The notes under the pieces: model-generated
What the model saw: the letters and a program-made list of their open reading frames with translations, nothing else
Databases searched by the model: none
What the model was told of the DNA's origin: nothing
Part shown: positions 1-64,000 of the stretch, in pieces
How positions within the stretch are numbered: the first letter of the stretch is position 1
How the letters are laid out: each line of letters opens with the position of its first letter
Program-made: the position numbers and the translations under genes
From: Candidatus Gastranaerophilales bacterium
Lineage (GTDB): Bacteria > Cyanobacteriota > Vampirovibrionia > Gastranaerophilales > Gastranaerophilaceae
Assembly (NCBI GenBank): GCA_017560095.1
Contig: JAFYOU010000034.1
Span: 1-64,000, forward strand
DNA length: 64,000 nt
Direction: 5' to 3'

Positions 1-1693
1 GTGTCCAAGTGCCATCTTCAGCTTCTGAAAGCGTAAAGTATGCTTCATTTTCACCATGTGAAGATGTATAAATGCCTGTATTTTCATCATATGTTAAACT
101 GCCGATAGCTTCTTCGCTAATTCCAAGCATATTAAGTGTAGTTTTTCTAGTTTCGTCAGACATAAGTTGAGTTGTTACATTGTTAATGTCTGTTTTTCCG
201 CCAGCACCATCGTCATTTCCTCCAGTGCCTTCAGTGCCTTCTAAACCTAACGAGCTTACTTTATAGTCAAGCAATGTTTTTGTTGCGTTAGATGAGGCGT
301 CATTAATATATGTTTGCAATTCCGTATTTGTATTATATAACGTTATAAAATCATCATTGCTTAATTTTAAAATTGTTTCTATATTGCTTGAAATATCTGT
401 AGTGCTTTTTAAATTATCGTCAAGCACAGCATATGGAGTCATTGGGTCAATTCCGTCTAAAAATGCAAGGATGGCTGTTTCATCAATTCCATCAGGAACA
501 TTTTCTTTTATATAATCTTCAAAAGATTTTCCATTATTTATAGCATACATGGTTTTAAAATCATTTAAGTCAAAATTTTCACTTGGGTCAGTTGTTAGAT
601 TTGCTAGAGTTGCGACAGCTTTTGCATAATCGGCAGGCGTTGAATCATCTGCAAGGTTGTTAAATTCAGTAATGTCTTTTTGGTAGTTTTCAGTTCTTTC
701 ATCATTTACAAATGACTTGAATTCTACTGAGCAGCCACCTTCTTCTGTATAAGTCCTATTAGACTTATGCATAAAACCAGCTTCGCCTGTTTCTTTACCA
801 CTTGCATCATATTCGGCAATAAATTCAAGCGCTTCGCCATTTTCAAATTTTATACCTGTTTGGAACCAAGTGCCATCTTCATTTTTAACAATAGTATAAA
901 TTTGATCACCATTTTTATAAGTCAAGGCTCCTAATTCTGGATTGTATTTTAAAGTGTTTGCATCTACGCCTATTGCATTAAGAGCAGCGCTATTCTCTGT
1001 AATAAATCCTTCTAAATCTGTTACATCTTCCATTGTTGGATATGGAGCATCAGTTACTGCTGGATCAGTTACTGCTGGATCAGTTACTGCTGGATCAGTT
1101 ACTGCTGGATCAGTTACTGCTGGATCAGTTACTGCTGGATCTTTAGGTGTTTCAGCTTCAGGAGTTTGAATATCATCAGGCTCAATAAAACCTAACAATT
1201 CTCCTTTATCACCAAAAACAGGAATTGGCAAAATAACTTTGTTGCCTGTATAAATTAAATCAGGATTAGTGATACCGTTGATTTCCATAATTTTGTCTAT
1301 TAATGCTTTGTAATCATCTGAATATAATTTGATATCTGAGGATGGATAATAATTTGCAATGATTCTTGATAAGCAATCGTTTGCATATCTATTTCCTTCC
1401 AATTTTCTGCTGCCCCAAGAAACAATATTGACTTCATACAGGCCATCTTCTCTTTGTTCTAGTCCTACGGTATTGTCGCCAAAATAAGCTTGCGCTAGTG
1501 CAGCAATGTCTGATTCATTTATATTTTCAGTATCTGTATCATCTGCTATGGTAATATATGTTTCATTTCCTTTCACATCAGTGAAAACAAAAATGGATTC
1601 ATCTTCCTTTGCTTCGCTTAACTCAATTTTTTTGATTAAATCTGGATCTATGCCTGTAGCACCTACTTGTCCGATTCTTGAAACATCTGTCAT
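1..1693 (-). CDS. Partial LysM-like protein with DPAVT repeats, C-terminus cut by window edge
   Basis: Open reading frame read leftwards from ATG at 1693 to the window edge, about 564 codons with no stop. A TAAGGAA ribosome site lies 7 nt upstream and decides the start. Residues about 102-158 resemble a LysM-type module: a run containing YANDCLSRIIANYY, then a helix and ending in GNKVILPIP. It is followed by six exact DPAVT repeats (residues about 185-214) and a long acidic, Asn/Thr/Asp-rich region. No signal peptide or membrane segment is visible in the first 40 residues. LysM modules usually bind peptidoglycan, so a wall-associated role is possible but unproven. The C-terminus, which might hold a second domain, lies outside the window. 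No specific family is recognised. Confidence 0.75.
   Translation of the reverse strand, partial: MTDVSRIGQVGATGIDPDLIKKIELSEAKEDESIFVFTDVKGNETYITIADDTDTENINESDIAALAQAYFGDNTVGLEQREDGLYEVNIVSWGSRKLEGNRYANDCLSRIIANYYPSSDIKLYSDDYKALIDKIMEINGITNPDLIYTGNKVILPIPVFGDKGELLGFIEPDDIQTPEAETPKDPAVTDPAVTDPAVTDPAVTDPAVTDPAVTDAPYPTMEDVTDLEGFITENSAALNAIGVDANTLKYNPELGALTYKNGDQIYTIVKNEDGTWFQTGIKFENGEALEFIAEYDASGKETGEAGFMHKSNRTYTEEGGCSVEFKSFVNDERTENYQKDITEFNNLADDSTPADYAKAVATLANLTTDPSENFDLNDFKTMYAINNGKSFEDYIKENVPDGIDETAILAFLDGIDPMTPYAVLDDNLKSTTDISSNIETILKLSNDDFITLYNTNTELQTYINDASSNATKTLLDYKVSSLGLEGTEGTGGNDDGAGGKTDINNVTTQLMSDETRKTTLNMLGISEEAIGSLTYDENTGIYTSSHGENEAYFTLSEAEDGTWT
1051..1140 (-). repeat. Six identical 15-bp tandem repeats encoding DPAVT
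   Basis: Six perfect head-to-tail copies of a 15-bp unit (plus-strand cagttactgctggat), in frame in the partial gene 1-1693 and encoding DPAVT each time. The identity at third codon positions points to recent slippage or expansion rather than selection on protein sequence alone. Confidence 0.97.
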
Positions 1694-1837
1694 TTTTCAT
1701 TTCCTTATTATACACACTTCTACTTATTTTCGTGTGACGGCATTTTAAGTTGATAACTTTAGAGATTTTTTAAAATTTTTAATAAAACTTTACAAACAGA
1801 TATTAATTGTTGAAGAGACAAAAAAATAGCTTTGTGT

Positions 1838-1850
1838 TAGTATAGCTTTA
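1838..1850 (+). promoter_or_regulatory. -10 element 6 nt before the tagA-like start
   Basis: TAGTAT at 1838-1843 is followed by exactly 6 nt and then the ATG at 1850. GAGACA at 1815-1820 lies 17 nt upstream as a partial -35 (four of six consensus bases). There is no Shine-Dalgarno sequence, so transcription probably starts at or next to the ATG. Confidence 0.45.
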
Positions 1851-2581
1851 TGAGTATGAAAGCTTATGTCTTAAATTGTCCAGTTGAATTAATAAATACT
1901 GAAGAAGCGCTTGGGCGTGTGAGTAATGCTCTTGAAAATAAAATAAATTATCAAATAGTTACAATTAATCCTGAAATGGTTATGAATGCTCAAAAAAATG
2001 AAGCATTTTTTAATATTTTAAATAATTCAGATTTAAACATTGCGGATGGCGTTGGGATTAAAATAGCTCTTAAATTTCAAAAGATTAATTTAAACCATAT
2101 TAGAGGGGTAGATTTTTCTCGTGAATTAATCAAGCTGGCTTCAAAAAATAATCTTAGAGTTGCTTTTTTGGGTGCAAAAGAAGAAGTTATTAATCTTGCG
2201 TGTGAAAATTTTTTAAAAGAATATCCATCATTAAACATTGTGTATAGCAGAAATGGATATTTTGAAAATGATGATGAAATTATTGGAGAAATTAAATCAG
2301 CTAATCCTCAAATCTTGCTTGTTGGATTAGGTTCTCCAAAACAAGAAGAATTGATTTTAAAATTAAAAACACAATTAAATGGTTGCGTTATGATTGGGGT
2401 TGGTGGAAGTTTTGATGTATTTTCGGGGCTTGTTAAAGAATCGCCCAAAATTTGGCAAAAATTGGGGTTAGAATGGTTATATAGAACACTGTGTCAACCG
2501 GAGAGATTTAAAAGAATATTCCCAGTTTTGCCAATATTTTTGATAAAGTGTATAATAAGTAGTGTATTAAAGAAGGGTTGA
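1850..2581 (+). CDS. WecG/TagA/CpsF family glycosyltransferase (GT26)
   Basis: 243 residues, the usual length for this family, which transfers N-acetylmannosamine or a related sugar from UDP-sugar to a lipid-linked acceptor during surface polymer synthesis. Visible family motifs: TINPEMV (about 38-44), ADGVGI (65-70, with the conserved Asp proposed as catalytic), GLGSPKQE (159-166), GVGGSFDVFSG (183-193) and GLEWLYR (206-212). The hydrophobic, basic C-terminus fits peripheral membrane attachment. It is the first gene of a run whose next member starts 4 nt after its stop. The exact sugar and acceptor cannot be read from sequence. The start lacks a ribosome site and sits just behind a -10 element. 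Confidence 0.9.
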   Translation: MSMKAYVLNCPVELINTEEALGRVSNALENKINYQIVTINPEMVMNAQKNEAFFNILNNSDLNIADGVGIKIALKFQKINLNHIRGVDFSRELIKLASKNNLRVAFLGAKEEVINLACENFLKEYPSLNIVYSRNGYFENDDEIIGEIKSANPQILLVGLGSPKQEELILKLKTQLNGCVMIGVGGSFDVFSGLVKESPKIWQKLGLEWLYRTLCQPERFKRIFPVLPIFLIKCIISSVLKKG

Positions 2582-2585
2582 TATT

Positions 2586-3389
2586 TTGAAGACGTTTACT
2601 AATGTGCTAAGAGCAGACATTTTAAAAATGATACATAATGCCAAATCAGGCCATCCGGGCGGCGCTTTGTCATGTGTAGATATGTTGTCGGTTTTATATA
2701 AAAAAGTCTTAAATGTCCCTGTTGAATGGGATAAAGCGATTAATTTTAATCAAAGAGATAGATTTATTTTATCAAAAGGGCATGCGTCAACTGCATTATA
2801 TGCAGTTTTAGCACATTTAGGATTTTTCCCTGTTGATATGCTTGCAAGCTTTAGAATGCTTGGTTCAAAACTTCAAGGGCATCCAAGCTCAAGAGCACAA
2901 TTGCCGGGAATTGAAGTTTCGACAGGTTCTTTAGGCCAAGGACTTTCAATTGGCGTTGGTTTAGCTTTAGCCTTGCGTTTAGATAAAAACCCTGCTAAAG
3001 TTTTTGTTCTTCTTGGTGATGGCGAAATGCAAGAAGGAAGCGTTTGGGAAAGCTTGATGAATGCTTCAAATCAAAAACTTGATAATTTAATTGTAATTGT
3101 TGATAAAAATAATCTTCAAATTGATGGAAATACTTGTGATATTAAATCATTAGAACCATTAGATGAAAAATTAAAAGCGTTTGGGTTTGAAGTTTATTCA
3201 ATAGATGGCCATAATTATGAAGAAATCGAACAAACAATGTTAGAAGCAAAAAAATCAAATAAATTATGTGCTATTATTGCAAATACTATAAAAGGAAAAG
3301 GTGTTTCATTTATGGAAAATATGGCTGGCTGGCATGGCAAAGCTCCAAATGATGAACAATTAGCTAAAGCTTTGGAGGAATTATGTTAG
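2586..3389 (+). CDS. Transketolase, N-terminal (ThDP pyrophosphate-binding) subunit
   Basis: 267 residues, matching the split-transketolase N-terminal subunit. It carries SGHPGG (21-26), the thiamine-diphosphate motif beginning GDGEMQEG (144-151) and closing at about DKNN (173-176), and conserved His residues in KGHAS and QGHPS. With the next gene it forms the complete enzyme that moves two-carbon units between sugar phosphates in the non-oxidative pentose phosphate pathway. Start is TTG at 2586 with GAAGGG 8 nt upstream; the next ATG would remove the conserved N-terminal helix. The gene begins 4 nt after the glycosyltransferase stop and overlaps the next gene by 7 nt, so translation is probably coupled. 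Confidence 0.95.
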   Translation: MKTFTNVLRADILKMIHNAKSGHPGGALSCVDMLSVLYKKVLNVPVEWDKAINFNQRDRFILSKGHASTALYAVLAHLGFFPVDMLASFRMLGSKLQGHPSSRAQLPGIEVSTGSLGQGLSIGVGLALALRLDKNPAKVFVLLGDGEMQEGSVWESLMNASNQKLDNLIVIVDKNNLQIDGNTCDIKSLEPLDEKLKAFGFEVYSIDGHNYEEIEQTMLEAKKSNKLCAIIANTIKGKGVSFMENMAGWHGKAPNDEQLAKALEELC

Positions 3390-4333
3390 CAAAAGAAATT
3401 GAAATAAAATCACCAAGAAATGTTTATGGCGATACTTTAGCTGAATTAGGAGCAAAAAATCCCAATATTGTAGTTTTGGATGCTGATTTATCATGTTCAA
3501 CGCAAACTTGTAGATTTGCAAAACAATTTCCTGAAAGATTTTTTAACTGTGGTATAGCTGAACAAGACATGATGGGTACTGCTGCAGGTCTTGCTTATGG
3601 CGGAAAGACTGTTTTTGCAAGTACGTTTGCAATGTTTGCAACTGCAAGATGTCTAGATCAAATTAGAAATACAATTTGTTATTCAAAATTAGATGTTAAA
3701 ATAGTTGCTACTCATGGTGGTATAACTGTTGGTGAAGATGGGGCATCACATCAGGCATTGGAAGATATTTCTTATATGCGCTCTATTCCCGATATGCAGG
3801 TTATTGTTCCTGGTGATTGCGAAGAAGTTAAACAGGTAATAGAATATGCCGCTAATACTCCTGGGCCAATGTATATAAGAATCCCAAGAACAAATTTGAA
3901 ATCAATTTTTTCAAATAAATATCAATTTAACCACACAACAGGTGTTAAGGTTAAAGAAGGTGACGATATAACAATTGTGACAAACGGAGAAACTTTGTGT
4001 GAAGTTATGGAAGCTTCTAGAATGCTTTCTCAAGTTGGAATTGAAGCAGAAGTTCTTCATTATCCAGTTGTTAAGCCTTTTAGACATATAGCTCTTAAAC
4101 AAAGTGCTCAAAAAACAGGTAAGGTTGTGGTTGTTGAAAATCATAGTATAATTGGTGGCCTAGGCTCAGCTGTGTGTGAGGCTTTATGTCAATATTGCCC
4201 TACAAAAGTATATCGAATTGGAACAAAAGATACCTTTGGGCAATCAGGCGAACAACGTCAGTTAATGGAATTTTATGGTTTAACCGATAAAAAAATATAC
4301 GAAAAAATAATCGAATTTATGGATGTAAAATGA
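3383..4333 (+). CDS. Transketolase, C-terminal (pyrimidine-binding) subunit
   Basis: 316 residues, the expected size for the separate C-terminal half. The catalytic Glu that activates thiamine diphosphate lies in CGIAEQDMMG (Glu about 60). The pyrimidine-binding domain (about 1-170) is followed by the transketolase C-terminal domain (about 190-316). It overlaps the N-terminal subunit by 7 nt and ftsE by 4 nt (ATGA), typical of subunits made in fixed ratio. 1-deoxyxylulose-5-phosphate synthase is related, but the two-gene layout and GHPGG motif favour transketolase. A ribulose-phosphate epimerase of the same pathway is encoded at 55626-56258. Confidence 0.95.
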   Translation: MLAKEIEIKSPRNVYGDTLAELGAKNPNIVVLDADLSCSTQTCRFAKQFPERFFNCGIAEQDMMGTAAGLAYGGKTVFASTFAMFATARCLDQIRNTICYSKLDVKIVATHGGITVGEDGASHQALEDISYMRSIPDMQVIVPGDCEEVKQVIEYAANTPGPMYIRIPRTNLKSIFSNKYQFNHTTGVKVKEGDDITIVTNGETLCEVMEASRMLSQVGIEAEVLHYPVVKPFRHIALKQSAQKTGKVVVVENHSIIGGLGSAVCEALCQYCPTKVYRIGTKDTFGQSGEQRQLMEFYGLTDKKIYEKIIEFMDVK

Positions 4334-5004
4334 TAATACTTAGAGACGTAGTAAAGCAATATAAAAATAAATATGCGCTAAGAGGTATAAATTTACATAT
4401 TCGCCCAGGTGAATTTGTGTTTTTGGTGGGTTCATCGGGGGCTGGTAAGTCTACTATGATGAAAATGTTATACCTTGAAGAGCGCCCTTCAAGGGGTGAT
4501 GTTTACGTTGCGGGAATTAATATTGGAAATCTTTCGCCAAGTAAAATTCCAAGTTTAAGACGCTGTATGGGTATAGTTTTTCAGGATTATAAGCTATTAC
4601 AAAACCATACAGTTTATGATAATATTGCTTATGTTATAAGAACAATGGGTACATCTTCAAGAGAAATTGAGTCTCGTGTGATGGGGGCGCTTAAAGTTGT
4701 TGGGCTTGAAGATAAATGGAAATCTCGTCCTTGCGAACTATCTGGTGGCGAGCAACAAAGAGTTTCAATCGCAAGAGCAATTGTAAATGGCCCTCCTTTA
4801 TTAATTGCAGACGAGCCAACAGGTAATTTAGACCCTAAGAATTCACTTGAAGTTATGCAAATTTTAGAACAAGTTAACCAAAGAGGCATAACAATTCTTG
4901 TATCAACCCACGATCAAGCGATGGTAAACTATTTTAGAAAAAGAGTAATTACACTTGATCACGGTCAGGTAATTAGAGATATACAAGCAGGAACGTATGA
5001 CTAG
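4330..5004 (+). CDS. ftsE: Cell division ATP-binding protein FtsE
   Basis: 224-residue ABC ATPase, normal FtsE length. Walker A GSSGAGKST (34-42), Q-loop FQDYKLL (about 84-90), signature LSGGEQQR (137-144), Walker B LLIADEP (157-163) and the H-loop in STHD are all intact. FtsE drives FtsX, which controls periplasmic peptidoglycan hydrolases at the septum. The start overlaps the transketolase stop by 4 nt and the 3' end overlaps ftsX by 8 nt, the classical ftsEX arrangement. Assignment rests on the family motifs plus the adjacent FtsX; the FtsE-typical DYKLL after the Q-loop also supports it. Confidence 0.95.
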   Translation: MIILRDVVKQYKNKYALRGINLHIRPGEFVFLVGSSGAGKSTMMKMLYLEERPSRGDVYVAGINIGNLSPSKIPSLRRCMGIVFQDYKLLQNHTVYDNIAYVIRTMGTSSREIESRVMGALKVVGLEDKWKSRPCELSGGEQQRVSIARAIVNGPPLLIADEPTGNLDPKNSLEVMQILEQVNQRGITILVSTHDQAMVNYFRKRVITLDHGQVIRDIQAGTYD

Positions 5005-5911
5005 AAGAGCAAATAAACAGAATTTAAAACAAAAAGTTAAATCTCATATTCCAAAAGACTGGATGTCGGAAATTAGAATCACCTGTCGTATTGCAATGGA
5101 AACAGCTAAAAGTATTGCGCAAACGGGTCTTGTCAATATTGCAATTATCACAACTATTGCTGCAATTTTGACTATTTTTGGTTCAATTTTTAGAATTACT
5201 CTTGCTGTTAATTCTTTTGTAAATTCTATGGGTTCGGCTTTAGAGGTTAGTGCTTATTTGTCAGATGATGCTGATATTAATGCGACAGTTACCAGAATAA
5301 GAGGTCTTGAGCATGTTCAAAAAGTAACTTTTATTTCCAAGGAAACGTCTTGGGAAGAGTTAAAAAAAGAAATTGATGTCCCTGATATCACAAATCCTCT
5401 TCCTAATACGCTCCATGTGAAGCTTGATGATACTAAGAATATTTCATCTGTTATGCAAGATTTAAGGAAAATTGATGGGGTAAACGATACAAGTTATGCC
5501 AAAGATTTGGTTCAAAAATTTGAAATGATTAATGCAATTATCAATACGGCAACTTTGGTTTTTGTCGTAATAGTCTGTATTTTAACTATAGCTATTATCA
5601 ATAATACAATAGAGTTGGTAATCCAATCTCGAAAAGAAGAAATAGAAATTATGCGTTTGATGGGAGTATCTAATTGGTATATTAAAACACCATTGGTTAT
5701 GCAAGGCGCTATATATGGCTTTTTGGGTGCAATGGTTGCAATTATTCCTATTAATGTAGTGCAAAAATATATCATAAAAATGCATGAATTTTTCATGATT
5801 GCAATTGACCCATGGTCGCAATTTGCCGTACTATTTAGTGTATTAACATTAGGGGTAGCTTTTGCATCAATTGGAAGCTTCTTAAGTATTAAAAAACATT
5901 TACAGGTATAG
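4997..5911 (+). CDS. ftsX: Cell division protein FtsX, permease-like
   Basis: 304 residues with FtsX topology: cytosolic N-terminus rich in Lys/Arg, TM1 (about 45-70), an extracytoplasmic domain (about 72-170), then three membrane helices (about 172-198, 228-255, 270-297). The cytosolic loop before TM3 contains the conserved RKEEIEIMRLMG run, the usual coupling segment to FtsE. It partners FtsE to transmit ATP hydrolysis to septal wall hydrolases. It overlaps ftsE by 8 nt and is followed 8 nt later by an HDOD gene, so all probably share one mRNA. Confidence 0.93.
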   Translation: MTRRANKQNLKQKVKSHIPKDWMSEIRITCRIAMETAKSIAQTGLVNIAIITTIAAILTIFGSIFRITLAVNSFVNSMGSALEVSAYLSDDADINATVTRIRGLEHVQKVTFISKETSWEELKKEIDVPDITNPLPNTLHVKLDDTKNISSVMQDLRKIDGVNDTSYAKDLVQKFEMINAIINTATLVFVVIVCILTIAIINNTIELVIQSRKEEIEIMRLMGVSNWYIKTPLVMQGAIYGFLGAMVAIIPINVVQKYIIKMHEFFMIAIDPWSQFAVLFSVLTLGVAFASIGSFLSIKKHLQV

Positions 5912-5918
5912 TTTAAAT

Positions 5919-6749
5919 ATGATGAATAATAATTCAAATAGATTAGATCCACAGCAAGTTGTGGCGGAGTTTAAAGAAATACCACCGATGCCAAATGTAA
6001 TGGTTAAGGCGTTGAGTGTCATAAAAAATCCTGCAACAGGAATTGCAGAACTTGCAAAAATTATGCAAGTAGACCAAGCGATTTCCACTAAAACTCTAAG
6101 TCTTGTTAATTCGGCTTTTTATGGCTTTAGACAGCAAATTACATCTATTCAAAAAGCTTTGGTTGTACTTGGTATGATGAAAGCTAAAAATATTATTATG
6201 AGTTTAGCTCTTAAACAAATGATGACCGCACAAGGGTCTCGTGAATTATGGGAACATTCTATTAAAACTGCGGTTGCTGCTGAAATTTTAGCTAAAGAAT
6301 ATAAAGTAATTAATCCAGACGACGCTTTTGTTATTGGTTTTTTACATGATATTGGCAAAATGCTTTTAAATACAAAAAATCCACTAAAATATTCAAAGGT
6401 AAGATATTTAGCCCAACAAGATAATGTTAGTCTTGTTGATGTCGAAGATGCACAATTTGGTACTAACCATTGTGTATTAGGTGCATTAATATCTAAAAAG
6501 TGGCAATTGCCTGTAATTTTAACAAATTGCATTAGATATCATCATGATCCAGCGCAAAGCTCTTTGCCTACTGTTTGTGGAATTGTATATTGTGCAGATA
6601 GAATGGTGCAAACAAATATGCCAAATCCTTTATTAGAACAAAAAGTAATGTCTAAATTGGATTTTTCAATAGCCGATCCTGTGGCATTAAGAGAAACGGT
6701 TTTAGCTAAAGCAACTATATTTTTAAAAGAGATGTCTTCTCCAAGTTAA
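5919..6749 (+). CDS. HDOD domain protein
   Basis: 276 residues almost filled by an HDOD domain (about 15-215): the PPMPNVMVKAL opening, the VDQAISTKTLSLVNSAFYG segment and the degenerate HD motif in GFLHDIGKML. HDOD proteins are HD-superfamily relatives without demonstrated hydrolase activity and act as signalling or scaffold modules, for example in motility and c-di-GMP networks. Here the gene closes the ftsEX operon, suggesting but not proving a role in division or envelope signalling. Its TAA stop lies in a TTAA shared with the stop of the convergent gene. Confidence 0.85.
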   Translation: MMNNNSNRLDPQQVVAEFKEIPPMPNVMVKALSVIKNPATGIAELAKIMQVDQAISTKTLSLVNSAFYGFRQQITSIQKALVVLGMMKAKNIIMSLALKQMMTAQGSRELWEHSIKTAVAAEILAKEYKVINPDDAFVIGFLHDIGKMLLNTKNPLKYSKVRYLAQQDNVSLVDVEDAQFGTNHCVLGALISKKWQLPVILTNCIRYHHDPAQSSLPTVCGIVYCADRMVQTNMPNPLLEQKVMSKLDFSIADPVALRETVLAKATIFLKEMSSPS

Positions 6750-7558
6750 CAATATTTAATATCAAGCTCTTGGCATAGTTTATTGAAATATTCTACGGAT
6801 TCTATCAGGTCTTCTTTTTCAAATATTTCAAATGTTATTTGTGGAAATAAGTACATTTCTTTTAAAGTTAGAAGAATTTCTTTAATATCTAAAGTTCCTT
6901 TTAAAAGGCTTGAATGAGAGTCTTCATCTTTAAAATTGTTATGAAAATGCATGTGTTTGAGCATTATTCCATAATCTTTTATCCAATCAGATGGTTTTAT
7001 ATTGGAATGTAGGTTGCAATGTCCAATATCAATTGTAACTCCAAGATTGGGGGAGTTAACTGCTGCAACAAGGCTTCTAATGAATTCTGAATCTGCTTCA
7101 TGGACGTTTTCTATTGTTGCCATAATTCCTAAATCTTCAAAATTTTTAATAAATTCTTTGTAAAATTCGATGTTTTTTAAAAAAAACATTTGTTGGTACT
7201 CTTTATGTTTTAAAAGATTGTTATAACATGTGTGAAAAATAACGGTTGTAACGTCAAACTGTTCAGCCAATTCTAGGCTTTGATAATATCTTTTTTTGGA
7301 AATTTCTGAAATCAATGGGTCTTTGGCTGCAATATTTAAATTTGAAAAAAATCCGTGAAGTGTGACTTCGTTATCAAAATCGGCCAAAATTGCTTTATAT
7401 TCTTTTTTATTTTTTTCATAGTCATTTTCTATATCTAATAGACGTCCAAATCTTGATATTTCAATTCCGCATCCTAGAGATGAAGCAATATTTACGGCCT
7501 CTTTAAAATCATGGTATGATACAGTTGAAGATATAAAACGATGTAGTTTATTGTTCAT
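6746..7558 (-). CDS. Sugar phosphate isomerase/epimerase-like TIM-barrel protein
   Basis: 270 residues resembling the xylose isomerase-like / AP endonuclease 2 TIM-barrel superfamily. Likely metal ligands follow the family order: Glu in ATIENVH (about 145-150), Asp and His in TIDIGHCN (about 172-179), His in KHMHFHNN (about 205-212) and Glu in TFEIFEKED near the C-terminus. Substrate cannot be predicted; members include epimerases, inosose dehydratases and endonuclease IV. There is no ribosome site: the ATG follows a TATAAT by exactly 6 nt, suggesting a leaderless message. It converges with the HDOD gene with overlapping stop codons. Confidence 0.75.
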   Translation of the reverse strand: MNNKLHRFISSTVSYHDFKEAVNIASSLGCGIEISRFGRLLDIENDYEKNKKEYKAILADFDNEVTLHGFFSNLNIAAKDPLISEISKKRYYQSLELAEQFDVTTVIFHTCYNNLLKHKEYQQMFFLKNIEFYKEFIKNFEDLGIMATIENVHEADSEFIRSLVAAVNSPNLGVTIDIGHCNLHSNIKPSDWIKDYGIMLKHMHFHNNFKDEDSHSSLLKGTLDIKEILLTLKEMYLFPQITFEIFEKEDLIESVEYFNKLCQELDIKYC

Positions 7559-7578
7559 AATTTAATTATAGATTAAAA
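7559..7578. promoter_or_regulatory. Divergent overlapping -10 elements between two leaderless genes
   Basis: On the minus strand TATAAT (7570-7565) is 6 nt before the isomerase-like ATG at 7558. On the plus strand TATAGA (7567-7572) is 6 nt before the ATG at 7579. The two hexamers overlap, so RNA polymerase could serve only one direction at a time. Neither start has a Shine-Dalgarno sequence. Confidence 0.45.
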
Positions 7579-7791
7579 ATGTATATTATAGAACTGTTTT
7601 TAAAATTAAAAGAAGATTTTAAGATGGGTAAATTTAAAAAGCAACCCGAAGTTAAAATTCAAAAAATCGAAAAATGTAATCATTTTTTTGTGCCAATTGA
7701 TTCAACGAAAAGAATTTTGGCTTGTTCAAAGTGTGGTGAAATATATAAGTTGAAAAAGGGAGAAAATAATCCTTTTGAACAAACAAAATAA
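7579..7791 (+). CDS. Small zinc-ribbon-like protein
   Basis: 70 residues from ATG 7579. An alternative ATG at 7624 (55 residues, beginning MGKFKKQPEV) has a weak AGAAG upstream, whereas 7579 follows a -10-like TATAGA by 6 nt; both are possible. The body holds CNHFF and ACSKCGE separated by about 16 residues, a C-x-H ... C-x2-C arrangement that would bind one zinc. The rest is basic and polar. No enzyme domain is present and the function is unknown; small zinc ribbons often contact RNA, DNA or ribosomes. It stands alone between the isomerase-like gene and murF. Confidence 0.7.
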   Translation: MYIIELFLKLKEDFKMGKFKKQPEVKIQKIEKCNHFFVPIDSTKRILACSKCGEIYKLKKGENNPFEQTK

Positions 7792-7867
7792 AACTTAAAA
7801 TTTGCTTTATTGAAAGTATTTTTGAGATAAAATTATTCGTATACGAGATTTATTTTTGGAGATAGCT

Positions 7868-9196
7868 TTGCAATTCAATTTAAAAGAAATAATTAACGCA
7901 ATTGATTGTGAGATTTTATACAAAAGCGATTTAGCAAATGATGAAATTTTATTTGATATTTCAACTGATACAAGAAAAATAAAGCAAGGAGATGTTTATC
8001 TTCCTTTAAGAGGTGAAAATTTTGATGGGCATAATTTTATAGATAAGGCTATTATTAATGGTGCTAGAGGATATTTTACTCAAGATAAATTTAAAATAAA
8101 TAAAGAAGCTGATTTTATAATTTATGTTCAAAATGCCCTTGTTGCTTATTTGAAACTGGCTAATTATATAAGAAATAAAGTTAATCCAATTGTTGTTGCG
8201 ATAACTGGATCTTGCGGAAAGACAACAACAAAAGAGATGTTGTATCGTGTTTTTTCAACTCAATATAGAACTTATAAAACATTTTTAAATCATAATAATG
8301 AAATTGGTTTATGTGAAACATTTTTTAATATGCCTATAAATACTGAAGTTTTAATTGTTGAAATGGGTATGAGAAATCTGGGTGAAATTGAATTGTTGTC
8401 CAATTATTCAAATCCTGATATCGGAATTATTTCAAATATCGGTTCAGCCCATGTTGAAAGATTGGGTACATTGAAAAATATTGCGATAGCAAAATGTGAA
8501 ATAGTAAAAAATCTTAAAAAAGACGGTTTATTTATAGGTGTTGATGGTGATAGTTTAAGAGAGAACCTAAATTACGAAGGCAAAAAGATTTTTACAACAC
8601 TTGAAGATGCTAAAAATATTCAAATTTCAATTGGTTCAACAACTTTTGAATACAAAGGTGAAGTTTACGAGATTACTCAACCTGGAGAATATAATGTTTC
8701 TAATGCAATTTTGGTTATTGAAGCAGCTTTAAATAAAGGTATTACTGTTCAAAATATTAAAAGAGGGTTGTCAAGCTATAAACCAATTGAAAAACGCTGG
8801 GAAAAAACTCAGATTAAAGGGTTAACATTTGTGAATGATAGTTATAATGCTAATCCTGAGTCAATGAATGCAGTGTTAAAAACATTTTTGGCAATATACC
8901 AATCGCCAATGACTCTTGTTTTGGGGGATATGGGTGAACTAGGTAAAGATGAAATAATGTATCATAAACAAGTTGGCGAGTTTTTGTCTCAATATTCAGG
9001 CATAAAACTTTTAACCGTTGGAACTCTTGCTCGACATATTGCAAGAAATACAACTTTAGAATCTGTAGAATTTGAAAATAATGAACAATGCGCAAAGTAT
9101 ATTGTTGAAAATGTTGAAAAAGGTTCAACAATATTGTTGAAAGCGTCTCGTTCTATGAAATTTGAACAAATAATCGAAATGGTGGAAAAATTATGA
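7868..9196 (+). CDS. murF: UDP-N-acetylmuramoyl-tripeptide--D-alanyl-D-alanine ligase MurF
   Basis: About 442 residues. Mur ligase architecture: N-terminal UDP-binding domain with STDTRKIKQGDVYLPL, central ATPase with GSCGKTTTKE (about 114-123), and C-terminal domain with SYNANPESM. The pattern DTRxxxxGDxxxxLxGxxxDGHxF is typical of MurF. It adds D-Ala-D-Ala to the UDP-MurNAc-tripeptide in the cytoplasm. Start chosen is TTG 7868, because GGAG (7858-7861) is 6 nt upstream; an in-frame TTG at 7856 would overlap that site. It overlaps mraY by 4 nt and opens a wall synthesis operon. Confidence 0.95.
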   Translation: MQFNLKEIINAIDCEILYKSDLANDEILFDISTDTRKIKQGDVYLPLRGENFDGHNFIDKAIINGARGYFTQDKFKINKEADFIIYVQNALVAYLKLANYIRNKVNPIVVAITGSCGKTTTKEMLYRVFSTQYRTYKTFLNHNNEIGLCETFFNMPINTEVLIVEMGMRNLGEIELLSNYSNPDIGIISNIGSAHVERLGTLKNIAIAKCEIVKNLKKDGLFIGVDGDSLRENLNYEGKKIFTTLEDAKNIQISIGSTTFEYKGEVYEITQPGEYNVSNAILVIEAALNKGITVQNIKRGLSSYKPIEKRWEKTQIKGLTFVNDSYNANPESMNAVLKTFLAIYQSPMTLVLGDMGELGKDEIMYHKQVGEFLSQYSGIKLLTVGTLARHIARNTTLESVEFENNEQCAKYIVENVEKGSTILLKASRSMKFEQIIEMVEKL

Positions 9197-10158
9197 TAAT
9201 GATAAGTGTAGCAGGCTTAATTGCTTTAATATTGTGTCTGTTATTTGGTATACCATATATAAATTTTATGAAAAAGAAAGCATACTCTCAGTATTTGAGA
9301 GAAGAAGTTGCTAAGATGCATTCATATAAAGAAAAAACCCCAACAACTGGCGGGGTGTTTATTATTGCATCGATAGTAATTGCTTCAATTATTGCCTTGT
9401 TTATGGCTCAAAAAGCAACAACAAGTGCTGTTATTGTATTAATGACATTGATTTTTTATACTTTTACAGGTTTTGAAGATGATATTAAAAAAATTAAAGC
9501 TCATCAAAACTTGGGCTTGTCAGCAAGGGCTAAATTGATGCTTCAAATTGCCGTTGCAATGCTGCCTGCGTTTTATATTATTTTTTCGAATCAGACAGCT
9601 ATAACTTTTTTAAATTTTAGTTTTGATTTAGGTTGGTTTTATCCTGTATTTGTAGTTTTTATGATGGTTGGCGCATCAAATGCTGTTAATTTAACTGATG
9701 GTTTAGATGGATTGGCTGCAAGTTCATCAGTAATTGCGTTTCTGGCTTGTGCAATTATTTGTTTTTTAAATAACAATATTGATTTAGCAATTATTTCAAT
9801 CGCAGCAAGCGCTTCTTGTTTGGGTTTTCTGTATTTTAATAAGAAGCCAGCTAAAATTTTTATGGGAGATACTGGTTCATTAGCATTAGGTGGATTGTTG
9901 GCGACAATTGCTATTATGGGAAAATTTGAATTATGGCTAATTCCGATTGCAATTGTTTTTATTTGTGAAACTTTGTCTGTAATGATACAAGTAACAAGTT
10001 TTAAATTAACTGGGAAACGCGTGTTTAAAATGAGCCCAATTCATCATCATTTTGAGCTTTCAAATTGGTCTGAAAATAAAATCGTTTTAGTATTTTCGTG
10101 TTTAACTTTGATTAGCTGTACTATAACAACAATAATTTACTATTTATTTAAGGCATAA
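9193..10158 (+). CDS. mraY: Phospho-N-acetylmuramoyl-pentapeptide-transferase MraY
   Basis: 321-residue polytopic membrane enzyme with about ten helices. Diagnostic motifs: KTPTTGG (about 48-54), NLTDGLDGLA with the catalytic Asp residues (about 175-184), FMGDTGSLALGG (about 228-239) and the PIHHHFE loop (about 283-289). It attaches phospho-MurNAc-pentapeptide to undecaprenyl phosphate, making lipid I at the inner face of the membrane. It overlaps murF by ATGA and ends 2 nt before murD. Length and motifs are entirely normal. Confidence 0.97.
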   Translation: MIMISVAGLIALILCLLFGIPYINFMKKKAYSQYLREEVAKMHSYKEKTPTTGGVFIIASIVIASIIALFMAQKATTSAVIVLMTLIFYTFTGFEDDIKKIKAHQNLGLSARAKLMLQIAVAMLPAFYIIFSNQTAITFLNFSFDLGWFYPVFVVFMMVGASNAVNLTDGLDGLAASSSVIAFLACAIICFLNNNIDLAIISIAASASCLGFLYFNKKPAKIFMGDTGSLALGGLLATIAIMGKFELWLIPIAIVFICETLSVMIQVTSFKLTGKRVFKMSPIHHHFELSNWSENKIVLVFSCLTLISCTITTIIYYLFKA

Positions 10159-10160
10159 AA

Positions 10161-11501
10161 ATGGATAATCTAAAAAATAAAAAAGTTTTAATTCTTGGTT
10201 TTTCAACAACTGGTATTGCTGCTGCAAAATATTTTGCAAAAAGAGGGGCGAATGTTTTTTTGAGCGAATATACAGGGTTGAAAGAAAAAGATATTTCAAT
10301 GGCTGAAGAATTGAAAGCTTTGGGAGTTGAATTAGAATTTGAAGGGCATAGTGATAAATTTATAAGTGGTTGTGAATTTTGTATTTTAAGTCCATCAATC
10401 CCAACAGATGCTCCTGTCTTAGCAAAACTTGATAAAGAAAACATTCCTTATTTTTCAGATATTGAGTATGTTTCAAGATTGGAAAATGAAAAAATAGTAT
10501 TAATTACTGGTACAAACGGAAAAACTACTACAACTGCATTAACAAGCCATGTTTTATCTAAAAAATATCAAGCACCGTATTGCGGAAACATTGGAATAAG
10601 CCCAATTGAATACAAGGCTAGTGATATTGATTATTATGTTGTTGAGGCAAGTTCTTATCAATTAAATTATACGTTAGAGTGTGCTCCAAAAATTGGTATA
10701 TTTACCAATTTAACTCCAGACCATATTTTATGGCATAAAACAATTGAAAATTATTTTGAAGCAAAGGCAAAGCCTTTCAGAGCAATGAACGAAAATTCGT
10801 TTGCTATTTTAAATTATGATGATCAAATGACAAAAAAATTGGGCGAAGAAATTCAGGCTCAGGTTTATTATTTTTCTTTGTCAAAACAAGATATTCCAAA
10901 TTGCATTTATTTGGAAAATGATGAAATTATTTTTTATGATGAAAAAATAATTAATGTTAATGAACTTCAAATTGTTGGTCCGCATAATATTCAAAATGCA
11001 ATGTGTGCAATATTGGCTGCAAAAATAATGGGATTAACAAATGAAACAATAAAAGAAGCCCTAAAATCTTTTAAAGCAATTGAGCATCGACTTGAATTTA
11101 TAAGGACTATTGATAAGACGGATTATTATAATGACTCAAAAGCCACAAATCCTGAGGCTAGCATCGTTGCAATTAATTCGTTTAATGACAAGAAAGTTGT
11201 TTTAATTGCGGGTGGAAGAGATAAGAAAACAAGTTTAAAGGATTTTATAAAAGTTGTTAAAGAAAAAATTTCAAAAGTGATTTTGATTGGTGAAGCGACT
11301 GAGCGTTTTCGTAGCGAATTGGCAAAAAATGACTATATAAATATAGTTAATTCTAAAACTCTAGAAGAAGCAATTGATATAGCGTCATTAGATAAGCCTG
11401 ATGTAGTATTGTTATCTCCGGCATGTGCTAGCTTTGATATGTTTGAAAGCTATGAAAAAAGAGGAGAGGTTTTTAGAAATTATGTACTATCAAAAAAATA
11501 G
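10161..11501 (+). CDS. murD: UDP-N-acetylmuramoylalanine--D-glutamate ligase MurD
   Basis: 446 residues. Rossmann-like N-terminal domain with GFSTTGIAAAKYFA (about 13-26), ATP-binding GTNGKTTTT (117-125), the NLTPDHILWH segment with the family His, and C-terminal NDSKATNPEA. It adds D-glutamate to UDP-MurNAc-L-Ala in the cytoplasm. It starts 2 nt after mraY, and the 3' end overlaps the chosen ftsW start by 20 nt. This is the ancestral order mraY-murD-ftsW-murG. Confidence 0.96.
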   Translation: MDNLKNKKVLILGFSTTGIAAAKYFAKRGANVFLSEYTGLKEKDISMAEELKALGVELEFEGHSDKFISGCEFCILSPSIPTDAPVLAKLDKENIPYFSDIEYVSRLENEKIVLITGTNGKTTTTALTSHVLSKKYQAPYCGNIGISPIEYKASDIDYYVVEASSYQLNYTLECAPKIGIFTNLTPDHILWHKTIENYFEAKAKPFRAMNENSFAILNYDDQMTKKLGEEIQAQVYYFSLSKQDIPNCIYLENDEIIFYDEKIINVNELQIVGPHNIQNAMCAILAAKIMGLTNETIKEALKSFKAIEHRLEFIRTIDKTDYYNDSKATNPEASIVAINSFNDKKVVLIAGGRDKKTSLKDFIKVVKEKISKVILIGEATERFRSELAKNDYINIVNSKTLEEAIDIASLDKPDVVLLSPACASFDMFESYEKRGEVFRNYVLSKK

Positions 11502-12627
11502 GCAACATGCATATACAAATACAACTTATACTCAAACGCCAGCAGATAATATATTGGTTGTTGTGACAATTTTTATACTTGTTTTTGGAATTATGGCAGT
11601 CTTTTCTGCTTCTGCTCCAAAAGCAATTAGCTATGGAGAAAATCCATTAAGTTTTACAATTAAACAACTTGTTTGGTTGATTGGCGGTGCAACGGGAGCT
11701 TTTTTCTTTTCGAAATTTGATTATAGAAAACTAAGACCTTTTGCGGGTATTGTTGCTTTATTTGTTTTAACTTGTCTTGCTTTGGTAAAATTTTCGCCAT
11801 TGGGTGTAACTGTTAATGAAGCAAAAAGATGGCTTGTAATTGGGCCATTGCAATTTCAACCTTCAGAGTTTGCTAAACCTGCATTGGTTCTATATTTCGC
11901 AACTTTGTTTTCAAGAAATTGCAAGATTTTTGATTCGCAAAAATATCCTTTTTATTTTATTTTTGCTGCAATGCTTTTGCTTATATATATGCAACCAAAT
12001 TTATCTATGATTGTACTTTTATTAACAACATCTCTTGTAATGTATTATATTGCGGGTGGTTCAACCAAAATTATTGCAAGCGCTTTTGTTATCGGTGTTA
12101 TAACTGTTGCATCAACAATTAGGGGTTATCAACTTCAGCGTATAAAAGTTTGGTGGAATCCATTTACTGATGCTCTTGGTGCTGGTTATAATATAATTCA
12201 GTCGATGGTAGCTTTTTCGTCAGGTGGATTTTTTGGAGTAGGATTTGGAAATTCCAAACAAAAGTTATCTTGGCTTCCTGAGGGGCATACTGATTTTATA
12301 TTTGCTGTTATTGGGGAAGAGTTTGGTTTTTTGGGGTGTTTTTTCTTGGTTTGCCTGTTTTGCGTTTTTTTACATCGTGGATTTATTATTGCAAAAAAAT
12401 GCCCTGATATGTTTGGTAAAATTTTAGCTGTTGGAATTACGTTTTCGATTTGTTTCCAGGCATTTACAAATATGTCTGTGGCAAGTTCTTTTGTTCCTGC
12501 AACTGGAATTCCGCTACCTTTAATTAGCTATGGTGGCTCAAGTTTATTTGTGACATTATGCATGATAGGCGTTTTGATAAATATTTCAAAGAAAAAAGTT
12601 CAAAGGATTGTTCATTATGTTCAATAA
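11482..12627 (+). CDS. ftsW: Lipid II polymerase FtsW (SEDS family)
   Basis: About 381 residues from ATG 11482. A longer frame begins at 11425 but would overlap murD by 77 nt and add a non-hydrophobic tail not expected in the family, so it was not used. About ten membrane helices. SEDS motifs: AKRWLVIGPLQFQPSEFAK (about 115-133), the loop with LPEGHTDFIFAVIGEEFG, and PLPLISYGGSSL near the C-terminus. FtsW polymerises glycan strands at the septum with a class b PBP. RodA is a close paralogue; position between murD and murG favours FtsW. It overlaps murG by 11 nt. Confidence 0.93.
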   Translation: MYYQKNRQHAYTNTTYTQTPADNILVVVTIFILVFGIMAVFSASAPKAISYGENPLSFTIKQLVWLIGGATGAFFFSKFDYRKLRPFAGIVALFVLTCLALVKFSPLGVTVNEAKRWLVIGPLQFQPSEFAKPALVLYFATLFSRNCKIFDSQKYPFYFIFAAMLLLIYMQPNLSMIVLLLTTSLVMYYIAGGSTKIIASAFVIGVITVASTIRGYQLQRIKVWWNPFTDALGAGYNIIQSMVAFSSGGFFGVGFGNSKQKLSWLPEGHTDFIFAVIGEEFGFLGCFFLVCLFCVFLHRGFIIAKKCPDMFGKILAVGITFSICFQAFTNMSVASSFVPATGIPLPLISYGGSSLFVTLCMIGVLINISKKKVQRIVHYVQ

Positions 12628-13741
12628 AGATAAAGAAAAAATTTATTTTATAACCGGAGGAGGAACTGGTGGGCATATATATCCAGCAGTTAGCGTTATT
12701 GATGAATTAATTTTGAATGAAGTAAAAAACGAGAATATTTTTTATTTGGGAAATCCTAAAAATTTAGAATATGAAATTGCAAATAAAAATGGATATAATT
12801 TTTTGCCTCATTATGCAAAGGGAATGCCTAGAAAGTTAAATGTAGATTTTCTTTTTTGGATCTTTGGTTTATTAGTTTCAACTTTTAAAGTAATGGGATA
12901 TTTTCTAAAATATAAGCCAAGTATTGTTTTTGCGACTGGAGGTTATGTTTGTGCTCCTTCTTTAATTTGTGCAATTTTATTTAGAGTTCCTTATGTTTTG
13001 CATGATTGTGATATTCAGCCGGGTATTGTAACGCGCGCTTTTGCGCCATATGCAAAAAAAGTTTCATTGGCTTTTGATGGAGCAAAGAAATACATAAAAT
13101 CTAAAAACACTGAAGTTAATGGAAATCCGATTCGTTCTGAATTTAAGAATATTTCAAAGCTTCAAGCAAGAAAAGAAATTAGTTTAAAAGATGAATTTGT
13201 AATTTTAATTATGGGTGGGTCGCTTGGCGCTAGAACAATTAATAATTCTTCTTTTAAAATTTTGAAAGAATTTGCCAATAAACAAGGTATAACAATATTG
13301 TGGCAAACTGGTAAAAAGAATTTTGACGAAGTTACAAAGCAAGTTTTGGAAGAATTTCAAGAATTGCCAGATAATTTAATTTTGCAACCATATTTTGATA
13401 AAATGTATTTAGCGCTGTTATCGGCAGATATTGTTATCTCAAGAGCAGGTTCTTTGAGTTTATCCGAGATTTGCGCTTGTTCTTTACCTTCGATTTTAAT
13501 TCCATATCCTTATGCTGCTGCTGATCATCAAAAAAAGAATGCCTTGAATTTAGTAGAAAATGGTGTTTCGCTTATGCTTGAAGATAAGGATTGTAATAAT
13601 GAAACATTATTTAATCTTGTTAGTGATTTGATAACCAATAAAGGAAAATTATCCGATCTTTCATATAATGCTTCGAAATTAGCCAAGATGGATTCTGCTA
13701 AAAAAATTGTTGAACAAATAAATGCTTTAATAGGTGTTTAA
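12617..13741 (+). CDS. murG: Undecaprenyldiphospho-muramoylpentapeptide GlcNAc transferase MurG
   Basis: About 374 residues. N-terminal GGGTGGHIYPA glycine loop, HDCDIQPGIVTR in the position of the HEQN acceptor loop, IMGGSLGARTIN, and the donor-binding SRAGSLSLSEI near residue 280. It makes lipid II from lipid I at the membrane inner face. Start chosen is ATG 12617, 9 nt after AAAGGA (12602-12607); an in-frame TTG at 12608 directly abuts the ribosome site and is unlikely. In the canonical cluster murC follows; here folC starts at the very next base after the stop. Confidence 0.95.
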   Translation: MFNKDKEKIYFITGGGTGGHIYPAVSVIDELILNEVKNENIFYLGNPKNLEYEIANKNGYNFLPHYAKGMPRKLNVDFLFWIFGLLVSTFKVMGYFLKYKPSIVFATGGYVCAPSLICAILFRVPYVLHDCDIQPGIVTRAFAPYAKKVSLAFDGAKKYIKSKNTEVNGNPIRSEFKNISKLQARKEISLKDEFVILIMGGSLGARTINNSSFKILKEFANKQGITILWQTGKKNFDEVTKQVLEEFQELPDNLILQPYFDKMYLALLSADIVISRAGSLSLSEICACSLPSILIPYPYAAADHQKKNALNLVENGVSLMLEDKDCNNETLFNLVSDLITNKGKLSDLSYNASKLAKMDSAKKIVEQINALIGV

Positions 13742-14938
13742 ATGAAAAGTGCAAGTGAAATTTTAACTAGTCATAACAAGTTTCATATTAATCTTGGATT
13801 AGATAGAATTTCTGCTGTTATGAAATTATTAGGTAATCCTCAAAATGAGTATAAAGTAATTCATATTGCAGGAACAAATGGTAAAGGTTCTACGAGCAAA
13901 ATTATTAATGAAATTTTGTTTGAATCAGGTTTTAAGGTTGGTTTATTTACTAGTCCGCATTTATTTTCTTATACTGAAAGATTGAAAGTTAATAACGAAG
14001 AAATTAGTCAATATGTTTTTGATAAATTAGTAAACGAAATTGATTTGTTGGCTAAAAAGAATAATATTGAGTTGTCTGAGTTTGAACTTATAACAGCGGT
14101 TGCTTTTTATTATTTCTATATCAAAAAAGTTGATTATTTGATTTTGGAAGTTGGTTTGGGTGGATTATATGATGCAACAAATGTTGTAGAAAATTCAACT
14201 TCCGTTATAACTACTATTGACTACGATCATACTGAGCGTTTAGGTAAAACAATAGAAGAAATTGCGCTTCAAAAAGCAGGAATAATTAAACAAAATTCAA
14301 ATTTGGCGATTTTGAAAGATAACTTAGGTTTTAAACTAATTGAGAAAATTGCTCAAGAAAAGAATGCTAAAATTATAGAGTTGCCAGAAGTTAAAGTTGT
14401 TTTTGAAGATAAAAATTATGCGATAATTGAAAATGAAAAGTTTGAATTTAATTTATTAGGGGCTCATCAAGCTCAAAATTTAGCTTTGGCTCTTGGTGTG
14501 GTTAATTCTCTTGGGTTAAATATTGAAAAAGATAGCATTAAAAATGCTTTAAAAAATGTTATTTGGCCTTTTAGACTAGAATATTATGAAAATAAAAATA
14601 TTTTAATTGATGCTGCTCATAATCCTTCAGGAGCAATAACATTAAGAACTTTTTTGGATGAAAATTTTAAAGATAGAAAGAAGAATTTTATTTTTGGATG
14701 CTTAAAAAATAAAGACTATGAAAAAATGCTTGATATTTTAATTAAGGACAATGATTCATTATATTTTTGTGAATTTGATTATCCTAATGCACTTAAATAT
14801 GCTGATATTTCTAAAAGGTTTGAAGCCGTAAAAATTAACAATATAAACGAAATTGAAAATATAGAAGGCTTAAAAATATTTTGTGGCTCTATTTATATGT
14901 TGGGAAAAGTTTTAAAAACTTATCAGTATGACAAATAA
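13742..14938 (+). CDS. folC: Folylpolyglutamate synthase / dihydrofolate synthase FolC
   Basis: 398 residues, Mur-ligase fold. Opening segment FHINLGLDRISAVMKLLGNP, ATP loop HIAGTNGKGSTS (about 41-52), TSPHLFSYTERLKVN (about 65-79), EVGLGGLYDATNVV and the C-terminal IDAAHNP. It ligates glutamate to folates and probably to dihydropteroate, in the cytoplasm. It starts immediately after the murG stop with no gap. The C-terminal part is slightly short (usual length 420-430). Whether it has both activities cannot be told from sequence. Confidence 0.94.
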   Translation: MKSASEILTSHNKFHINLGLDRISAVMKLLGNPQNEYKVIHIAGTNGKGSTSKIINEILFESGFKVGLFTSPHLFSYTERLKVNNEEISQYVFDKLVNEIDLLAKKNNIELSEFELITAVAFYYFYIKKVDYLILEVGLGGLYDATNVVENSTSVITTIDYDHTERLGKTIEEIALQKAGIIKQNSNLAILKDNLGFKLIEKIAQEKNAKIIELPEVKVVFEDKNYAIIENEKFEFNLLGAHQAQNLALALGVVNSLGLNIEKDSIKNALKNVIWPFRLEYYENKNILIDAAHNPSGAITLRTFLDENFKDRKKNFIFGCLKNKDYEKMLDILIKDNDSLYFCEFDYPNALKYADISKRFEAVKINNINEIENIEGLKIFCGSIYMLGKVLKTYQYDK

Positions 14939-14954
14939 AAATATTCATATGCGT

Positions 14955-14968
14955 TATAGTGCATGTTA
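14955..14968 (+). promoter_or_regulatory. -10 element 7 nt before an orphan gene start
   Basis: TATAGT (14955-14960) followed by 7 nt and ATG 14968, with no Shine-Dalgarno sequence. No convincing -35 at 16-18 nt. Fits the leaderless pattern seen at other starts in the window. Confidence 0.35.
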
Positions 14969-16032
14969 TGAAAATTACAAGTATTAAAACGCCTATAGTG
15001 GCCAAACAAAAAATAAGCAACTTGAAATCAGTTAAACAAAATCTTCAAACAGACGCTATTAGTATTTCTTTTGGTGCTAAACGTGTAAAACATAGTGATG
15101 AATTTTTAAAAATTACAAAAAATGATAAAGACTTAAGAGGTTTTATCACGAAAACTTGTATGTTGAGTGACGATGAAGAATTCTTGCCCGATAGGGAAAA
15201 ATTTTACTGTAAGGCTTATGGTGATTTTAAAACAGAGGATACGGATGTAAGAATCGTTTTGATAGCTTGTGCAGCAGCAATTAATGGGGCAAAAAATGCA
15301 AAATTAAAATATTGTTTTAATTCTGCAAAAAAATTGCTTAATGCTGGTTTTAGCAAAGAAGATATTGTTTGTATTTTTAATTCTGATTTGTTTAAAGTGG
15401 GTTATGTCGATGCTTTGCTTTATTTGAAAGGAATCCAAGGGGATGACTTTGATTTGTCAGAAGCAGATGTTTTTATTGCAAATTTTTGCAAAGATGATAA
15501 TGATATTATAGCACCAGAAAGGGTTACGGGCCTCACGCTCTTATTTGAGATATTATCGATTGATAATAAATATCAGGCAGATGTACTTTATGATTTATGT
15601 TGTAATGATGGAGAATTTAGCTTGCAAAGAGCGCAATCGCTATTCTCGTTGATGGTTGCTTTAATTGAAGCTTGCAAACAAGTTGGTGATGATCCCTCTT
15701 TGTATTTTAATGCCAATAGTGAAAAAGCAAAAGGGGATATTATCTCTATGTTTTCAAGCCTTTTTTTATCTAGTACATTGGAAAATGGTGAAATTGATAT
15801 TGATAAGACAGTTGATATATTAGAACAAATGGCGGTTTACGCTCATGAAAATAGAGAAGAATTAAATGCAAGTTTAAAAATCCCATTTTTCGATGTTCAA
15901 AGTGGTGGTGTAATCGAGATGACAGTAGATGAAATAAAGAAAGTTAATCCGGCACTTGCTGAAGTGTATGATAATTTGTTTTTTAGAACAGTAGTTTTAT
16001 TTAATAACGAAGCTAGTACAATTCCTCAATAA
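14968..16032 (+). CDS. Orphan protein with N-terminal SFGA motif
   Basis: About 354 residues from ATG 14968; a GTG at 14959 is in frame but has no supporting signal. Function not recognised. The first 30 residues are basic and polar (many Lys, Gln, Asn, Ser), ending in ISISFGAK (31-38). After that comes a mostly helical, acidic domain with no transmembrane segment and no catalytic motif visible. There is no cleavable signal peptide. The [VIL]SFxA motif near the N-terminus recurs in otherwise unrelated proteins in this window (starts at 26931, 27484 and, less exactly, 21579). It lies between folC and a convergent glycosyltransferase-like gene. Confidence 0.75.
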   Translation: MKITSIKTPIVAKQKISNLKSVKQNLQTDAISISFGAKRVKHSDEFLKITKNDKDLRGFITKTCMLSDDEEFLPDREKFYCKAYGDFKTEDTDVRIVLIACAAAINGAKNAKLKYCFNSAKKLLNAGFSKEDIVCIFNSDLFKVGYVDALLYLKGIQGDDFDLSEADVFIANFCKDDNDIIAPERVTGLTLLFEILSIDNKYQADVLYDLCCNDGEFSLQRAQSLFSLMVALIEACKQVGDDPSLYFNANSEKAKGDIISMFSSLFLSSTLENGEIDIDKTVDILEQMAVYAHENREELNASLKIPFFDVQSGGVIEMTVDEIKKVNPALAEVYDNLFFRTVVLFNNEASTIPQ

Positions 16033-16041
16033 TAAAATTAT

Positions 16042-17565
16042 TTAGTTATCTTCATTTAATGCATGAAAATATTGGCAACCGTTCCAAATCAATATTTCGT
16101 TTTGAGAAATTTTGCATTTTCCATTTAAACAATCTAGTGTTCCATCTGGACAAGTTGAAAAATGTGTGCAATTTTGACATATTTTAAGGGTCATTCCTTT
16201 GGATTTTAACTTATATGTCATATCTGTTAATGCATCAAACATTCTTAAATATGAATCGGTAACGATAAAACGATTTCCTTCTCTGAAAACTACTTTTCGC
16301 ATACCATCTTCGGAAACTAAATCTAATTTACAGATAAAGTCTTTTTTTCCATTATCTACGACGGCGTTAATTGTAGCGGAGTTGATATTTTCTTCTTCGT
16401 ATTCACTATTTAAAATTGAACGCATTGTAAGAGAATTAATTAAAATTTTAAGTTTTTGCCAAGTTAAACATAAAGGATATAAAGCAAGCCAAAACATATC
16501 TTGGAACTGTATTTTTGAAACTTTAATTGAAACAAGCAAGTTGAAAAACAAAAATACACCAAGTCCTACAACCGCTTTTTGCGCTACGTGATTTGGAATG
16601 TATATTGACAAGAATAATAAAAGTATATAACTAAATAAAACAATTAAAGAATTTGGTTTTAATAAAAATAATATAAATTCTTTAAAGGCTATATTTTTAA
16701 ATGCTAATAGCGGAAAATAATGTGAAAATAGTGTGAATTTATTTTTCCAGTTTGGTCCGGAAAAATCAAAATTTTTAACATCAACTGCTGTGATTATGTA
16801 TGGAGAGTATATTGATTTAACATCATTTGAGGCTAAATCAAGTGAAAATTCAAGTTCTGAGTCTCTATCTTCAATTGCAACATAACCCATACGTTCTAAT
16901 ATATCTGAAGTTATAACAAAATTTTCACCATCTACAAAAAATGGAAGTTTGAATAATGAACGAACAATGCTGTTTGTGCGGTTAATGTATTTTAAATACG
17001 CAGAAATTATTGAGGTTTTAATTCTTTTTGGTAATTGAGAATTTTCATTTGTGCATATTTTTGAACCAACTAAAACGCAAGAATCCTCTAAAGATTTATT
17101 GATGTTTTCTAAATATTTTTCCCCAACCATCCTGTTGGCGCCTAGGAATACATATGCATCAAATTTAGATTCTTCTATCATTTTTTGAACAAGCAAATTA
17201 ACGGCTTTGTCTTTTGAAAAATAATCAGGATTTTGAATATTATGTATTTGAGCACCATATGCAAAATCTCTTGAAATATTAGTGTCATTTTCGTCTTTTT
17301 GATAAACTACGTGAACTTCGTAATTTTCTTTTGAATATGATTGCATATTCAAAACGCTTAATAGTTTGTCGAGATTTTTGTTTTTTATGGTTGCCCATAT
17401 AATTACGCACAATTTGCGTTTTTCAATGACAATATTTCTTGTTTTTTCTTGCATCTCGAAATATTTTTCTATATCTCCAGCTTTAATAAAGAAAAATAAT
17501 TGATAAATGCAATAAGTAAAGAGATATATGATTAATAATATAAACAATATGTCAAATACTATCAT
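16042..17565 (-). CDS. GT2-like membrane glycosyltransferase with Cys-rich C-terminus
   Basis: 507 residues. An N-terminal membrane helix (about 3-27) is followed by a glycosyltransferase-2-like domain (about 50-260) and three or four membrane segments (about 285-375), the layout of cellulose-synthase-like enzymes. The catalytic landmarks are weak: LGANRM stands where a DxD would be expected, and EDRDSELEFSLDL may supply the later ED. The last 60 residues hold six Cys (CQNC, STC, LDC, GKC, NGC), possibly a metal or Fe-S site. This tail is not usual in the family. Activity is therefore uncertain. The ATG follows TAAAAT by 6 nt with no ribosome site. Confidence 0.7.
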   Translation of the reverse strand: MIVFDILFILLIIYLFTYCIYQLFFFIKAGDIEKYFEMQEKTRNIVIEKRKLCVIIWATIKNKNLDKLLSVLNMQSYSKENYEVHVVYQKDENDTNISRDFAYGAQIHNIQNPDYFSKDKAVNLLVQKMIEESKFDAYVFLGANRMVGEKYLENINKSLEDSCVLVGSKICTNENSQLPKRIKTSIISAYLKYINRTNSIVRSLFKLPFFVDGENFVITSDILERMGYVAIEDRDSELEFSLDLASNDVKSIYSPYIITAVDVKNFDFSGPNWKNKFTLFSHYFPLLAFKNIAFKEFILFLLKPNSLIVLFSYILLLFLSIYIPNHVAQKAVVGLGVFLFFNLLVSIKVSKIQFQDMFWLALYPLCLTWQKLKILINSLTMRSILNSEYEEENINSATINAVVDNGKKDFICKLDLVSEDGMRKVVFREGNRFIVTDSYLRMFDALTDMTYKLKSKGMTLKICQNCTHFSTCPDGTLDCLNGKCKISQNEILIWNGCQYFHALNEDN

Positions 17566-17577
17566 AAAGGTATTTTA
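17566..17577 (-). promoter_or_regulatory. -10 element 6 nt before the GT2-like gene
   Basis: Minus-strand TAAAAT (17577-17572), then 6 nt, then ATG at 17565. No clear -35. The divergent mlaE-like gene has its own -10 50 bp away. Confidence 0.4.
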
Positions 17578-17622
17578 CTACAAATACAGAAAGAAAATCT
17601 AGCTTTTTTTATTTTATCTAGA

Positions 17623-17635
17623 TATAATTGCACTA
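17623..17635 (+). promoter_or_regulatory. -10 element 6 nt before the MlaE-like gene
   Basis: Perfect TATAAT at 17623-17628, then 6 nt, then ATG 17635. There is no Shine-Dalgarno sequence and no good -35. Supports a leaderless transcript. Confidence 0.5.
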
Positions 17636-18369
17636 TGATAACTTTTTTAGGTCAATGCGTTCAAAACTTTATTCAAGCAGCAAAATATACTATTAAAGGT
17701 AATGTGCGATTTTCTAGTGTGATTTCTCGAATGGGTACTATTGGTTTTGATTCTTTGCCGATTTGTTTATCTATTGTTTTTATTGCTGCAAGTGTAATTG
17801 CTCTTCAAGTTGCACATCAATTTTTGATGTCAGGTGGAGATAGTTATATAGGTGGATTTTTGGCAATTGCTTTGATACGTGAAATTGCACCAGGATTTGC
17901 TGCTTTAGCTCTTGCAGCCCGTGCTGGAACAGCAATTACAGCACAAGCTGCCAATATGAAAGTAACTAATCAGATTGATGCTATTGATGTTTTGAGAGTT
18001 GATTCTGTTGGTTATTATTTTGCACCAAGAATTATAGCGGGAGCGCTTAGTGTTTTTTGCATTGTGCTTCTAGCCGAGTTGGTTGGAATTTTGGGCGGGG
18101 CTTTGGTAAGTTATTTTTCTATAGGGTTGCATCCTGCAAGATATTTTAATTCAGTTTGGCTTATGCTTGTTATGAAAGATATATATGTAAGTCTTTTAAA
18201 AGGTTTGATTTTTGGTGGGTTGATTGCTTTAGTTTGCTCAACTGTTGGTTACAATACAAAAGGCGGAGCAAAAGACGTTGGTGTTTCGACAACAAAGTCT
18301 GCAATTTTGTGTACTGTATATATTTTGGTTGCCGATTTAATCATTGGAATTTTATTTTATATGGGTTAA
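17635..18369 (+). CDS. MlaE/YrbE family ABC transporter permease
   Basis: 244 residues, standard MlaE length, with five or six membrane helices. The signature cytoplasmic loop around IREIAPGFAALALAARAG (about 82-99) and the following AITAQAANMKVTNQIDA are clear. MlaE-type permeases work with an MlaF ATPase and MCE (MlaD) proteins to move phospholipid or other lipids between inner and outer membranes; the plastid/cyanobacterial equivalent is TGD1-like. No MlaF or MCE gene is adjacent, so partners must be elsewhere. It supports a two-membrane envelope. Starts leaderless behind a perfect TATAAT. Confidence 0.9.
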   Translation: MITFLGQCVQNFIQAAKYTIKGNVRFSSVISRMGTIGFDSLPICLSIVFIAASVIALQVAHQFLMSGGDSYIGGFLAIALIREIAPGFAALALAARAGTAITAQAANMKVTNQIDAIDVLRVDSVGYYFAPRIIAGALSVFCIVLLAELVGILGGALVSYFSIGLHPARYFNSVWLMLVMKDIYVSLLKGLIFGGLIALVCSTVGYNTKGGAKDVGVSTTKSAILCTVYILVADLIIGILFYMG

Positions 18370-18405
18370 TTTTATTATATAATTATCTAAAAAAGGATTA
18401 TAAAC

Positions 18406-19749
18406 ATGCAAAAAAGAACCACAGAAATTAAACTTCAAGATAAAACAGAACTTGAATTAATGAGACATTATAAAGAGATGTCAGATAAAAATTTTTGTAT
18501 TGAAAAAGGTTTTTATCCTCTCGGTTCTTGCACAATGAAGTATAATCCTCGCATTAATGAATGGGCATCAAAATTAGAAGGCTTTGCAAATCTTCATCCA
18601 AACCAAGACGATGATGATTGTCAAGGTGCACTAAAATTAATGTATGAACTTCAAAGTTTCTTAAAAATTATTACTGGAATGGATGAAATTTCTCTTCAGC
18701 CTTGTGCTGGAGCTCATGGTGAGTTATCTGGCATGATGGTAATTAAGAGATATTTTGAAGATAAAGGCGAGCTTGAAATAAGAAAAAAAGTAATAATACC
18801 AGATAATGCCCATGGGACAAATCCCGCAAGCGCTGCTATGTGTGGTTTTGAAATTCTAGAAGTTAAATCCAATGAAAAAGGTCTTGTAAATGTCGAGCAA
18901 TTAAAAGAAATTGTTGCTGAATATGGTGATAAAATTGCTGCTATTATGATGACAAATCCAAATACATTGGGGCTTTTTGATGATAATATCGTTGAAATTT
19001 CGCGTATTATGCACGATAATGGCTCTTTATTGTATTACGATGGAGCAAATTTTAATGCAATTATGGGGCATACTAATCCAAAATTAATGGGTTTTGATGT
19101 TGTGCATTTAAACTTACATAAAACATTTGCAACTCCGCATGCTGGTGGTGGCCCTGGGGCTGGCCCAATTGGTGTAGTTGAAAAATTGAAAGATTATTTA
19201 CCTGTGCCAAAAATTGAATTTAATGGTGAAAAATATATAAGAAATTATAACTACTCTAAATCAATTGGCAAAGTTAGCGCATTTTTCGGAAACTTTAATG
19301 TTTTAGTTAAAGCTTATACATATATTTATATGATGGGTAAAAGCTTAAAAGATGTTTCTTCTGATGCGGTTTTAGCTGCAAATTATTTAAAATCAAGATT
19401 AAAAGATTATTACAATATTGCGTTTGATGCTCATTGCGCTCATGAGTTTGTTATTGATAATTCGGATAAAAAAGCAAAAGGCGCATCAACTTTAGATATT
19501 GCAAAACGTTTGATGGATGAAAATATACACCCTGCGACAATATATTTCCCATTGATTGTTCATGAAGCATTCATGGTTGAACCAACAGAATCTGAAACAA
19601 AAGAAGTTTTAGATAATTTTGCTGAAGTTATGATTAAAATTGCATCTGAAATTAATGATGGAGTTGATTTCCACGAATTTCCAAAAACAACTCCTATTTC
19701 TAGAGCAGATGAAGTTCGTGCAGCAAGACAATTGGATTTAAAAGAGTAG
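18406..19749 (+). CDS. gcvPB: Glycine dehydrogenase (decarboxylating) subunit 2, GcvPB
   Basis: 447 residues. GFYPLGSCTMKYNP near residue 36, PCAGAHGELSGM, DNAHGTNPASAAMCG and the PLP-lysine motif HLNLHKTFATPHAGGGPG identify the second subunit of split P-protein. With GcvPA it decarboxylates glycine and loads aminomethyl onto lipoyl-GcvH. A good AAGGA site lies upstream of ATG 18406. No gcvPA, gcvH or gcvT lies nearby, and no glycine riboswitch fits in the 36-nt leader. The N-terminus is some 20-30 residues shorter than many homologues, without loss of a catalytic residue. Confidence 0.93.
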   Translation: MQKRTTEIKLQDKTELELMRHYKEMSDKNFCIEKGFYPLGSCTMKYNPRINEWASKLEGFANLHPNQDDDDCQGALKLMYELQSFLKIITGMDEISLQPCAGAHGELSGMMVIKRYFEDKGELEIRKKVIIPDNAHGTNPASAAMCGFEILEVKSNEKGLVNVEQLKEIVAEYGDKIAAIMMTNPNTLGLFDDNIVEISRIMHDNGSLLYYDGANFNAIMGHTNPKLMGFDVVHLNLHKTFATPHAGGGPGAGPIGVVEKLKDYLPVPKIEFNGEKYIRNYNYSKSIGKVSAFFGNFNVLVKAYTYIYMMGKSLKDVSSDAVLAANYLKSRLKDYYNIAFDAHCAHEFVIDNSDKKAKGASTLDIAKRLMDENIHPATIYFPLIVHEAFMVEPTESETKEVLDNFAEVMIKIASEINDGVDFHEFPKTTPISRADEVRAARQLDLKE

Positions 19750-19750
19750 A

Positions 19751-20161
19751 TTAATCAGAATAATAGTTGTATTTTTTGCAAACATTTTCTTCGATTAATT
19801 TCTTATTGATGTTCATTTTGTCAAAATATAAAACACCTAAAGCCCTTGAATGTTTATCTATGCCAAAAAATTCAAAATAAACATTTGAAGTTTTATTATA
19901 AAGACTTGCTAAGTATTCTTTGGCAAGATTGCCTTTTGTGATTACTTCTTCAATTTTTAAATTGTCTTCGTACGCTTGTTTGTAAGCCCTGTTTATTGTG
20001 GAGGTTTCATAGCAATCAAGCCCTTTAAGCCTAAGCGAAAAAATTTCTTTATCTATTTTTGCTTTAATTGTGTCGCCATCATAAATTTCTAATAATTCAA
20101 TTTTTGTTTTTGCAAAACAAGACGAAAATAGAAGAAGTAGTATAATTAATTTTAATTTCAT
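19751..20161 (-). CDS. Secreted thermonuclease-like (SNase) protein
   Basis: About 136 residues from ATG 20161, chosen because GGAG lies about 8 nt upstream; an in-frame TTG at 20176 overlaps that site. An N-terminal signal peptide (KLKLIILLLLFSSCFA) has a Cys that could allow lipidation. The SNase fold follows: YDGDTI (metal-binding Asp residues), RLKGLDCYETS with the catalytic Arg and Glu, and GIDKHSRALGVLYF with the second Arg, so key residues are kept. It probably cleaves nucleic acid outside the inner membrane. It is divergent to an XRE regulator across a 78-bp gap with two palindromes, suggesting it is the regulated target. Confidence 0.85.
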   Translation of the reverse strand: MKLKLIILLLLFSSCFAKTKIELLEIYDGDTIKAKIDKEIFSLRLKGLDCYETSTINRAYKQAYEDNLKIEEVITKGNLAKEYLASLYNKTSNVYFEFFGIDKHSRALGVLYFDKMNINKKLIEENVCKKYNYYSD

Positions 20162-20187
20162 GTAGGCTCCACCCAACTAATTGTTTG

Positions 20188-20207
20188 TTTTTGCATACGT
20201 GCAAAAA
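20188..20207. promoter_or_regulatory. Palindrome O1, candidate XRE operator
   Basis: Perfect 8-bp arms TTTTTGCA / TGCAAAAA around TACG. Shares the TTGCATA...TGCAA core with the palindrome at 20232-20245. Lies just downstream of the minus-strand TATAAT (20222-20217), where a bound regulator would block nuclease transcription. Confidence 0.65.
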
Positions 20208-20216
20208 TTTAGTGTA

Positions 20217-20224
20217 ATTATAAT
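20217..20224. promoter_or_regulatory. Overlapping divergent -10 elements
   Basis: TATAAT on the plus strand at 20219-20224 (towards the XRE gene) and TATAAT on the minus strand at 20222-20217 (towards the nuclease). No standard -35 is seen for the plus direction. An in-frame ATT codon lies 6 nt after the plus -10, but ATG 20240 is the more likely start. Confidence 0.5.
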
Positions 20225-20231
20225 ATTAAAA

Positions 20232-20245
20232 TTGCATATATGCAA
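20232..20245. promoter_or_regulatory. Palindrome O2 over the XRE start codon
   Basis: Perfect 14-bp palindrome TTGCATATATGCAA containing the ATG (20240-20242) of the XRE gene. Binding there by the regulator would block its own transcription start, consistent with autorepression. Confidence 0.65.
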
Positions 20246-20461
20246 GAAATTGATAATGATTTGGTTATACTAGGCAAAAGAATAAAAGGTTTAAGAAAAG
20301 AAAGAAAACTAACCTTAGAGAATTTGTGCTACAGAAATGGTTTAGAACCTTCAACGTTATCAAGAATAGAAAAAGGTAGTGTCGAAGCTAAATATTTAAC
20401 CTTGGTAAAAATTGCAAAAGCTTTTAAAATAAAATTAAAAGATTTATTAGACTTTGAATAA
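20240..20461 (+). CDS. XRE-family (Cro/CI-like) transcriptional regulator
   Basis: 73 residues, essentially one helix-turn-helix domain: ILGKRIKGLRKERKLTLENLCYRNGLEPSTLSRIEKG with the SRIEKG turn typical of XRE proteins, then AKAFKIKLKDLLDFE. No effector or dimerisation domain beyond the HTH. The start codon sits inside a perfect palindrome and only about 9 nt after the predicted transcription start, with no ribosome site. The neighbouring nuclease gene is divergent and has a related palindrome, so a self-limiting two-gene switch is inferred. Stand-alone antitoxins of this size exist, but no toxin-like partner is apparent. Confidence 0.88.
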   Translation: MQEIDNDLVILGKRIKGLRKERKLTLENLCYRNGLEPSTLSRIEKGSVEAKYLTLVKIAKAFKIKLKDLLDFE

Positions 20462-20479
20462 AAATGAATTATTTTCTAG

Positions 20480-20492
20480 TAAAATAATTATA
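20480..20492 (+). promoter_or_regulatory. -10 element 6 nt before queA, within an AT-rich hairpin
   Basis: TAAAAT at 20480-20485, 6 nt, ATG 20492. The region 20467-20489 is also a perfect 9-bp inverted repeat (AATTATTTT / AAAATAATT, loop CTAGT). No Shine-Dalgarno sequence. The hairpin may simply reflect AT-rich composition. Confidence 0.4.
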
Positions 20493-21535
20493 TGAAAACT
20501 TCTGATTTTGATTACTATTTACCAAATGAATTAATTGCGCAAAGTCCGCTTGAAAAGCGTGAATTTTGCAGAATGCTTCATTTGAATAAAACAAATAAAA
20601 CATATACTGATAAGCATTTTTATGACGTTTTAGATTTGTTGAATAAAGATGATATTTTAGTGTTGAATGACACAAAAGTTTATCCTGCACGTGTTATTGC
20701 ACACCGTTCAACAGGGGCTAATGTTGAAGTATTTTTCTTAAATCCAATTGATAATTCGAATCATTGGGAAGTTTTAACTAAAAATGCAAAAAGAGTGCGC
20801 GAAGGTGAAATTCTTGAAGTTTCTTCTGATTTTAAAATTAAATTAGTTGAAAAGCGTCTTGCAAACTCAGAAAACGAAATTCCAAAATATATTGTTGAAG
20901 TTATTTTTGATGGGGATGATATTTATGAAACTTTAAATAAGTATGGTTCCATTCCGCTTCCTCCATATATTTCAAGAGGCGTTAAAGAAAATGATAAAAA
21001 TGACTATCAAACAGTTTTTGCTCGCAATATTGGTTCCGCTGCAGCACCAACTGCAGGATTGCATTTTTCTGTTGAATTATTGGAAAAAATTAAAAACAAA
21101 GGTGTTCATATAGCCTATGTTACGCTAAATGTAGGCTTGGGTACTTTTATGCCTGTTAAAGTTGAAGATTTAAAAGATCATACAATGCACTATGAATCTT
21201 TTTCAATTCCAATTGAAACTGCTGATTTAATCAACAATAAAAAAGGTTCTGTTGTTGCTGTTGGCACAACTGCCTTAAGGTGTCTTGAGGCAACTAGACG
21301 AAAATACGGTAAAATTATCGAAACAAAAGATAAAACAGATATTTTTATTTATCCGCCTCAAGAAGTTAAATCTATTGATAAATTGATAACTAATTTTCAT
21401 TTGCCAAAATCAACTTTAATTATGTTGATTAGTGCTTTTGCCGGAAAAGAATTTGTGTTTGAAGCATATAAACATGCGGTTAGTGAAAAATATCGCTTTT
21501 TTAGCTATGGCGATTGTATGTTTATTGATAAATAA
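20492..21535 (+). CDS. queA: S-adenosylmethionine:tRNA ribosyltransferase-isomerase QueA
   Basis: 347 residues, normal length. SDFDYYLPNELIAQSP at the N-terminus, DTKVYPAR, the GSAAAPTAGLHF core, TLNVGLGTFMPV and the C-terminal TNFHLPKSTLIMLISAF are all diagnostic. It converts 7-aminomethyl-deazaguanine in tRNA to epoxyqueuosine in the queuosine pathway. The tRNA-Tyr(GTA) in this window would be a substrate. It is a single gene with a probable leaderless start; no preQ1 riboswitch is seen in the short upstream gap. Confidence 0.97.
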   Translation: MKTSDFDYYLPNELIAQSPLEKREFCRMLHLNKTNKTYTDKHFYDVLDLLNKDDILVLNDTKVYPARVIAHRSTGANVEVFFLNPIDNSNHWEVLTKNAKRVREGEILEVSSDFKIKLVEKRLANSENEIPKYIVEVIFDGDDIYETLNKYGSIPLPPYISRGVKENDKNDYQTVFARNIGSAAAPTAGLHFSVELLEKIKNKGVHIAYVTLNVGLGTFMPVKVEDLKDHTMHYESFSIPIETADLINNKKGSVVAVGTTALRCLEATRRKYGKIIETKDKTDIFIYPPQEVKSIDKLITNFHLPKSTLIMLISAFAGKEFVFEAYKHAVSEKYRFFSYGDCMFIDK

Positions 21536-21578
21536 CAATTATTTTTCTTTTTGTGTTTTTTAGGCTTAGGAGGCCAAT

Positions 21579-22571
21579 ATGCAACTGACAAGATTATTTA
21601 ATTTAAGTTTTAAGCAAAATATTATTGATTATCATGCACATACTGGAGAATTTTATGGAAGCAATTTTTCTAGGGCTGATTTAGATAGATTTACTAGAGC
21701 TCCTTTGCCAAATGGTGATAAAATCGAAAAAATGGTTGTTTCTAATATGGATCCATTTAATAAAGGTGCAGATGAGTATTCATCAAATTCAGGTTTTTAT
21801 AAAAAAATTAAAAACAATGATAGATATTTGTTAATGTTGTCTTGCAGTCCAAAAAACGGCAATTCCGAGAAATTAGAAAGATTTATTCAGAAATACCCAC
21901 ATGCAGCAAAAGGTTTAAAGTTTCATCCAAATGCGCAAAAATTGCCAGTTGGAGATTCAAAGTATGAACCATATTTTGATTTAGCCGATAAATATAATCT
22001 TCCTTGCATGTTTCATTGTGTTGTTCCGGTGAGCGATAAGGATGGAAAAATGTTTAAAAATGAAAGTGGTGAAATTGCAGAATTAGACCAATATTCAGAT
22101 CCAGAATTGATTTATAAAGCTGCAAAAAAACATCCTAATACTCCATTTGTTATTGCGCATATGGGTTCTGGTTGGAGAGAGTCCCATGATAGAACGATTG
22201 ATATTCTTGTTCAAGCAACAAGAAATGGGGATGCAAATTTATACAGCGATATATCATGGGTTGATATTGATACAGAAGTTGTTAATGGTCATAGACCAAA
22301 AGAACATATAATTAAAGCTATTAAAGAATTAAAAGGTATTGGTGACCCAACTTGGGATAAAGGAGATCAATCTTTCAGGTTGATATTTGGAACAGATACT
22401 CCAATTGGAAGATTTGGTGAAAAAAATGGAATCAATGATTATGTAAGTTTTGTTGAAGAAATAAAATATGCAATAAGACATGATAAAGATTTAGCGCCCG
22501 ATGCTGAACAAATTATTGAGGATATTTTTTATAACAATGCAAAACGCTTAATTGAGCAAACAAGAGCATAA
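21579..22571 (+). CDS. Amidohydrolase-2-like metal-dependent hydrolase
   Basis: 330 residues of the amidohydrolase TIM-barrel superfamily. Likely metal and catalytic residues: YHAHTGEF (about 18-25), KGLKFHPNAQ, MFHCVVP, IAHMGSG and FGTDTPIGRFG. The best match is the amidohydrolase-2 (decarboxylase-like) branch, substrate unknown. Strong AGGAGG site upstream of ATG 21579. The first residues (LFNLSFKQN) resemble the SFxA tag of other proteins here, though the fourth position is Lys and Ala is absent. It stands alone between queA and the Cys/Pro-rich gene. Confidence 0.82.
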   Translation: MQLTRLFNLSFKQNIIDYHAHTGEFYGSNFSRADLDRFTRAPLPNGDKIEKMVVSNMDPFNKGADEYSSNSGFYKKIKNNDRYLLMLSCSPKNGNSEKLERFIQKYPHAAKGLKFHPNAQKLPVGDSKYEPYFDLADKYNLPCMFHCVVPVSDKDGKMFKNESGEIAELDQYSDPELIYKAAKKHPNTPFVIAHMGSGWRESHDRTIDILVQATRNGDANLYSDISWVDIDTEVVNGHRPKEHIIKAIKELKGIGDPTWDKGDQSFRLIFGTDTPIGRFGEKNGINDYVSFVEEIKYAIRHDKDLAPDAEQIIEDIFYNNAKRLIEQTRA

Positions 22572-22686
22572 TTTTAAATGAATTACATATATTAAATATT
22601 AATATTTGTAAAAAAAAATCTAAAAATCATAAATGTTTTACAGATGTTGCCGTATTTATTTATAGTTATTAGTATGAGGATTTGTT

Positions 22687-23382
22687 ATGTGGTCTTTAGA
22701 TTTTTTTAAAAAAATATGCAAAGGTAAAGAAGTTGATTGCAGCAGAGGAAATGAAAACAACTCATTAAAAGATTATTCTTGTTCTATGAATGGTTTATTT
22801 AAACCTGATTATGATGATTGCCATATGGATAATTTTCAATGCGGGAATAAACAAAAAAATTGGTGGTGTGACGATAAAAAACCATCTTGTGATTATGAAA
22901 AACCTGATTGGGGCTGCAATAATAAAGATGATAAACCAAATTGGGGATGTGGCGATAAAAATAGGAAACCAAGCGGTGGTTGTGGTGGTGAAAAACCTGA
23001 AACTCCATCTGTGCCAGCGCCAAGTGTAACTGAAACACCAGCGCCAAGCGCAACTGAAACACCAGCGCCAAGCACAACTGAAACACCTGCACCAAGTGTA
23101 ACTGAGGGCTCAAGTGCGCCTGAGGCGAGTGATGTTCCTGTTGTTTCTGAAACCCCAAGTGTTCCTGAAGATTCAATGGCTCCAGAAATTCCAGGTAAAC
23201 CTAGTGTGCCGGAAGAGTCTCAAACTCCGAGTGCACCTGATGTGCCAAACGAGCCAGATGTTCCTCGGGATCCAGAAGATGAAGTTCCATCTTCTGAGCC
23301 ATCTTTAGATGATGCAGATAATACAACTGGTGACGATTGTGGCGAATTGCCGGAAATTGAAAAATCCGATAGCTTTTTATAA
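22687..23382 (+). CDS. Cys/Trp-rich and Pro/Thr-repeat low-complexity protein
   Basis: 231 residues, no known family. Residues 1-103 hold 11 Cys, the last three in 11-residue units of the type KPxWGCxxxxx (about 72-102). Residues 110-141 are four PAPSxTET repeats, followed by a Pro/Glu/Ser/Val-rich acidic tail with one more Cys (GDDCGEL). No signal peptide or membrane segment; the start MWSLDFFKKIC is amphipathic. The composition suggests a structural or surface spacer protein, or a metal-rich coat-like protein, but nothing proves either. GAGGA lies upstream of the ATG, and a strong terminator follows. Confidence 0.7.
   Translation: MWSLDFFKKICKGKEVDCSRGNENNSLKDYSCSMNGLFKPDYDDCHMDNFQCGNKQKNWWCDDKKPSCDYEKPDWGCNNKDDKPNWGCGDKNRKPSGGCGGEKPETPSVPAPSVTETPAPSATETPAPSTTETPAPSVTEGSSAPEASDVPVVSETPSVPEDSMAPEIPGKPSVPEESQTPSAPDVPNEPDVPRDPEDEVPSSEPSLDDADNTTGDDCGELPEIEKSDSFL
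23014..23109 (+). repeat. Four 24-bp tandem repeats encoding PAPSxTET
   Basis: Units at 23014-23037, 23038-23061, 23062-23085 and 23086-23109, differing at a few positions (Val/Ala/Thr/Val at residue 5; the last ends EG). In-frame expansion inside the Cys/Pro-rich gene. Confidence 0.92.
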
Positions 23383-23397
23383 AATTTAAAAAATTAA

Positions 23398-23422
23398 ACC
23401 CTCCTTAAGGGGAGGGTTTTTT
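23398..23422 (+). terminator. Rho-independent terminator after the Cys/Pro-rich gene
   Basis: ACCCTCC (23398-23404) pairs with GGAGGGT (23411-23417), loop TTAAGG, followed by six T. Confidence 0.9.
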
Positions 23423-23465
23423 AATATTTAAAAATTGTTATAATAGTTTAAGAAGGGAGTTGAAT

Positions 23466-24185
23466 ATGGAAAAATTAGAAAGGTTTCAAACTTTAGTCTC
23501 TTGCTTAATTATTATTTTTGGGCTTTTAATTATCTCATTTGTTTTTGCAAACAAAATTGCAAAAGACGAAAATATTACTGTTACTGGTTCTGCTTTTAAA
23601 ATTGTAAAGTCAGATAGTGCAAAGCTTAGTTTTTCTGTTCGTACACGAAAAGTGACCCAAAAAGAAGCTTATGCTAATTTAAAAAATCAAATACCATTTG
23701 TAATTGAGTATTTAAAATCAAAAGGAATAGAAGAAATAGATATAAAATCAATAAACGGCTATAACGTTTATAAAAGAAACGAAAAAGGATATGATACAAA
23801 TGAGCTTGTTGCATATGATGCTAGTCAATTTATAGATATTAAATCAAATAATGTTTTAAAAATAAAAGAAATATCAACCGATATTCAAAATTTAATTAAT
23901 AAAGGTATAAACATCGAAGTATATTCTCCTGAATATTTTTATTCTGATTTAGCTTCAATTAAGATAGATTTATTAAAAGAAGCAAGTATAGATGCCAAAC
24001 AAAGAGCCGATTCAATGTTGAGTGCTACGGGAGCTAGTGTTGGAAAAGTTAAATCAATGCGTATGGGTGTTTTTCAAATTACGCCAGTGGATTCTACAAT
24101 GGTTTCGGATATGGGAGTTAATGATACAACAAGCATAGATAAAAAAGTGACAGCTGTAGCTAATGTTGTATTTAAGGTGAAGTAA
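23466..24185 (+). CDS. SIMPL (DUF541) domain protein, membrane-anchored
   Basis: About 239 residues from ATG 23466, 6 nt after AAGGGAG; an in-frame TTG at 23460 overlaps that spacing and is unlikely. One N-terminal membrane helix (about 12-32) then a SIMPL domain: ITVTGSAFKIVKSDSAKLSFSV, later QKEAYANLKNQ and a C-terminal beta strand ending VVFKVK. SIMPL proteins form periplasmic oligomers; roles in stress are described for some members. The stop TAA overlaps the ATG of the acetyltransferase by one base, so the two are co-translated. Confidence 0.88.
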   Translation: MEKLERFQTLVSCLIIIFGLLIISFVFANKIAKDENITVTGSAFKIVKSDSAKLSFSVRTRKVTQKEAYANLKNQIPFVIEYLKSKGIEEIDIKSINGYNVYKRNEKGYDTNELVAYDASQFIDIKSNNVLKIKEISTDIQNLINKGINIEVYSPEYFYSDLASIKIDLLKEASIDAKQRADSMLSATGASVGKVKSMRMGVFQITPVDSTMVSDMGVNDTTSIDKKVTAVANVVFKVK

Positions 24186-24736
24186 TGAATGAAAAAGAAA
24201 AGATGTTGGCCGGTCTTTTGTATGATTCAACGGCTGAGGATTTATCAAATGAAAGACTAAAAACTAAAAGTTTATGCCATGAGTATAATTTATTAAAGCC
24301 TAATGAATATAATAAAAAGAAAGAAATTTTAGTCAGATTATTAGGCAAAACCGGTGAAAATTTTTTAATTGAACCAAATTTTTATTGCGATTATGGATAT
24401 AATATAGAAATAGGTGAAAACTTTTATTCAAATCATAATTTAGTTATTTTGGATTGTGCAAGAGTTGTTTTTGGTGATAATGTATTTATCGGCCCAAATT
24501 GTGGATTTTATACAGCTGAACACCCAATGGATCCAAATGAAAGAAATAAATTTTTAGAATACGCAAAACCAATAACCATTGGAAATAATGTGTGGATTGG
24601 GGGAAGTGTAATTGTGCTCGGCGGAGTTGCAATTGGGGATAATACGATAATTGGAGCTGGGTCAGTTGTTGTAAAAGATATTCCATCAAATTCTATTGCT
24701 GTAGGTAATCCTTGCAAAGTTATAAAAAAAATTTAA
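24185..24736 (+). CDS. Maltose/galactoside O-acetyltransferase-like hexapeptide acetyltransferase
   Basis: 183 residues. N-terminal Mac domain (MLAGLLYDSTAEDLSNER), then a left-handed beta helix of hexapeptide repeats (about 70-175) with the catalytic His in YTAEHPMD and the conserved GNNVWIGG and IGAGSVVVKDIP. Uses acetyl-CoA to acetylate a sugar or related hydroxyl; the exact substrate cannot be read. It overlaps the SIMPL gene stop by one base. Possibly modifies surface sugars, by family analogy only. Confidence 0.92.
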   Translation: MNEKEKMLAGLLYDSTAEDLSNERLKTKSLCHEYNLLKPNEYNKKKEILVRLLGKTGENFLIEPNFYCDYGYNIEIGENFYSNHNLVILDCARVVFGDNVFIGPNCGFYTAEHPMDPNERNKFLEYAKPITIGNNVWIGGSVIVLGGVAIGDNTIIGAGSVVVKDIPSNSIAVGNPCKVIKKI

Positions 24737-24813
24737 AATTATACTTTCGGGTATTAAAATTTATGTAAATAATCTCCATAATAAAAAAGTAAGAATTAAT
24801 GGAGAAAACTTTT

Positions 24814-25029
24814 ATGAATGTTGTTAAATGGATTATGTATTCTGTTGTTCTAATAGGAGCGCTTAATTGGGGGTTAATTGGTGCTTTTGATTTTGACCTA
24901 ATTAGCTTCTTGTTTGGAGATATGACTGCACTATCTAGAGTAATTTATACTATTGTAGGTTTGTGTGCTATCGGTTATTTTATTTTATCTTTTAAAGATA
25001 CTCAGGAATGCAGTACATATAATTACTAG
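24814..25029 (+). CDS. DUF378 small membrane protein
   Basis: About 71 residues from ATG 24814; GGAG at 24801-24804 is 9 nt upstream, whereas an in-frame ATG at 24799 contains that site. Two membrane helices (about 2-27 and 39-61) and the conserved ALNWGLIGAFDFDL between them identify DUF378 (YuzA-like). Function unknown in the family. The C-terminus ends in a short polar tail. A 9-bp hairpin follows 8 nt after the stop. Confidence 0.87.
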   Translation: MNVVKWIMYSVVLIGALNWGLIGAFDFDLISFLFGDMTALSRVIYTIVGLCAIGYFILSFKDTQECSTYNY

Positions 25030-25036
25030 TAATATT

Positions 25037-25060
25037 AAGGCTCTTCAAAAAAAGAGCCTT
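25037..25060. terminator. Hairpin between convergent genes, possible terminator
   Basis: AAGGCTCTT (25037-25045) pairs with AAGAGCCTT (25052-25060), loop CAAAAA. No T-tract on either side, so it is a weak terminator candidate serving both the DUF378 gene and the convergent 621-residue gene. Confidence 0.5.
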
Positions 25061-25065
25061 AAATG

Positions 25066-26931
25066 TTAAATTGCGCCATTCTCTTTTAAATATCTCTTAT
25101 AATATGCTTGTTTTTCTGTTGGAATAATTGGTAAGTATGTTTGGATTAGCTCAATCGCTTCATCTGTACTTGTTGAAGGTGAATTTAGAATTTCAAACAA
25201 TAATTTTTCAAATTCAGTCATTGCATCTATGTTGAGATATTTATTGTTATTGAATTTTTTTATCATATTTTCGCTAAAGGATTTGCTTTTTGTTTCTAAT
25301 ACTTTTCCTTCTTCGAGTTTTGGGGCAGTACTATATTGAATTAAAAGCTCAGAAAATAGTATTTCTCGTTTTAATCCGATATCTTTTATAGCCTTTAGCA
25401 TTGTTACCAAATCTTTAAAATTCTTTGAATTAATAAATGGGCTGTGTGCATATACGGTTTTCTCATAGTATCCAAAAATACCCATTTTTTGTCTTTTGAT
25501 TTGTGCAACTTTGCTTTCGAAAAGAAGTTCGCGTAACATATTTTTGCTATCAATTCCGTGTTCTTGCACGCAACAAATTGCATCTTTTAGAAATTCTCCA
25601 TACATTAAGCATCTTGATTCAAAAAGATATTTTGATAAAATTCGATCGCGTTTTTTAGGATCATTAACATAGTTTAGGCAATAAGACAAGGTGTCAAAAC
25701 AGCTTGTAAGACAAGGGTTTGGGTCGGGGTCGTACCCCATACTTCTTTGTATAATTTCTTTGCGTTTTTTTTCGTTTTTTTCTTTTGAGAGTATTTTAAC
25801 TATACTGCCTTCAATTTTTCTTTCATCGCGTTTTATATGCTCGAGTCCATTTAGCCATTTTTCAGCTAAAATATCATATGCATTACTTTTTTTATCACGA
25901 GTTTTTGATTCTATAACACGAATTACGGATCTTATATCTTGTGGAGTTAGGTGTTCTGGTTTTAAAACTAAATTTTTGATTTGTGTTTCTAATGTTACTG
26001 TGTCGGGTGATAATTTTATAAATTCTATAGCATCTTCAAAGTCTACATAAGATATTGGAATTCTACCTTTCGAATCAGGAGAAGTTAAAATTTTGGAAAT
26101 TTCAGAAATTAATGTAGAATGTTCTTTTGAGTTTTTTGGAGTTTTTGCATTAAGTTCTTTGAATAATGCTATGCAAGTTTTAGGATAGCTTATTAATGCG
26201 GGTTTACCTTTGCTATCTTTTCTTTTTATGATTTCTAGTTTTTTGCTCGACAATTTAGCTTGTAATAATGCTTTGTTTAGGTTTTCTTCGCTTTTAAATA
26301 TATCAATCGGGGCATTTGCCTTTTTGCTTTTTAATGAACGTATAAATTCTTTGTTTTCTTTGCTTAGCTTAGAATATGCTTTTGCCTGAGTTTCATATGT
26401 TTCTTTATCTGGTGAAAAATTTAATAATAATTCTGCTTCCTTGTCTCCAGCGTAAACAATTGGAATCCCTTTTTCTGCAGGAGTTAAAAGAAGAGTTTTT
26501 GTCAATTCGGGATTATTTTCAGCAATATCGAATAGTGCGCAAATAATTTTCAGGCTTGTGTTTTTGCAATCTAAATCTTTGCATGTTTTGCTTGATGAAA
26601 CATGTTTTACAAGTAAAGAATTTGTGCCATTGGCGGTGATTATCCCTTCTTTGAAATCTGGCAAAACTTCTTGATCGTATCTTAACTGGTACAATAAATT
26701 CAATAATTCTTTTTCGCTTACTTTTATACTATTGCTTTCATAGGTAATTGGTTTTTTTGATAAAAGCGGCATATATTTTTTTTCTTCAGGGGTTAGTTCA
26801 TAGGTGGGCATAGCAGCTGAAAATGAAACTGTATCGAATTGCAATGGCTTCAATATTGTTACAGTATTTGCGGTTTTTAATCTTTTGGTATTGCTGTTGG
26901 TGATACGATTTATTCCACAAAAAATGCGCAT
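25066..26931 (-). CDS. Large orphan protein with N-terminal VSFSA motif
   Basis: 621 residues, no recognised family. The N-terminus is basic and polar up to FDTVSFSAAMP (about 32-42), the same [VIL]SFxA motif as in other orphans here, and then a long helical, Lys/Glu/Ser-rich body. No signal peptide, membrane segment or enzyme motif. Scattered features such as KILTSPDSKGRIPISYVD and YLPIIPTEKQAYYKRYLKE suggest helical repeats. AAAGGT lies about 8 nt upstream of the ATG. It lies tail-to-tail with DUF378 and head-side to a second SF-motif gene, suggesting a lineage-specific cluster. Confidence 0.75.
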   Translation of the reverse strand: MRIFCGINRITNSNTKRLKTANTVTILKPLQFDTVSFSAAMPTYELTPEEKKYMPLLSKKPITYESNSIKVSEKELLNLLYQLRYDQEVLPDFKEGIITANGTNSLLVKHVSSSKTCKDLDCKNTSLKIICALFDIAENNPELTKTLLLTPAEKGIPIVYAGDKEAELLLNFSPDKETYETQAKAYSKLSKENKEFIRSLKSKKANAPIDIFKSEENLNKALLQAKLSSKKLEIIKRKDSKGKPALISYPKTCIALFKELNAKTPKNSKEHSTLISEISKILTSPDSKGRIPISYVDFEDAIEFIKLSPDTVTLETQIKNLVLKPEHLTPQDIRSVIRVIESKTRDKKSNAYDILAEKWLNGLEHIKRDERKIEGSIVKILSKEKNEKKRKEIIQRSMGYDPDPNPCLTSCFDTLSYCLNYVNDPKKRDRILSKYLFESRCLMYGEFLKDAICCVQEHGIDSKNMLRELLFESKVAQIKRQKMGIFGYYEKTVYAHSPFINSKNFKDLVTMLKAIKDIGLKREILFSELLIQYSTAPKLEEGKVLETKSKSFSENMIKKFNNNKYLNIDAMTEFEKLLFEILNSPSTSTDEAIELIQTYLPIIPTEKQAYYKRYLKENGAI

Positions 26932-27016
26932 TTTAATAACCTTTCAGAGCTATAAAAACGCGCACATAAAAAAAATTTACAATTTTATTAAAATGCTAAG
27001 AATTTTTTACAATTTT

Positions 27017-27484
27017 TTAATTATCATTTTTTTGAGTTGATCTTATTAAAGCTATTTTTTGTCCAAGTCTTGTTAACCATTCTGTGACCTGTTGATTTAT
27101 TGTTTTGTCATTACCTAAGGTAGGGCGAAATATACAAGAAACACTATCAAGAGGAACATCTTGTGTTGATCCATTAGATAAAGCAGCATCTTCTCTTATA
27201 GAAGTATTAAAAATGATAAATGGTTCTATATCTAAAAGTTCGGTGTTGCCATCTTTGTTTGAATCCACCCCTGTGTATAATCTTACAAAAGTGTCTGATG
27301 GTAAACTTTTTATTTGATCGGCAATTTCTTCGTTTTTTTGAATGCATTCTTGCATTTGTGTTGCAATTAATCGACGACGTTGAAGCTCTGCTATTTTTTC
27401 AGTATAAGCTTGTTCTGTCTGTTTTGGATTGTCTTTACCATAGACTTTGCATTCAGCCATAAAAGATATGTTACTAATTTTCAT
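27017..27484 (-). CDS. Small orphan protein with N-terminal ISFMA motif
   Basis: 155 residues, unknown function. Opens with MKISNISFMAEC, the SFxA motif placed at residues 7-10. A helical, Gln/Arg-rich stretch (about 24-55) is followed by a segment with DSNKDGNTELLDIEPF that resembles a calcium-binding EF-hand-like loop (D-x-N-x-D-G-x-x-E), though this is a single loop of uncertain meaning. No membrane segment. GGAG lies upstream of the ATG. The gene stands between the 621-residue orphan and the tuf terminator. Confidence 0.72.
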   Translation of the reverse strand: MKISNISFMAECKVYGKDNPKQTEQAYTEKIAELQRRRLIATQMQECIQKNEEIADQIKSLPSDTFVRLYTGVDSNKDGNTELLDIEPFIIFNTSIREDAALSNGSTQDVPLDSVSCIFRPTLGNDKTINQQVTEWLTRLGQKIALIRSTQKNDN

Positions 27485-27553
27485 TGTTAAGCTCCAGTTT
27501 ATTGTGTATGTATAGCTGTAAAATTTGAAAAGGCATTGTTTTGCTATGTTAGT

Positions 27554-27583
27554 AAAAATCCACCCAATTTTGGGTGGATTTTT
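27554..27583. terminator. Strong bidirectional terminator downstream of tuf
   Basis: Perfect 14-bp arms AAAAATCCACCCAA (27554-27567) and TTGGGTGGATTTTT (27570-27583) with a 2-nt loop; on the minus strand it ends with a T-run after the tuf stop, and the plus strand also has a T-run. Confidence 0.92.
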
Positions 27584-27607
27584 TATATTTAGATAGTTAT
27601 AGATTGA

Positions 27608-28816
27608 TTATTCAATAATTTTATCTACAACACCAGCGCCTACAGTTCTTCCGCCTTCACGGATAGCGAATCTCATACCTTGTTCAATAGCAACAGGGTT
27701 GATTAATTCAACTTCCATTACAACGTTATCGCCTGGCATTACCATTTCGCCTTCGAATTTGATTGAACCAGTTACGTCAGTTGTTCTGATGTAGAATTGA
27801 GGACGGTATCCTGGGAAGAATGGAGTGTGACGTCCACCTTCTTCTTTTTTCAATACGTAAACGTTAGCTGTGAATTTGTGATGAGGTGTGATTGAACCAG
27901 GTTTTGCTAATACTTGACCGCGTTGGATTTCAGTTTTATCGATACCACGAAGTAAAGCACCTACGTTGTCACCAGCTTGACCTTGATCAAGTTGTTTTCT
28001 GAACATTTCAACACCAGTAACTGTAGTTTTTTTAGTTTCACCTAAGCCAACTAATTCAACTTCGTCACCAACTTTAACCATACCACGTTCGATTCTACCA
28101 GTAGCAACTGTACCACGACCTGTAATTGAGAATACGTCTTCAACTGGCATTAAGAATGGTTTGTCTAGGTCACGAACAGGTTCTGGGAAGTATGAATCAA
28201 GAGCATCCATTAATTCCCAAATTTTATCAACCCATTTGTCTTCGCCACGAGCAATTGTACTGTTGTTTTGAACAGCTTGAAGAGCTTGAAGAGCTGAACC
28301 TTTGATGAATGGGATGTTGTCTCCGTCGAATTCGTAAGAAGAAAGAAGTTCACGAACTTCCATTTCAACTAAGTCTAATAATTCTTCGTCGTCAACCATA
28401 TCGCATTTGTTGATGAATACTACTAAGTTTGGAACACCAACTTGACGAGCAAGAAGAATGTGTTCACGAGTTTGAGGCATAGGACCATCAGTACCTGCAA
28501 CTACAAGAATTGCACCGTCCATTTGAGCAGCACCAGTAATCATATTTTTAACATAGTCAGCGTGACCAGGACAGTCAACGTGAGCATAGTGACGTGCAGT
28601 TGTTTCATATTCAACGTGAGCAGTTGAAATGGTGATACCACGTGCTTTTTCTTCTGGAGCAGCATCAATTTCGTCGAATTTTTTTAATTCTGCTTGACCA
28701 GCAGCAGCCATACAAGCTGTAATAGCAGCAGTTAATGTTGTTTTACCGTGGTCAACGTGACCAATAGTACCAACGTTAACGTGTGGCTTGGTTCTTTCGA
28801 ATTTTTCTCTAGCCAT
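27608..28816 (-). CDS. tuf: Elongation factor Tu
   Basis: 402 residues. GTP motifs GHVDHGKT (19-26), the DCPGH box, NKCD and the switch I RGITIS are intact. It delivers aminoacyl-tRNA to the ribosome. Length exceeds the usual 394 because of a loop after GSALQALQA, as in cyanobacterial EF-Tu, which supports the lineage assignment. AGGAG precedes the ATG by about 10 nt. It lies downstream of tRNA-Thr, tRNA-Thr and tRNA-Tyr on the same strand, echoing the tRNA-tufB operon of Proteobacteria. Codon use is visibly more biased than that of neighbours (many GTA, GGT, CGT), as expected for a highly expressed gene. Confidence 0.98.
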
Positions 28817-28839
28817 AAGATTAAATCTCCTTCATTGTT

Positions 28840-29060
28840 ATTTTATTGGTTTGTTTGTTTTTGTGGGTTGATAACCTAAATTCCGCCTGTGCAATTAAAA
28901 TTGCTACGCTCATTTTGCTATCGTTTCAGTCGCAACGGCGGCGATGTAAGGTCTACGTGCTTTGCGCTTGCTCAATGCAACCGCATGCGCACTTCGCACA
29001 CTAAGTGCTTTTATTTTGCTCATTGGACGCGTCGCGTCACAATTCGCTTTATAAAAGATA
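28840..29060 (-). other. GC-richer, hairpin-rich spacer between tRNA-Tyr and tuf
   Basis: About 220 nt, unlike the AT-rich surroundings. Contains several inverted repeats: GCAATTAAAATTGC (28891-28904), GCACTT/AAGTGC arms around 28991-29010 and GACGCG-T-CGCGTC near 29027-29039. No coding sense and no terminator T-run. May be a structured leader or processing region of the tRNA-tuf transcript. Confidence 0.5.
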
Positions 29061-29143
29061 TGGGCAGAGGTGGATTCGAACCACCGTACCCTCGCGGGAA
29101 CAGATTTACAGTCTGTCGCCTTTAGCCACTCGGCCATCTACCC
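29061..29143 (-). tRNA. tRNA-Tyr(GTA)
   Basis: 83-nt class II cloverleaf on the minus strand. Acceptor GGGTAGA / TCTGCCC (one G-U), anticodon loop CTGTAAA with anticodon GTA, long variable arm CCCGCGAGGG and T-arm GTGGTTCGAATCCAC. Discriminator A; CCA is not encoded. Confidence 0.95.
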
Positions 29144-29237
29144 ATATCGTAAAATTTGTTTATTATGTCCACTATGATTGCAAATTCATGTTGTAGATTA
29201 ATTATTAAATTGTCAATTTGCGATTTTATGATTTAAA

Positions 29238-29309
29238 TGCCCTTGATGAGATTTGAACTCACGGCCTCACCCTTACCAAGGGTGTGCGCTACCCCTGCGC
29301 CACAAGGGC
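29238..29309 (-). tRNA. tRNA-Thr(GGT)
   Basis: 72-nt cloverleaf. Acceptor GCCCTTG / CAAGGGC, anticodon stem CACCC / GGGTG with loop TTGGTAA (anticodon GGT), T-arm GTGAG TTCAAAT CTCAT. Discriminator A; CCA not encoded. Confidence 0.95.
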
Positions 29310-29331
29310 ATGCACTATATTTACTAAAAAA

Positions 29332-29403
29332 AGCCGATGATGGGACTCGAACCCGCAACCTACGGTTTACAAAACCGTTGCTCTACCATTGAGCTACATC
29401 GGC
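29332..29403 (-). tRNA. tRNA-Thr(TGT)
   Basis: 72-nt cloverleaf. Acceptor GCCGATG / CATCGGC, anticodon stem ACGGT / ACCGT with loop TTTGTAA (anticodon TGT), T-arm GCGGG TTCGAGT CCCAT. Discriminator T; CCA not encoded. First gene of the tRNA-tuf run. Confidence 0.95.
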
Positions 29404-29413
29404 AATTTCCATA

Positions 29414-29445
29414 ATTATATTATTAAGGACATAAAAAACTGTCAA
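29414..29445 (-). promoter_or_regulatory. Promoter of the tRNA-tuf transcript
   Basis: Minus-strand perfect -35 TTGACA (29445-29440). TAATAT (29422-29417) lies 17 nt downstream, and overlapping TATAAT (29419-29414) 20 nt. Predicted start is a few nucleotides before tRNA-Thr(TGT). The only near-consensus -35 noted in the window. Confidence 0.72.
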
Positions 29446-29604
29446 GCATTATTTTTTAAAAAGTAAAAATGTTGCATATCTACACAATAACATTGCAAAA
29501 AAATAATTTTTTGTTTTAATATAAAAGCATTATTAAATATAATACCTGTTGGATTATAAATATTATATTGATATAATGAATTAGGAATTGATAGAAAGTT
29601 TATA

Positions 29605-32001
29605 ATGCAAGTAGCTAATACATTGAATAACAGCATAAGAATACTGTTTAACCCCAGAGTTGAAAAATTCAAATTATTCGATTTTCTAGTAGTAAAATCT
29701 GATGATATTCGATATGTGGCACAAGTTGTTGAAATTTATGACGATAAATTTGATGCATCTCAAAATGTTGCTAAATTAAAACTTTTCTATCGTATTACTG
29801 AAAATAATGAGGTCATGCCTTATGATAATTTCACGCCAAATAAAGAGTGTGGAATTTCAAAAATAAAACCTGAAGAAATTGAAGCGTTTATAAATCAAGA
29901 TAAAGAGACATTTATTCTTGGTACAAATGTAAAAAATTCAAGTGCGCTTAATGTGCAATATGACTTTTTTAATAAAAATGCTGTTATTCTGGCGGATAAA
30001 GTTGAAAACGGCAATGCAATTACTTGCAATTTGGCAAAAAAATTATCACCCAAAAAACATGTGGTTATAATTGATACTTCCGGAATACTTGAAATGGAAG
30101 GTGCAAATAAAGTTAAAGCTGTTAAAAACTTTAAATTGCCTCTTAATTATCAAACAATTGACTGTGTTTTTGAAAGATGTTTGTATGATGCAAGTCTTGA
30201 ATTTCAAGCTATTGGCGGTGAAATAATAAATGAAATTAAAAAGTTTGCAAAAAGGCAAGAAAATGGTTTTATTCCATTTAATCTTTTAACTCGTGTTTTA
30301 ATTCAACAACATAAAGCGACACCGTATCCTGAATTAAAATTGCTTTTAACGAGACTTAAAAAATACCAGATGGATGAAGTTTTTGCAAAAACTAAAACGG
30401 AAAAAGATGCTCTTTTGAAGGCAGTAAATAAAAATTCGATAACAATAATTGATTTATCTGATATTGATGTTTATTGGCAAAAAACATATATTGACTATGT
30501 AATAACAATCATTGAAGAAGAATGTTATTTATTAACAAGAGTTAATGATGAGCATTTTGATACAGATTTAATTAACAAAATATATGTTAAAAAGAAAAAT
30601 ATTAGTTTTATACCTAATGTTTCATATAATTATAAAAAACTACCAACCGTAATGCAGTATTGTAAAAATTATATTTTGATGCCAAGTTTAGTTCAAAGAA
30701 CAGATTTTCTAGATGCTAATTTTGCGCTTTCAAATTTAATTTCAGAAGGTTGCATATTATTTGGCGAAAATACTGATAATTTCTTGTATATGGTTCGAGA
30801 TTACGAATTAGAGGTACAAGAAAAAAGAAAAAATTATAGAAAAATTGCACTTACTTTGGTTCAACAAGATGCGCAACAAAATCTTGGCGAAAAAGGTGAT
30901 TATTTCGATAACAAAAATAATTCAGATATGAATGATTCTGAGCGTTTGATTAAAGAGTTATCTGAGTTTGAAGCTCGCCAAAAATTAAAAGTTGAAGCGC
31001 AAGAGCAAGAAGTTGATTCAACATTGAAGTCTGAAGAAAATTTTGAAGAAATTGAAGATCCAAATTTAGTTCAAAAATCTGAAAAAAATGTTGAAATTGA
31101 AAAAGAAGATTTAATTTTTGGTAATGAGCAATTAGATGAAACTGAAGAGCCTCAAAAGCCTGCTGTTGAGATATACGATGATGAGGTTTTTGAGGAAGAA
31201 AATGCTGAATTTTTAGAGCATGAAGTTTTTCAAGATGATAAAGAAAATATAGAAGAAACTCAAGAACAAAAAACAGAACCGTTTAAAGAAATTATAAAAG
31301 AACAGCAAGAACAAGAAGAAAAAGATATAATTGAAGATTTTGAGGTTGAATCTATCGAAAACAGCGATGAAGAAATTGATGTAAGTTGCGAAACAGATGC
31401 TGTCGAATCTTTGGAAATCAATGATAATGAATTAGAAAATGAAGTAAATATAGAAAACTCTTCTGAAGAACTAAACGCTGTAAAAGATGAAGAACAAATC
31501 AATGAACAAACTGAAGTTTTGAAAAACCAGCAAGAAGATGAACAAAATATAGATTTTTCTGATGAAGAGCTTGATTTTTTCCAAATGGCACAAGAAAGCG
31601 AAGAAGAATATCAAGATGACGAAGAAGCATCTGATGATGAAATTGATTTAAATACAATTGCAGATAATTCTATTGATGATAGTTTTGAAGAAATTATAAA
31701 TGCTAAAACTACTCAAAGTGCGCAAACAGTTTCTCTTGATGAAAACATAAAAATAGATGCAGAAATTTTAAATAAAGGTGCCGACAAAGAGAACCTTCCG
31801 ATTTTTAAGGAAGAAGATAAAAAAGAAGAAGCTAATGTAACTTATGCTGTTGGTAATATTATTACTCATAAGAAATACGGCAAAGGCACAATTGTTAAAA
31901 CAATAAAATATGAAAATAGGCAACTTTTACAAATTGAATTTGTTGAAGCAGGCAAAAAGCTATTAGACCCCAAAGTAGCAGAAATTAAATTAGAACAGTA
32001 A
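29605..32001 (+). CDS. HerA-like protein with degenerate P-loop, acidic linker and PcrA-type C-terminal domain
   Basis: 798 residues. Residues 1-98 resemble a HAS-barrel (start IRILFNPRVEKFKLFDFLVV). Residues about 103-160 follow the HerA/DUF87 ATPase pattern FILGTN...ALNVQYD...VVIIDTSG, but the Walker A position reads ILADKVENGNAI, lacking GxxGxGKS, so ATP hydrolysis is doubtful. The middle part (to about 405) may be the rest of the ATPase fold. Residues about 430-745 form a very acidic, Glu/Asp-rich disordered linker. The last 53 residues (YAVGNIITHKKYGKGTIV..., KKLLDPKVAEIK) match the Tudor-like C-terminal domain of PcrA/UvrD. Role inferred: DNA-associated scaffold. It is followed 3 nt later by flhB. 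Confidence 0.7.
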   Translation: MQVANTLNNSIRILFNPRVEKFKLFDFLVVKSDDIRYVAQVVEIYDDKFDASQNVAKLKLFYRITENNEVMPYDNFTPNKECGISKIKPEEIEAFINQDKETFILGTNVKNSSALNVQYDFFNKNAVILADKVENGNAITCNLAKKLSPKKHVVIIDTSGILEMEGANKVKAVKNFKLPLNYQTIDCVFERCLYDASLEFQAIGGEIINEIKKFAKRQENGFIPFNLLTRVLIQQHKATPYPELKLLLTRLKKYQMDEVFAKTKTEKDALLKAVNKNSITIIDLSDIDVYWQKTYIDYVITIIEEECYLLTRVNDEHFDTDLINKIYVKKKNISFIPNVSYNYKKLPTVMQYCKNYILMPSLVQRTDFLDANFALSNLISEGCILFGENTDNFLYMVRDYELEVQEKRKNYRKIALTLVQQDAQQNLGEKGDYFDNKNNSDMNDSERLIKELSEFEARQKLKVEAQEQEVDSTLKSEENFEEIEDPNLVQKSEKNVEIEKEDLIFGNEQLDETEEPQKPAVEIYDDEVFEEENAEFLEHEVFQDDKENIEETQEQKTEPFKEIIKEQQEQEEKDIIEDFEVESIENSDEEIDVSCETDAVESLEINDNELENEVNIENSSEELNAVKDEEQINEQTEVLKNQQEDEQNIDFSDEELDFFQMAQESEEEYQDDEEASDDEIDLNTIADNSIDDSFEEIINAKTTQSAQTVSLDENIKIDAEILNKGADKENLPIFKEEDKKEEANVTYAVGNIITHKKYGKGTIVKTIKYENRQLLQIEFVEAGKKLLDPKVAEIKLEQ

Positions 32002-32004
32002 TAA

Positions 32005-33189
32005 ATGGGCGACGAAAATAAACAGTTTGAAGCAAGTCAGCAGAAACTAAGAAAAGCGCGCGAGCAAGGTCAAGTTGTTAAATCAAAAGATTTATCAACA
32101 GCTATTGCAATTATTATTATGTTTAGCGTGATATATCTGCTCGGTCCAATGATTTGGGGGCAGTTGAGCGCATTATTTGTGCAAATTTATGAACAAATTC
32201 CAAATAAGCATTTGGAAGATATTGGCTATCCTTATTTATTTATAAAAACCTTTCTTCCTGCAGGAATAATCACTTTACCTATTTTGGTGTTGGCTTCTTT
32301 TGTTGGAGTTTTGGGAGATATGATTCAAATTGGGCCTTTGTTTACAACTAAACCAATGGAATTTAATGCCGAAAAATTTAATCCAACTAAATATTTTAAG
32401 AATTTAGCTAGTCCGAAAACATTGTTTGATTTGTTTAAAAATATTGCAAAAGTAGTTATTTTGGGTATTATTGCATATATTGTTTATTCTTCGCATTTTG
32501 AAGATATTTTAATGCTAGCAGCCATTGATAATGATTTTGCGATTTTAATTCAATTTGGTTCAATAATTTTAGATTTTATTATTAAAGCAGGAATTGCTTT
32601 TTTAATTATTGCTGCAGCAGATTACGGCGTTACAAAATGGAAATTTTTACAAGATCAAAAAATGTCTTTTAAAGAAGTAAAAGATGAATATAAAAATTCG
32701 GAAGGTGATCCAAATGTTAAGGCTGCGCTTAGACAAAGACGTATGCAATTACTGCAAGGAAAAATGATGGATGCTGTTACAACTTGTGATTTTGTTGTAA
32801 CGAATCCAACCCATGTGGCTTGTGCTATTAAATATGATGCCCAAACAATGGAATCACCCATGCTTGTTGCAAAAGGAACTGAATTATTTGCACAAAAAAT
32901 AAAACAAATTGCAAGAGAGCATAATATTCCAGTAATTGAAAATCCACCTGTTGCTCGTGCATTATTTAGGTTTGTGGAAGTAAATCGCCAAATCCCGCCT
33001 GATTTATATAAAGCAATTGCTGAAATTCTCATTTTTGTTTACAAACTTAAGAAAACTACTGCAAAAGAGCAAACCAAAATTCAAAAGGCTGCGCTTGAAA
33101 AAGGCGATGTGCAAGCAGCTAGCGAATTGCAAAAGAAACGTGAAAAATCTCTGGAAAAATTTAAAGAACCCGAACAAGGTGAAACATAA
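32005..33189 (+). CDS. flhB: FlhB/SctU-family type III export switch protein
   Basis: 394 residues. Four membrane helices (about 30-50, 85-110, 140-165, 185-210), a basic cytoplasmic linker and the autocleavage motif NPTH in VVTNPTHVACAIKY (about 270-283), followed by the conserved ENPPVARALFRFVEVNRQIPPDLYKAIAEIL region. FlhB gates flagellar rod/hook versus filament export; SctU does the same in injectisomes. The NPTH site is intact, so it should self-cleave. A Lys/Glu-rich C-terminal tail adds about 40 residues. No other flagellar gene is in the window. It begins 3 nt after the HerA-like gene, so the two are co-transcribed. Confidence 0.92.
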   Translation: MGDENKQFEASQQKLRKAREQGQVVKSKDLSTAIAIIIMFSVIYLLGPMIWGQLSALFVQIYEQIPNKHLEDIGYPYLFIKTFLPAGIITLPILVLASFVGVLGDMIQIGPLFTTKPMEFNAEKFNPTKYFKNLASPKTLFDLFKNIAKVVILGIIAYIVYSSHFEDILMLAAIDNDFAILIQFGSIILDFIIKAGIAFLIIAAADYGVTKWKFLQDQKMSFKEVKDEYKNSEGDPNVKAALRQRRMQLLQGKMMDAVTTCDFVVTNPTHVACAIKYDAQTMESPMLVAKGTELFAQKIKQIAREHNIPVIENPPVARALFRFVEVNRQIPPDLYKAIAEILIFVYKLKKTTAKEQTKIQKAALEKGDVQAASELQKKREKSLEKFKEPEQGET

Positions 33190-33251
33190 TTTTAGCTTGC
33201 TGAGCAAAGCGAAGGCAAAACTGTATGTAGTATAAAATATGTATTGTGGAG

Positions 33252-33860
33252 TTAATCTTCCTCTAGTAATTCTCCAACGTGTTGTTGCAGTTCATTATAA
33301 ACATCAATTGTATTTTCGCAAATATAATACCTTTTTGATATAAGCTTTTTAATTGTTTCGCAAAAGCATTTTAAAAGCGCTAAATCGAGCCCAATTACAC
33401 CTTTGTTTTTTTCAATTAATTTCCAAACTCTTTTTGTATATCTTAAATCTCTTGTATTTGTTTCAATTTTATCTGCAAGAAAAATTATTTTTTCAAAAGT
33501 TGTCATATTAATTTTTCCAATTGTATGGCAACGAATGGCGTTTATGATTTCAATATCATCAATTTCAAAATCTTTTTTTGCAAAGTATGCGCCAACTATT
33601 GCATGATATGTTTTTGGATTTTTAAGTTCGGATGGGTCAAAGCCAACTTTTATTTCATTTTTGATTAAATCTAATAAATAACCATCATCAAAATTTTTAG
33701 CACAATCATGAACTAAGCCAGCTATATATGCTTTATTTTCATCTAGGTTGAATAATTTTGCTAATTTTTGGGCGGTCTCAGCACATCCAAGAGAATGATG
33801 CATTCTTTTAGCCGATAAATTCTTTTCTAGCCATTCTTTTATATAATTTATTTCTTTCAA
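33252..33860 (-). CDS. yqeK: YqeK-type HD domain hydrolase
   Basis: 202 residues. HD motif in GLVHDCAKN, RMHHSLGCAETA at the N-terminus, later YHAIVGA and CHTIGK, and LADKIETNTRD, all typical of YqeK (symmetrical diadenosine tetraphosphatase). It hydrolyses Ap4A in characterised homologues. Its 5' end overlaps nadD by 53 nt, which is unusual but supported because the family-conserved helix EWLEKNLSAKRMHHS lies in the overlap. NadD-YqeK pairing is common in Firmicutes and Cyanobacteria relatives. Confidence 0.92.
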   Translation of the reverse strand: MKEINYIKEWLEKNLSAKRMHHSLGCAETAQKLAKLFNLDENKAYIAGLVHDCAKNFDDGYLLDLIKNEIKVGFDPSELKNPKTYHAIVGAYFAKKDFEIDDIEIINAIRCHTIGKINMTTFEKIIFLADKIETNTRDLRYTKRVWKLIEKNKGVIGLDLALLKCFCETIKKLISKRYYICENTIDVYNELQQHVGELLEED

Positions 33861-34419
33861 TGTATTCCTTCACTTTGCTTGTTGTTAAGCCTGTAATATC
33901 ATGACCTTGTTTTATCAAAGCACGAATCATGCTTGATGAAATATCTAAAAAATTTATGCTTAAAACATCAAAGCTATAGCCTTTATTTTTAAAATATTCA
34001 AAAGCACGCTCACCCATTACTTGACCATTTTGAAATTTTCTTGGAATTACTACAAAATTTATCATTTCTTTTAATTTTTCAGGTTCTTTCCAGCTTTCAA
34101 GCTTGAAAAATTGGTCATAACCAATTATAAAATTAATTTTTTCACCGTTGTTTTCTTCGTATAGCTTTTCAACTGTTCGATAGGTGTAACTTGGAATCCT
34201 TAAATGTCTTTCGATATCAGATACATTTTCGTCACCTACTGCAAGGCGAGTCATTTCAAGTCTATCTGCATAGCTTGCAAGGTCTTCTGATTTATGAGGA
34301 GGCATAAAAGAAGGAACAAAAACAACCTTGTCAAATCCGGCTTGTTCCTTGACTTGCCTAGCTATTTCTATGTGGCCTAAGTGAATTGGGTTAAATGTTC
34401 CAAAAAAATAACATTTCAT
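33808..34419 (-). CDS. nadD: Nicotinate-nucleotide adenylyltransferase NadD
   Basis: 203 residues. GTFNPIHLGH (nucleotidyltransferase HxGH motif), PSFMPPHK, GYDQFFKLESW and the C-terminal ISSSMIRALI motif. It adenylates nicotinate mononucleotide for NAD synthesis in the cytoplasm. It is divergent from rqcH across about 33 bp and overlaps yqeK by 53 nt. Length is at the lower side of normal (190-215). Confidence 0.95.
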   Translation of the reverse strand: MKCYFFGTFNPIHLGHIEIARQVKEQAGFDKVVFVPSFMPPHKSEDLASYADRLEMTRLAVGDENVSDIERHLRIPSYTYRTVEKLYEENNGEKINFIIGYDQFFKLESWKEPEKLKEMINFVVIPRKFQNGQVMGERAFEYFKNKGYSFDVLSINFLDISSSMIRALIKQGHDITGLTTSKVKEYIERNKLYKRMARKEFIG

Positions 34420-34452
34420 AATACTTATGATTATATTACAATATTTTTTATC

Positions 34453-36015
34453 ATGAAAGCTCTTGATTCATTAACATTACAATATTTTTACCAAGAAAAC
34501 TTTGAATTTATTAATGGCGCAATTGTGCAAAAAATTCAATTGCCGACTCGTCATGAGATTATTTTAAATATTAGAAATTTGAATGAAGATAAAGCGCAAA
34601 ATAGAAAGCTTTATATAAATATCAATCCCAAATATCCACATATTTGTTTTATTGATGAAAAAACAAGCTCTATGCGAGATATTGAAATTCCATCAAAACC
34701 CCCTATGTTTTGTATGCAACTTCGAAAATATTTAAATGGTTCAAAAATTAAAGATTTTAAAATAATAAAATATGAAAGAATTTTGGAGTTATATTTTGAT
34801 TATTTTGATGAAATCGGTTCATTAACTAGAATTTGTTTAGCGTTTGAATTTATGGGTAAACATTCAAATATAATTTTATATAACGCTCAAAATAAAACAA
34901 TAATTGGCGCTATGCACAATATTTCTTCTGACAAAAGTTCAATTAGGGAAATTTATGGTGGAATAAATTACATTTATCCTCCACTAAAACAAAAACTTGA
35001 TATTTTGAATGTTAGTTATTCAACTTTTTTTGAAATAGCCAAAAATAAAGATATAAAAGTAATTTCGGATAATTTTTATTATTTAAATCAAACACTTTTA
35101 AATGATATATTTGAAAAATATGATAACTTGGAAGATGTTTTTAATTTCTTGCAAAATCTTCAAAATGGGAATGAAGTTAATTTTTTGGTTGATTTTTGGG
35201 GTGGAAAAACAATCAATCAAGCGCTTGATAATTATTTTTCAAACATCATGTTTAATGAAATTTTAGCTAATAAAAAATCAAAATTAAAAAAATATTTATC
35301 AAATGATATTAAAAAGTTATCTAAAACCATTTCTTTTGTACCTGATGATAAAAAAGCGGATAAATACAAGAGAAATGCTGATTTAATTATGAGTCATTTG
35401 TATTATCCTGATGGCTTAAAAGAATATGACATTGAACTTGATGAAACACTTGATTTAAATCAGAATGCGCAAAAATATTATCAAATGTATAAAAAAGCTC
35501 GCTCAACATACGAACATTCGCTTGTAAGATTTAGCGAAGCAAAAGAAAAATCAAAATATTTAGAATCTATTGTTTTTAATATTGAAAATGCATCTAGCTT
35601 TGACGAGTTAAAAGAAATTAAAAATGAAATAATTGACCTTGGTTATATTCAGGATAAAAAAGAAAAAGTTGAATCTAATATTGAAAAACTTGAATATAAA
35701 GGATATGAAATTTATATTGGAAAAAATAATAAACAAAACGACTTTTTAATTTCAAAAATTGCAAGTGGCGAGGACTTATGGTTCCATGGGCAAAATTTTC
35801 CATCAAGCCATGTTATTTTAAAAGTTGCAAATAATAAAAAAGAGCCAACACCTGATATCTTGGAATTTTGCGCTAAGCTAACAAAAGAAAATTCAAAAGC
35901 TAGAGATGGCGGCAAGGCTTCAATTATTATGACTAAAAGAAAAAACCTCAAAAAACCACCAAATACATATTTGGGATACGTTACTTATAAAAATGAAATA
36001 GAGATAGTAATTTAG
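34453..36015 (+). CDS. rqcH: RqcH/NFACT-family (FbpA/Rqc2) ribosome quality control protein
   Basis: About 520 residues from ATG 34453 (an in-frame ATG at 34381 would overlap the divergent nadD start and adds a poor leader). NFACT-N domain (about 1-200): LDSLTLQYFYQEN, FCMQLRKYLNG and KYERI, then a coiled coil (about 290-410), and a C-terminal NFACT-R domain with EDLWFHGQNFPSSHVIL and DGGKASIIMTKRKNLKKPPN. RqcH binds stalled 50S subunits and adds C-terminal Ala tails. The key Asp-Arg pair of characterised RqcH (DR) appears here as Glu-Arg. Still called RqcH-like. Confidence 0.9.
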   Translation: MKALDSLTLQYFYQENFEFINGAIVQKIQLPTRHEIILNIRNLNEDKAQNRKLYININPKYPHICFIDEKTSSMRDIEIPSKPPMFCMQLRKYLNGSKIKDFKIIKYERILELYFDYFDEIGSLTRICLAFEFMGKHSNIILYNAQNKTIIGAMHNISSDKSSIREIYGGINYIYPPLKQKLDILNVSYSTFFEIAKNKDIKVISDNFYYLNQTLLNDIFEKYDNLEDVFNFLQNLQNGNEVNFLVDFWGGKTINQALDNYFSNIMFNEILANKKSKLKKYLSNDIKKLSKTISFVPDDKKADKYKRNADLIMSHLYYPDGLKEYDIELDETLDLNQNAQKYYQMYKKARSTYEHSLVRFSEAKEKSKYLESIVFNIENASSFDELKEIKNEIIDLGYIQDKKEKVESNIEKLEYKGYEIYIGKNNKQNDFLISKIASGEDLWFHGQNFPSSHVILKVANNKKEPTPDILEFCAKLTKENSKARDGGKASIIMTKRKNLKKPPNTYLGYVTYKNEIEIVI

Positions 36016-36028
36016 CTTTTGTTTGTAC

Positions 36029-36034
36029 TATAAT
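36029..36034 (+). promoter_or_regulatory. -10 element upstream of pheT
   Basis: TATAAT at 36029-36034, about 35 nt before the pheT ATG. The pheT start has a clear AAAGGA site, unlike the leaderless genes. No strong -35. Confidence 0.35.
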
Positions 36035-36069
36035 TTCTTTATAAACACACAATTATAAAGGAATTAATA

Positions 36070-38529
36070 ATGCAAGTTTCACATGAATGGCTAAATGAAT
36101 TTGTTGATTTAACTGGAATTACTCCAGATGAAATCGCACACAATCTTACTATGTCTGGTTTAGAAGTTGAAGAAGTTGAATATAAAAAACCTTCATTTAG
36201 CAACATTAGAACTGCAAAAATTATAAAAATTGATAATCATCCAAATGCTGATAAATTACACCTTGTAACTTTAGATCTTGGTGGAGTTGAAAAACGAGTT
36301 GTTTGTGGGGCTCAAAATATTGAAGTAGGGCAAATTATTCCTTATGCTTCAGTAGGTTCCAAGGTTTTGGATAGAAAAACTGGAGAACAATTTGAATTGA
36401 CTCCTGCTGTAATTCGAGGAGTTGAATCTCAAGGTATGCTTTGTTCTCAAGATGAACTTGGGTTGTCGGGCATGCAAGAAGAAGATGGCATCCTTGTTTT
36501 AAATAGAATTTTTGGTGAAATTGAATTAAATCAATCACTTGAGCGCGTTTTAAATCTATCTGAAGAAGTTATTTATCATGTTGCCCCAACTGCAAATAGG
36601 GGCGACCAAATGTCTGTAATGGGAATTGCAAGAGAATTAAGTGCATTATTTAATCGCAAAATGAAATTTGAAAAAATGGAATTGTCTTCTAAAAATTGCG
36701 AATTTGAAGTTGAAATTAAAGATGAAGATGCTTGCAAATATTATAGCGTAGCTGTTTTAAAAGATTTAGAAATCAAGCCTTCTCCAGATTTTATTCAAAG
36801 GAGAATTACAGCTTGCGGAATGCGCCCAATTAACAATATTGTTGATATTACAAATTATGTTATGCTTCAATTTGGCACACCCCAACATGCTTTTGATTTA
36901 GATAAATTAAATAATTATCTTTGTGTTAGATACGCGTCAAATAATGAAACATTAGTTACTATTGATGAAGTTGAGCGCAAATTAAGCGAACAAACTGTCG
37001 TTATTGCAACAAAAGAAAAACCTGTTTGTGCTGGTGGTGTTTTTGGTGGTTTGAACTCTGAAATTGATAATAAAACAACAAATATTGCACTTGAAGCTGC
37101 ATATTTTACTCCTCATACAAATAGAAAATCGGCTCGTTCAATTGGCTATCGTTCCGATGCTTCTGCTCGATATGAAAGAGGAATTGATATAGAAATGATA
37201 GCTCCAGCAATGGCAGTATCAATTGAATTATTGCAAAAATATGCAAATGCTAAATTCGTTGGTTTGTCAAAAGTTGGAAATGATAAGTTAGAAAACTTGG
37301 AAGTAACTTTAAGAAATTCTGAAATTAAAAGAATTTTAGGAGTTGAAATTCCGCAAGAAAGATGTATTGAAATTCTTGAAAACCTAGGTTTTAAACTTTT
37401 AGGTAAAAACGAAATGGCTGCGAAATTCAGTGTTCCAAGCTATAGAATGGGTGATGTGGAGCGAGAAATCGATTTAATTGAAGAAATTTCAAGAATTGAT
37501 GGCTTTGATAAAATTACTCCTCAAATTCCAGCAATTTCTCAAGGTGCAGATATAAGCTTTGATACTAGGATTACAAAAATTATAAACGACACGATGTTGG
37601 GTTATGGTTTCGATGAAATCATTACAAGTTCTTTGATTGGTCATAACTTAGTTAATGCATATTTGCAACCTTTGAATACTGAAACTTGTGTTAAAGTTTT
37701 AAATCAACATAGTGATGATTTTTCAATTTTAAGACAAAAGCTAAATCCAAATATGCTTGAAATAGCTAAAAACAATTTTGATAACGGAAATAAAAACTTT
37801 AGATTATTTGAAATTGGAAAAACTTATGTTCAAATAAATCCTGCAACGCTTGATGATTCAGGTGTCATTGAAACAAGAAAATTAGCCGGTTGTATTTTTG
37901 GCTCTGTTAATAATAGCTTATTAAATAAAAAACAAGACGATTTCTTCACTTTAAAAGGTGTTTTAGAAGGCTTGTTTGAAAAATTAGGTTTATTAAAAAG
38001 AATCATTTGGACACAATTTGAGGAAGATGATAGAAAAAAATATGAATTTATTCATCCAGCTCAAGGCGCGACTATTTCTATTTTAGGTAAAAATAAAGAA
38101 CCAATTGGATTTATTGGAGCACTTCATCCTATTTTGGCTGATAAATTGAAATTTAATCAACCGCTCTATATTTTTGAAATCAATCTTGAAGATGTTATAG
38201 GCTCTATTACTCCAAGCACAGTTAAATATAAAAAACTTCCTGTATTTGGTGCTGTTCAAAGAGATATTGCTTTTGTTGCTCCAAAAGAAACAACAATTGA
38301 GCAAATAAATAAAGCAATTAAAAAAGTAGCTGATAAAAATATTTTCAAAGGTTCAAAGGTATTTGATATTTATGAAGGAGCTAATATTGAAAGTGGCAAA
38401 AAATCTTTAGCTTTTAGAATCACTCTTCAAGATGAAAATAAAACTTTAACCGATGAAATTATTCAAGGTGAAATTAATAAAATTAAAGCAGGGCTTGAAA
38501 AAAGTATTGTTGGCTTGAGTTTAAGATAA
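36070..38529 (+). CDS. pheT: Phenylalanyl-tRNA synthetase beta subunit
   Basis: 819 residues, normal length. MQVSHEWLNEFVDL opening, EMAP-like tRNA-binding domain (about 40-155), B3/B4 editing domain (about 205-370 with GMRPINNIVDITNYVML), B5 (about 400-475), catalytic-like core, and the C-terminal FDX-ACB anticodon-binding domain with PVFGAVQRDIAFVAP. It partners PheS, which is not adjacent. Good AAAGGA site. A 13-bp hairpin follows. Confidence 0.97.
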   Translation: MQVSHEWLNEFVDLTGITPDEIAHNLTMSGLEVEEVEYKKPSFSNIRTAKIIKIDNHPNADKLHLVTLDLGGVEKRVVCGAQNIEVGQIIPYASVGSKVLDRKTGEQFELTPAVIRGVESQGMLCSQDELGLSGMQEEDGILVLNRIFGEIELNQSLERVLNLSEEVIYHVAPTANRGDQMSVMGIARELSALFNRKMKFEKMELSSKNCEFEVEIKDEDACKYYSVAVLKDLEIKPSPDFIQRRITACGMRPINNIVDITNYVMLQFGTPQHAFDLDKLNNYLCVRYASNNETLVTIDEVERKLSEQTVVIATKEKPVCAGGVFGGLNSEIDNKTTNIALEAAYFTPHTNRKSARSIGYRSDASARYERGIDIEMIAPAMAVSIELLQKYANAKFVGLSKVGNDKLENLEVTLRNSEIKRILGVEIPQERCIEILENLGFKLLGKNEMAAKFSVPSYRMGDVEREIDLIEEISRIDGFDKITPQIPAISQGADISFDTRITKIINDTMLGYGFDEIITSSLIGHNLVNAYLQPLNTETCVKVLNQHSDDFSILRQKLNPNMLEIAKNNFDNGNKNFRLFEIGKTYVQINPATLDDSGVIETRKLAGCIFGSVNNSLLNKKQDDFFTLKGVLEGLFEKLGLLKRIIWTQFEEDDRKKYEFIHPAQGATISILGKNKEPIGFIGALHPILADKLKFNQPLYIFEINLEDVIGSITPSTVKYKKLPVFGAVQRDIAFVAPKETTIEQINKAIKKVADKNIFKGSKVFDIYEGANIESGKKSLAFRITLQDENKTLTDEIIQGEINKIKAGLEKSIVGLSLR

Positions 38530-38544
38530 AATATCGAAAATACT

Positions 38545-38575
38545 AAATAACTCCACTTAAATAGTGGAGTTATTT
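38545..38575. terminator. Bidirectional hairpin between pheT and the convergent gene
   Basis: AAATAACTCCACT (38545-38557) pairs with AGTGGAGTTATTT (38563-38575), loop TAAAT, perfect 13 bp. T-tract is short and interrupted in both directions. Confidence 0.75.
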
Positions 38576-38580
38576 ATATG

Positions 38581-39456
38581 TTATGTTTTCTTTTTAAAGC
38601 TTTTTAAGAATTCTAATAAATTTATTAAAGGTTTTCCTGGAGTAAATTCTATCTCTTTTGCTACGCTTGTATTTCCTTCAGGTTCTTCTTGGAGATTTTT
38701 TAGATATTTAACTAATTTACCATCTTCAAAACTTAATATTTTTACTGCGCTTATATTTCCTTTAGAATTTTCTTGGAAATTTTTTGCATATCCAACTAAT
38801 TTACCATCCTCAAAAAGCAATTTTTTTGCTGTGCTTATATTTTCTTGAGAATCGTATTGGAAATTTTTTGCATATTCAGCTAATTTACCATCCTTAAAAA
38901 ACAATTGTTTTGCTCTGCTTATATTTCCTTCGGAATCTTTTTGGAAATTTTTTTCATATGCAAATAATTCACCATCCCAAAAGCTGTATAAATCGGCTCC
39001 TTTTTTTGTTGGCAATTCAATTTCGCTAAGTGTTCCATCTAAGTTAAAAGTCGACTTCCTTATCAATGTGCCACTAGAATCAATTTCTTCCATGATTTTG
39101 CAATCAACACCGTCTGTAATTTTTACAACTTTATTTCCACCAGCATTAAATAATTCAACAACTTCATTTTTTAATTTTTTGGCTTTTTCTTGTATATCTT
39201 CAGCATATTTTTGAGCTTTTTTAGAATTAAATTCCAGTAAACAAGTTTTACCTTTTGTTAATAAAAACGCAGTTGTAGCAATAGCACATGCAATTGCAAT
39301 TCCTATACCTACATATTTTGCAACTTTCTTTTTATTTGTGCCTGAATTTATTTCAACTCTATCTGGCTTTTGAGTTAAGTCTGTTTTGGGTGTTTTATTT
39401 GGTGTTTGTGCTTGTTGTGTAATTGTTGTTTGTAATAATGGACTAATTGAAGTCAT
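38581..39456 (-). CDS. Membrane protein with 28-residue tandem repeats (MORN/YwqK-like)
   Basis: 291 residues. An N-terminal Thr/Gln/Pro-rich region (1-40), a basic patch NKKKVAKY, one membrane helix (about 47-66), a helical stretch (80-103), then a beta-rich segment and four 28-residue repeats (167-278) of the type YAKNFQxDSxGNISxAKxLxFEDGKLV. The pattern resembles MORN or YwqK-like toxin/antitoxin repeats, in which a charged strand is followed by GxxGKL. Most of the protein is probably extracytoplasmic. Function unknown. AAAGGT site upstream. Confidence 0.7.
   Translation of the reverse strand: MTSISPLLQTTITQQAQTPNKTPKTDLTQKPDRVEINSGTNKKKVAKYVGIGIAIACAIATTAFLLTKGKTCLLEFNSKKAQKYAEDIQEKAKKLKNEVVELFNAGGNKVVKITDGVDCKIMEEIDSSGTLIRKSTFNLDGTLSEIELPTKKGADLYSFWDGELFAYEKNFQKDSEGNISRAKQLFFKDGKLAEYAKNFQYDSQENISTAKKLLFEDGKLVGYAKNFQENSKGNISAVKILSFEDGKLVKYLKNLQEEPEGNTSVAKEIEFTPGKPLINLLEFLKSFKKKT
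38623..38958 (-). repeat. Four 84-bp tandem repeats in the membrane repeat protein
   Basis: Repeat units encode residues 167-194, 195-222, 223-250 and 251-278. They share YxKNxQ, GNIS and FxxGK positions but have diverged in sequence, the last most (GNTSVAKEIEF). Confidence 0.85.
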
Positions 39457-39522
39457 GGTTTTACCTTTTAGTTTTATATATTAATAAAAACATGTAAGAA
39501 ATAAAAATTGTTATTGTTTATT

Positions 39523-40629
39523 CTATTTTTTTTCTTGAAAAACAAAATATTTTCTTAGTACAAAATTTCCAATTACTCCAATCAGACTTGATAATGATTT
39601 TGCCCAGAAGTTATTCATTCCAACAAGTAAAAACCAATATGTTGAATAATAATCAAATGCACCCATAATAATTAAAGTGATTATGTAAGTTAAAATTTCT
39701 CCTGCCGAGCTCCAGCGAGCTTTATGTTTAAATAAAAGCGAAATGCAAAGTAAATAATTTGTGATTGAAGCTAAAATAAATGCAATAGTTATATTTAACA
39801 TTAAATTTTCAATAATTTTGGTTAAGATTAAAAAAGAACTAATATTAACAATCGCACTTAAGCCTCCAATAAATAAATATAAAAGAATTTGCATAGGCAA
39901 TGGCGCATATTGTCCACCATAATGAAGAATACAATAAAGAGCTCTTAATCCATCTTTTGCTCCAATTTTTTTACCTTCTTCGTATGTTCTTGGGTTGTAA
40001 TTTATTGCACATTCATAGACCCTATATTTCCCTTTTGCGATATGAATAGTTACTTCTGGTTCGAATCCAAAGCGGTTTTCTTTTAATTCAGGTGCTATTT
40101 TTTTGATTACATCAGCCTTAAAAAGTTTATAGCAGGTTTCCATATCTGTGATATCTAAATTGGTATACATATTAGTTAAAAGCGTCAAGCCTTTATTCAT
40201 AAATGTATGCCAAAAATATAGAATTCTTCTTGTGTCTTGTTTTAAATATCTTGAACCATAAACTACGTCTGCTTTATCTTTTAACAAGGGTTCAATTAAT
40301 TTTAAATAATCAAAAGGGTTGTATTCATTATCTGCATCTTGGATTCCTATGAAATCTCCCGTAGCTTCTTTAAAACCTGTTTTTAGTGCGGCACCTTTTC
40401 CTTGGTTTTTAGTGTGTGAAAAAACTTTTATTTTGCTATTTTGAGATGCCAAATTTTTTGCGATTTCAAGAGATTTGTCAGATGAGCAATCATCAATCAA
40501 AACTAATTCTAGTCGAATATTGTTTTTGATAGCACGTTCATCTTGTTCAATTTCAAGAGTTTTTTGAACAATAGATTCTAAAGTTTTTTCTTCATTATAA
40601 ATAGGAATTACAAGACTTAAAGTTTTCAT
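39523..40629 (-). CDS. GT2 (dolichol-phosphate-mannose-synthase-like) fused to GtrA
   Basis: 368 residues. N-terminal GT-A fold with VIPIYNEEKT, DDCSSDKS, QGKGAALKTGF, the DADN metal site (in IGIQDADNEYNP) and GSRYL (about 1-235), then four helices of a GtrA domain (about 245-365). It would load a sugar from a nucleotide donor onto a polyprenyl phosphate carrier, and GtrA would help flip it. Such fusions are known. ATG follows TAAAAT by 6 nt and a TTGCCC at 17 nt, with no ribosome site. Confidence 0.9.
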   Translation of the reverse strand: MKTLSLVIPIYNEEKTLESIVQKTLEIEQDERAIKNNIRLELVLIDDCSSDKSLEIAKNLASQNSKIKVFSHTKNQGKGAALKTGFKEATGDFIGIQDADNEYNPFDYLKLIEPLLKDKADVVYGSRYLKQDTRRILYFWHTFMNKGLTLLTNMYTNLDITDMETCYKLFKADVIKKIAPELKENRFGFEPEVTIHIAKGKYRVYECAINYNPRTYEEGKKIGAKDGLRALYCILHYGGQYAPLPMQILLYLFIGGLSAIVNISSFLILTKIIENLMLNITIAFILASITNYLLCISLLFKHKARWSSAGEILTYIITLIIMGAFDYYSTYWFLLVGMNNFWAKSLSSLIGVIGNFVLRKYFVFQEKK

Positions 40630-40664
40630 ATTTTTATTTTAGACATTAATTCTAATTAGGGCAA
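40630..40664 (-). promoter_or_regulatory. -10/-35 of the GT2-GtrA gene, 6 nt before its start
   Basis: Minus-strand TTGCCC (40664-40659), 17-nt spacer, TAAAAT (40641-40636), 6 nt, ATG at 40629. Supports a leaderless transcript. Confidence 0.55.
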
Positions 40665-40668
40665 ATAA

Positions 40669-40704
40669 TTGCAATTTTGTTAATTAAATCGTAAAATTGT
40701 ATTA
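40669..40704 (+). promoter_or_regulatory. -35/-10 of fixC-like gene, 6 nt before its start
   Basis: TTGCAA (40669-40674), 17-nt spacer, TAAAAT (40692-40697), 6 nt, ATG 40704. Transcription start predicted at the start codon. Confidence 0.6.
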
Positions 40705-42032
40705 TGGATACGAAATTTAATGCGGATGTAATTGTCGTAGGTGCAGGCCCAAGCGGAATATCTGCTGCGCTTAGCGTTGCAAAGAGTAATAAAAAAGTAA
40801 TTTTAGTTGAGCGTGCAAGCTATCCGGGTTCAAAAAATATGTATGGCGGAGCAGTATACACAACTGCTCTTAAAGAAGTTTTTGGCGATGATTTTGATAA
40901 ATTTAAATATGAAAGAATAATTAATTCCCATACTTGGTCTTTTTTGAATGACACGGGATCATTTGAAATGACATATAAAAATAATGATGCTAAAGCTGCT
41001 TATGCAATTAAAAGATTTCAACTCGAAAGTCAAATGATAGAAATTGCAAAAGCAAATGGTGTTTATTATATTCCAAATACGCTTGTTACAAACTTAATTC
41101 AGGAAAATGGTTCAGTTGTTGGAATTCAAACAGAACAAGAAAAATATTATGCGCCAATTACAATTTTGGCTGATGGGGTTAATTCTCTTTTGGCTCGCGA
41201 ATTAAAGCTTCGAAATGATTATAAAACACACGATATTATTTTATCTGTTAAAGAAGCTATTAAACTTGATAAAAAAACAATTGAAACAAGATTTAATTTA
41301 AAAGATGATTTATCAAATGGTGTAAATAAGCAGTTTTTTGGGTCAGATTTTGGAAAACTAAAACAATATAAAAATCTTTTTATGATGACATTTTTGTATA
41401 CTTTCAAAGATACCATCATGCTTGGAGTTGGAGTCAATTTGGCCGATTTATCTAAAAATAAATTAAATATTAATGAAATTTTAGATGAAATCAAATTGCA
41501 TCCTGATATTGCTCCATTAATCAAAGATGGGCAAACGGTTGAATATAGTGCTCATTTAATTCCAGAAGGCGGATATAAAAAAATACCAAAATTAACTTCA
41601 AATGGTGTAATTATTACGGGTGATGCTGCAGGATTTGTTAATGGAGTACATTTTGAAGGAACAAACTTTGCTTTGATTTCAGGCAAATTAGCAGGAGAAT
41701 CAGCTTTAGTTGCTCTTGAAAATGGAGATTATTCTCAAAACACACTTTCGGTTTATATTAAAAAGCTTGAAAAGTCGTTTATTTTAAAAGATTTGTATTC
41801 ATATAGAAATGTAATTGAAAGTTTGTATTCAAGAAGTGATTCTTTATCTAGATATTATCCTAAAAAAATAAAAGAACTTTTTGAGATTGTTACAAGTGCT
41901 AATTGTATTTCAAAAAGTAAACAAATAAAAGAATATTTCTTCAGTTATTTTAAGGATAGAAATATTATAGAAGTTTTTAAAGATGTAAATGCGGCGTTAA
42001 AGTGCGTACTAGATGTGTTTTTTGGTAAATAA
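40704..42032 (+). CDS. fixC: FixC-like electron transfer flavoprotein:quinone oxidoreductase
   Basis: 442 residues. FAD site VVGAGPSGISAALSVAKS (about 12-29) and VERASYPGSKNMYGG, then a conserved LADGVNSLLAREL and GDAAGFVNGVHFEGTNFAL. It belongs to the FixC / ETF-QO geranylgeranyl-reductase-like family. In Fix complexes FixABCX bifurcates electrons from NADH to quinone and ferredoxin. FixX follows 3 nt later, but fixA and fixB are not in the window. Predicted leaderless start. Membrane association is likely from family knowledge. Confidence 0.92.
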   Translation: MDTKFNADVIVVGAGPSGISAALSVAKSNKKVILVERASYPGSKNMYGGAVYTTALKEVFGDDFDKFKYERIINSHTWSFLNDTGSFEMTYKNNDAKAAYAIKRFQLESQMIEIAKANGVYYIPNTLVTNLIQENGSVVGIQTEQEKYYAPITILADGVNSLLARELKLRNDYKTHDIILSVKEAIKLDKKTIETRFNLKDDLSNGVNKQFFGSDFGKLKQYKNLFMMTFLYTFKDTIMLGVGVNLADLSKNKLNINEILDEIKLHPDIAPLIKDGQTVEYSAHLIPEGGYKKIPKLTSNGVIITGDAAGFVNGVHFEGTNFALISGKLAGESALVALENGDYSQNTLSVYIKKLEKSFILKDLYSYRNVIESLYSRSDSLSRYYPKKIKELFEIVTSANCISKSKQIKEYFFSYFKDRNIIEVFKDVNAALKCVLDVFFGK

Positions 42033-42035
42033 ATT

Positions 42036-42332
42036 ATGCAAAAAGATGAAAATAAAAAATCAATACAAGACAAAATAGCAACTATTAAGTATAATTGTGA
42101 TAGCAAACCGCATTTAATAGTTGATCAAAAAAAGTGTGTAAAATGCAAGAATAAAATATGCACAAAAATATGTCCAGCTAAAGTGTATGAGTTTGATGAA
42201 AATTTAAATGAAGTTATAGTTCAGTATGAAAATTGCCTAGAGTGCGGCGCTTGTAGAATTGCTTGCGCAAAGAATGCAATCACATGGAAATACCCATCTT
42301 CTGGTTGCGGGGTGATTTTTAAAAACAATTAA
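42036..42332 (+). CDS. fixX: FixX-like ferredoxin
   Basis: 98 residues with a two-cluster-like Cys pattern: KCVKCKNKICTKICP and ENCLECGACRIACAKN. In the FixX family one 4Fe-4S cluster is typical; here several Cys are present, so one or two clusters are possible. The C-terminal WKYPSSGCGVIFKN is characteristic of FixX. It passes electrons to or from FixC. It begins 3 nt after fixC, in the same operon. Confidence 0.92.
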   Translation: MQKDENKKSIQDKIATIKYNCDSKPHLIVDQKKCVKCKNKICTKICPAKVYEFDENLNEVIVQYENCLECGACRIACAKNAITWKYPSSGCGVIFKNN

Positions 42333-42341
42333 GGAGCAAGT

Positions 42342-42782
42342 ATGGAAAATCAGTATTTTTCAAGATGGTATGATAAAGATCCTGTTTTATCAATGTCGAT
42401 TAAGACTTTAGCAAATTCGTCAGATGAAAAACAAATAGCCGTTGCTCTTAATTTGATTAAAGTTATTATTGAGCACAATATTCAAGATAATAAATATGAA
42501 AATGTTGAAGATATTATGAATGCGGTTGAAGACGGAAGAATTCAACGTGGCCATTCTCGTTGGTATGATATTGATTCAACTGTTAGAACAGCTATACAAA
42601 TGCTTGAAAAGTGCTCTCCGGATACGAAGAAAAAAGTTGCCCTTGATATGGCGCAATTGGTTATTGAAAAAATCGTTCAAGATGAAGATGTAGATGAATT
42701 GAAAAATGAAGAAGCTCAAATAGCTGAAATTGATGGAAAAGAAATTGATTTAGATTTGGATAGAACTTCGGATAATGAATGA
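42342..42782 (+). CDS. Small protein with duplicated SRWYD domain
   Basis: 146 residues, function unknown. Two similar 43-residue helical units, SRWYDKDPVLSMSIKTL...IEHNIQD (7-49) and SRWYDIDSTVRTAIQML...IEKIVQD (72-114), joined by a short linker and followed by an acidic tail. No motif for an enzyme. It lies between fixX (9-nt gap) and a TPR gene (8-nt overlap). An internal duplication of one ancestral helical hairpin is visible. Ribosome site GGAG upstream. Confidence 0.75.
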   Translation: MENQYFSRWYDKDPVLSMSIKTLANSSDEKQIAVALNLIKVIIEHNIQDNKYENVEDIMNAVEDGRIQRGHSRWYDIDSTVRTAIQMLEKCSPDTKKKVALDMAQLVIEKIVQDEDVDELKNEEAQIAEIDGKEIDLDLDRTSDNE

Positions 42783-43704
42783 AATTGAAAGATTTGAAAA
42801 TCTTCAAACAACTATTAAATTAAATCCTAAAAATTTTCAAGCAAGAAGAGAACTCATAATGTTATGTTTAGATATGGGTTTTGAGAAAGTTGCAATGCAT
42901 CATATTAAGTATTTGCTTAATGTTTTTCCGGATGATGCAAATTTGTATTTTAATGCTGGAATTTGCTGGGAAAAATTGAAAAATTTTGATAATGCGCTTC
43001 TGGCTTATGAAAAAGCAGTTGAATTAAAGCCTGATGAACCTGATTTTTTGTATAATTTAGCACTTGTGTATGAAGCAAAAGGTGATATAGATGCAGCAAT
43101 GGATAACTTTAAAAAAGTTATTTATTATAAAAATGAAGATTCAAATGCTTTTTTTTCAATCGGGATTTTGTATTCAAAGAAAAACGATATTAAAACCGCT
43201 ATAAAATGTTTTAAAAAGGCGATAGAGTACAATTATAGTGATTATTTTGCACATTTTTATTTGGCTTGCGAGTATAAAAAGCTAGGTGAAATAGATTTTG
43301 CACTCAGTGAATATAGAAAAGTTCTTGAACTTTCCCCAGATTATTCTTGGGCATATTTTAACATTGCACAAATTTATTTTGAATTAAATAGATTAGAAGA
43401 TGCTGTAATAATGTTGAGAAAAACAATTGAAAAAAATCCTAAAGATATGGAGGCTTATAAGTTACTTTCGCAAATAATGATAAAACAAGGGCAAATTGAT
43501 GATGCACTTGAAATGCTTACAGATATTGCTCAAAACAATGAAAATGGCGATATTTATTATTTAATGGCTAGGATTTTTGAGTTAAATGAAGATAATGATT
43601 CTCGAAGAGATTGTCTTGAGTTGGCTTTAAATTATAATGACACATTAACATTTCCAATTGAAAGCATAAAGCAAGAATTAAAAGAAGTCGGGTTAATAAC
43701 TTAA
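42775..43704 (+). CDS. TPR repeat protein
   Basis: 309 residues filled with about seven tetratricopeptide repeats (from about residue 20), recognised by the W/L-G-Y-A-F-A-P pattern, for example ALLAYEKAVELKPDEPDFLYNLA and AISFFKKA-like units. Such proteins are scaffolds for protein complexes. It overlaps the SRWYD gene by 8 nt, so it probably works with that protein or with the upstream fixCX gene products. No signal peptide. Which partner it binds cannot be deduced. Confidence 0.9.
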   Translation: MNEIERFENLQTTIKLNPKNFQARRELIMLCLDMGFEKVAMHHIKYLLNVFPDDANLYFNAGICWEKLKNFDNALLAYEKAVELKPDEPDFLYNLALVYEAKGDIDAAMDNFKKVIYYKNEDSNAFFSIGILYSKKNDIKTAIKCFKKAIEYNYSDYFAHFYLACEYKKLGEIDFALSEYRKVLELSPDYSWAYFNIAQIYFELNRLEDAVIMLRKTIEKNPKDMEAYKLLSQIMIKQGQIDDALEMLTDIAQNNENGDIYYLMARIFELNEDNDSRRDCLELALNYNDTLTFPIESIKQELKEVGLIT

Positions 43705-43710
43705 CATATT

Positions 43711-43739
43711 TTGTCCATGCTTTAAAATTGGGCTAAAAT
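43711..43739 (+). promoter_or_regulatory. Promoter of nrdG
   Basis: TTGTCC (43711-43716), 17-nt spacer, TAAAAT (43734-43739). The gene also has a strong GGGGAG ribosome site before ATG 43761, so this is a normal led promoter. Confidence 0.55.
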
Positions 43740-43760
43740 GATAAAAACGAAGGGGAGAAT

Positions 43761-44255
43761 ATGAATTATCATAACATTACAAAAGATGATATGCTGAATG
43801 GAGATGGTTTAAGAGTAGTTTTGTGGGTATCTGGATGTACTCATTGTTGTGATGGTTGTCAAAATCCAGAAACTTGGGAAGTTTCAAGTGGAATAGAGTT
43901 TGATGCAAGCGCAAAAGAAGAATTATTTGAAGCGCTTGAGCCAGATTATATTTCAGGAATTACATTTTCAGGCGGTGATCCTTTGCATCCGTTTAATAGG
44001 GCTGAAGTTTTGGGTATTGCTAAAGAACTTAAAGAAAAGATGCCTTCCAAGACTGTTTGGTTGTATACCGGTTTTTTATGGGAAGAAATTAAAGATGCAA
44101 TTGATTTATCAAGCATTGACGTTTTAGTTGATGGTGAATTTAAGCAAGAATTAAATGATAATAATTTAAAATGGATAGGTAGCTCAAATCAAAGAATAAT
44201 TGATGTTCAAGCAACTTTAAAAGAAGACAGCATTGTACTCCATTGCAAAAATTAA
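43761..44255 (+). CDS. nrdG: Anaerobic ribonucleoside-triphosphate reductase activating protein
   Basis: 164 residues, radical-SAM. The Cys triad CTHCCDGC (CxxxCxxC reading C-THC-C-DG-C) near residue 26, GGDPL at about 73-77, and the NPETW after the Cys motif fit NrdG. It generates the glycyl radical in NrdD, allowing DNA precursor synthesis without oxygen, consistent with an anaerobe. nrdD is not adjacent. Converges with the exporter operon, overlapping its 3' end by 4 nt. Confidence 0.92.
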   Translation: MNYHNITKDDMLNGDGLRVVLWVSGCTHCCDGCQNPETWEVSSGIEFDASAKEELFEALEPDYISGITFSGGDPLHPFNRAEVLGIAKELKEKMPSKTVWLYTGFLWEEIKDAIDLSSIDVLVDGEFKQELNDNNLKWIGSSNQRIIDVQATLKEDSIVLHCKN

Positions 44256-45358
44256 TTATTTAATTTAAAGCTCAAACGAGCTAAATAAAACATTAAAAAA
44301 CTAATAACAATTAAAGGGATGAGATTAGTTAGTACTGTTTGATAATCCATCCCTTTAAAATATATTCCTTTATTTAAAAACATATAATATCTAATTGGGT
44401 TAAACGCGCTTATATGTTGAAAAAATAAGGGCATATCTTCAATTGGAGATACAAAACCAGACAACAAAACTGCCGGTGTTTGAAAAGCAAAAACTCCTAA
44501 AACTGCTTGTTGTTGAGTGTATGAAAAAGATGAAATAAATAAACCAATTGCAACAACTGAAGTTAGGGCGATTATTGTCATAATTAAATAAAGAAAGATA
44601 TTACCTAAAAAAGGCACTCTAAAACAAAAAATAACAATTAAGGTAATTGCAATACTTGAAATAAAAGCAACAATTAAAGGTGGAATTGTTTTTGAAAATA
44701 AAATCTCATCATTTGATAATGGACTAACCAATAATTGATTAAATGTCCCTAATTCTCGCTCTCGAGCAATAGAGAGCGCAGATAATAATAAACATAAAAC
44801 CATTGAAAGCATAACAATTAAACTAACCGTTAAAAACCATTTATATTCAATATTTGGATTGAACCAATTTCTTGTTATGACATTTATTTTGGGAGATTTT
44901 AAATTTTGCAATTCATTTGAATAATTTGAAATAATTGTACTTGCATATCCTGAAGCTAAAGATGCGCTATTTGTTTGTCTGCCATCAGCTATAATTAAAA
45001 CATCCGCTCCGTTTCCATTTTTAATTTTGCGTGAAAAATCATTTTGAATAATTAAACCAAGTTGAGATTTTGTAAAATTAATATCATTTTTTAGTTCTTC
45101 TTTTGTGTTAACAAAATTAATTTTTCTAAACCACTTCGAAGCGTTAAATTTTGAAGTTAATTCTCTTGATTCATAAGTTTTAGCATAGTCCAAAATTGAA
45201 ATATCTATATTTTTGACCTCCATTGTAATTGCATGGGCAAAGACTAAAAGTTGTAAAATTGGCGGAGTAATGATTAAAGCTCTACTTTTTGAGTCTTTAA
45301 AAATAGATAAAAATTCTTTTTTAATTAAAGATAAAATTCGAATTAGTCTTCCTTGCAC
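44252..45358 (-). CDS. ABC-2 type transport permease (YbhR-like)
   Basis: 368 residues. N-terminal helix (about 25-45), a large extracytoplasmic segment (about 48-170), then five or six helices. The stretch LSIARERELGTFNQLLVSPL is the conserved ABC-2 loop. Closest to YbhR-type permeases. It overlaps the next permease by 16 nt. It forms a heterodimer with the sister permease and the double ATPase upstream in the operon, and probably exports a drug or metabolite across both membranes through the TolC-like protein. Confidence 0.9.
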   Translation of the reverse strand: MQGRLIRILSLIKKEFLSIFKDSKSRALIITPPILQLLVFAHAITMEVKNIDISILDYAKTYESRELTSKFNASKWFRKINFVNTKEELKNDINFTKSQLGLIIQNDFSRKIKNGNGADVLIIADGRQTNSASLASGYASTIISNYSNELQNLKSPKINVITRNWFNPNIEYKWFLTVSLIVMLSMVLCLLLSALSIARERELGTFNQLLVSPLSNDEILFSKTIPPLIVAFISSIAITLIVIFCFRVPFLGNIFLYLIMTIIALTSVVAIGLFISSFSYTQQQAVLGVFAFQTPAVLLSGFVSPIEDMPLFFQHISAFNPIRYYMFLNKGIYFKGMDYQTVLTNLIPLIVISFLMFYLARLSFKLNN

Positions 45359-46458
45359 TTTTCGAGCCTCAAATTAATATTTCTAAAAACTATAAAAAAT
45401 AAAAATATTCCTAAAATCGCCAAATAAATAGAATTTAAAAGAACTATTTTAACTATAGTTCCCGCCATAAATTCGCTTTGCATAAAAATAATAAAATACC
45501 TAGGCGGTAAAATTGCCGTTAAATATTGAAAAATAATTGGCATAGATGAAATTGGATAAATCAAACCAGATAAAAGCATTGCAGGCAAAAGCCCAAAAGA
45601 TAAAGCGGTTTGAGAAGCACTAAATTGCTCCTTAAAACTAGAGCTAATTGTTAAACCAACTCCTAAACAACAAAAAAGATATAGCGCTCCAACAAAAAAT
45701 AAAATTAAAAAATTTCCTCTAAATGGAATTTGAAAAACAAAAACAGTCAAAAAAACATTAAACAAAAAAGAACAAAACCCTAAAACAAAATAAGGAACAT
45801 ATTTTCCAACCACAAAATCTAATTTAGTAATTGATGTTGAATAAATTGCTTCAATCGTTCCTCTCTCCCATTCTCGAGCTATAACTAAAGCTGTTAAAAG
45901 CATTCCGATTAAATTCATTGTAATTGCAAGTGACCCTGGGAGAATAAAATGATGCGAATTAATATCTTGATTAAACCAAAAACGCACAATAGGATTAATT
46001 AAAGGCTTTTGATTTTGATAGATTGAAATATTAAGCCAAGAATTCATAATTGATTGAGCATAACTTGAAACGTAATTTGCTAAATTTGCTTCAGAGCCAT
46101 CTGTTATAACTAATGCATCTGCATTTTGATTTCGCTCCAATTTTTTTGTAAAGTCATTTGGTAAAATCAGCGCCCCTTTTAATTTTGAATTTTTAATTTC
46201 ATCATACATTTTATCTTTTGAATCAAAATATTTAACTTTAATATAGCCGCTATGGTTGAATGAATTAATTAAAGTTGAGATTTTTGGATTATTATCGTCA
46301 TTTTTAATACCAAGTGTCACTTTTACCGTATCTAAATTAACTCCATAACGATATAAAATTAAAATTACGACAGGTAAAACAAAAGCAATTAATATGCTTG
46401 ATGGGTCACGTATAATTTGGTTAAATTCTTTTTTAATTAATGCTGCTACGGCACTCAT
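45343..46458 (-). CDS. ABC-2 type transport permease (YbhS-like)
   Basis: 371 residues. Same layout as the preceding permease: helix (about 23-40), extracytoplasmic domain, and five helices, with LVIAREWERGTIEAIYSTSI as the cytoplasmic loop. Homologous to its neighbour, so the pair arose by duplication. Overlap of 16 nt and 2-nt gap to the ATPase gene show operon organisation. Substrate unknown; YbhFSR-type exporters handle a range of antibiotics and cations. Confidence 0.9.
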   Translation of the reverse strand: MSAVAALIKKEFNQIIRDPSSILIAFVLPVVILILYRYGVNLDTVKVTLGIKNDDNNPKISTLINSFNHSGYIKVKYFDSKDKMYDEIKNSKLKGALILPNDFTKKLERNQNADALVITDGSEANLANYVSSYAQSIMNSWLNISIYQNQKPLINPIVRFWFNQDINSHHFILPGSLAITMNLIGMLLTALVIAREWERGTIEAIYSTSITKLDFVVGKYVPYFVLGFCSFLFNVFLTVFVFQIPFRGNFLILFFVGALYLFCCLGVGLTISSSFKEQFSASQTALSFGLLPAMLLSGLIYPISSMPIIFQYLTAILPPRYFIIFMQSEFMAGTIVKIVLLNSIYLAILGIFLFFIVFRNINLRLEKCKED

Positions 46459-46459
46459 T

Positions 46460-47941
46460 TTACTCTCTTTTTTCTTTAATTAATTTTATAAAAGTTTCAT
46501 TCATATCTTTTGCATTTGCATTTTTAATTAAAGCCTCGGGTTTATCAAGAGCTATAATTTCACCGTTATAAAAAAGACTAATATTATCGCAAAACTTTGC
46601 TTCATCCATAAAATGTGTCGTAACTAAAACACTTACTCCAATATTTGATAGCGCTTTTATATGATTCCAAAATTCTTTTCTTTGAATCGCATCAACTCCT
46701 GATGTTGGCTCATCTAAAAACAAAATTGGTGGCTGATGAATTAATGCGCAAGATAGTGATAATCTTTGCTTAAAACCTAAAGGTAAAAGTGAAGTTTGGG
46801 TATTTTTATATTCTTTAAGTTCAAAAACATTTATCATTCTATTTATTTTTTCTTTTTTATCAAGCCCAGATAAACCATAAACTCCAGCGAAAAATTCTAG
46901 GTTATCTATCACGGATAATCTAGAATATAAAGAAAACTTTTGAGCCATATAACCAAGATATTGTCTTGCTGTAGCTGGTTTTTTTTCTACATCAACACCC
47001 ATAATAAACCCAGTCCCACTTGTTGGTTTTAATAATGCGCACATCATTTTAAAAGTTGTTGATTTTCCAGCTCCATTTGGCCCCAAAAGTCCAAAAATTT
47101 CACCTTTTTTAATACAAAAAGAATTATTTTTAACCGCCCAAAAATCTCCAAATCTTTTAGATAAATTATTTGCAACAACTGTGCAATCTTCGATGTAGTC
47201 TTTTATATGATAATTTTTTGCAACTAATGACGGATGTTCAACATATCCTCCCATTAATTCAATAACTTTTTTTTCAAAAGTTTCAAAGTTTTTACCTAAA
47301 GACTTAGTGTTACCCGAAAAAATAACTCTACCTTTATCTAAAATTACACTTAAATCAAAATTAAAAGCTTCATCTAAATATGAGCTCGACCAAATAACAC
47401 TTGTATTTTTATTAATAGATTTTTTAACTAAATCTAATAATTCAAGACGAGATAGTGGATCTACCCCAACGCATGGTTCATCTAAAATCAAAAGCTCGGG
47501 TTCACCCAATAAAGCGCAAGCTAAGCCTAATTTTTGTTTCATTCCTCCTGATAAATCTCCAGCTAAGCGATTTTTAAAGGGTTTTAGGGTAGTAAAATCT
47601 AGCAACTTTTCAAAATCGTTATCACTTTTTTTCAATTTTGCATACAAATTTAAATTTTCAATAACCGTTAAATCTTCGTATAGCCCAAATTTTTGAGGCA
47701 TATAGCCAACTAAATTAACAATTCTTTCTTTATCTTTTTTAGGATTTAAATTAAGAGTAGAAACAACACCATTTGTTGGACATAAAAGCCCTACAATTAA
47801 CCTCAAAAGTGTAGTTTTACCTGCGCCATCTGCCCCTAAAAGTGCTACAATTTTTCCTTTTTCAAAAGACAAATTAATATTATTTAGAGCAATCGTATCT
47901 TCAAAATTTTTATCAAGACTTTTTATTTCAACGCTATTCAT
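46460..47941 (-). CDS. ABC transporter ATP-binding protein with two NBDs (YbhF-like)
   Basis: About 493 residues from ATG 47941 (GAGG 6 nt upstream); a longer frame to 47971 would overlap the HlyD gene more and was not used. Two ATPase domains fused: first Walker A GADGAGKTT, signature LSGGMKQK, Walker B LLILDEPCVG; second GPNGAGKST, a degenerate signature LPLGFKQRLS and ILFLDEPTSG. The second domain has a non-canonical LSGGQ replaced by LPLGFKQR. YbhF and RbbA-like proteins have this arrangement. It powers the two ABC-2 permeases. Confidence 0.94.
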   Translation of the reverse strand: MNSVEIKSLDKNFEDTIALNNINLSFEKGKIVALLGADGAGKTTLLRLIVGLLCPTNGVVSTLNLNPKKDKERIVNLVGYMPQKFGLYEDLTVIENLNLYAKLKKSDNDFEKLLDFTTLKPFKNRLAGDLSGGMKQKLGLACALLGEPELLILDEPCVGVDPLSRLELLDLVKKSINKNTSVIWSSSYLDEAFNFDLSVILDKGRVIFSGNTKSLGKNFETFEKKVIELMGGYVEHPSLVAKNYHIKDYIEDCTVVANNLSKRFGDFWAVKNNSFCIKKGEIFGLLGPNGAGKSTTFKMMCALLKPTSGTGFIMGVDVEKKPATARQYLGYMAQKFSLYSRLSVIDNLEFFAGVYGLSGLDKKEKINRMINVFELKEYKNTQTSLLPLGFKQRLSLSCALIHQPPILFLDEPTSGVDAIQRKEFWNHIKALSNIGVSVLVTTHFMDEAKFCDNISLFYNGEIIALDKPEALIKNANAKDMNETFIKLIKEKRE

Positions 47942-48791
47942 TTTTAACCTCATTAAGAGGTATTTCAACACTTACAGGCATGCCTTGACGTAAATATTCA
48001 TCTACTTCATCAATATAAACACGAATCCTATAAACTAAATCTGTTCTTAAATCTTGAGTTTGAACAGTTTTAGGTGTAAATTCTGCAATTGGTGAAATAT
48101 AGCCAATATAGCCCTCATATTTTTTCTTTTTACCTGTTTTGGAGTCAATTGTATCTGTTAAAACATAAGCTTTTTTCCCATATTTAATATTTCCTAAATC
48201 TGTTTCTTTGATATATGTTCTAACCCAAATGGGACGAGTTAAGCTCATTACAAAAACATTTTGATTAGCATTTACTCTTGCCCCCACTTCTTGAGCTCTT
48301 GTTGTAATTATGCCATCTTGAGGTGCTGCCATCACCGTATAATCCAATTGATTTTTTTGAAATTCTAAATTAGCTTCATTTTGTTTATAATTTGCATTTG
48401 ATAAATCTTTAGTGTTTAAAAGTGTGTCGCATTCTTGCTTTGAATTTGTTCCATCTTTGCATAATTCAAGATTTCTTTTGTATTTATTATTATCTTCTTT
48501 TGCTTGCGCTTTGGATGATTCAGTCAAATATTTCGCTTTATTATAGTTTGCAACATAATCTTTATCAATTAATTTAGCTAAAATCTGTCCTTTTTTAACA
48601 TAATCTCCTTCTTCAACATAAATTTTTTCAATAATTCCAGACACTTGAAAAGAAAGGTCAACCGTTCGAATTTCTATATTTCCATAGGTTTTAATAATAC
48701 TATTGTCTTTTTTATTTAAAAGAAAATATACAATTACGCCAATTGTTAAAGCTAAAATAATTAAAGAAATTATGATAATTTTTTTCTTCAT
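47934..48791 (-). CDS. HlyD-family periplasmic adaptor (YbhG-like)
   Basis: 285 residues. One N-terminal membrane helix (about 5-25), a biotinyl-lipoyl-like beta domain (IEKIYVEEGDYVKKGQILAKL), a coiled-coil hairpin (about 85-150) and the matching C-terminal half (AAPQDGIITTRAQEVGARV), then a beta-barrel. It links the inner-membrane ABC exporter to the outer-membrane channel. It overlaps the ATPase gene by 8 nt and the TolC-like gene by 4 nt. Confidence 0.94.
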   Translation of the reverse strand: MKKKIIIISLIILALTIGVIVYFLLNKKDNSIIKTYGNIEIRTVDLSFQVSGIIEKIYVEEGDYVKKGQILAKLIDKDYVANYNKAKYLTESSKAQAKEDNNKYKRNLELCKDGTNSKQECDTLLNTKDLSNANYKQNEANLEFQKNQLDYTVMAAPQDGIITTRAQEVGARVNANQNVFVMSLTRPIWVRTYIKETDLGNIKYGKKAYVLTDTIDSKTGKKKKYEGYIGYISPIAEFTPKTVQTQDLRTDLVYRIRVYIDEVDEYLRQGMPVSVEIPLNEVKNE

Positions 48792-50110
48792 AGCTCACCA
48801 CCAAGTGCTTTATATAAAGTAAAATAATCATTTAGGCGATTTGCTCTAACGTATGCAAAAAGCTGTTCTTTTTGATTTAAACTATTTTTATTTTGCAGGT
48901 ATTCAATTTTTGAAATTGTCCCAGATTTCAATTTGCGCTTTGAAGCAAGATAATTTTTTGTTTCATAATCTACTTGATTTTTTGAATAATCTTGCGCTAG
49001 TGTATCTTGTTTAATCAAATTAAGCGCATTAACAACTTCTTTTATTGCATTTAAATCTGCTTGCAAATATTTTTCCATCAACTCATAATATCTTGTTTTT
49101 TTGATTTTTAAATTGGCAAATTTAGCTCCACCCTTAAAAATGTCTTGAGTTAAACCTGCAAATAAATATGCAAAAGATGAATCCCAATTAAAAAAATTGC
49201 CACCTCCTGCGGTATCAAATCCTAAAAATCCAAAAACATTAAATGACGGCAAAAATTCTTTTTTCGCTACACGGATATCAATTTTAGCACTCTTTAGTTG
49301 ATTTTCAATTTCAATTAAATCAGGACGTAAATAGATTAAATCACTTTCAATGCAAGTTGGAATAACTTTTTGATATTCAAAATTTTCTAGTTTTCCTCTC
49401 TCGATATTTTCACAATTATATGCACTTCGACCAATTAAGCTTGCAAAATTATACAAATTTGTTTTTTGTTGTTTAATTAAATTTTCAAGCAGTACTTTTT
49501 GAGAATCTAATTCAGAAAAAATATCATTTAAATCAATAAAACTAATTACTCCAAAATTATATTTATTCTTGTTAAAATCTCTATTTTGTTTTTTATCAGC
49601 TACAATTTCTTTTTGCTTTTGAATTAAATAATCGAAAAGTAAAATATTAATATAAGTATTTGCAATATCTGTCAATAACGAAATATAAGTTGCTTTTTGA
49701 TTAGCTAACGATGCTTTATATAATTTCTTTTTGGATAGAGTTTTATCTCTATTTTTAAGCCAAAAATCAGGTTCATATATTGCCCTAAATGGTAAAATAT
49801 AAGAATTTCTTTTGATTAAAACATTAGTGTCACCTGTTGGAACGCTTGCTCCAACGTAATTGCTTCCAACAGCCAATTCGGGCAATTGTTTTGCAAATTG
49901 ATTTGATATTTCATATCTAAATTGTTCAACTCTATAGTTTGCTTGTTTTAAATCATGATTATTTTCAAGAGCTTCTTGAATATATTTTTCAAAACATTCG
50001 TCATTAAAATGTTTAAAAAATTCTGTATTAATTGGAATAGCATGTGCAATTAATACATTTAATAAAAAAATGATAAAAAATAGCTTTTTCATAAAAGAAT
50101 TTTTTATCAT
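48788..50110 (-). CDS. TolC-family outer membrane efflux protein
   Basis: 440 residues (422 if ATG 50092 is used). A signal peptide (MKKLFFIIFLLNVLIAHA) follows the first Met pair, favouring 50092 as biological start, but no ribosome site separates the two. The remainder has the alternating coiled coils and beta segments of outer-membrane efflux proteins, with YEPDFWLKNRDK, LRPDLIEIENQLKSAKIDIRVAKKEFLPS and SGTISKIEYLQNKNSLNQ. It forms the outer-membrane channel of the operon's exporter. First gene of a five-gene minus-strand operon. Confidence 0.9.
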   Translation of the reverse strand: MIKNSFMKKLFFIIFLLNVLIAHAIPINTEFFKHFNDECFEKYIQEALENNHDLKQANYRVEQFRYEISNQFAKQLPELAVGSNYVGASVPTGDTNVLIKRNSYILPFRAIYEPDFWLKNRDKTLSKKKLYKASLANQKATYISLLTDIANTYINILLFDYLIQKQKEIVADKKQNRDFNKNKYNFGVISFIDLNDIFSELDSQKVLLENLIKQQKTNLYNFASLIGRSAYNCENIERGKLENFEYQKVIPTCIESDLIYLRPDLIEIENQLKSAKIDIRVAKKEFLPSFNVFGFLGFDTAGGGNFFNWDSSFAYLFAGLTQDIFKGGAKFANLKIKKTRYYELMEKYLQADLNAIKEVVNALNLIKQDTLAQDYSKNQVDYETKNYLASKRKLKSGTISKIEYLQNKNSLNQKEQLFAYVRANRLNDYFTLYKALGGEL

Positions 50111-50150
50111 TTTAATATTTTTTTAAATTAGCACTTTGGGCTAAATCTAA

Positions 50151-50630
50151 TTATTTTTTTATGGTTAGTCTTTCTAAAAACCTTGCAAAGCGAACAATTA
50201 AGTTTTCTTCGTCTTTTGAAATTGAATCAACTAAAATCGTCGTCATACCTGCTCTTTCTCCGCCAAAAATGTCACTTAGTGGTCTATCGCCAATCATTGC
50301 AACAGTATTTGGTTCAAGCCCTAAATCTTTGCAGGCCTTTAATAGTGTTCTTGGATTTGGTTTAGCAGCTGCTGGATAAATTGGAATATCTGTTTGGGAT
50401 TTAGCTTTTGCTATATATTCTTTATTTTTATTGTTTGTAATGATAGCTAATTTAAAGTTAGCTTTTAAATCATTTAAAAATTGAATGGTTTGAAAAGAAA
50501 ATTTTCCACTTTTTGATTTCATTAAAGTTGAATCCAAATCGAAAAATAAAGCTTTTATACCTATGTTTTTTAGTTCAGTTAAATCTATATCATAAATCGA
50601 TTCTATATTATAGTTTGGTTCAAATAACAT
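50151..50630 (-). CDS. yqeG: YqeG-family HAD phosphatase
   Basis: 159 residues, HAD IIIA-type. Motif I FFDLDSTL (DxDxT variant), motif II in AIITNN, motif III in AKPNPRTLL and motif IV MIGDRPLSDIFG. YqeG phosphatases act on phosphatidylglycerol phosphate in some organisms (PgsB/GEP4-like) and are otherwise unassigned. The ATG follows the U32 gene stop with no gap (TAAATG), so the two are co-translated. Note CdsA, also a phospholipid gene, occurs elsewhere in this window. Confidence 0.9.
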   Translation of the reverse strand: MLFEPNYNIESIYDIDLTELKNIGIKALFFDLDSTLMKSKSGKFSFQTIQFLNDLKANFKLAIITNNKNKEYIAKAKSQTDIPIYPAAAKPNPRTLLKACKDLGLEPNTVAMIGDRPLSDIFGGERAGMTTILVDSISKDEENLIVRFARFLERLTIKK

Positions 50631-51860
50631 TTAGACAAACTCCTTCATCCCCTTTGTTCTTATAAGTGCATATTTGGCTTCGCTTTTCCAAGTATCATCA
50701 TCAGCATCAAATGTTAAATTAATTTCGTCATTTGTATTTGCAACGTCTACTTCACCCTTTTTGTTGTGATCGATTTTAACGACACGAGCTAATGTTGCAT
50801 AATTTGGCGTGATGATTTCTATTTCGTCACCTAATAAAATTTTATTTTTAATTAAAAATTCATATGTATTATTTTCGATTTCTTTTTGACAAATTCCAAG
50901 AAAATCCGAACCGGCAAGACCTTTAGATATATCATAAGAATAACTTGTTGAATTATTATCACCCAAGAAAAATCCTTCAGTATAGCCTCGGTTTCCTACT
51001 TTTTTAAGTTCTTCAAATGCTGTATCTGTATTAATTTTTCCATCAATAACTTGACGATAAGTTTTTGCTACAGCTGAAACGTAATATAAACTTTTTGTTC
51101 TTCCTTCAACTTTAAATGAATCTATGCCAAGTTCGCAAAGTTTTTTAATATGATGAACAAGGCATAAATCTTTAGTTGACATGATGTGTGAGCCTTTATC
51201 ATCTTGAACGATTTCAAAATATTCATTCGGTCTTGTCTCTTCTAGTAACTTATAGCTCCATCTGCAAGCTTGAGCGCAATTTCCTTGATTTGCTTGGCGT
51301 TCACCTTTTGTCATATAGTCAGATAATAGACATCTTCCAGAATAACCCATGCATTGAGCGCCATGAATAAACATTTCAAGCTCGGTGTCAGGGCAATTTT
51401 TTCTGATTGTTTCAATTTGTTTATAAGATAATTCGCGAGCTAAAACTACGCGAGTTGCGCCAAGATCTCTCCAAAATTTAACTGTTTCGGAATTTAGTAT
51501 ATTTGTTTGTGTTGAAATATGCATTTCTATTTCTGGAATTGCATTTTTAATTGTTCTATAAATTCCAAAATCACTTACAATTAGCGCATGAGGCTTAGCA
51601 TCTGCTATTACATCGATGGCTTTGTGTAATTTTTCAATGTCTTTATCATAGGCAAAAATATTTAGCGTGCAATAAACTTTTTTATTTAAAGAATTTGCGA
51701 TTTCAACTGCTGTTTTCAAGTTGGTTTCGTCAATTAATTCACCTTTTCTTAAAGCTCTTAGTGAAAAATCGACAAGCCCTAAATATACTGCATCTGCGCC
51801 ATATGCAAATGCATATTTCATTTTTTCGATACTTCCTGCAGGCATTAATAATTCATTCAT
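50631..51860 (-). CDS. Peptidase U32 family protein (TrhP/YegQ-like)
   Basis: 409 residues. Conserved U32 signature around MFIHGAQCMGYSGRC, SDYMTKGERQANQGNCAQ and ACRWSYKLLEE. TrhP-type U32 proteins hydroxylate uridine in tRNA, using an iron-sulfur cluster; others are annotated as collagenase-like. C-terminal domain with the ASALKRFKV-like core TKSLYYVSAVAKTYRQ. Function as tRNA hydroxylase is a family inference. ATG follows TAAAAT by 6 nt with no ribosome site. It leads yqeG. Confidence 0.87.
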   Translation of the reverse strand: MNELLMPAGSIEKMKYAFAYGADAVYLGLVDFSLRALRKGELIDETNLKTAVEIANSLNKKVYCTLNIFAYDKDIEKLHKAIDVIADAKPHALIVSDFGIYRTIKNAIPEIEMHISTQTNILNSETVKFWRDLGATRVVLARELSYKQIETIRKNCPDTELEMFIHGAQCMGYSGRCLLSDYMTKGERQANQGNCAQACRWSYKLLEETRPNEYFEIVQDDKGSHIMSTKDLCLVHHIKKLCELGIDSFKVEGRTKSLYYVSAVAKTYRQVIDGKINTDTAFEELKKVGNRGYTEGFFLGDNNSTSYSYDISKGLAGSDFLGICQKEIENNTYEFLIKNKILLGDEIEIITPNYATLARVVKIDHNKKGEVDVANTNDEINLTFDADDDTWKSEAKYALIRTKGMKEFV

Positions 51861-51872
51861 AGCTTAATTTTA
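51861..51872 (-). promoter_or_regulatory. -10 element 6 nt before the U32 gene
   Basis: Minus-strand TAAAAT (51872-51867), 6 nt, ATG at 51860. No Shine-Dalgarno sequence; no clear -35. Confidence 0.45.
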
Positions 51873-51911
51873 ACAAAAACATGGTAAAATTAATTAAAAA
51901 GGAGTTAGGAA

Positions 51912-52943
51912 ATGAAAAAAATATTATTATTAACTTTATGTGCAATTCTGCTAAGTGGAAGTGCAATGTGTGCAAGTTCAAAATTAGATATTTTGACATT
52001 GTTTTCAACAAAATCATACTCAGCAAATAAAGCTTGGGTAGGCACATTTCAACTTGTTTGGAATGACATGAAAAATAATATTATTAAACATGATATAAAG
52101 TTTGTTAATGAAAAACCTACGCGTGAGCTTATTGGGTTAAATAATGAAGAGTTTAATTCTTCAATGTTAAATGATTCAAGCTATTATACAAGTTATGGTA
52201 AAACTGCGCCAAGTGAAAAAATAAAGATTGAAAAAGGAATTTTTGAAAAATTTGCTGAAAAATCCGATATTCTGGATTCTATGGATTGGTCTGAAGGAGA
52301 TGGAAAATATTATGCATACGCAATGTTAAAAAAGGAATTTGAGTTTTTTGAAGAATTTGATAAATTAGAAAACGCAAATTTTAATAACAAAGGTAAATTT
52401 GAATATTTTGGTATAAAAGAAAATTCTAAAGAAATTTTAGATGAAAATGTAAAAGTTTTATTTTATAACGGAAAAAATGATTATGCAGTTCAGCTTTTAA
52501 CTACAAAAGGTGATGTTATTTATTTATATAGAACAAATTCTAATGCATCATTTGATAAAATGTATGAAAAAATGTTAGTTAAAGCTGAAAAATACAAAGA
52601 TGATAGAGAGTTTTCTTCAGCAGATACTTTAAAAGTCCCAAATTTAAAAATAAATGAAATAAGAAAATATCCAAGTTTAACAAATAAGCAAATTGAAGGA
52701 ACGGATTTGTATTTTTCAGATGCTCTTGAAACATTGCAATTAGAATTAAATAATAAGGGCGGAAAAGTTAAATCGGAAGCGATGATTATGACAAAAATGT
52801 GTGCTTTGCCTGAATATACAAAAAAAATAACTTCAAGACATTTTAATTTTGATAAGACTTTTGCTATGTTTTTAGTTGATGCAAAAAAAGAAAGCCCATA
52901 TTTGGCATTAAAAATCAAGGATTTAACTAATTTTCAAAAATAA
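51912..52943 (+). CDS. Secreted serpin-like protein (divergent)
   Basis: 343 residues. A signal peptide (MKKILLLTLCAILLSGSAMCA) is followed by a domain that recalls serpins: residues about 240-250 read LKVPNLKINEI, like the serpin sheet strand, then LQLELNNKGGKVKSEA in the place of the hinge of the reactive loop, and HFNFDKTFAMFLVDAKK followed by YLALKIKDL matching the FxxDxPFxFxIxD and final strand. The reactive-loop hinge is not the canonical EEGTEAAAAT, so inhibitory activity is doubtful. A GGAG site precedes the ATG. It may bind or inhibit an extracytoplasmic protease, or be only structurally related. Confidence 0.6.
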   Translation: MKKILLLTLCAILLSGSAMCASSKLDILTLFSTKSYSANKAWVGTFQLVWNDMKNNIIKHDIKFVNEKPTRELIGLNNEEFNSSMLNDSSYYTSYGKTAPSEKIKIEKGIFEKFAEKSDILDSMDWSEGDGKYYAYAMLKKEFEFFEEFDKLENANFNNKGKFEYFGIKENSKEILDENVKVLFYNGKNDYAVQLLTTKGDVIYLYRTNSNASFDKMYEKMLVKAEKYKDDREFSSADTLKVPNLKINEIRKYPSLTNKQIEGTDLYFSDALETLQLELNNKGGKVKSEAMIMTKMCALPEYTKKITSRHFNFDKTFAMFLVDAKKESPYLALKIKDLTNFQK

Positions 52944-52960
52944 TGTTATAAAATTTTTTT

Positions 52961-53077
52961 GGCGGGAATTATAATAGTACCACGCAGACTGTTCGTGGAG
53001 ATAAATGCCCGCGACTGCTGTCGTGTGATGATTAATTGTTTAATCTTTGATTAAAAGCTCCTTTAAGGGAGCTTTTT
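52961..53077 (+). ncRNA. Candidate structured small RNA, first copy of GGCGGG motif
   Basis: About 117 nt in a gap between genes. TATAAA (52947-52952) ends 8 nt before GGCGGG. GCGGG (52962-52966) pairs with CCCGC (53008-53012), enclosing hairpin CCACG/CGTGG (52980-52984, 52994-52998). It ends at a rho-independent terminator. The first part matches a second element at 63960. No match to a known riboswitch was recognised by eye. Confidence 0.6.
53053..53077 (+). terminator. Rho-independent terminator after the candidate RNA
   Basis: AAAAGCTCC (53053-53061) pairs with GGAGCTTTT (53068-53076), loop TTTAAG, followed by T-run to 53077. Confidence 0.85.
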
Positions 53078-53205
53078 AAATACCCGAGTGAAGCGAAGCG
53101 TAGTCCGATGGACTAGCTGTGTAATTTATATGCAAATAATTATCCCTTGCAAAAAATATATTTTTGATGTTAAATAAAATAAGTTGAAAATCAAATAGCA
53201 TAGTT

Positions 53206-53281
53206 GCGGAAGTAACTCAATTGGTAGAGTACCTGCCTTCCAAGCAGGCTGCTGCGGGTTCGAGCCCCGTCTTCCGCTCCA
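53206..53281 (+). tRNA. tRNA-Gly(TCC)
   Basis: Cloverleaf 53206-53278. Acceptor GCGGAAG / CTTCCGC, D-arm ACTC...GAGT, anticodon stem CCTGC / GCAGG with loop CTTCCAA (anticodon TCC), T-arm GCGGG TTCGAGC CCCGT. Discriminator T, and CCA is encoded (53279-53281), unlike the other tRNAs here. Confidence 0.96.
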
Positions 53282-53283
53282 TT

Positions 53284-53308
53284 AAACCTCCCACAAATGG
53301 GAGGTTTT
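53284..53308 (+). terminator. Terminator after tRNA-Gly
   Basis: AAACCTCCC (53284-53292) pairs with GGGAGGTTT (53299-53307), loop ACAAAT, ending in a short T-run. Confidence 0.85.
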
Positions 53309-53309
53309 A

Positions 53310-53493
53310 TTTTGCATATGCTAAAAACTTTGATAGTTTTACCAATTGTAATTTTATGCACGGAAGTGCTTTTGATATTGATAAAATGCATGAAGATTCT
53401 TCTTAAGAACTGATATTGTGTAGAAATGTTCTATATCAGTTTAATAAAGATGCTGATAAGCAAAAATTTTTAGAAAAAGCTTATAAAATTTAA
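53310..53493 (+). pseudogene. Decayed coding remnant after tRNA-Gly
   Basis: Two short in-frame pieces with natural-looking coding sense: KNFDSFTNCNFMHGSAFDI ending at a stop at 53406, and QFNKDADKQKFLEKAYKI ending at 53493, in a different frame. No start codon or ribosome site. The remainder up to 53652 contains nothing recognisable. Probably debris of a lost gene; could be chance. Confidence 0.3.
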
Positions 53494-53652
53494 AGCTAGG
53501 TGGATTTTTTGCATAGAATCTGATAGGGATATACAAGATTATGATATGTATTTAAAAGTTACCTTTTTTCAACTATTTTATATGATTATCCGACTGTTTT
53601 TCAAAAGCCTCATAATGTTAGCAAAAATGCATATTTCAATTAATAAATAAAT

Positions 53653-55626
53653 CTATTCGCTTTCTTCAATATCCCAAGGCTCTAATAATTCTTCATTTAA
53701 ATTTTCTAAAAATCGAGAAGGCTTAGTTAAAATCATTTGCGTTGCATAATCATACATATCGATTGGATAGGAGATAAATAATCTGTTTTTAGCACGAGTT
53801 GTTGCAACATACATTAATCTTAATTCTTCTTCCATTTCATCGATTGAATTAAATGAATATGCGCTTGGGAATCTTCCATCTACTGCTCCGATTATAAATA
53901 CGCTATTCCATTCCAGGCCTTTGGCACTATGTATTGTAGAAATTGTTAGACAATCATCTTTAATATTATTTTTATACATTCCTTCAACTGAGGCTTCTGG
54001 TGGTTCAAGTGCTAAATCGGATAAAAAATTATCAAGTTTTTTATATTGAGTTGAAAGATATTGAAAATGTTCAAGATCTTTTTCGCGCTTTTGCCAATCG
54101 TCGTATTTATCTTTTAAAATTGGCTTATAATATTTAATTATTTCATCAACCAAATCTTGAAGTGACCAGTCGGAATTATCATTATTTATTAGTAATTTAA
54201 ATAATGGGGCAAGGGATGTTGAATATTTGCTTGGTAAAAGCTTTTGATTGTAGTTTTTTTGTTGCATAAAAGGAATAATTTGGGTTGTTGCCTTGGCTCC
54301 AATTCCTTTTAAAAGAAGTAAAATTCGATTTAAGCTAATTGTGTCATCTGGATTTAAAATAATTCTTAAATGAGCAATTATATCTTTAATGTGTGCTGCT
54401 TCCATAAATTTTGGCCCACCAAATTTTTGAAATGGAATATTATATTTTGCTAATTCAATTTCAAGGTTGTAGCTCATTCGAGCATTTCTTGCAAGAACGC
54501 AAATATCCCCTAATTCAATATCTTCATCTAAAAGCTCAAGCACTTGCTGACAAATAAACTCTGCTTCCATTTGAGAATTAATTGCTCTAATTAAAGCAGG
54601 TTTAATTGGATTTTGAATTTCGCTAAATAATTCTTTTTTATAGCCTCTTGTAGCGGATGAAATTATTTTATTTGTTAAATTAAGAATATTTTGAGAGCTT
54701 CTATAATTTTGTTCTAACTTAATTATTTTTGTATCAGGAAAAATTAAAGGAAAATCTAAAATATTTTTATAATTTGCACCACGAAATGCATAAATGCTTT
54801 GTGCATCATCTCCAACCGCCATAATATTATTATGTTCACTAGCTAAAAGTTTAATAATATCGGCTTGCAAGGTATTAGTGTCTTGATATTCGTCAATCAT
54901 TATGTATTTATATTGATTTGATAGCTTTTTTCTAATGTTTTCGTGGTCTGTTAGTAAAAATTTTAAATATAAAAGTAAATCATCGTAATCTAAAATTGAG
55001 TTTTCGCGCTTATATTTAACGTATCCTTTGTGAATATCAATTATTTTATCTTCGACTTCTTTAAAGTTCCAAAATTCTTTATCAATTATTTCCTTAACAG
55101 GAACTTCTTTATTAACCGATTTTGAATAAATTTCTAATATTGTTGATTTTTTAGGAAATCTTTTTTCTTTTTTAGGAAATAATGTATTTGTAATGTGCAC
55201 TATAACATCTTGAGCATCAGCACTATCCATAATGGTAAAATTGTTTTTTAATCCTAAGAGTGCGCTATATTTTCTTAAAATTAAATTTGCAAAACTATGA
55301 AAAGTTCCTCCTGCAACTTTATCGCATCTTTCATCTAAAATTAAGCTTGCTCTTGTAAGCATTTCTTTTGAAGCTTTTTTAGTGAATGTTAGAAGTAAAA
55401 TATTTTCTGGGTTTATTCCATCTTCAATTAATCTTGCGCATCGATAAGTTAAAGTTTTTGTTTTTCCAGTTCCTGCGCCTGCTATAACTAAAATGGCACC
55501 ATCTTTAGTTTTAACAGCTTCTAATTGAGCAGGATTCAGCTCTATTTCATAATTAATTTTATAACTAGAGACGGTTTCTCGCTTTTTTAAAGTAAATTTT
55601 TTTCTAACAGTGATATCTTTTTGCAT
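53653..55626 (-). CDS. UvrD/Rep-type DNA helicase lacking a C-terminal Tudor-like domain
   Basis: 657 residues. Superfamily-1A helicase: Q-motif LNPAQLEAV, Walker A AGAGTGKTKT (about 51-60), motif II IDEYQDTN, motif III GDDAQSIYAFRGA, motif IV LEQNYRSS and VI VATTRAKNRL. It ends soon after motif VI at LEPWDIEESE and lacks the C-terminal YAVGDRVxH-type domain of PcrA/UvrD; that domain occurs instead in the HerA-like gene 29605-32001. The N-terminus is extended by about 30 basic residues. The start ATG overlaps the rpe stop by 1 nt, so they are co-translated. Confidence 0.9.
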   Translation of the reverse strand: MQKDITVRKKFTLKKRETVSSYKINYEIELNPAQLEAVKTKDGAILVIAGAGTGKTKTLTYRCARLIEDGINPENILLLTFTKKASKEMLTRASLILDERCDKVAGGTFHSFANLILRKYSALLGLKNNFTIMDSADAQDVIVHITNTLFPKKEKRFPKKSTILEIYSKSVNKEVPVKEIIDKEFWNFKEVEDKIIDIHKGYVKYKRENSILDYDDLLLYLKFLLTDHENIRKKLSNQYKYIMIDEYQDTNTLQADIIKLLASEHNNIMAVGDDAQSIYAFRGANYKNILDFPLIFPDTKIIKLEQNYRSSQNILNLTNKIISSATRGYKKELFSEIQNPIKPALIRAINSQMEAEFICQQVLELLDEDIELGDICVLARNARMSYNLEIELAKYNIPFQKFGGPKFMEAAHIKDIIAHLRIILNPDDTISLNRILLLLKGIGAKATTQIIPFMQQKNYNQKLLPSKYSTSLAPLFKLLINNDNSDWSLQDLVDEIIKYYKPILKDKYDDWQKREKDLEHFQYLSTQYKKLDNFLSDLALEPPEASVEGMYKNNIKDDCLTISTIHSAKGLEWNSVFIIGAVDGRFPSAYSFNSIDEMEEELRLMYVATTRAKNRLFISYPIDMYDYATQMILTKPSRFLENLNEELLEPWDIEESE

Positions 55627-56258
55627 TATTCAATATTTTCTATCGCTTTTTTAATATCAGTTGCACTATAAATATAATTTCCAGCAACAAGAGAGTTAAC
55701 CCCTAAATTTTTGCAGATAATTGCAGTTTTATCATTAATTCCGCCATCAACTTGAACTAAAACATTAGGGTTGATTTTTTTAATTTCAGTAATTTTAGAG
55801 GCGCAATCTTCCATAAATTTTTGTCCGCCAAATCCAGGTTCAACAGTCATTACAAGAATCATATCAACAAGATTAATATATTCTTTAATTTCATCAACTG
55901 ATGTTTTTGGTTTAATTGATAAGCCTACTTTAATCCCACGAGATTTTATTTTTTCTATTGTTTCGGTTGTTTTATCTAGTGTTGCTTCATAATGAAATGT
56001 AATGAGATCAGAACCCGCATCTACAAAAGCATCAACATATTTAATTGGGTTTTCTATCATTAAATGTGTATCTAAAAATAAATTAGTTATTTTTCTAATT
56101 GATTTTACTACAGGAACACCTATTGAAATATTTGGAACAAAGTGTCCATCCATTACATCGATATGTAACCAAGGAACATATGGTTCAACACGTTTAATAT
56201 CAGCTTCTAAATTTGCAAAGTCAGCAGATAAAATTGATGGTGAAATTATAGTTTTCAT
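55626..56258 (-). CDS. rpe: Ribulose-phosphate 3-epimerase
   Basis: 210 residues. SPSILSADFANLE, HIDVMDGHFVPNISIG (metal His and Asp), HLMI, and MTVEPGFGGQKF with VDGGI near the C-terminus. It interconverts ribulose- and xylulose-5-phosphate in the cytoplasm, feeding the transketolase encoded at 2586-4333. Overlaps the helicase gene by 1 nt (TAATG). 2 nt separate it from rnc. Confidence 0.96.
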   Translation of the reverse strand: MKTIISPSILSADFANLEADIKRVEPYVPWLHIDVMDGHFVPNISIGVPVVKSIRKITNLFLDTHLMIENPIKYVDAFVDAGSDLITFHYEATLDKTTETIEKIKSRGIKVGLSIKPKTSVDEIKEYINLVDMILVMTVEPGFGGQKFMEDCASKITEIKKINPNVLVQVDGGINDKTAIICKNLGVNSLVAGNYIYSATDIKKAIENIE

Positions 56259-56260
56259 TT

Positions 56261-56989
56261 TTATTCCTCGATTAAATTTAATTTTTTTAATGCATTAAAA
56301 GCAGCTTCACTTTGTGCTTTTTTGATGCTTTTAGCAGAGCCTTTTCCGATTATTTCATTATTGAATTTAACTTCAATAAAAAACTCTTTGTTGTGCGCTT
56401 TGCCAATTTCATCTACCAAGATATATTCTGGAAGTTGATGGTTAATGCCTTGAGTATATTCTTGTAAAATTGCTTTTGGATTTAAATATTTTATTTTTTT
56501 ATTGATTGTTAAAATGTCATCAATGAAATTTTCTTCCAAGAATTCTTTAGCTTTTTTATAGCCTTTATCTTTGTAATTGATAAAAATTGCACCCAGTAGT
56601 GCTTCAAAAGCGCATGCTAAAATTGATTCTTTTTTGGCTCCGCCTTGTTTTTTTTCGTTTCGTCCTAAAATAATTAATTTTTCAAACCCCAATATTTTTG
56701 CATATTCAAAAATGTTTTTATCAGAGACAAGTTCAGCTCTTAATTTTGTCAATTCGCCTTCGTTATAATCAATAAAATGATTATATAAAAAGTCGCTAAT
56801 CGATAATTTTAAAACGGCATCACCATAAAATTCTAATTTTTCATAGGAAAATTTTTCGTCAATACCGTTTTCATTTGTGTATGAAGTATGAATAAAAGCT
56901 TGATTCAAAAGTTCAAGGTCTTTAAATTTTAGATTATATTTTTTTTGAAATTCATTTAATTGTGTTTTTCTTTCCTTAGAAATAGACAT
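56261..56989 (-). CDS. rnc: Ribonuclease III
   Basis: 242 residues. Catalytic signature EKLEFYGDAVLKL (about 50-62), second acidic cluster in CAFEALLGAIFI, and a C-terminal double-stranded RNA-binding domain (about 165-236). It processes rRNA and cleaves double-stranded RNA. The start overlaps the end of cdsA by 14 nt. Length is normal for bacterial RNase III. Confidence 0.96.
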   Translation of the reverse strand: MSISKERKTQLNEFQKKYNLKFKDLELLNQAFIHTSYTNENGIDEKFSYEKLEFYGDAVLKLSISDFLYNHFIDYNEGELTKLRAELVSDKNIFEYAKILGFEKLIILGRNEKKQGGAKKESILACAFEALLGAIFINYKDKGYKKAKEFLEENFIDDILTINKKIKYLNPKAILQEYTQGINHQLPEYILVDEIGKAHNKEFFIEVKFNNEIIGKGSAKSIKKAQSEAAFNALKKLNLIEE

Positions 56990-57896
56990 TTATAACCCTT
57001 CCAAGGTATTCGATAAATTCAATTAAAACATTTTTACCATGAGTAAAATACATAAAGTAGTAATATGCAACGGGAATTGCAAATAAATATCCATCAAACC
57101 TATCTAGCATTCCGCCATGACCTGGCAAAATATTGCTTGAATCTTTAACGCCAGCATCACGTTTGATTAATGATTCAGATAAATCACCTAATTGAGCGGA
57201 TAAGGTTATTAATAAACCACCTATAATTGATTGACAAAGTGTTAAATCAGTGTAAAAAACGCCAAAGCAAGAAATAATAATGGCTAATAAGGCACCACCC
57301 AATGCTCCTTCAATGGTTTTTTTGGGGCTAATAACTTCTGCAAGTTTGTGCTTGCCGAAATTAACTCCGAAATAATATGCGCCAATATCAGTTATTGCAA
57401 CTGCTAAAAACACAAATAGTAATAACCATAGGCCTTCAGATGGCGAAAATTGAAATGCGCCAACTCGATTTAAACCTATTTGTCTAATTAAAAGAATGTG
57501 ACATGGTAACCAAGCGGTATAAAGGGTTCCTAGCATTGTAGTTGCAACATTAACGATATATGGTTGCCTACCTTTAAATAATACAGATAAAAATGAAGCC
57601 ATAATTGCAACCGTAAGCATTGATGGAACTAAATCAAATCTATGGAAGAAGGTTAGAGTTAAAAATGCAATGTTTGCAAAAAGCATAACCGTAAAACTTG
57701 GATAAAAACCTTTATGATTCAGTATTTTAACAAATTCTTTTGAGCAAAGAATGATTATAAAACCCATCATAATATAAAGTGGAATTGAACCAAGAATTAT
57801 TGCAACTATAGCGATAATAGAAATTATTATTCCAGTTGTTACCCTTAGGAGCTTATTTTTTTTAACTGCTACTTCTTCTTCCATTTGATTAGACAA
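56976..57896 (-). CDS. cdsA: Phosphatidate cytidylyltransferase CdsA
   Basis: 306 residues, about eight membrane helices. The signature near the C-terminus, SxxKRxxxxKDxxxxxPGHGGxxDRxD, is present as SLIKRDAGVKDSSN and ILPGHGGMLDRFDG. It makes CDP-diacylglycerol from phosphatidate and CTP in the membrane. It lies 2 nt upstream of frr, the classical frr-cdsA order, and overlaps rnc by 14 nt. Confidence 0.96.
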   Translation of the reverse strand: MSNQMEEEVAVKKNKLLRVTTGIIISIIAIVAIILGSIPLYIMMGFIIILCSKEFVKILNHKGFYPSFTVMLFANIAFLTLTFFHRFDLVPSMLTVAIMASFLSVLFKGRQPYIVNVATTMLGTLYTAWLPCHILLIRQIGLNRVGAFQFSPSEGLWLLLFVFLAVAITDIGAYYFGVNFGKHKLAEVISPKKTIEGALGGALLAIIISCFGVFYTDLTLCQSIIGGLLITLSAQLGDLSESLIKRDAGVKDSSNILPGHGGMLDRFDGYLFAIPVAYYYFMYFTHGKNVLIEFIEYLGRVINVYF

Positions 57897-57898
57897 TT

Positions 57899-58459
57899 TT
57901 ATATCTCCATTACTTCTTTTTCTTTTGCCGATACAGTTTCGTCAACGATTTTTGTATATTTGTCGGTTACTTTTTGAACTTGGTCTTGACCATCTTTAAC
58001 AGCATCTTCTGGTAAGTTTTCAGCTTTTTCAAGTTTTTTAACAGCATCTGTTGCATCTCTTCTAACGTTTCTGATTGCAACTTTAGCATCTTCGCCCATT
58101 GCTTTAACTTCTTTAGCTAATTCTTTACGTCTATCTTGAGTTAAAGGTGGGAATGAAAGACGAATTACCATGCCATCTGAGTTTGGAGTAATTCCAATTT
58201 CAGCTTTAACTATAGCTTTTTCAATATCTTTAATAATTGTTTTATCAAATGGAGTAATAACCAAGGTTGTTCCTTCTGCAACAGATACTTGCGCTAATTG
58301 GCGAAGTCCAGTTGGAGCTCCATAATAATCAACAACAACTTTATCTAAAATTAATGGATTTGCGCGACCAGTTCTTACTGTTGCAAGGTCTTTATGTAAT
58401 TGGTTAATACATTTTTCCATTTTTTCTTCTGCTTGCTTTTTGATTTCTTCAACTGACAT
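57899..58459 (-). CDS. frr: Ribosome recycling factor
   Basis: 186 residues. Two-domain three-helix bundle and hinge domain: HKDLATVRTGRANPLILD, VVDYYGAPTGLRQLA, and the C-terminal RNVRRDA. With EF-G it splits post-termination ribosomes. Order pyrH-frr-cdsA is conserved across many bacteria. Gap of 21 nt to pyrH. Confidence 0.98.
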   Translation of the reverse strand: MSVEEIKKQAEEKMEKCINQLHKDLATVRTGRANPLILDKVVVDYYGAPTGLRQLAQVSVAEGTTLVITPFDKTIIKDIEKAIVKAEIGITPNSDGMVIRLSFPPLTQDRRKELAKEVKAMGEDAKVAIRNVRRDATDAVKKLEKAENLPEDAVKDGQDQVQKVTDKYTKIVDETVSAKEKEVMEI

Positions 58460-58480
58460 ATTTATTTCTCCTAAAATTAT

Positions 58481-59200
58481 TTATTCTACAATTGTTCCGA
58501 CTTTTTCGTTGTTTAAAATTTTAACTAGACTATTTTCTAAATTAAAATCAAAAACAGTTATTGGAATTGAATTTTGTTTACATAAAGCGCAAGATGTTAA
58601 ATCCATTACTTTAAGCCCATTTACAATAATATCGTCATAAGTTATTTTATCATATTTTTTAGCGTTTGGGTTAGTTTTAGGATCATCTGAATATACTCCA
58701 TCTACACCATTTTTTGCCATAAGCATAGCTTGTGCTCCAATTTCTGAAGCTCTTAATGCTGCTGCTGTATCTGTTGTAAAAAATGGGTTTCCGGTTCCTG
58801 CTGCAAAAATAACGACTCTCCCTTTTTCTAAGTGGCGAATTGCTCTAAATCTAATATAAGGTTCTGCTATTTTTTCTATATCAATTGCAGATTGAACCCT
58901 GCAGTCAACACCAATTTTTCTTAGTTCTGATTGTATGGCTATAGCATTCATAACGGTAGCCAACATTCCAACATAATCGCCTGAAGCTTGATCCATTCCA
59001 AGTTTTGAAGAATTTTGCATTCCTCTGAAAATATTTCCACCACCAACAACAACTGCAATTTGCACTCCCATATCATATGCTTTTTTGATTTCTTGGCAAA
59101 TATTATGAACGGGTTCTGGGTCTATTCCAAATTGTTGATTGCCCAAAAGAGCTTCTCCTGAAATCTTTAGAAGAATCTTTTTATATTTTAATTCAGCCAT
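58481..59200 (-). CDS. pyrH: Uridylate kinase
   Basis: 239 residues. LKISGEALLG (about 9-18), VVGGGNIFRG, the DYVGMLATVMNA and GTGNPFFTTDTAAALRA motifs. It phosphorylates UMP to UDP in the cytoplasm. It heads the operon pyrH-frr-cdsA-rnc-rpe-helicase. AGGTG lies upstream of the ATG. Confidence 0.97.
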   Translation of the reverse strand: MAELKYKKILLKISGEALLGNQQFGIDPEPVHNICQEIKKAYDMGVQIAVVVGGGNIFRGMQNSSKLGMDQASGDYVGMLATVMNAIAIQSELRKIGVDCRVQSAIDIEKIAEPYIRFRAIRHLEKGRVVIFAAGTGNPFFTTDTAAALRASEIGAQAMLMAKNGVDGVYSDDPKTNPNAKKYDKITYDDIIVNGLKVMDLTSCALCKQNSIPITVFDFNLENSLVKILNNEKVGTIVE

Positions 59201-59275
59201 TTAAACACCTATATCTATAAATCTAATCTGTTTTAATTATACACAAGAAATAGTGATTGTGTAATAATAAAAATC

Positions 59276-60460
59276 ATGTTAGATGAAAATTTTATTAAAA
59301 ATATAACTTCGAAAGATATTAAGCTATCACATTCTATAATTGAAAATATAATAAAAACGTGTAATGTTGAGGCTTTTAAGCTTTTGTGCGAGAAATCGGA
59401 TTTCATTTTTCCTTTTTTAAAAGAAAGAATTTCATCTGATTTTGTAAAGTTAGTTAAAGAAGAGAACTTAAGCACTATTTTTGAATTTTCAAAAATATAT
59501 TGTGCTGATTTTGAAGATATAATTGTTGATTCTTGGGTTAAGTTTGCATCTGAAGACTTAACGGACAAGATTTTAGATTTATTTGAAGTAGGAACAATTG
59601 AGCAAAAAGCATACTGTGCAAAATATTTTTCTAGGATTTGCGATTCGTTAGCTATTGAATATTTAAATGAATATGCGCTAAGTGATTTTGAACCATTAAA
59701 AACAAACTGTGCTCTTGCATTAAGTGCTTTTGGTGACAAGGTAGTTTTAAATAAGATGAAAGAAATTATTTTAAAATCAGAAGATGATTTTGAAAAATTA
59801 AATGCTTTTAATTTTATAACTGCCTATGGCGGAGAAGAACAAATAAAATTTGCATTAGAATATGTTTTTTTAAGTCCTTTTGCAATTAATATTTTAACCA
59901 ATATTTTAGATTTTAATGACATAAATTATTTAAAAAATATTTTAGATAATAAAACAATGATTCAAATTTTTCAGTTGATTATTGAGGAATACCCAGAAGA
60001 TTTGTCATTAGATAGTTGTTATTATTGGAACTTAATAGAATTTATTAAATTAATTCATAGTTTTAATTGCGCTTATTCAGGTAATGTTTTAATTTTAGCT
60101 CGTGAAAAATTTAAAGAATATAGCGAAAACGATATTTATACATTTGATTTTGATAAAAATGTCAAAGCCGAAGTGAAGAATATTTTTAAGTTCTTGAATT
60201 CGCTAGATTTGGAATTTAATATAAAAAACTTTGAAGATAATTTTGAATTAGATGTAATTTTAGAAGTAATCGAAGAGCTTAAATTGGCTGAAAAAGCTGA
60301 AGAAGTAGCCTTCTTGTTTGATAAAGTTGACATTGAAAAACAAGCACATATTGCAAGAATTTTAAAAGAGTTTAATCGTGTTGATTTGATTAATTTTAAA
60401 ATTGTTGAAAGTATTCAAAATGAAAATATTAAAGCTTTAATTAAGAGTTACGCAGAGTGA
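59276..60460 (+). CDS. HEAT-like repeat protein
   Basis: 394 residues, all-helical with repeated helix pairs: for example KAYCAKYFSRICDSLAIEYL, KTNCALALSAFGDKVVLNKM and KLNAFNFITAYGGEEQIKFA, the spacing of HEAT or PBS-lyase-like repeats. No catalytic motif. Acidic overall. Such proteins scaffold complexes; function here is unknown. It ends 7 nt from the convergent dnaA gene. An AATAAT lies 7 nt before the ATG, so the start may be leaderless. Confidence 0.75.
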   Translation: MLDENFIKNITSKDIKLSHSIIENIIKTCNVEAFKLLCEKSDFIFPFLKERISSDFVKLVKEENLSTIFEFSKIYCADFEDIIVDSWVKFASEDLTDKILDLFEVGTIEQKAYCAKYFSRICDSLAIEYLNEYALSDFEPLKTNCALALSAFGDKVVLNKMKEIILKSEDDFEKLNAFNFITAYGGEEQIKFALEYVFLSPFAINILTNILDFNDINYLKNILDNKTMIQIFQLIIEEYPEDLSLDSCYYWNLIEFIKLIHSFNCAYSGNVLILAREKFKEYSENDIYTFDFDKNVKAEVKNIFKFLNSLDLEFNIKNFEDNFELDVILEVIEELKLAEKAEEVAFLFDKVDIEKQAHIARILKEFNRVDLINFKIVESIQNENIKALIKSYAE

Positions 60461-60467
60461 GTGGAAT

Positions 60468-61874
60468 TTATTTTTTGATTAATTCTGATAACTCTTCGCT
60501 TATTATTTGCATTGCTTTATTTGTTTCAATGTCTTTTTTTAGCTTTTCATGTTGATACATGATAGTTGTGTGATTTTTATTAAATTCTTTAGCTAGATTT
60601 GGATAACTTAAATCTAAAATTTCACGAGCTAGATATATGGCATATTTTCTTGCATTTACAACCTCTTTTGCTCTAGCAGCTGAAAGAATTTCTTTTACAT
60701 CAACACAAAAATATCTTGCGCAAGTCTCAAGTATATTATTAACTGTAATTTTCTTTTTCTTTTCGGAAAAATTTAAATATTCTTTTGTTAATTCAACAGT
60801 AAGTTCAACCCCTTCAATTGAAGCACGAGCAGATGCTTTATTGTATGCGCCTTCCAATTCTCTTATGTTTGTATCAAACTCTTTAGCTAAAAATAATGCA
60901 ACATCATCTGTTATTGGATATTCGGATAAAATCGCATGGCGCTTAACAATTTCCATTCTTGTTTCTAAATCAGGAATTTTTATATTTGCTTCAATTCCCC
61001 ATTCAAAACGACTTCTTAATCTATCAGGAATTTTTTCAAATGCTGATAATGGTCTATCTGAAGCAAAAACGATTTGTTTTCCTGCGTGATATAGCGCATC
61101 GAATGTGTTAAAAATTTCTTCTTCTGTTCTTTGTTTTCCATCTATCCATTGAATATCGTCAATTAAAAGAACATCAACGTTTCTATGCATGTCTCTAAAT
61201 TTGCGCATTTTTTCATTAACATCGCCTGAATTTTTGCAAGACGCTAATGATTCAATTAATTTATTTCCGAAATCTTCTGCTTTTGTATAGCGAATTTTTA
61301 AATTTGGAAAATTCTTTAATATTTTGTGCCCAATTGCTTGCATTAAGTGGGTTTTGCCTAAACCAACAGAGCCAGATAAAAATAATGGATTATATTTTTG
61401 TCCGGGGGCTTCAGCTATCATTTGAGCAATTTTATAGGCAAATTTAGAACTTTCGCCTTCAACAAAATTTTCAAAAGTATATTTTAAATTTAGTCCGCAA
61501 AAAGAATGCATTTGAGCTAAATGTTCCATTTTTTGCGCTGTTTCATTGTGTTGCTTTTGTTCTTTTGTTTGCTTTGGTGTAGTTTTTTTCTTTTTAACAG
61601 TTTCATCTAATATAAAACGAACCGCTCTTTTTATATTTGTTGTTTCAAATAATGTGTCTTCAATTTCTTTTAAATGCTTTTGTTGAAGAACTTGAATACC
61701 AAAGCTTTGAGAGCTTTTAATCAAAAAGATGCCATTATCACTTTCTTCAAATAAGGGCAGTGCCGGCTCAAGATCTTTTGTCCAGGTCGCAACAAAGCTA
61801 GGCAGTCTAGTTTCTAGAGAACACAAAAAATTCTCCCACGCCTCAAGTTCTTTTTTGTCTTTTAAATTACTCAA
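60468..61874 (-). CDS. dnaA: Chromosomal replication initiator protein DnaA
   Basis: 468 residues. Domain I (about 10-85), a Lys/Gln-rich linker (90-115), AAA+ domain with GSVGLGKTH (about 168-176), Walker B DVLLIDDIQW, and domain IV with FNKNHTTIMYQHEKLKKD (DnaA-box binding HTH). It initiates replication by binding DnaA boxes. Start is TTG at 61874 with AGGAA about 10 nt upstream. dnaN does not follow; instead a HEAT-like gene converges on its 3' end and glmS lies upstream. Only a weak DnaA-box-like sequence is present upstream. Confidence 0.97.
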   Translation of the reverse strand: MSNLKDKKELEAWENFLCSLETRLPSFVATWTKDLEPALPLFEESDNGIFLIKSSQSFGIQVLQQKHLKEIEDTLFETTNIKRAVRFILDETVKKKKTTPKQTKEQKQHNETAQKMEHLAQMHSFCGLNLKYTFENFVEGESSKFAYKIAQMIAEAPGQKYNPLFLSGSVGLGKTHLMQAIGHKILKNFPNLKIRYTKAEDFGNKLIESLASCKNSGDVNEKMRKFRDMHRNVDVLLIDDIQWIDGKQRTEEEIFNTFDALYHAGKQIVFASDRPLSAFEKIPDRLRSRFEWGIEANIKIPDLETRMEIVKRHAILSEYPITDDVALFLAKEFDTNIRELEGAYNKASARASIEGVELTVELTKEYLNFSEKKKKITVNNILETCARYFCVDVKEILSAARAKEVVNARKYAIYLAREILDLSYPNLAKEFNKNHTTIMYQHEKLKKDIETNKAMQIISEELSELIKK

Positions 61875-61972
61875 AAGAAATTATTCCTAAATATAGTTAA
61901 TTATCCAACCATTAATGAACTCATGCTCATTGAATTAATTGTACATTAAACAAAATAATTTTAAAATCATTT

Positions 61973-63820
61973 TTATTCAACTGTAACAGATTTTGCTAAA
62001 TTTCTTGGTTGATCAACATCTTTTCCCAGGTATTCTGCGATATAGTACGCTAATAGCTGAAGAACAACAATGTTTAAGGCTGGGCTTATTAAGTCAGATA
62101 TTGATGGAATTAAAATCAAATCGTTAAATAAGTCTTTATCTTTGTCGGCTAAATAATCTGTTACGCCAATTAGTTTTGCTTGTCGAGCTTTGGCTTCTTC
62201 GCAATTTGAAAGAACTTTGTCGTATACAATTCCTGTGTTTAAAATAGCTAACACTGGCATATTTTCATCAAGCATTGCAATGGGGCCGTGTTTTAATTCG
62301 CCTGCACCATAGCCTGTTGCATTGATATAACTTATTTCTTTTAATTTTAAAGCACCCTCTAAGGCTGATGGGAAATTAATTCCTCGAGCTATAAAAATAA
62401 AATCTTTATAACTTGAATATTTTTTAGCTATTTCTCTAATATTTGCTGTATTGGTCAATAATGTTTCGATTTTATTTGGGAGCTCTATCAACTCTTGTTT
62501 TAAATTTTTAATGTCTGTTTCATATTTTGTGATATTTTTTTGTTCTGATAGATACATTGCAAGCAAATATAAGCTTATTAGTTGCGCCATGTATGATTTT
62601 GTTGCAGCAACCGAAACTTCAATACCTGCATTTACTGGCAATAAACTGTCTGCCAATCTTGCCATTGTTGAATCTGCTCTATTTGTAATGATTGCTATGT
62701 GTGAGTTTTGAGCTTTAACTTGTTTGATTGCAGTAATTGTATCTGCTGTTTCTCCTGATTGAGAAATGCCGATTACAAGAGTATTTTTGTCAGCTATGGT
62801 ATCTCTATAAATGTATTCACTTGATGCTTCGACATCGACAGGAATATTTGCAAATTTTTCAATAATGTATTTGCCTGCCATGCCCGCATGTAAGCTTGTT
62901 CCACAAGCAATAATTTGAATTCTTGAAATATTTTTAATTTTTTCAGAAGTTAATTTGAATTCATTTAGTTGAATTTGGTGTTCTGGACTGATTAATTTGC
63001 CAGACAAAACATTTCTTACAACATCTCCTTGTTCATGGATTTCTTTAAGCATAAAGTGCTTATAACCCATTTTGGATATGGCCATTGCTTCAAAAGGCAA
63101 ATGTTCAATTTTGTTTGTGATTAATGTATTGTTTTCATCATAAATTTTGATTGAATCTTTTTTGATAACACCAACTTGATAATCTGATAAGTAGATAGCT
63201 TTTTTTGTATATTCAATTATTGCAGGGATGTCGGAAGCAATAAAATTTTCACCTTCTCCAACTCCAATAATTAAAGGGGCATTTCTTTTAGCTACAACAA
63301 TTTTGTCTGGTTCATTATTGTGAATTGCACAAAATGCAAAAGCGCCTTTAATTTTTTTTACTGCTGATTGCATTGCTGATAATAAATCTTTTGTTTTTCC
63401 ATATTCATGAGCAATTAAATGAGCAGCAACTTCAGTATCTGTTTGGGATTGAAAAATACACCCGCAATTAACTAGTTCTTCTTTTAATTCTTGGTAATTT
63501 TCAATAATTCCGTTGTGAACTAAAGTAAAATTTTTGCAGTTGCAAGTGTGAGGATGAGCATTTGTTGTTGTGGGAAGTCCGTGAGTTGCCCAACGAATAT
63601 GTCCAATTCCTTTTGTTGCAACATCGCAAATTTCTTGTTTTGTTTTTAAAACTTCACTTAAGTTAATTAATTTTCCTTGTGCTTTATATACATTTGTCGT
63701 TCCGTTATAACAAAGTGCAATGCCTGCTGAATCATAACCCCTGTATTCAAGATGAGATAAGCCTGAAATTAAAATATCAGAAGCTTTTTTATCTCCAATG
63801 TATCCAATTATTCCGCACAT
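61973..63820 (-). CDS. glmS: Glutamine--fructose-6-phosphate aminotransferase (isomerizing)
   Basis: 615 residues. The N-terminal glutaminase starts MCGIIGYIGD with the nucleophile Cys; conserved HTRWATHG appears as HIRWATHG. Two SIS domains (about 290-420 and 460-590), with ACGTSLHAG and SQSGETADT, and the C-terminal DQPRNLAKSVTVE. It makes glucosamine-6-phosphate from fructose-6-phosphate and glutamine, the entry to UDP-GlcNAc, peptidoglycan and LPS. AAGGAG upstream. No glmS ribozyme is recognisable in the leader. Confidence 0.98.
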   Translation of the reverse strand: MCGIIGYIGDKKASDILISGLSHLEYRGYDSAGIALCYNGTTNVYKAQGKLINLSEVLKTKQEICDVATKGIGHIRWATHGLPTTTNAHPHTCNCKNFTLVHNGIIENYQELKEELVNCGCIFQSQTDTEVAAHLIAHEYGKTKDLLSAMQSAVKKIKGAFAFCAIHNNEPDKIVVAKRNAPLIIGVGEGENFIASDIPAIIEYTKKAIYLSDYQVGVIKKDSIKIYDENNTLITNKIEHLPFEAMAISKMGYKHFMLKEIHEQGDVVRNVLSGKLISPEHQIQLNEFKLTSEKIKNISRIQIIACGTSLHAGMAGKYIIEKFANIPVDVEASSEYIYRDTIADKNTLVIGISQSGETADTITAIKQVKAQNSHIAIITNRADSTMARLADSLLPVNAGIEVSVAATKSYMAQLISLYLLAMYLSEQKNITKYETDIKNLKQELIELPNKIETLLTNTANIREIAKKYSSYKDFIFIARGINFPSALEGALKLKEISYINATGYGAGELKHGPIAMLDENMPVLAILNTGIVYDKVLSNCEEAKARQAKLIGVTDYLADKDKDLFNDLILIPSISDLISPALNIVVLQLLAYYIAEYLGKDVDQPRNLAKSVTVE

Positions 63821-63849
63821 AAATTAATAACTCCTTGGTCTATGAGGCT

Positions 63850-63878
63850 ATTTTAATATGACTTGAAATTAAATACAA
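63850..63878 (-). promoter_or_regulatory. Candidate glmS promoter
   Basis: Minus-strand TTGTAT (63878-63873), 17-nt spacer, TAAAAT (63855-63850), about 29 nt before ATG 63820. -35 matches only three of six consensus bases. Confidence 0.4.
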
Positions 63879-63959
63879 ATTAAAAATATATAAAGATGTA
63901 TAAATCTTGCGTTTTGCTTGATTATAAATAAAATTAAAGAATTGTTAGAAAAAAATATT

Positions 63960-64000
63960 GGCGGGTAATTATAAAGCATGTGGCAAGAGATGCTATAAAA
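63960..64000 (+). ncRNA. Second copy of the GGCGGG structured element, cut by the window edge
   Basis: GGCGGG at 63960-63965, T, then AATTATAA as in the 52961 element, followed by hairpin AGCAT/ATGCT (63975-63979, 63990-63994, loop GTGGCAAGAG) and ATAAAA. The 3' part is outside the window, so the predicted CCCGC partner cannot be checked. Confidence 0.5.

Follow-up and report, generated by a model that had tools for sequence, protein, structure and literature searches.

Genomic locus of the small RNA

The analyzed window, a 64,000-nt stretch of DNA from a Candidatus Gastranaerophilales genome, belongs to an assembly of 2.07 Mb in 58 contigs. It contains a small RNA gene that follows the gene of a 343-aa protein (51912-52943), which begins with a signal-peptide-like stretch and matches no Pfam family above its cut-off. 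Near the far end of the window, a second place resembling the upstream part of this locus lies ahead of an SPFH/flotillin-type operon (Table 1). A sequence-only reading of the window had described the two places as two copies of one candidate structured RNA. The strings it reported are present at both, and GGCGGG-N0-2-AATTATAA matches only these two places in the whole assembly. As detailed below, the first place is an RNA gene and the second is of a different nature.

Table 1. Features of the small RNA gene and of the two upstream elements, in window coordinates
Feature	Position	Strand	Remarks
Conserved TGTTATAAA	52944-52952	+	Read as -35 (GTTATA at 52945-52950)
Conserved GGGAAT	52964-52969	+	Read as -10; 11 bases past TGTTATAAA in 24/29 copies, 12 in 5/29
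Small RNA	about 52979-53077	+	Approximately 99 nt; predicted 5′ end, 3′ end at the terminator; fold z -4.80
P1, 5′ strand CACGCAG	52981-52987	+	Pairs with 53018-53025; double changes in each of 4 model pairs
P2 hairpin TTCGTGG...CCCGCGA	52993-53014	+	Double changes in each of 6 model pairs
TAAA in P2 loop	53002-53005	+	Near-invariant
P1, 3′ strand CTGTCGTG	53018-53025	+	Partner of CACGCAG, with one bulged base
P3 GATTAATTGTTTAATC	53030-53045	+	AU-rich, nearly invariant
Intrinsic terminator AAAAGCTCC...GGGAGCTTTTT	53053-53077	+	In all 29 copies; double changes in 4/10 model pairs
Second promoter-like element TGTTAGAAA-N11-GGGTAA	63943-63968	+	71 bases before the gene at 64040; no RNA copy

Distribution across genomes

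With positions 52944-53082 as the query, a blastn search of 98 genomes recovered the small RNA locus in 27 of the 29 genomes from the window's genus, its own genome included. A covariance model trained on these 27 picked up the two genomes missed by blastn (116.2 and 84.3 bits), bringing the locus to 29 of the 29 genus genomes examined. The small RNA gene is intergenic and single-copy, and its named carriers include metagenome-assembled Candidatus Gastranaerophilales; RUG14156 is a genus name used by GTDB within Gastranaerophilaceae. A pattern scan of named species genomes returned 33 stretches, 27 of which match the covariance model, and the remaining six (L088, L093, L095, L108, L111, and L116) gave no model match at E 0.001.

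Outside the genus, blastn of the locus yielded short matches in five genomes from other genera. By-eye inspection covered L033, L034, and L035 among the five, the others being in G029 and G034, and rejected all three as homologues, since they read as terminators or coding sequence. When the covariance model was run against 191 genomes of the family, one genome from another genus (G237, 42.3 bits) passed the 0.001 threshold; this match was likewise discarded, being a plain terminator by eye. Against 30 genomes from other genera, the model found nothing convincing: weak matches (E up to 0.1) appeared in 13 of the 30, the best at 33.7 bits, and four of them, viewed as alignments, agreed mainly at the terminator. 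Because these searches scored 18 (191-genome search) and 108 (30-genome search) first-look candidates per genome, distant relatives of the small RNA may be missed. Viral contigs searched for the small RNA returned 0 matches. The gene appears restricted to one genus of Gastranaerophilales, with no detection outside it in searches of this depth.

Predicted fold and covariation

The fold conserved among the copies pairs the CACGCAG strand with the strand after GACTG, and CGTGG with CCCGCG. Comparison of the copies predicts a two-tier hairpin in the 5′ half, consisting of P1, an internal loop, and P2 with its TAAA loop; the 3′ half comprises the conserved AU-rich element and the terminator. The terminator proposed from the window alone proved real. 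The two helices proposed alongside it, the hairpin CCACG/CGTGG and a closing helix GCGGG/CCCGC, can both be drawn in the window's genome, but all five pairs are retained in only 3 of the 27 aligned copies for the former and in 4 of the 27 for the latter.

In the 29-row model alignment, 93.4% of the cells are paired. Double changes, in which both sides of a pair differ, occur in 14 of the 26 model pairs (shuffle mean 6.8) and in 50 cells (shuffle mean 15.0), and the covariation score is 0.259 (shuffle mean 0.136); 0 of 500 shuffles attain any of these figures. Two things tilt the figures towards the structure, namely that the alignment had been fitted to it and that the rows of the alignment are related. 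Sliding the alignment by one column lowers the score to about 0.06. A separate permutation check on 28 sequences compared strand pairings within and between genomes: 0 of 2000 partner permutations equaled the result for P1 (23 distinct), and 13 of 2000 that for P2 (15 distinct). The most diverged copy (L146) carries TTCAG/CTGAA in P2, where most others are CGTGG/CCTCG-like, and the middle P2 pair fails in 14 of the 29 copies.

P3 is almost invariant: four of its six pairs never vary, and none shows a double change. Its pairing is thus putative, and the element may be either a hairpin or a conserved unpaired contact site. Within 53030-53076 of the window, the TTTAATC of P3 could also pair with GATTAA on either side, as a 5′ partner or at the start of the terminator region, giving possible alternative folds.

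Conserved upstream element

TGTTA stands upstream of the small RNA in 29 of 29 copies, and the four letters that follow are kept at 86-96% (letter percentages refer to 28 copies, with L016 examined separately). The bases separating this block from the GGG site are variable. At the GGGAAT site itself, 28 of 28 copies have G at the second and third positions and A at the fifth, and the other positions are kept at 75-93%; the first G is replaced in 7 of the 28, and the site reads (G/A/T)GG(A/T)A(T/C) across copies.

PMC9847131 gives the Bacillus SigB consensus as GTTTAA-N15(±2)-GGGTAT, with a spacer of N12-17. Compared with that description, the element shares a GTT-rich -35, a GGG(A/T)A(A/T) -10, and a spacer of 13 or 14, which falls within 12-17, and it differs in having GTTATA or GTTAGA at -35 where the consensus has GTTTAA. 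On this likeness, we read the element as a putative sigma-B-type promoter. The -10 box that had been placed before the RNA lies inside the conserved element, but we read those letters as the -35 of this other promoter class and keep a housekeeping promoter as a rival, weighed below.

Nature of the second site

The second site carries TGTTAGAAA at the same spacing as TGTTATAAA of the small RNA locus. The pattern TGTTA[T/G]AAA-N11-GGG[A/T]A[A/T] (TGTTAKAAA-N11-GGGWAW) occurs exactly twice in the window against 0.01 expected, an expectation that is post hoc because the pattern was drawn after both sites and the relatives of the small RNA had been seen. With that reservation, the similarity of the two places appears to exceed chance once it is extended upstream. 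The string first reported, by comparison, has 4 and 2 matches in the window at up to three mismatches, against 1.38 and 1.25 expected, which is unremarkable.

A second RNA copy is contradicted on several counts. Beyond position 64000, neither the CCCGC that a second copy called for nor a terminator occurs before the gene at 64040. That gene occurs in 4 of the 29 genus genomes, counting the window's own, and the hairpin letters are absent by eye in all three others. Two of these three have the promoter-like element with unchanged spacing, C preceding GTTA in one and GGGCAA standing in the other; the third lacks it. A blastn search of the 28 other genus genomes with the region of the second site gave no match extending to the GGCGGG position, and the glmS side of the region, followed in 8 loci, lacked both the downstream gene and GGCGGG. 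That the two places differ in their stems, once taken as a sign of kept pairing, does not reflect compensatory change within one RNA; genuine compensatory changes occur between small RNA copies in different genomes. The shared upstream element, in all likelihood a promoter, accounts for the two-copy observation. Two look-alike promoters can be mistaken for two copies of one RNA.

Genome-wide occurrence and choice of sigma factor

Across the 29 genomes, GTTAKAAA-N10-12-GGGWAW showed no excess, with 45 matches against 44 in reversed controls. The small RNA itself accounts for 14 of the 45. Among the remaining 31, 18 lie inside open frames of at least 150 codons, of which two probably precede the true start, and five matches represent one recurring site inside a gene resembling glutamine synthetase by eye. 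A leading T is present in 10 of the 31; two such matches (L169 and L197) head into a convergent gene at its end, and the pairs L165/L194 and L166/L203, located at the end of the upstream gene, may owe their conservation to coding. In two genome pairs, the element precedes orthologous genes with different spacers: L189/L182, before a gene for a 94-aa-type protein without a Pfam family, and L175/L185, before one for a CHAP-like protein. The second site of the window and its relative L188 add to these pairs. A large regulon is unsupported by these counts, and if the element is an alternative-sigma promoter, its regulon would be small. A sample of 656467 of the 2073464 bases, a third of the genome, revealed no group-3 sigma factor.

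The likeliest alternative concerns the sigma factor rather than the RNA. In line with the -10 box and the start of the sequence-only reading, a housekeeping sigma factor would drive the same RNA gene, with TGTTATAAA as an extended -10, a start near 52960, and GGGAATTA as a conserved 5′ leader. TGTTATAAA does look like an extended -10, TGnTATAAT is the form found at the 6S genes of the genus, and the alternative pattern lacks a genome-wide excess. However, the last -10 letter is not T in the 29 copies, and TATAAA gives way to TAGAAA or TAGATA in several copies as well as at the second site, where TGTTA-AAA and GGG keep the same spacing without an RNA. The supposed leader pairs with P2 or P3 no better than chance. 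The 6S genes themselves can be read the other way: of their 28 loci, the 26 inspected all carry TGnTATAAT, in contrast with TGTTATAAA or its variants at the small RNA, and this speaks against TGTTATAAA being a plain housekeeping -10. We regard transcription by the housekeeping factor as possible but on the doubtful side.

Genomic context and coding potential

Upstream neighbors were compared across 27 loci: 16 are relatives of the 343-aa protein, 8 are Kdo-transferase-like genes, and 3 loci have neither. Relatives of the 343-aa protein adjoin the small RNA in most loci examined and stand twice in tandem in L008, L021, and L024. In 24 of the 27 loci, a same-strand gene of one of these two families ends just upstream, and the RNA could accordingly be pictured as a structured 3′ untranslated region with no gene of its own. 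The two families are unrelated, however, three loci lack both, and a conserved element precedes the RNA at fixed spacing. Furthermore, where convergent genes of these same two families flank the RNA, it occurs in both orientations, 6 genomes having one and 5 the other. The five are L009-L011, L014, and L015, the six L020, L022, L023, and L025-L027, as if the RNA had been inverted in place. The two upstream families and the opposite orientations indicate that the small RNA is not a fixed part of either gene, and a 3′ untranslated region is quite improbable.

Coding for a very short peptide or a leader peptide is less credible still. Many copies do contain a short frame that reads about EIK-LDC, but the 29 copies share no start, length, or stop, the longest start-to-stop frames range from 11 to 34 codons in differing settings, and the changes in P2 are compensatory. 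Conservation, compensatory changes in the structure, an intrinsic terminator of its own, and autonomy from its neighbors across the 27 loci characterize an independent structured RNA gene, as had been proposed for this place.

Comparison with known RNAs

A scan of the window and 20 relatives' loci against Rfam 15 returned only tRNAs at or above the gathering score; the best sub-threshold match reached 23.4 bits against a cut-off of 55. No known family matched the small RNA, in agreement with the initial failure to assign one. The Rfam 6S model found 0 of 24 genomes in the genus and 13 of 15 from other families of the order; in the 191 family genomes it matched 133, none of them among the 10 genus genomes in that sample. 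These misses had suggested that the small RNA replaces 6S, an idea contradicted by a 6S model built from ten relatives' 6S sequences, which detected 6S in 28 of the 29 genus genomes, never at the small RNA locus. The genus 6S loci (G000:C34:139455-139644 and 27 others, L117-L144) are diverged enough to escape the Rfam model. The SRP model RF00169 matched separate places in 26 of the 29 genomes, 25 above cut-off. With separate 6S and SRP RNAs in the genus, the small RNA replaces neither, and the notion that it is a diverged core RNA, prompted by the Rfam 6S misses, has a negligible chance of being right.

Like 6S RNA (RF00013), the gene encodes a single small RNA in the same genomes; unlike it, the RNA is about half as long, lacks the long irregular hairpin, and coexists with a separate 6S. 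Its closer likeness is to intrinsically terminated trans-acting bacterial small RNAs, with which it shares an intergenic position, a length of about 100 nt, a stable 5′ hairpin, a conserved AU-rich stretch, and an intrinsic terminator, although it matches none of the families catalogued in Rfam 15. Judged by title and abstract opening, none of the papers from a literature search deals with small RNAs in Gastranaerophilales, Melainabacteria, or Vampirovibrionia.

Proposed mode of action

The locus is a real, previously undescribed, genus-restricted small RNA gene, of a known kind and a new family. We put at about one in two the probability that it encodes a genus-specific, single-copy RNA driven by an alternative sigma factor and acting in trans, a reading built on its conservation, the covariation of P1 and P2, the terminator, the autonomy from neighboring genes, and the conserved upstream element. 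Transcription would proceed from the sigma-B-type promoter GTTATA-N13-GGGAAT and start about ten bases past GGGAAT, directly at the P1 stem, ending at the intrinsic terminator after approximately 99 nt. The RNA would most likely be produced under stress or starvation through the alternative sigma factor.

Once made, it would most likely act in trans: its AU-rich element or the loop may base-pair with mRNAs, or else a protein may be bound where P2 and the internal loop are conserved. The TAAA loop, the internal loop, and GATTAATTGTTTAATC are the candidate contact sites, and their partners, mRNA or protein, are conjectural. A more specific proposal joins a new RNA family universal in the genus, a sigma-B-like stress promoter, protein binding through the P2 loop and the internal loop, and a promoter class shared with the flotillin-type membrane operon; in this full form, we consider it unlikely.

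Biological significance

The hosts of this RNA are gut-dwelling, non-photosynthetic relatives of cyanobacteria. Its presence in every examined species of the genus, together with co-varying stems, points to a real function in these uncultured gut bacteria, and the conserved upstream element offers a testable guess at when the small RNA may be made.
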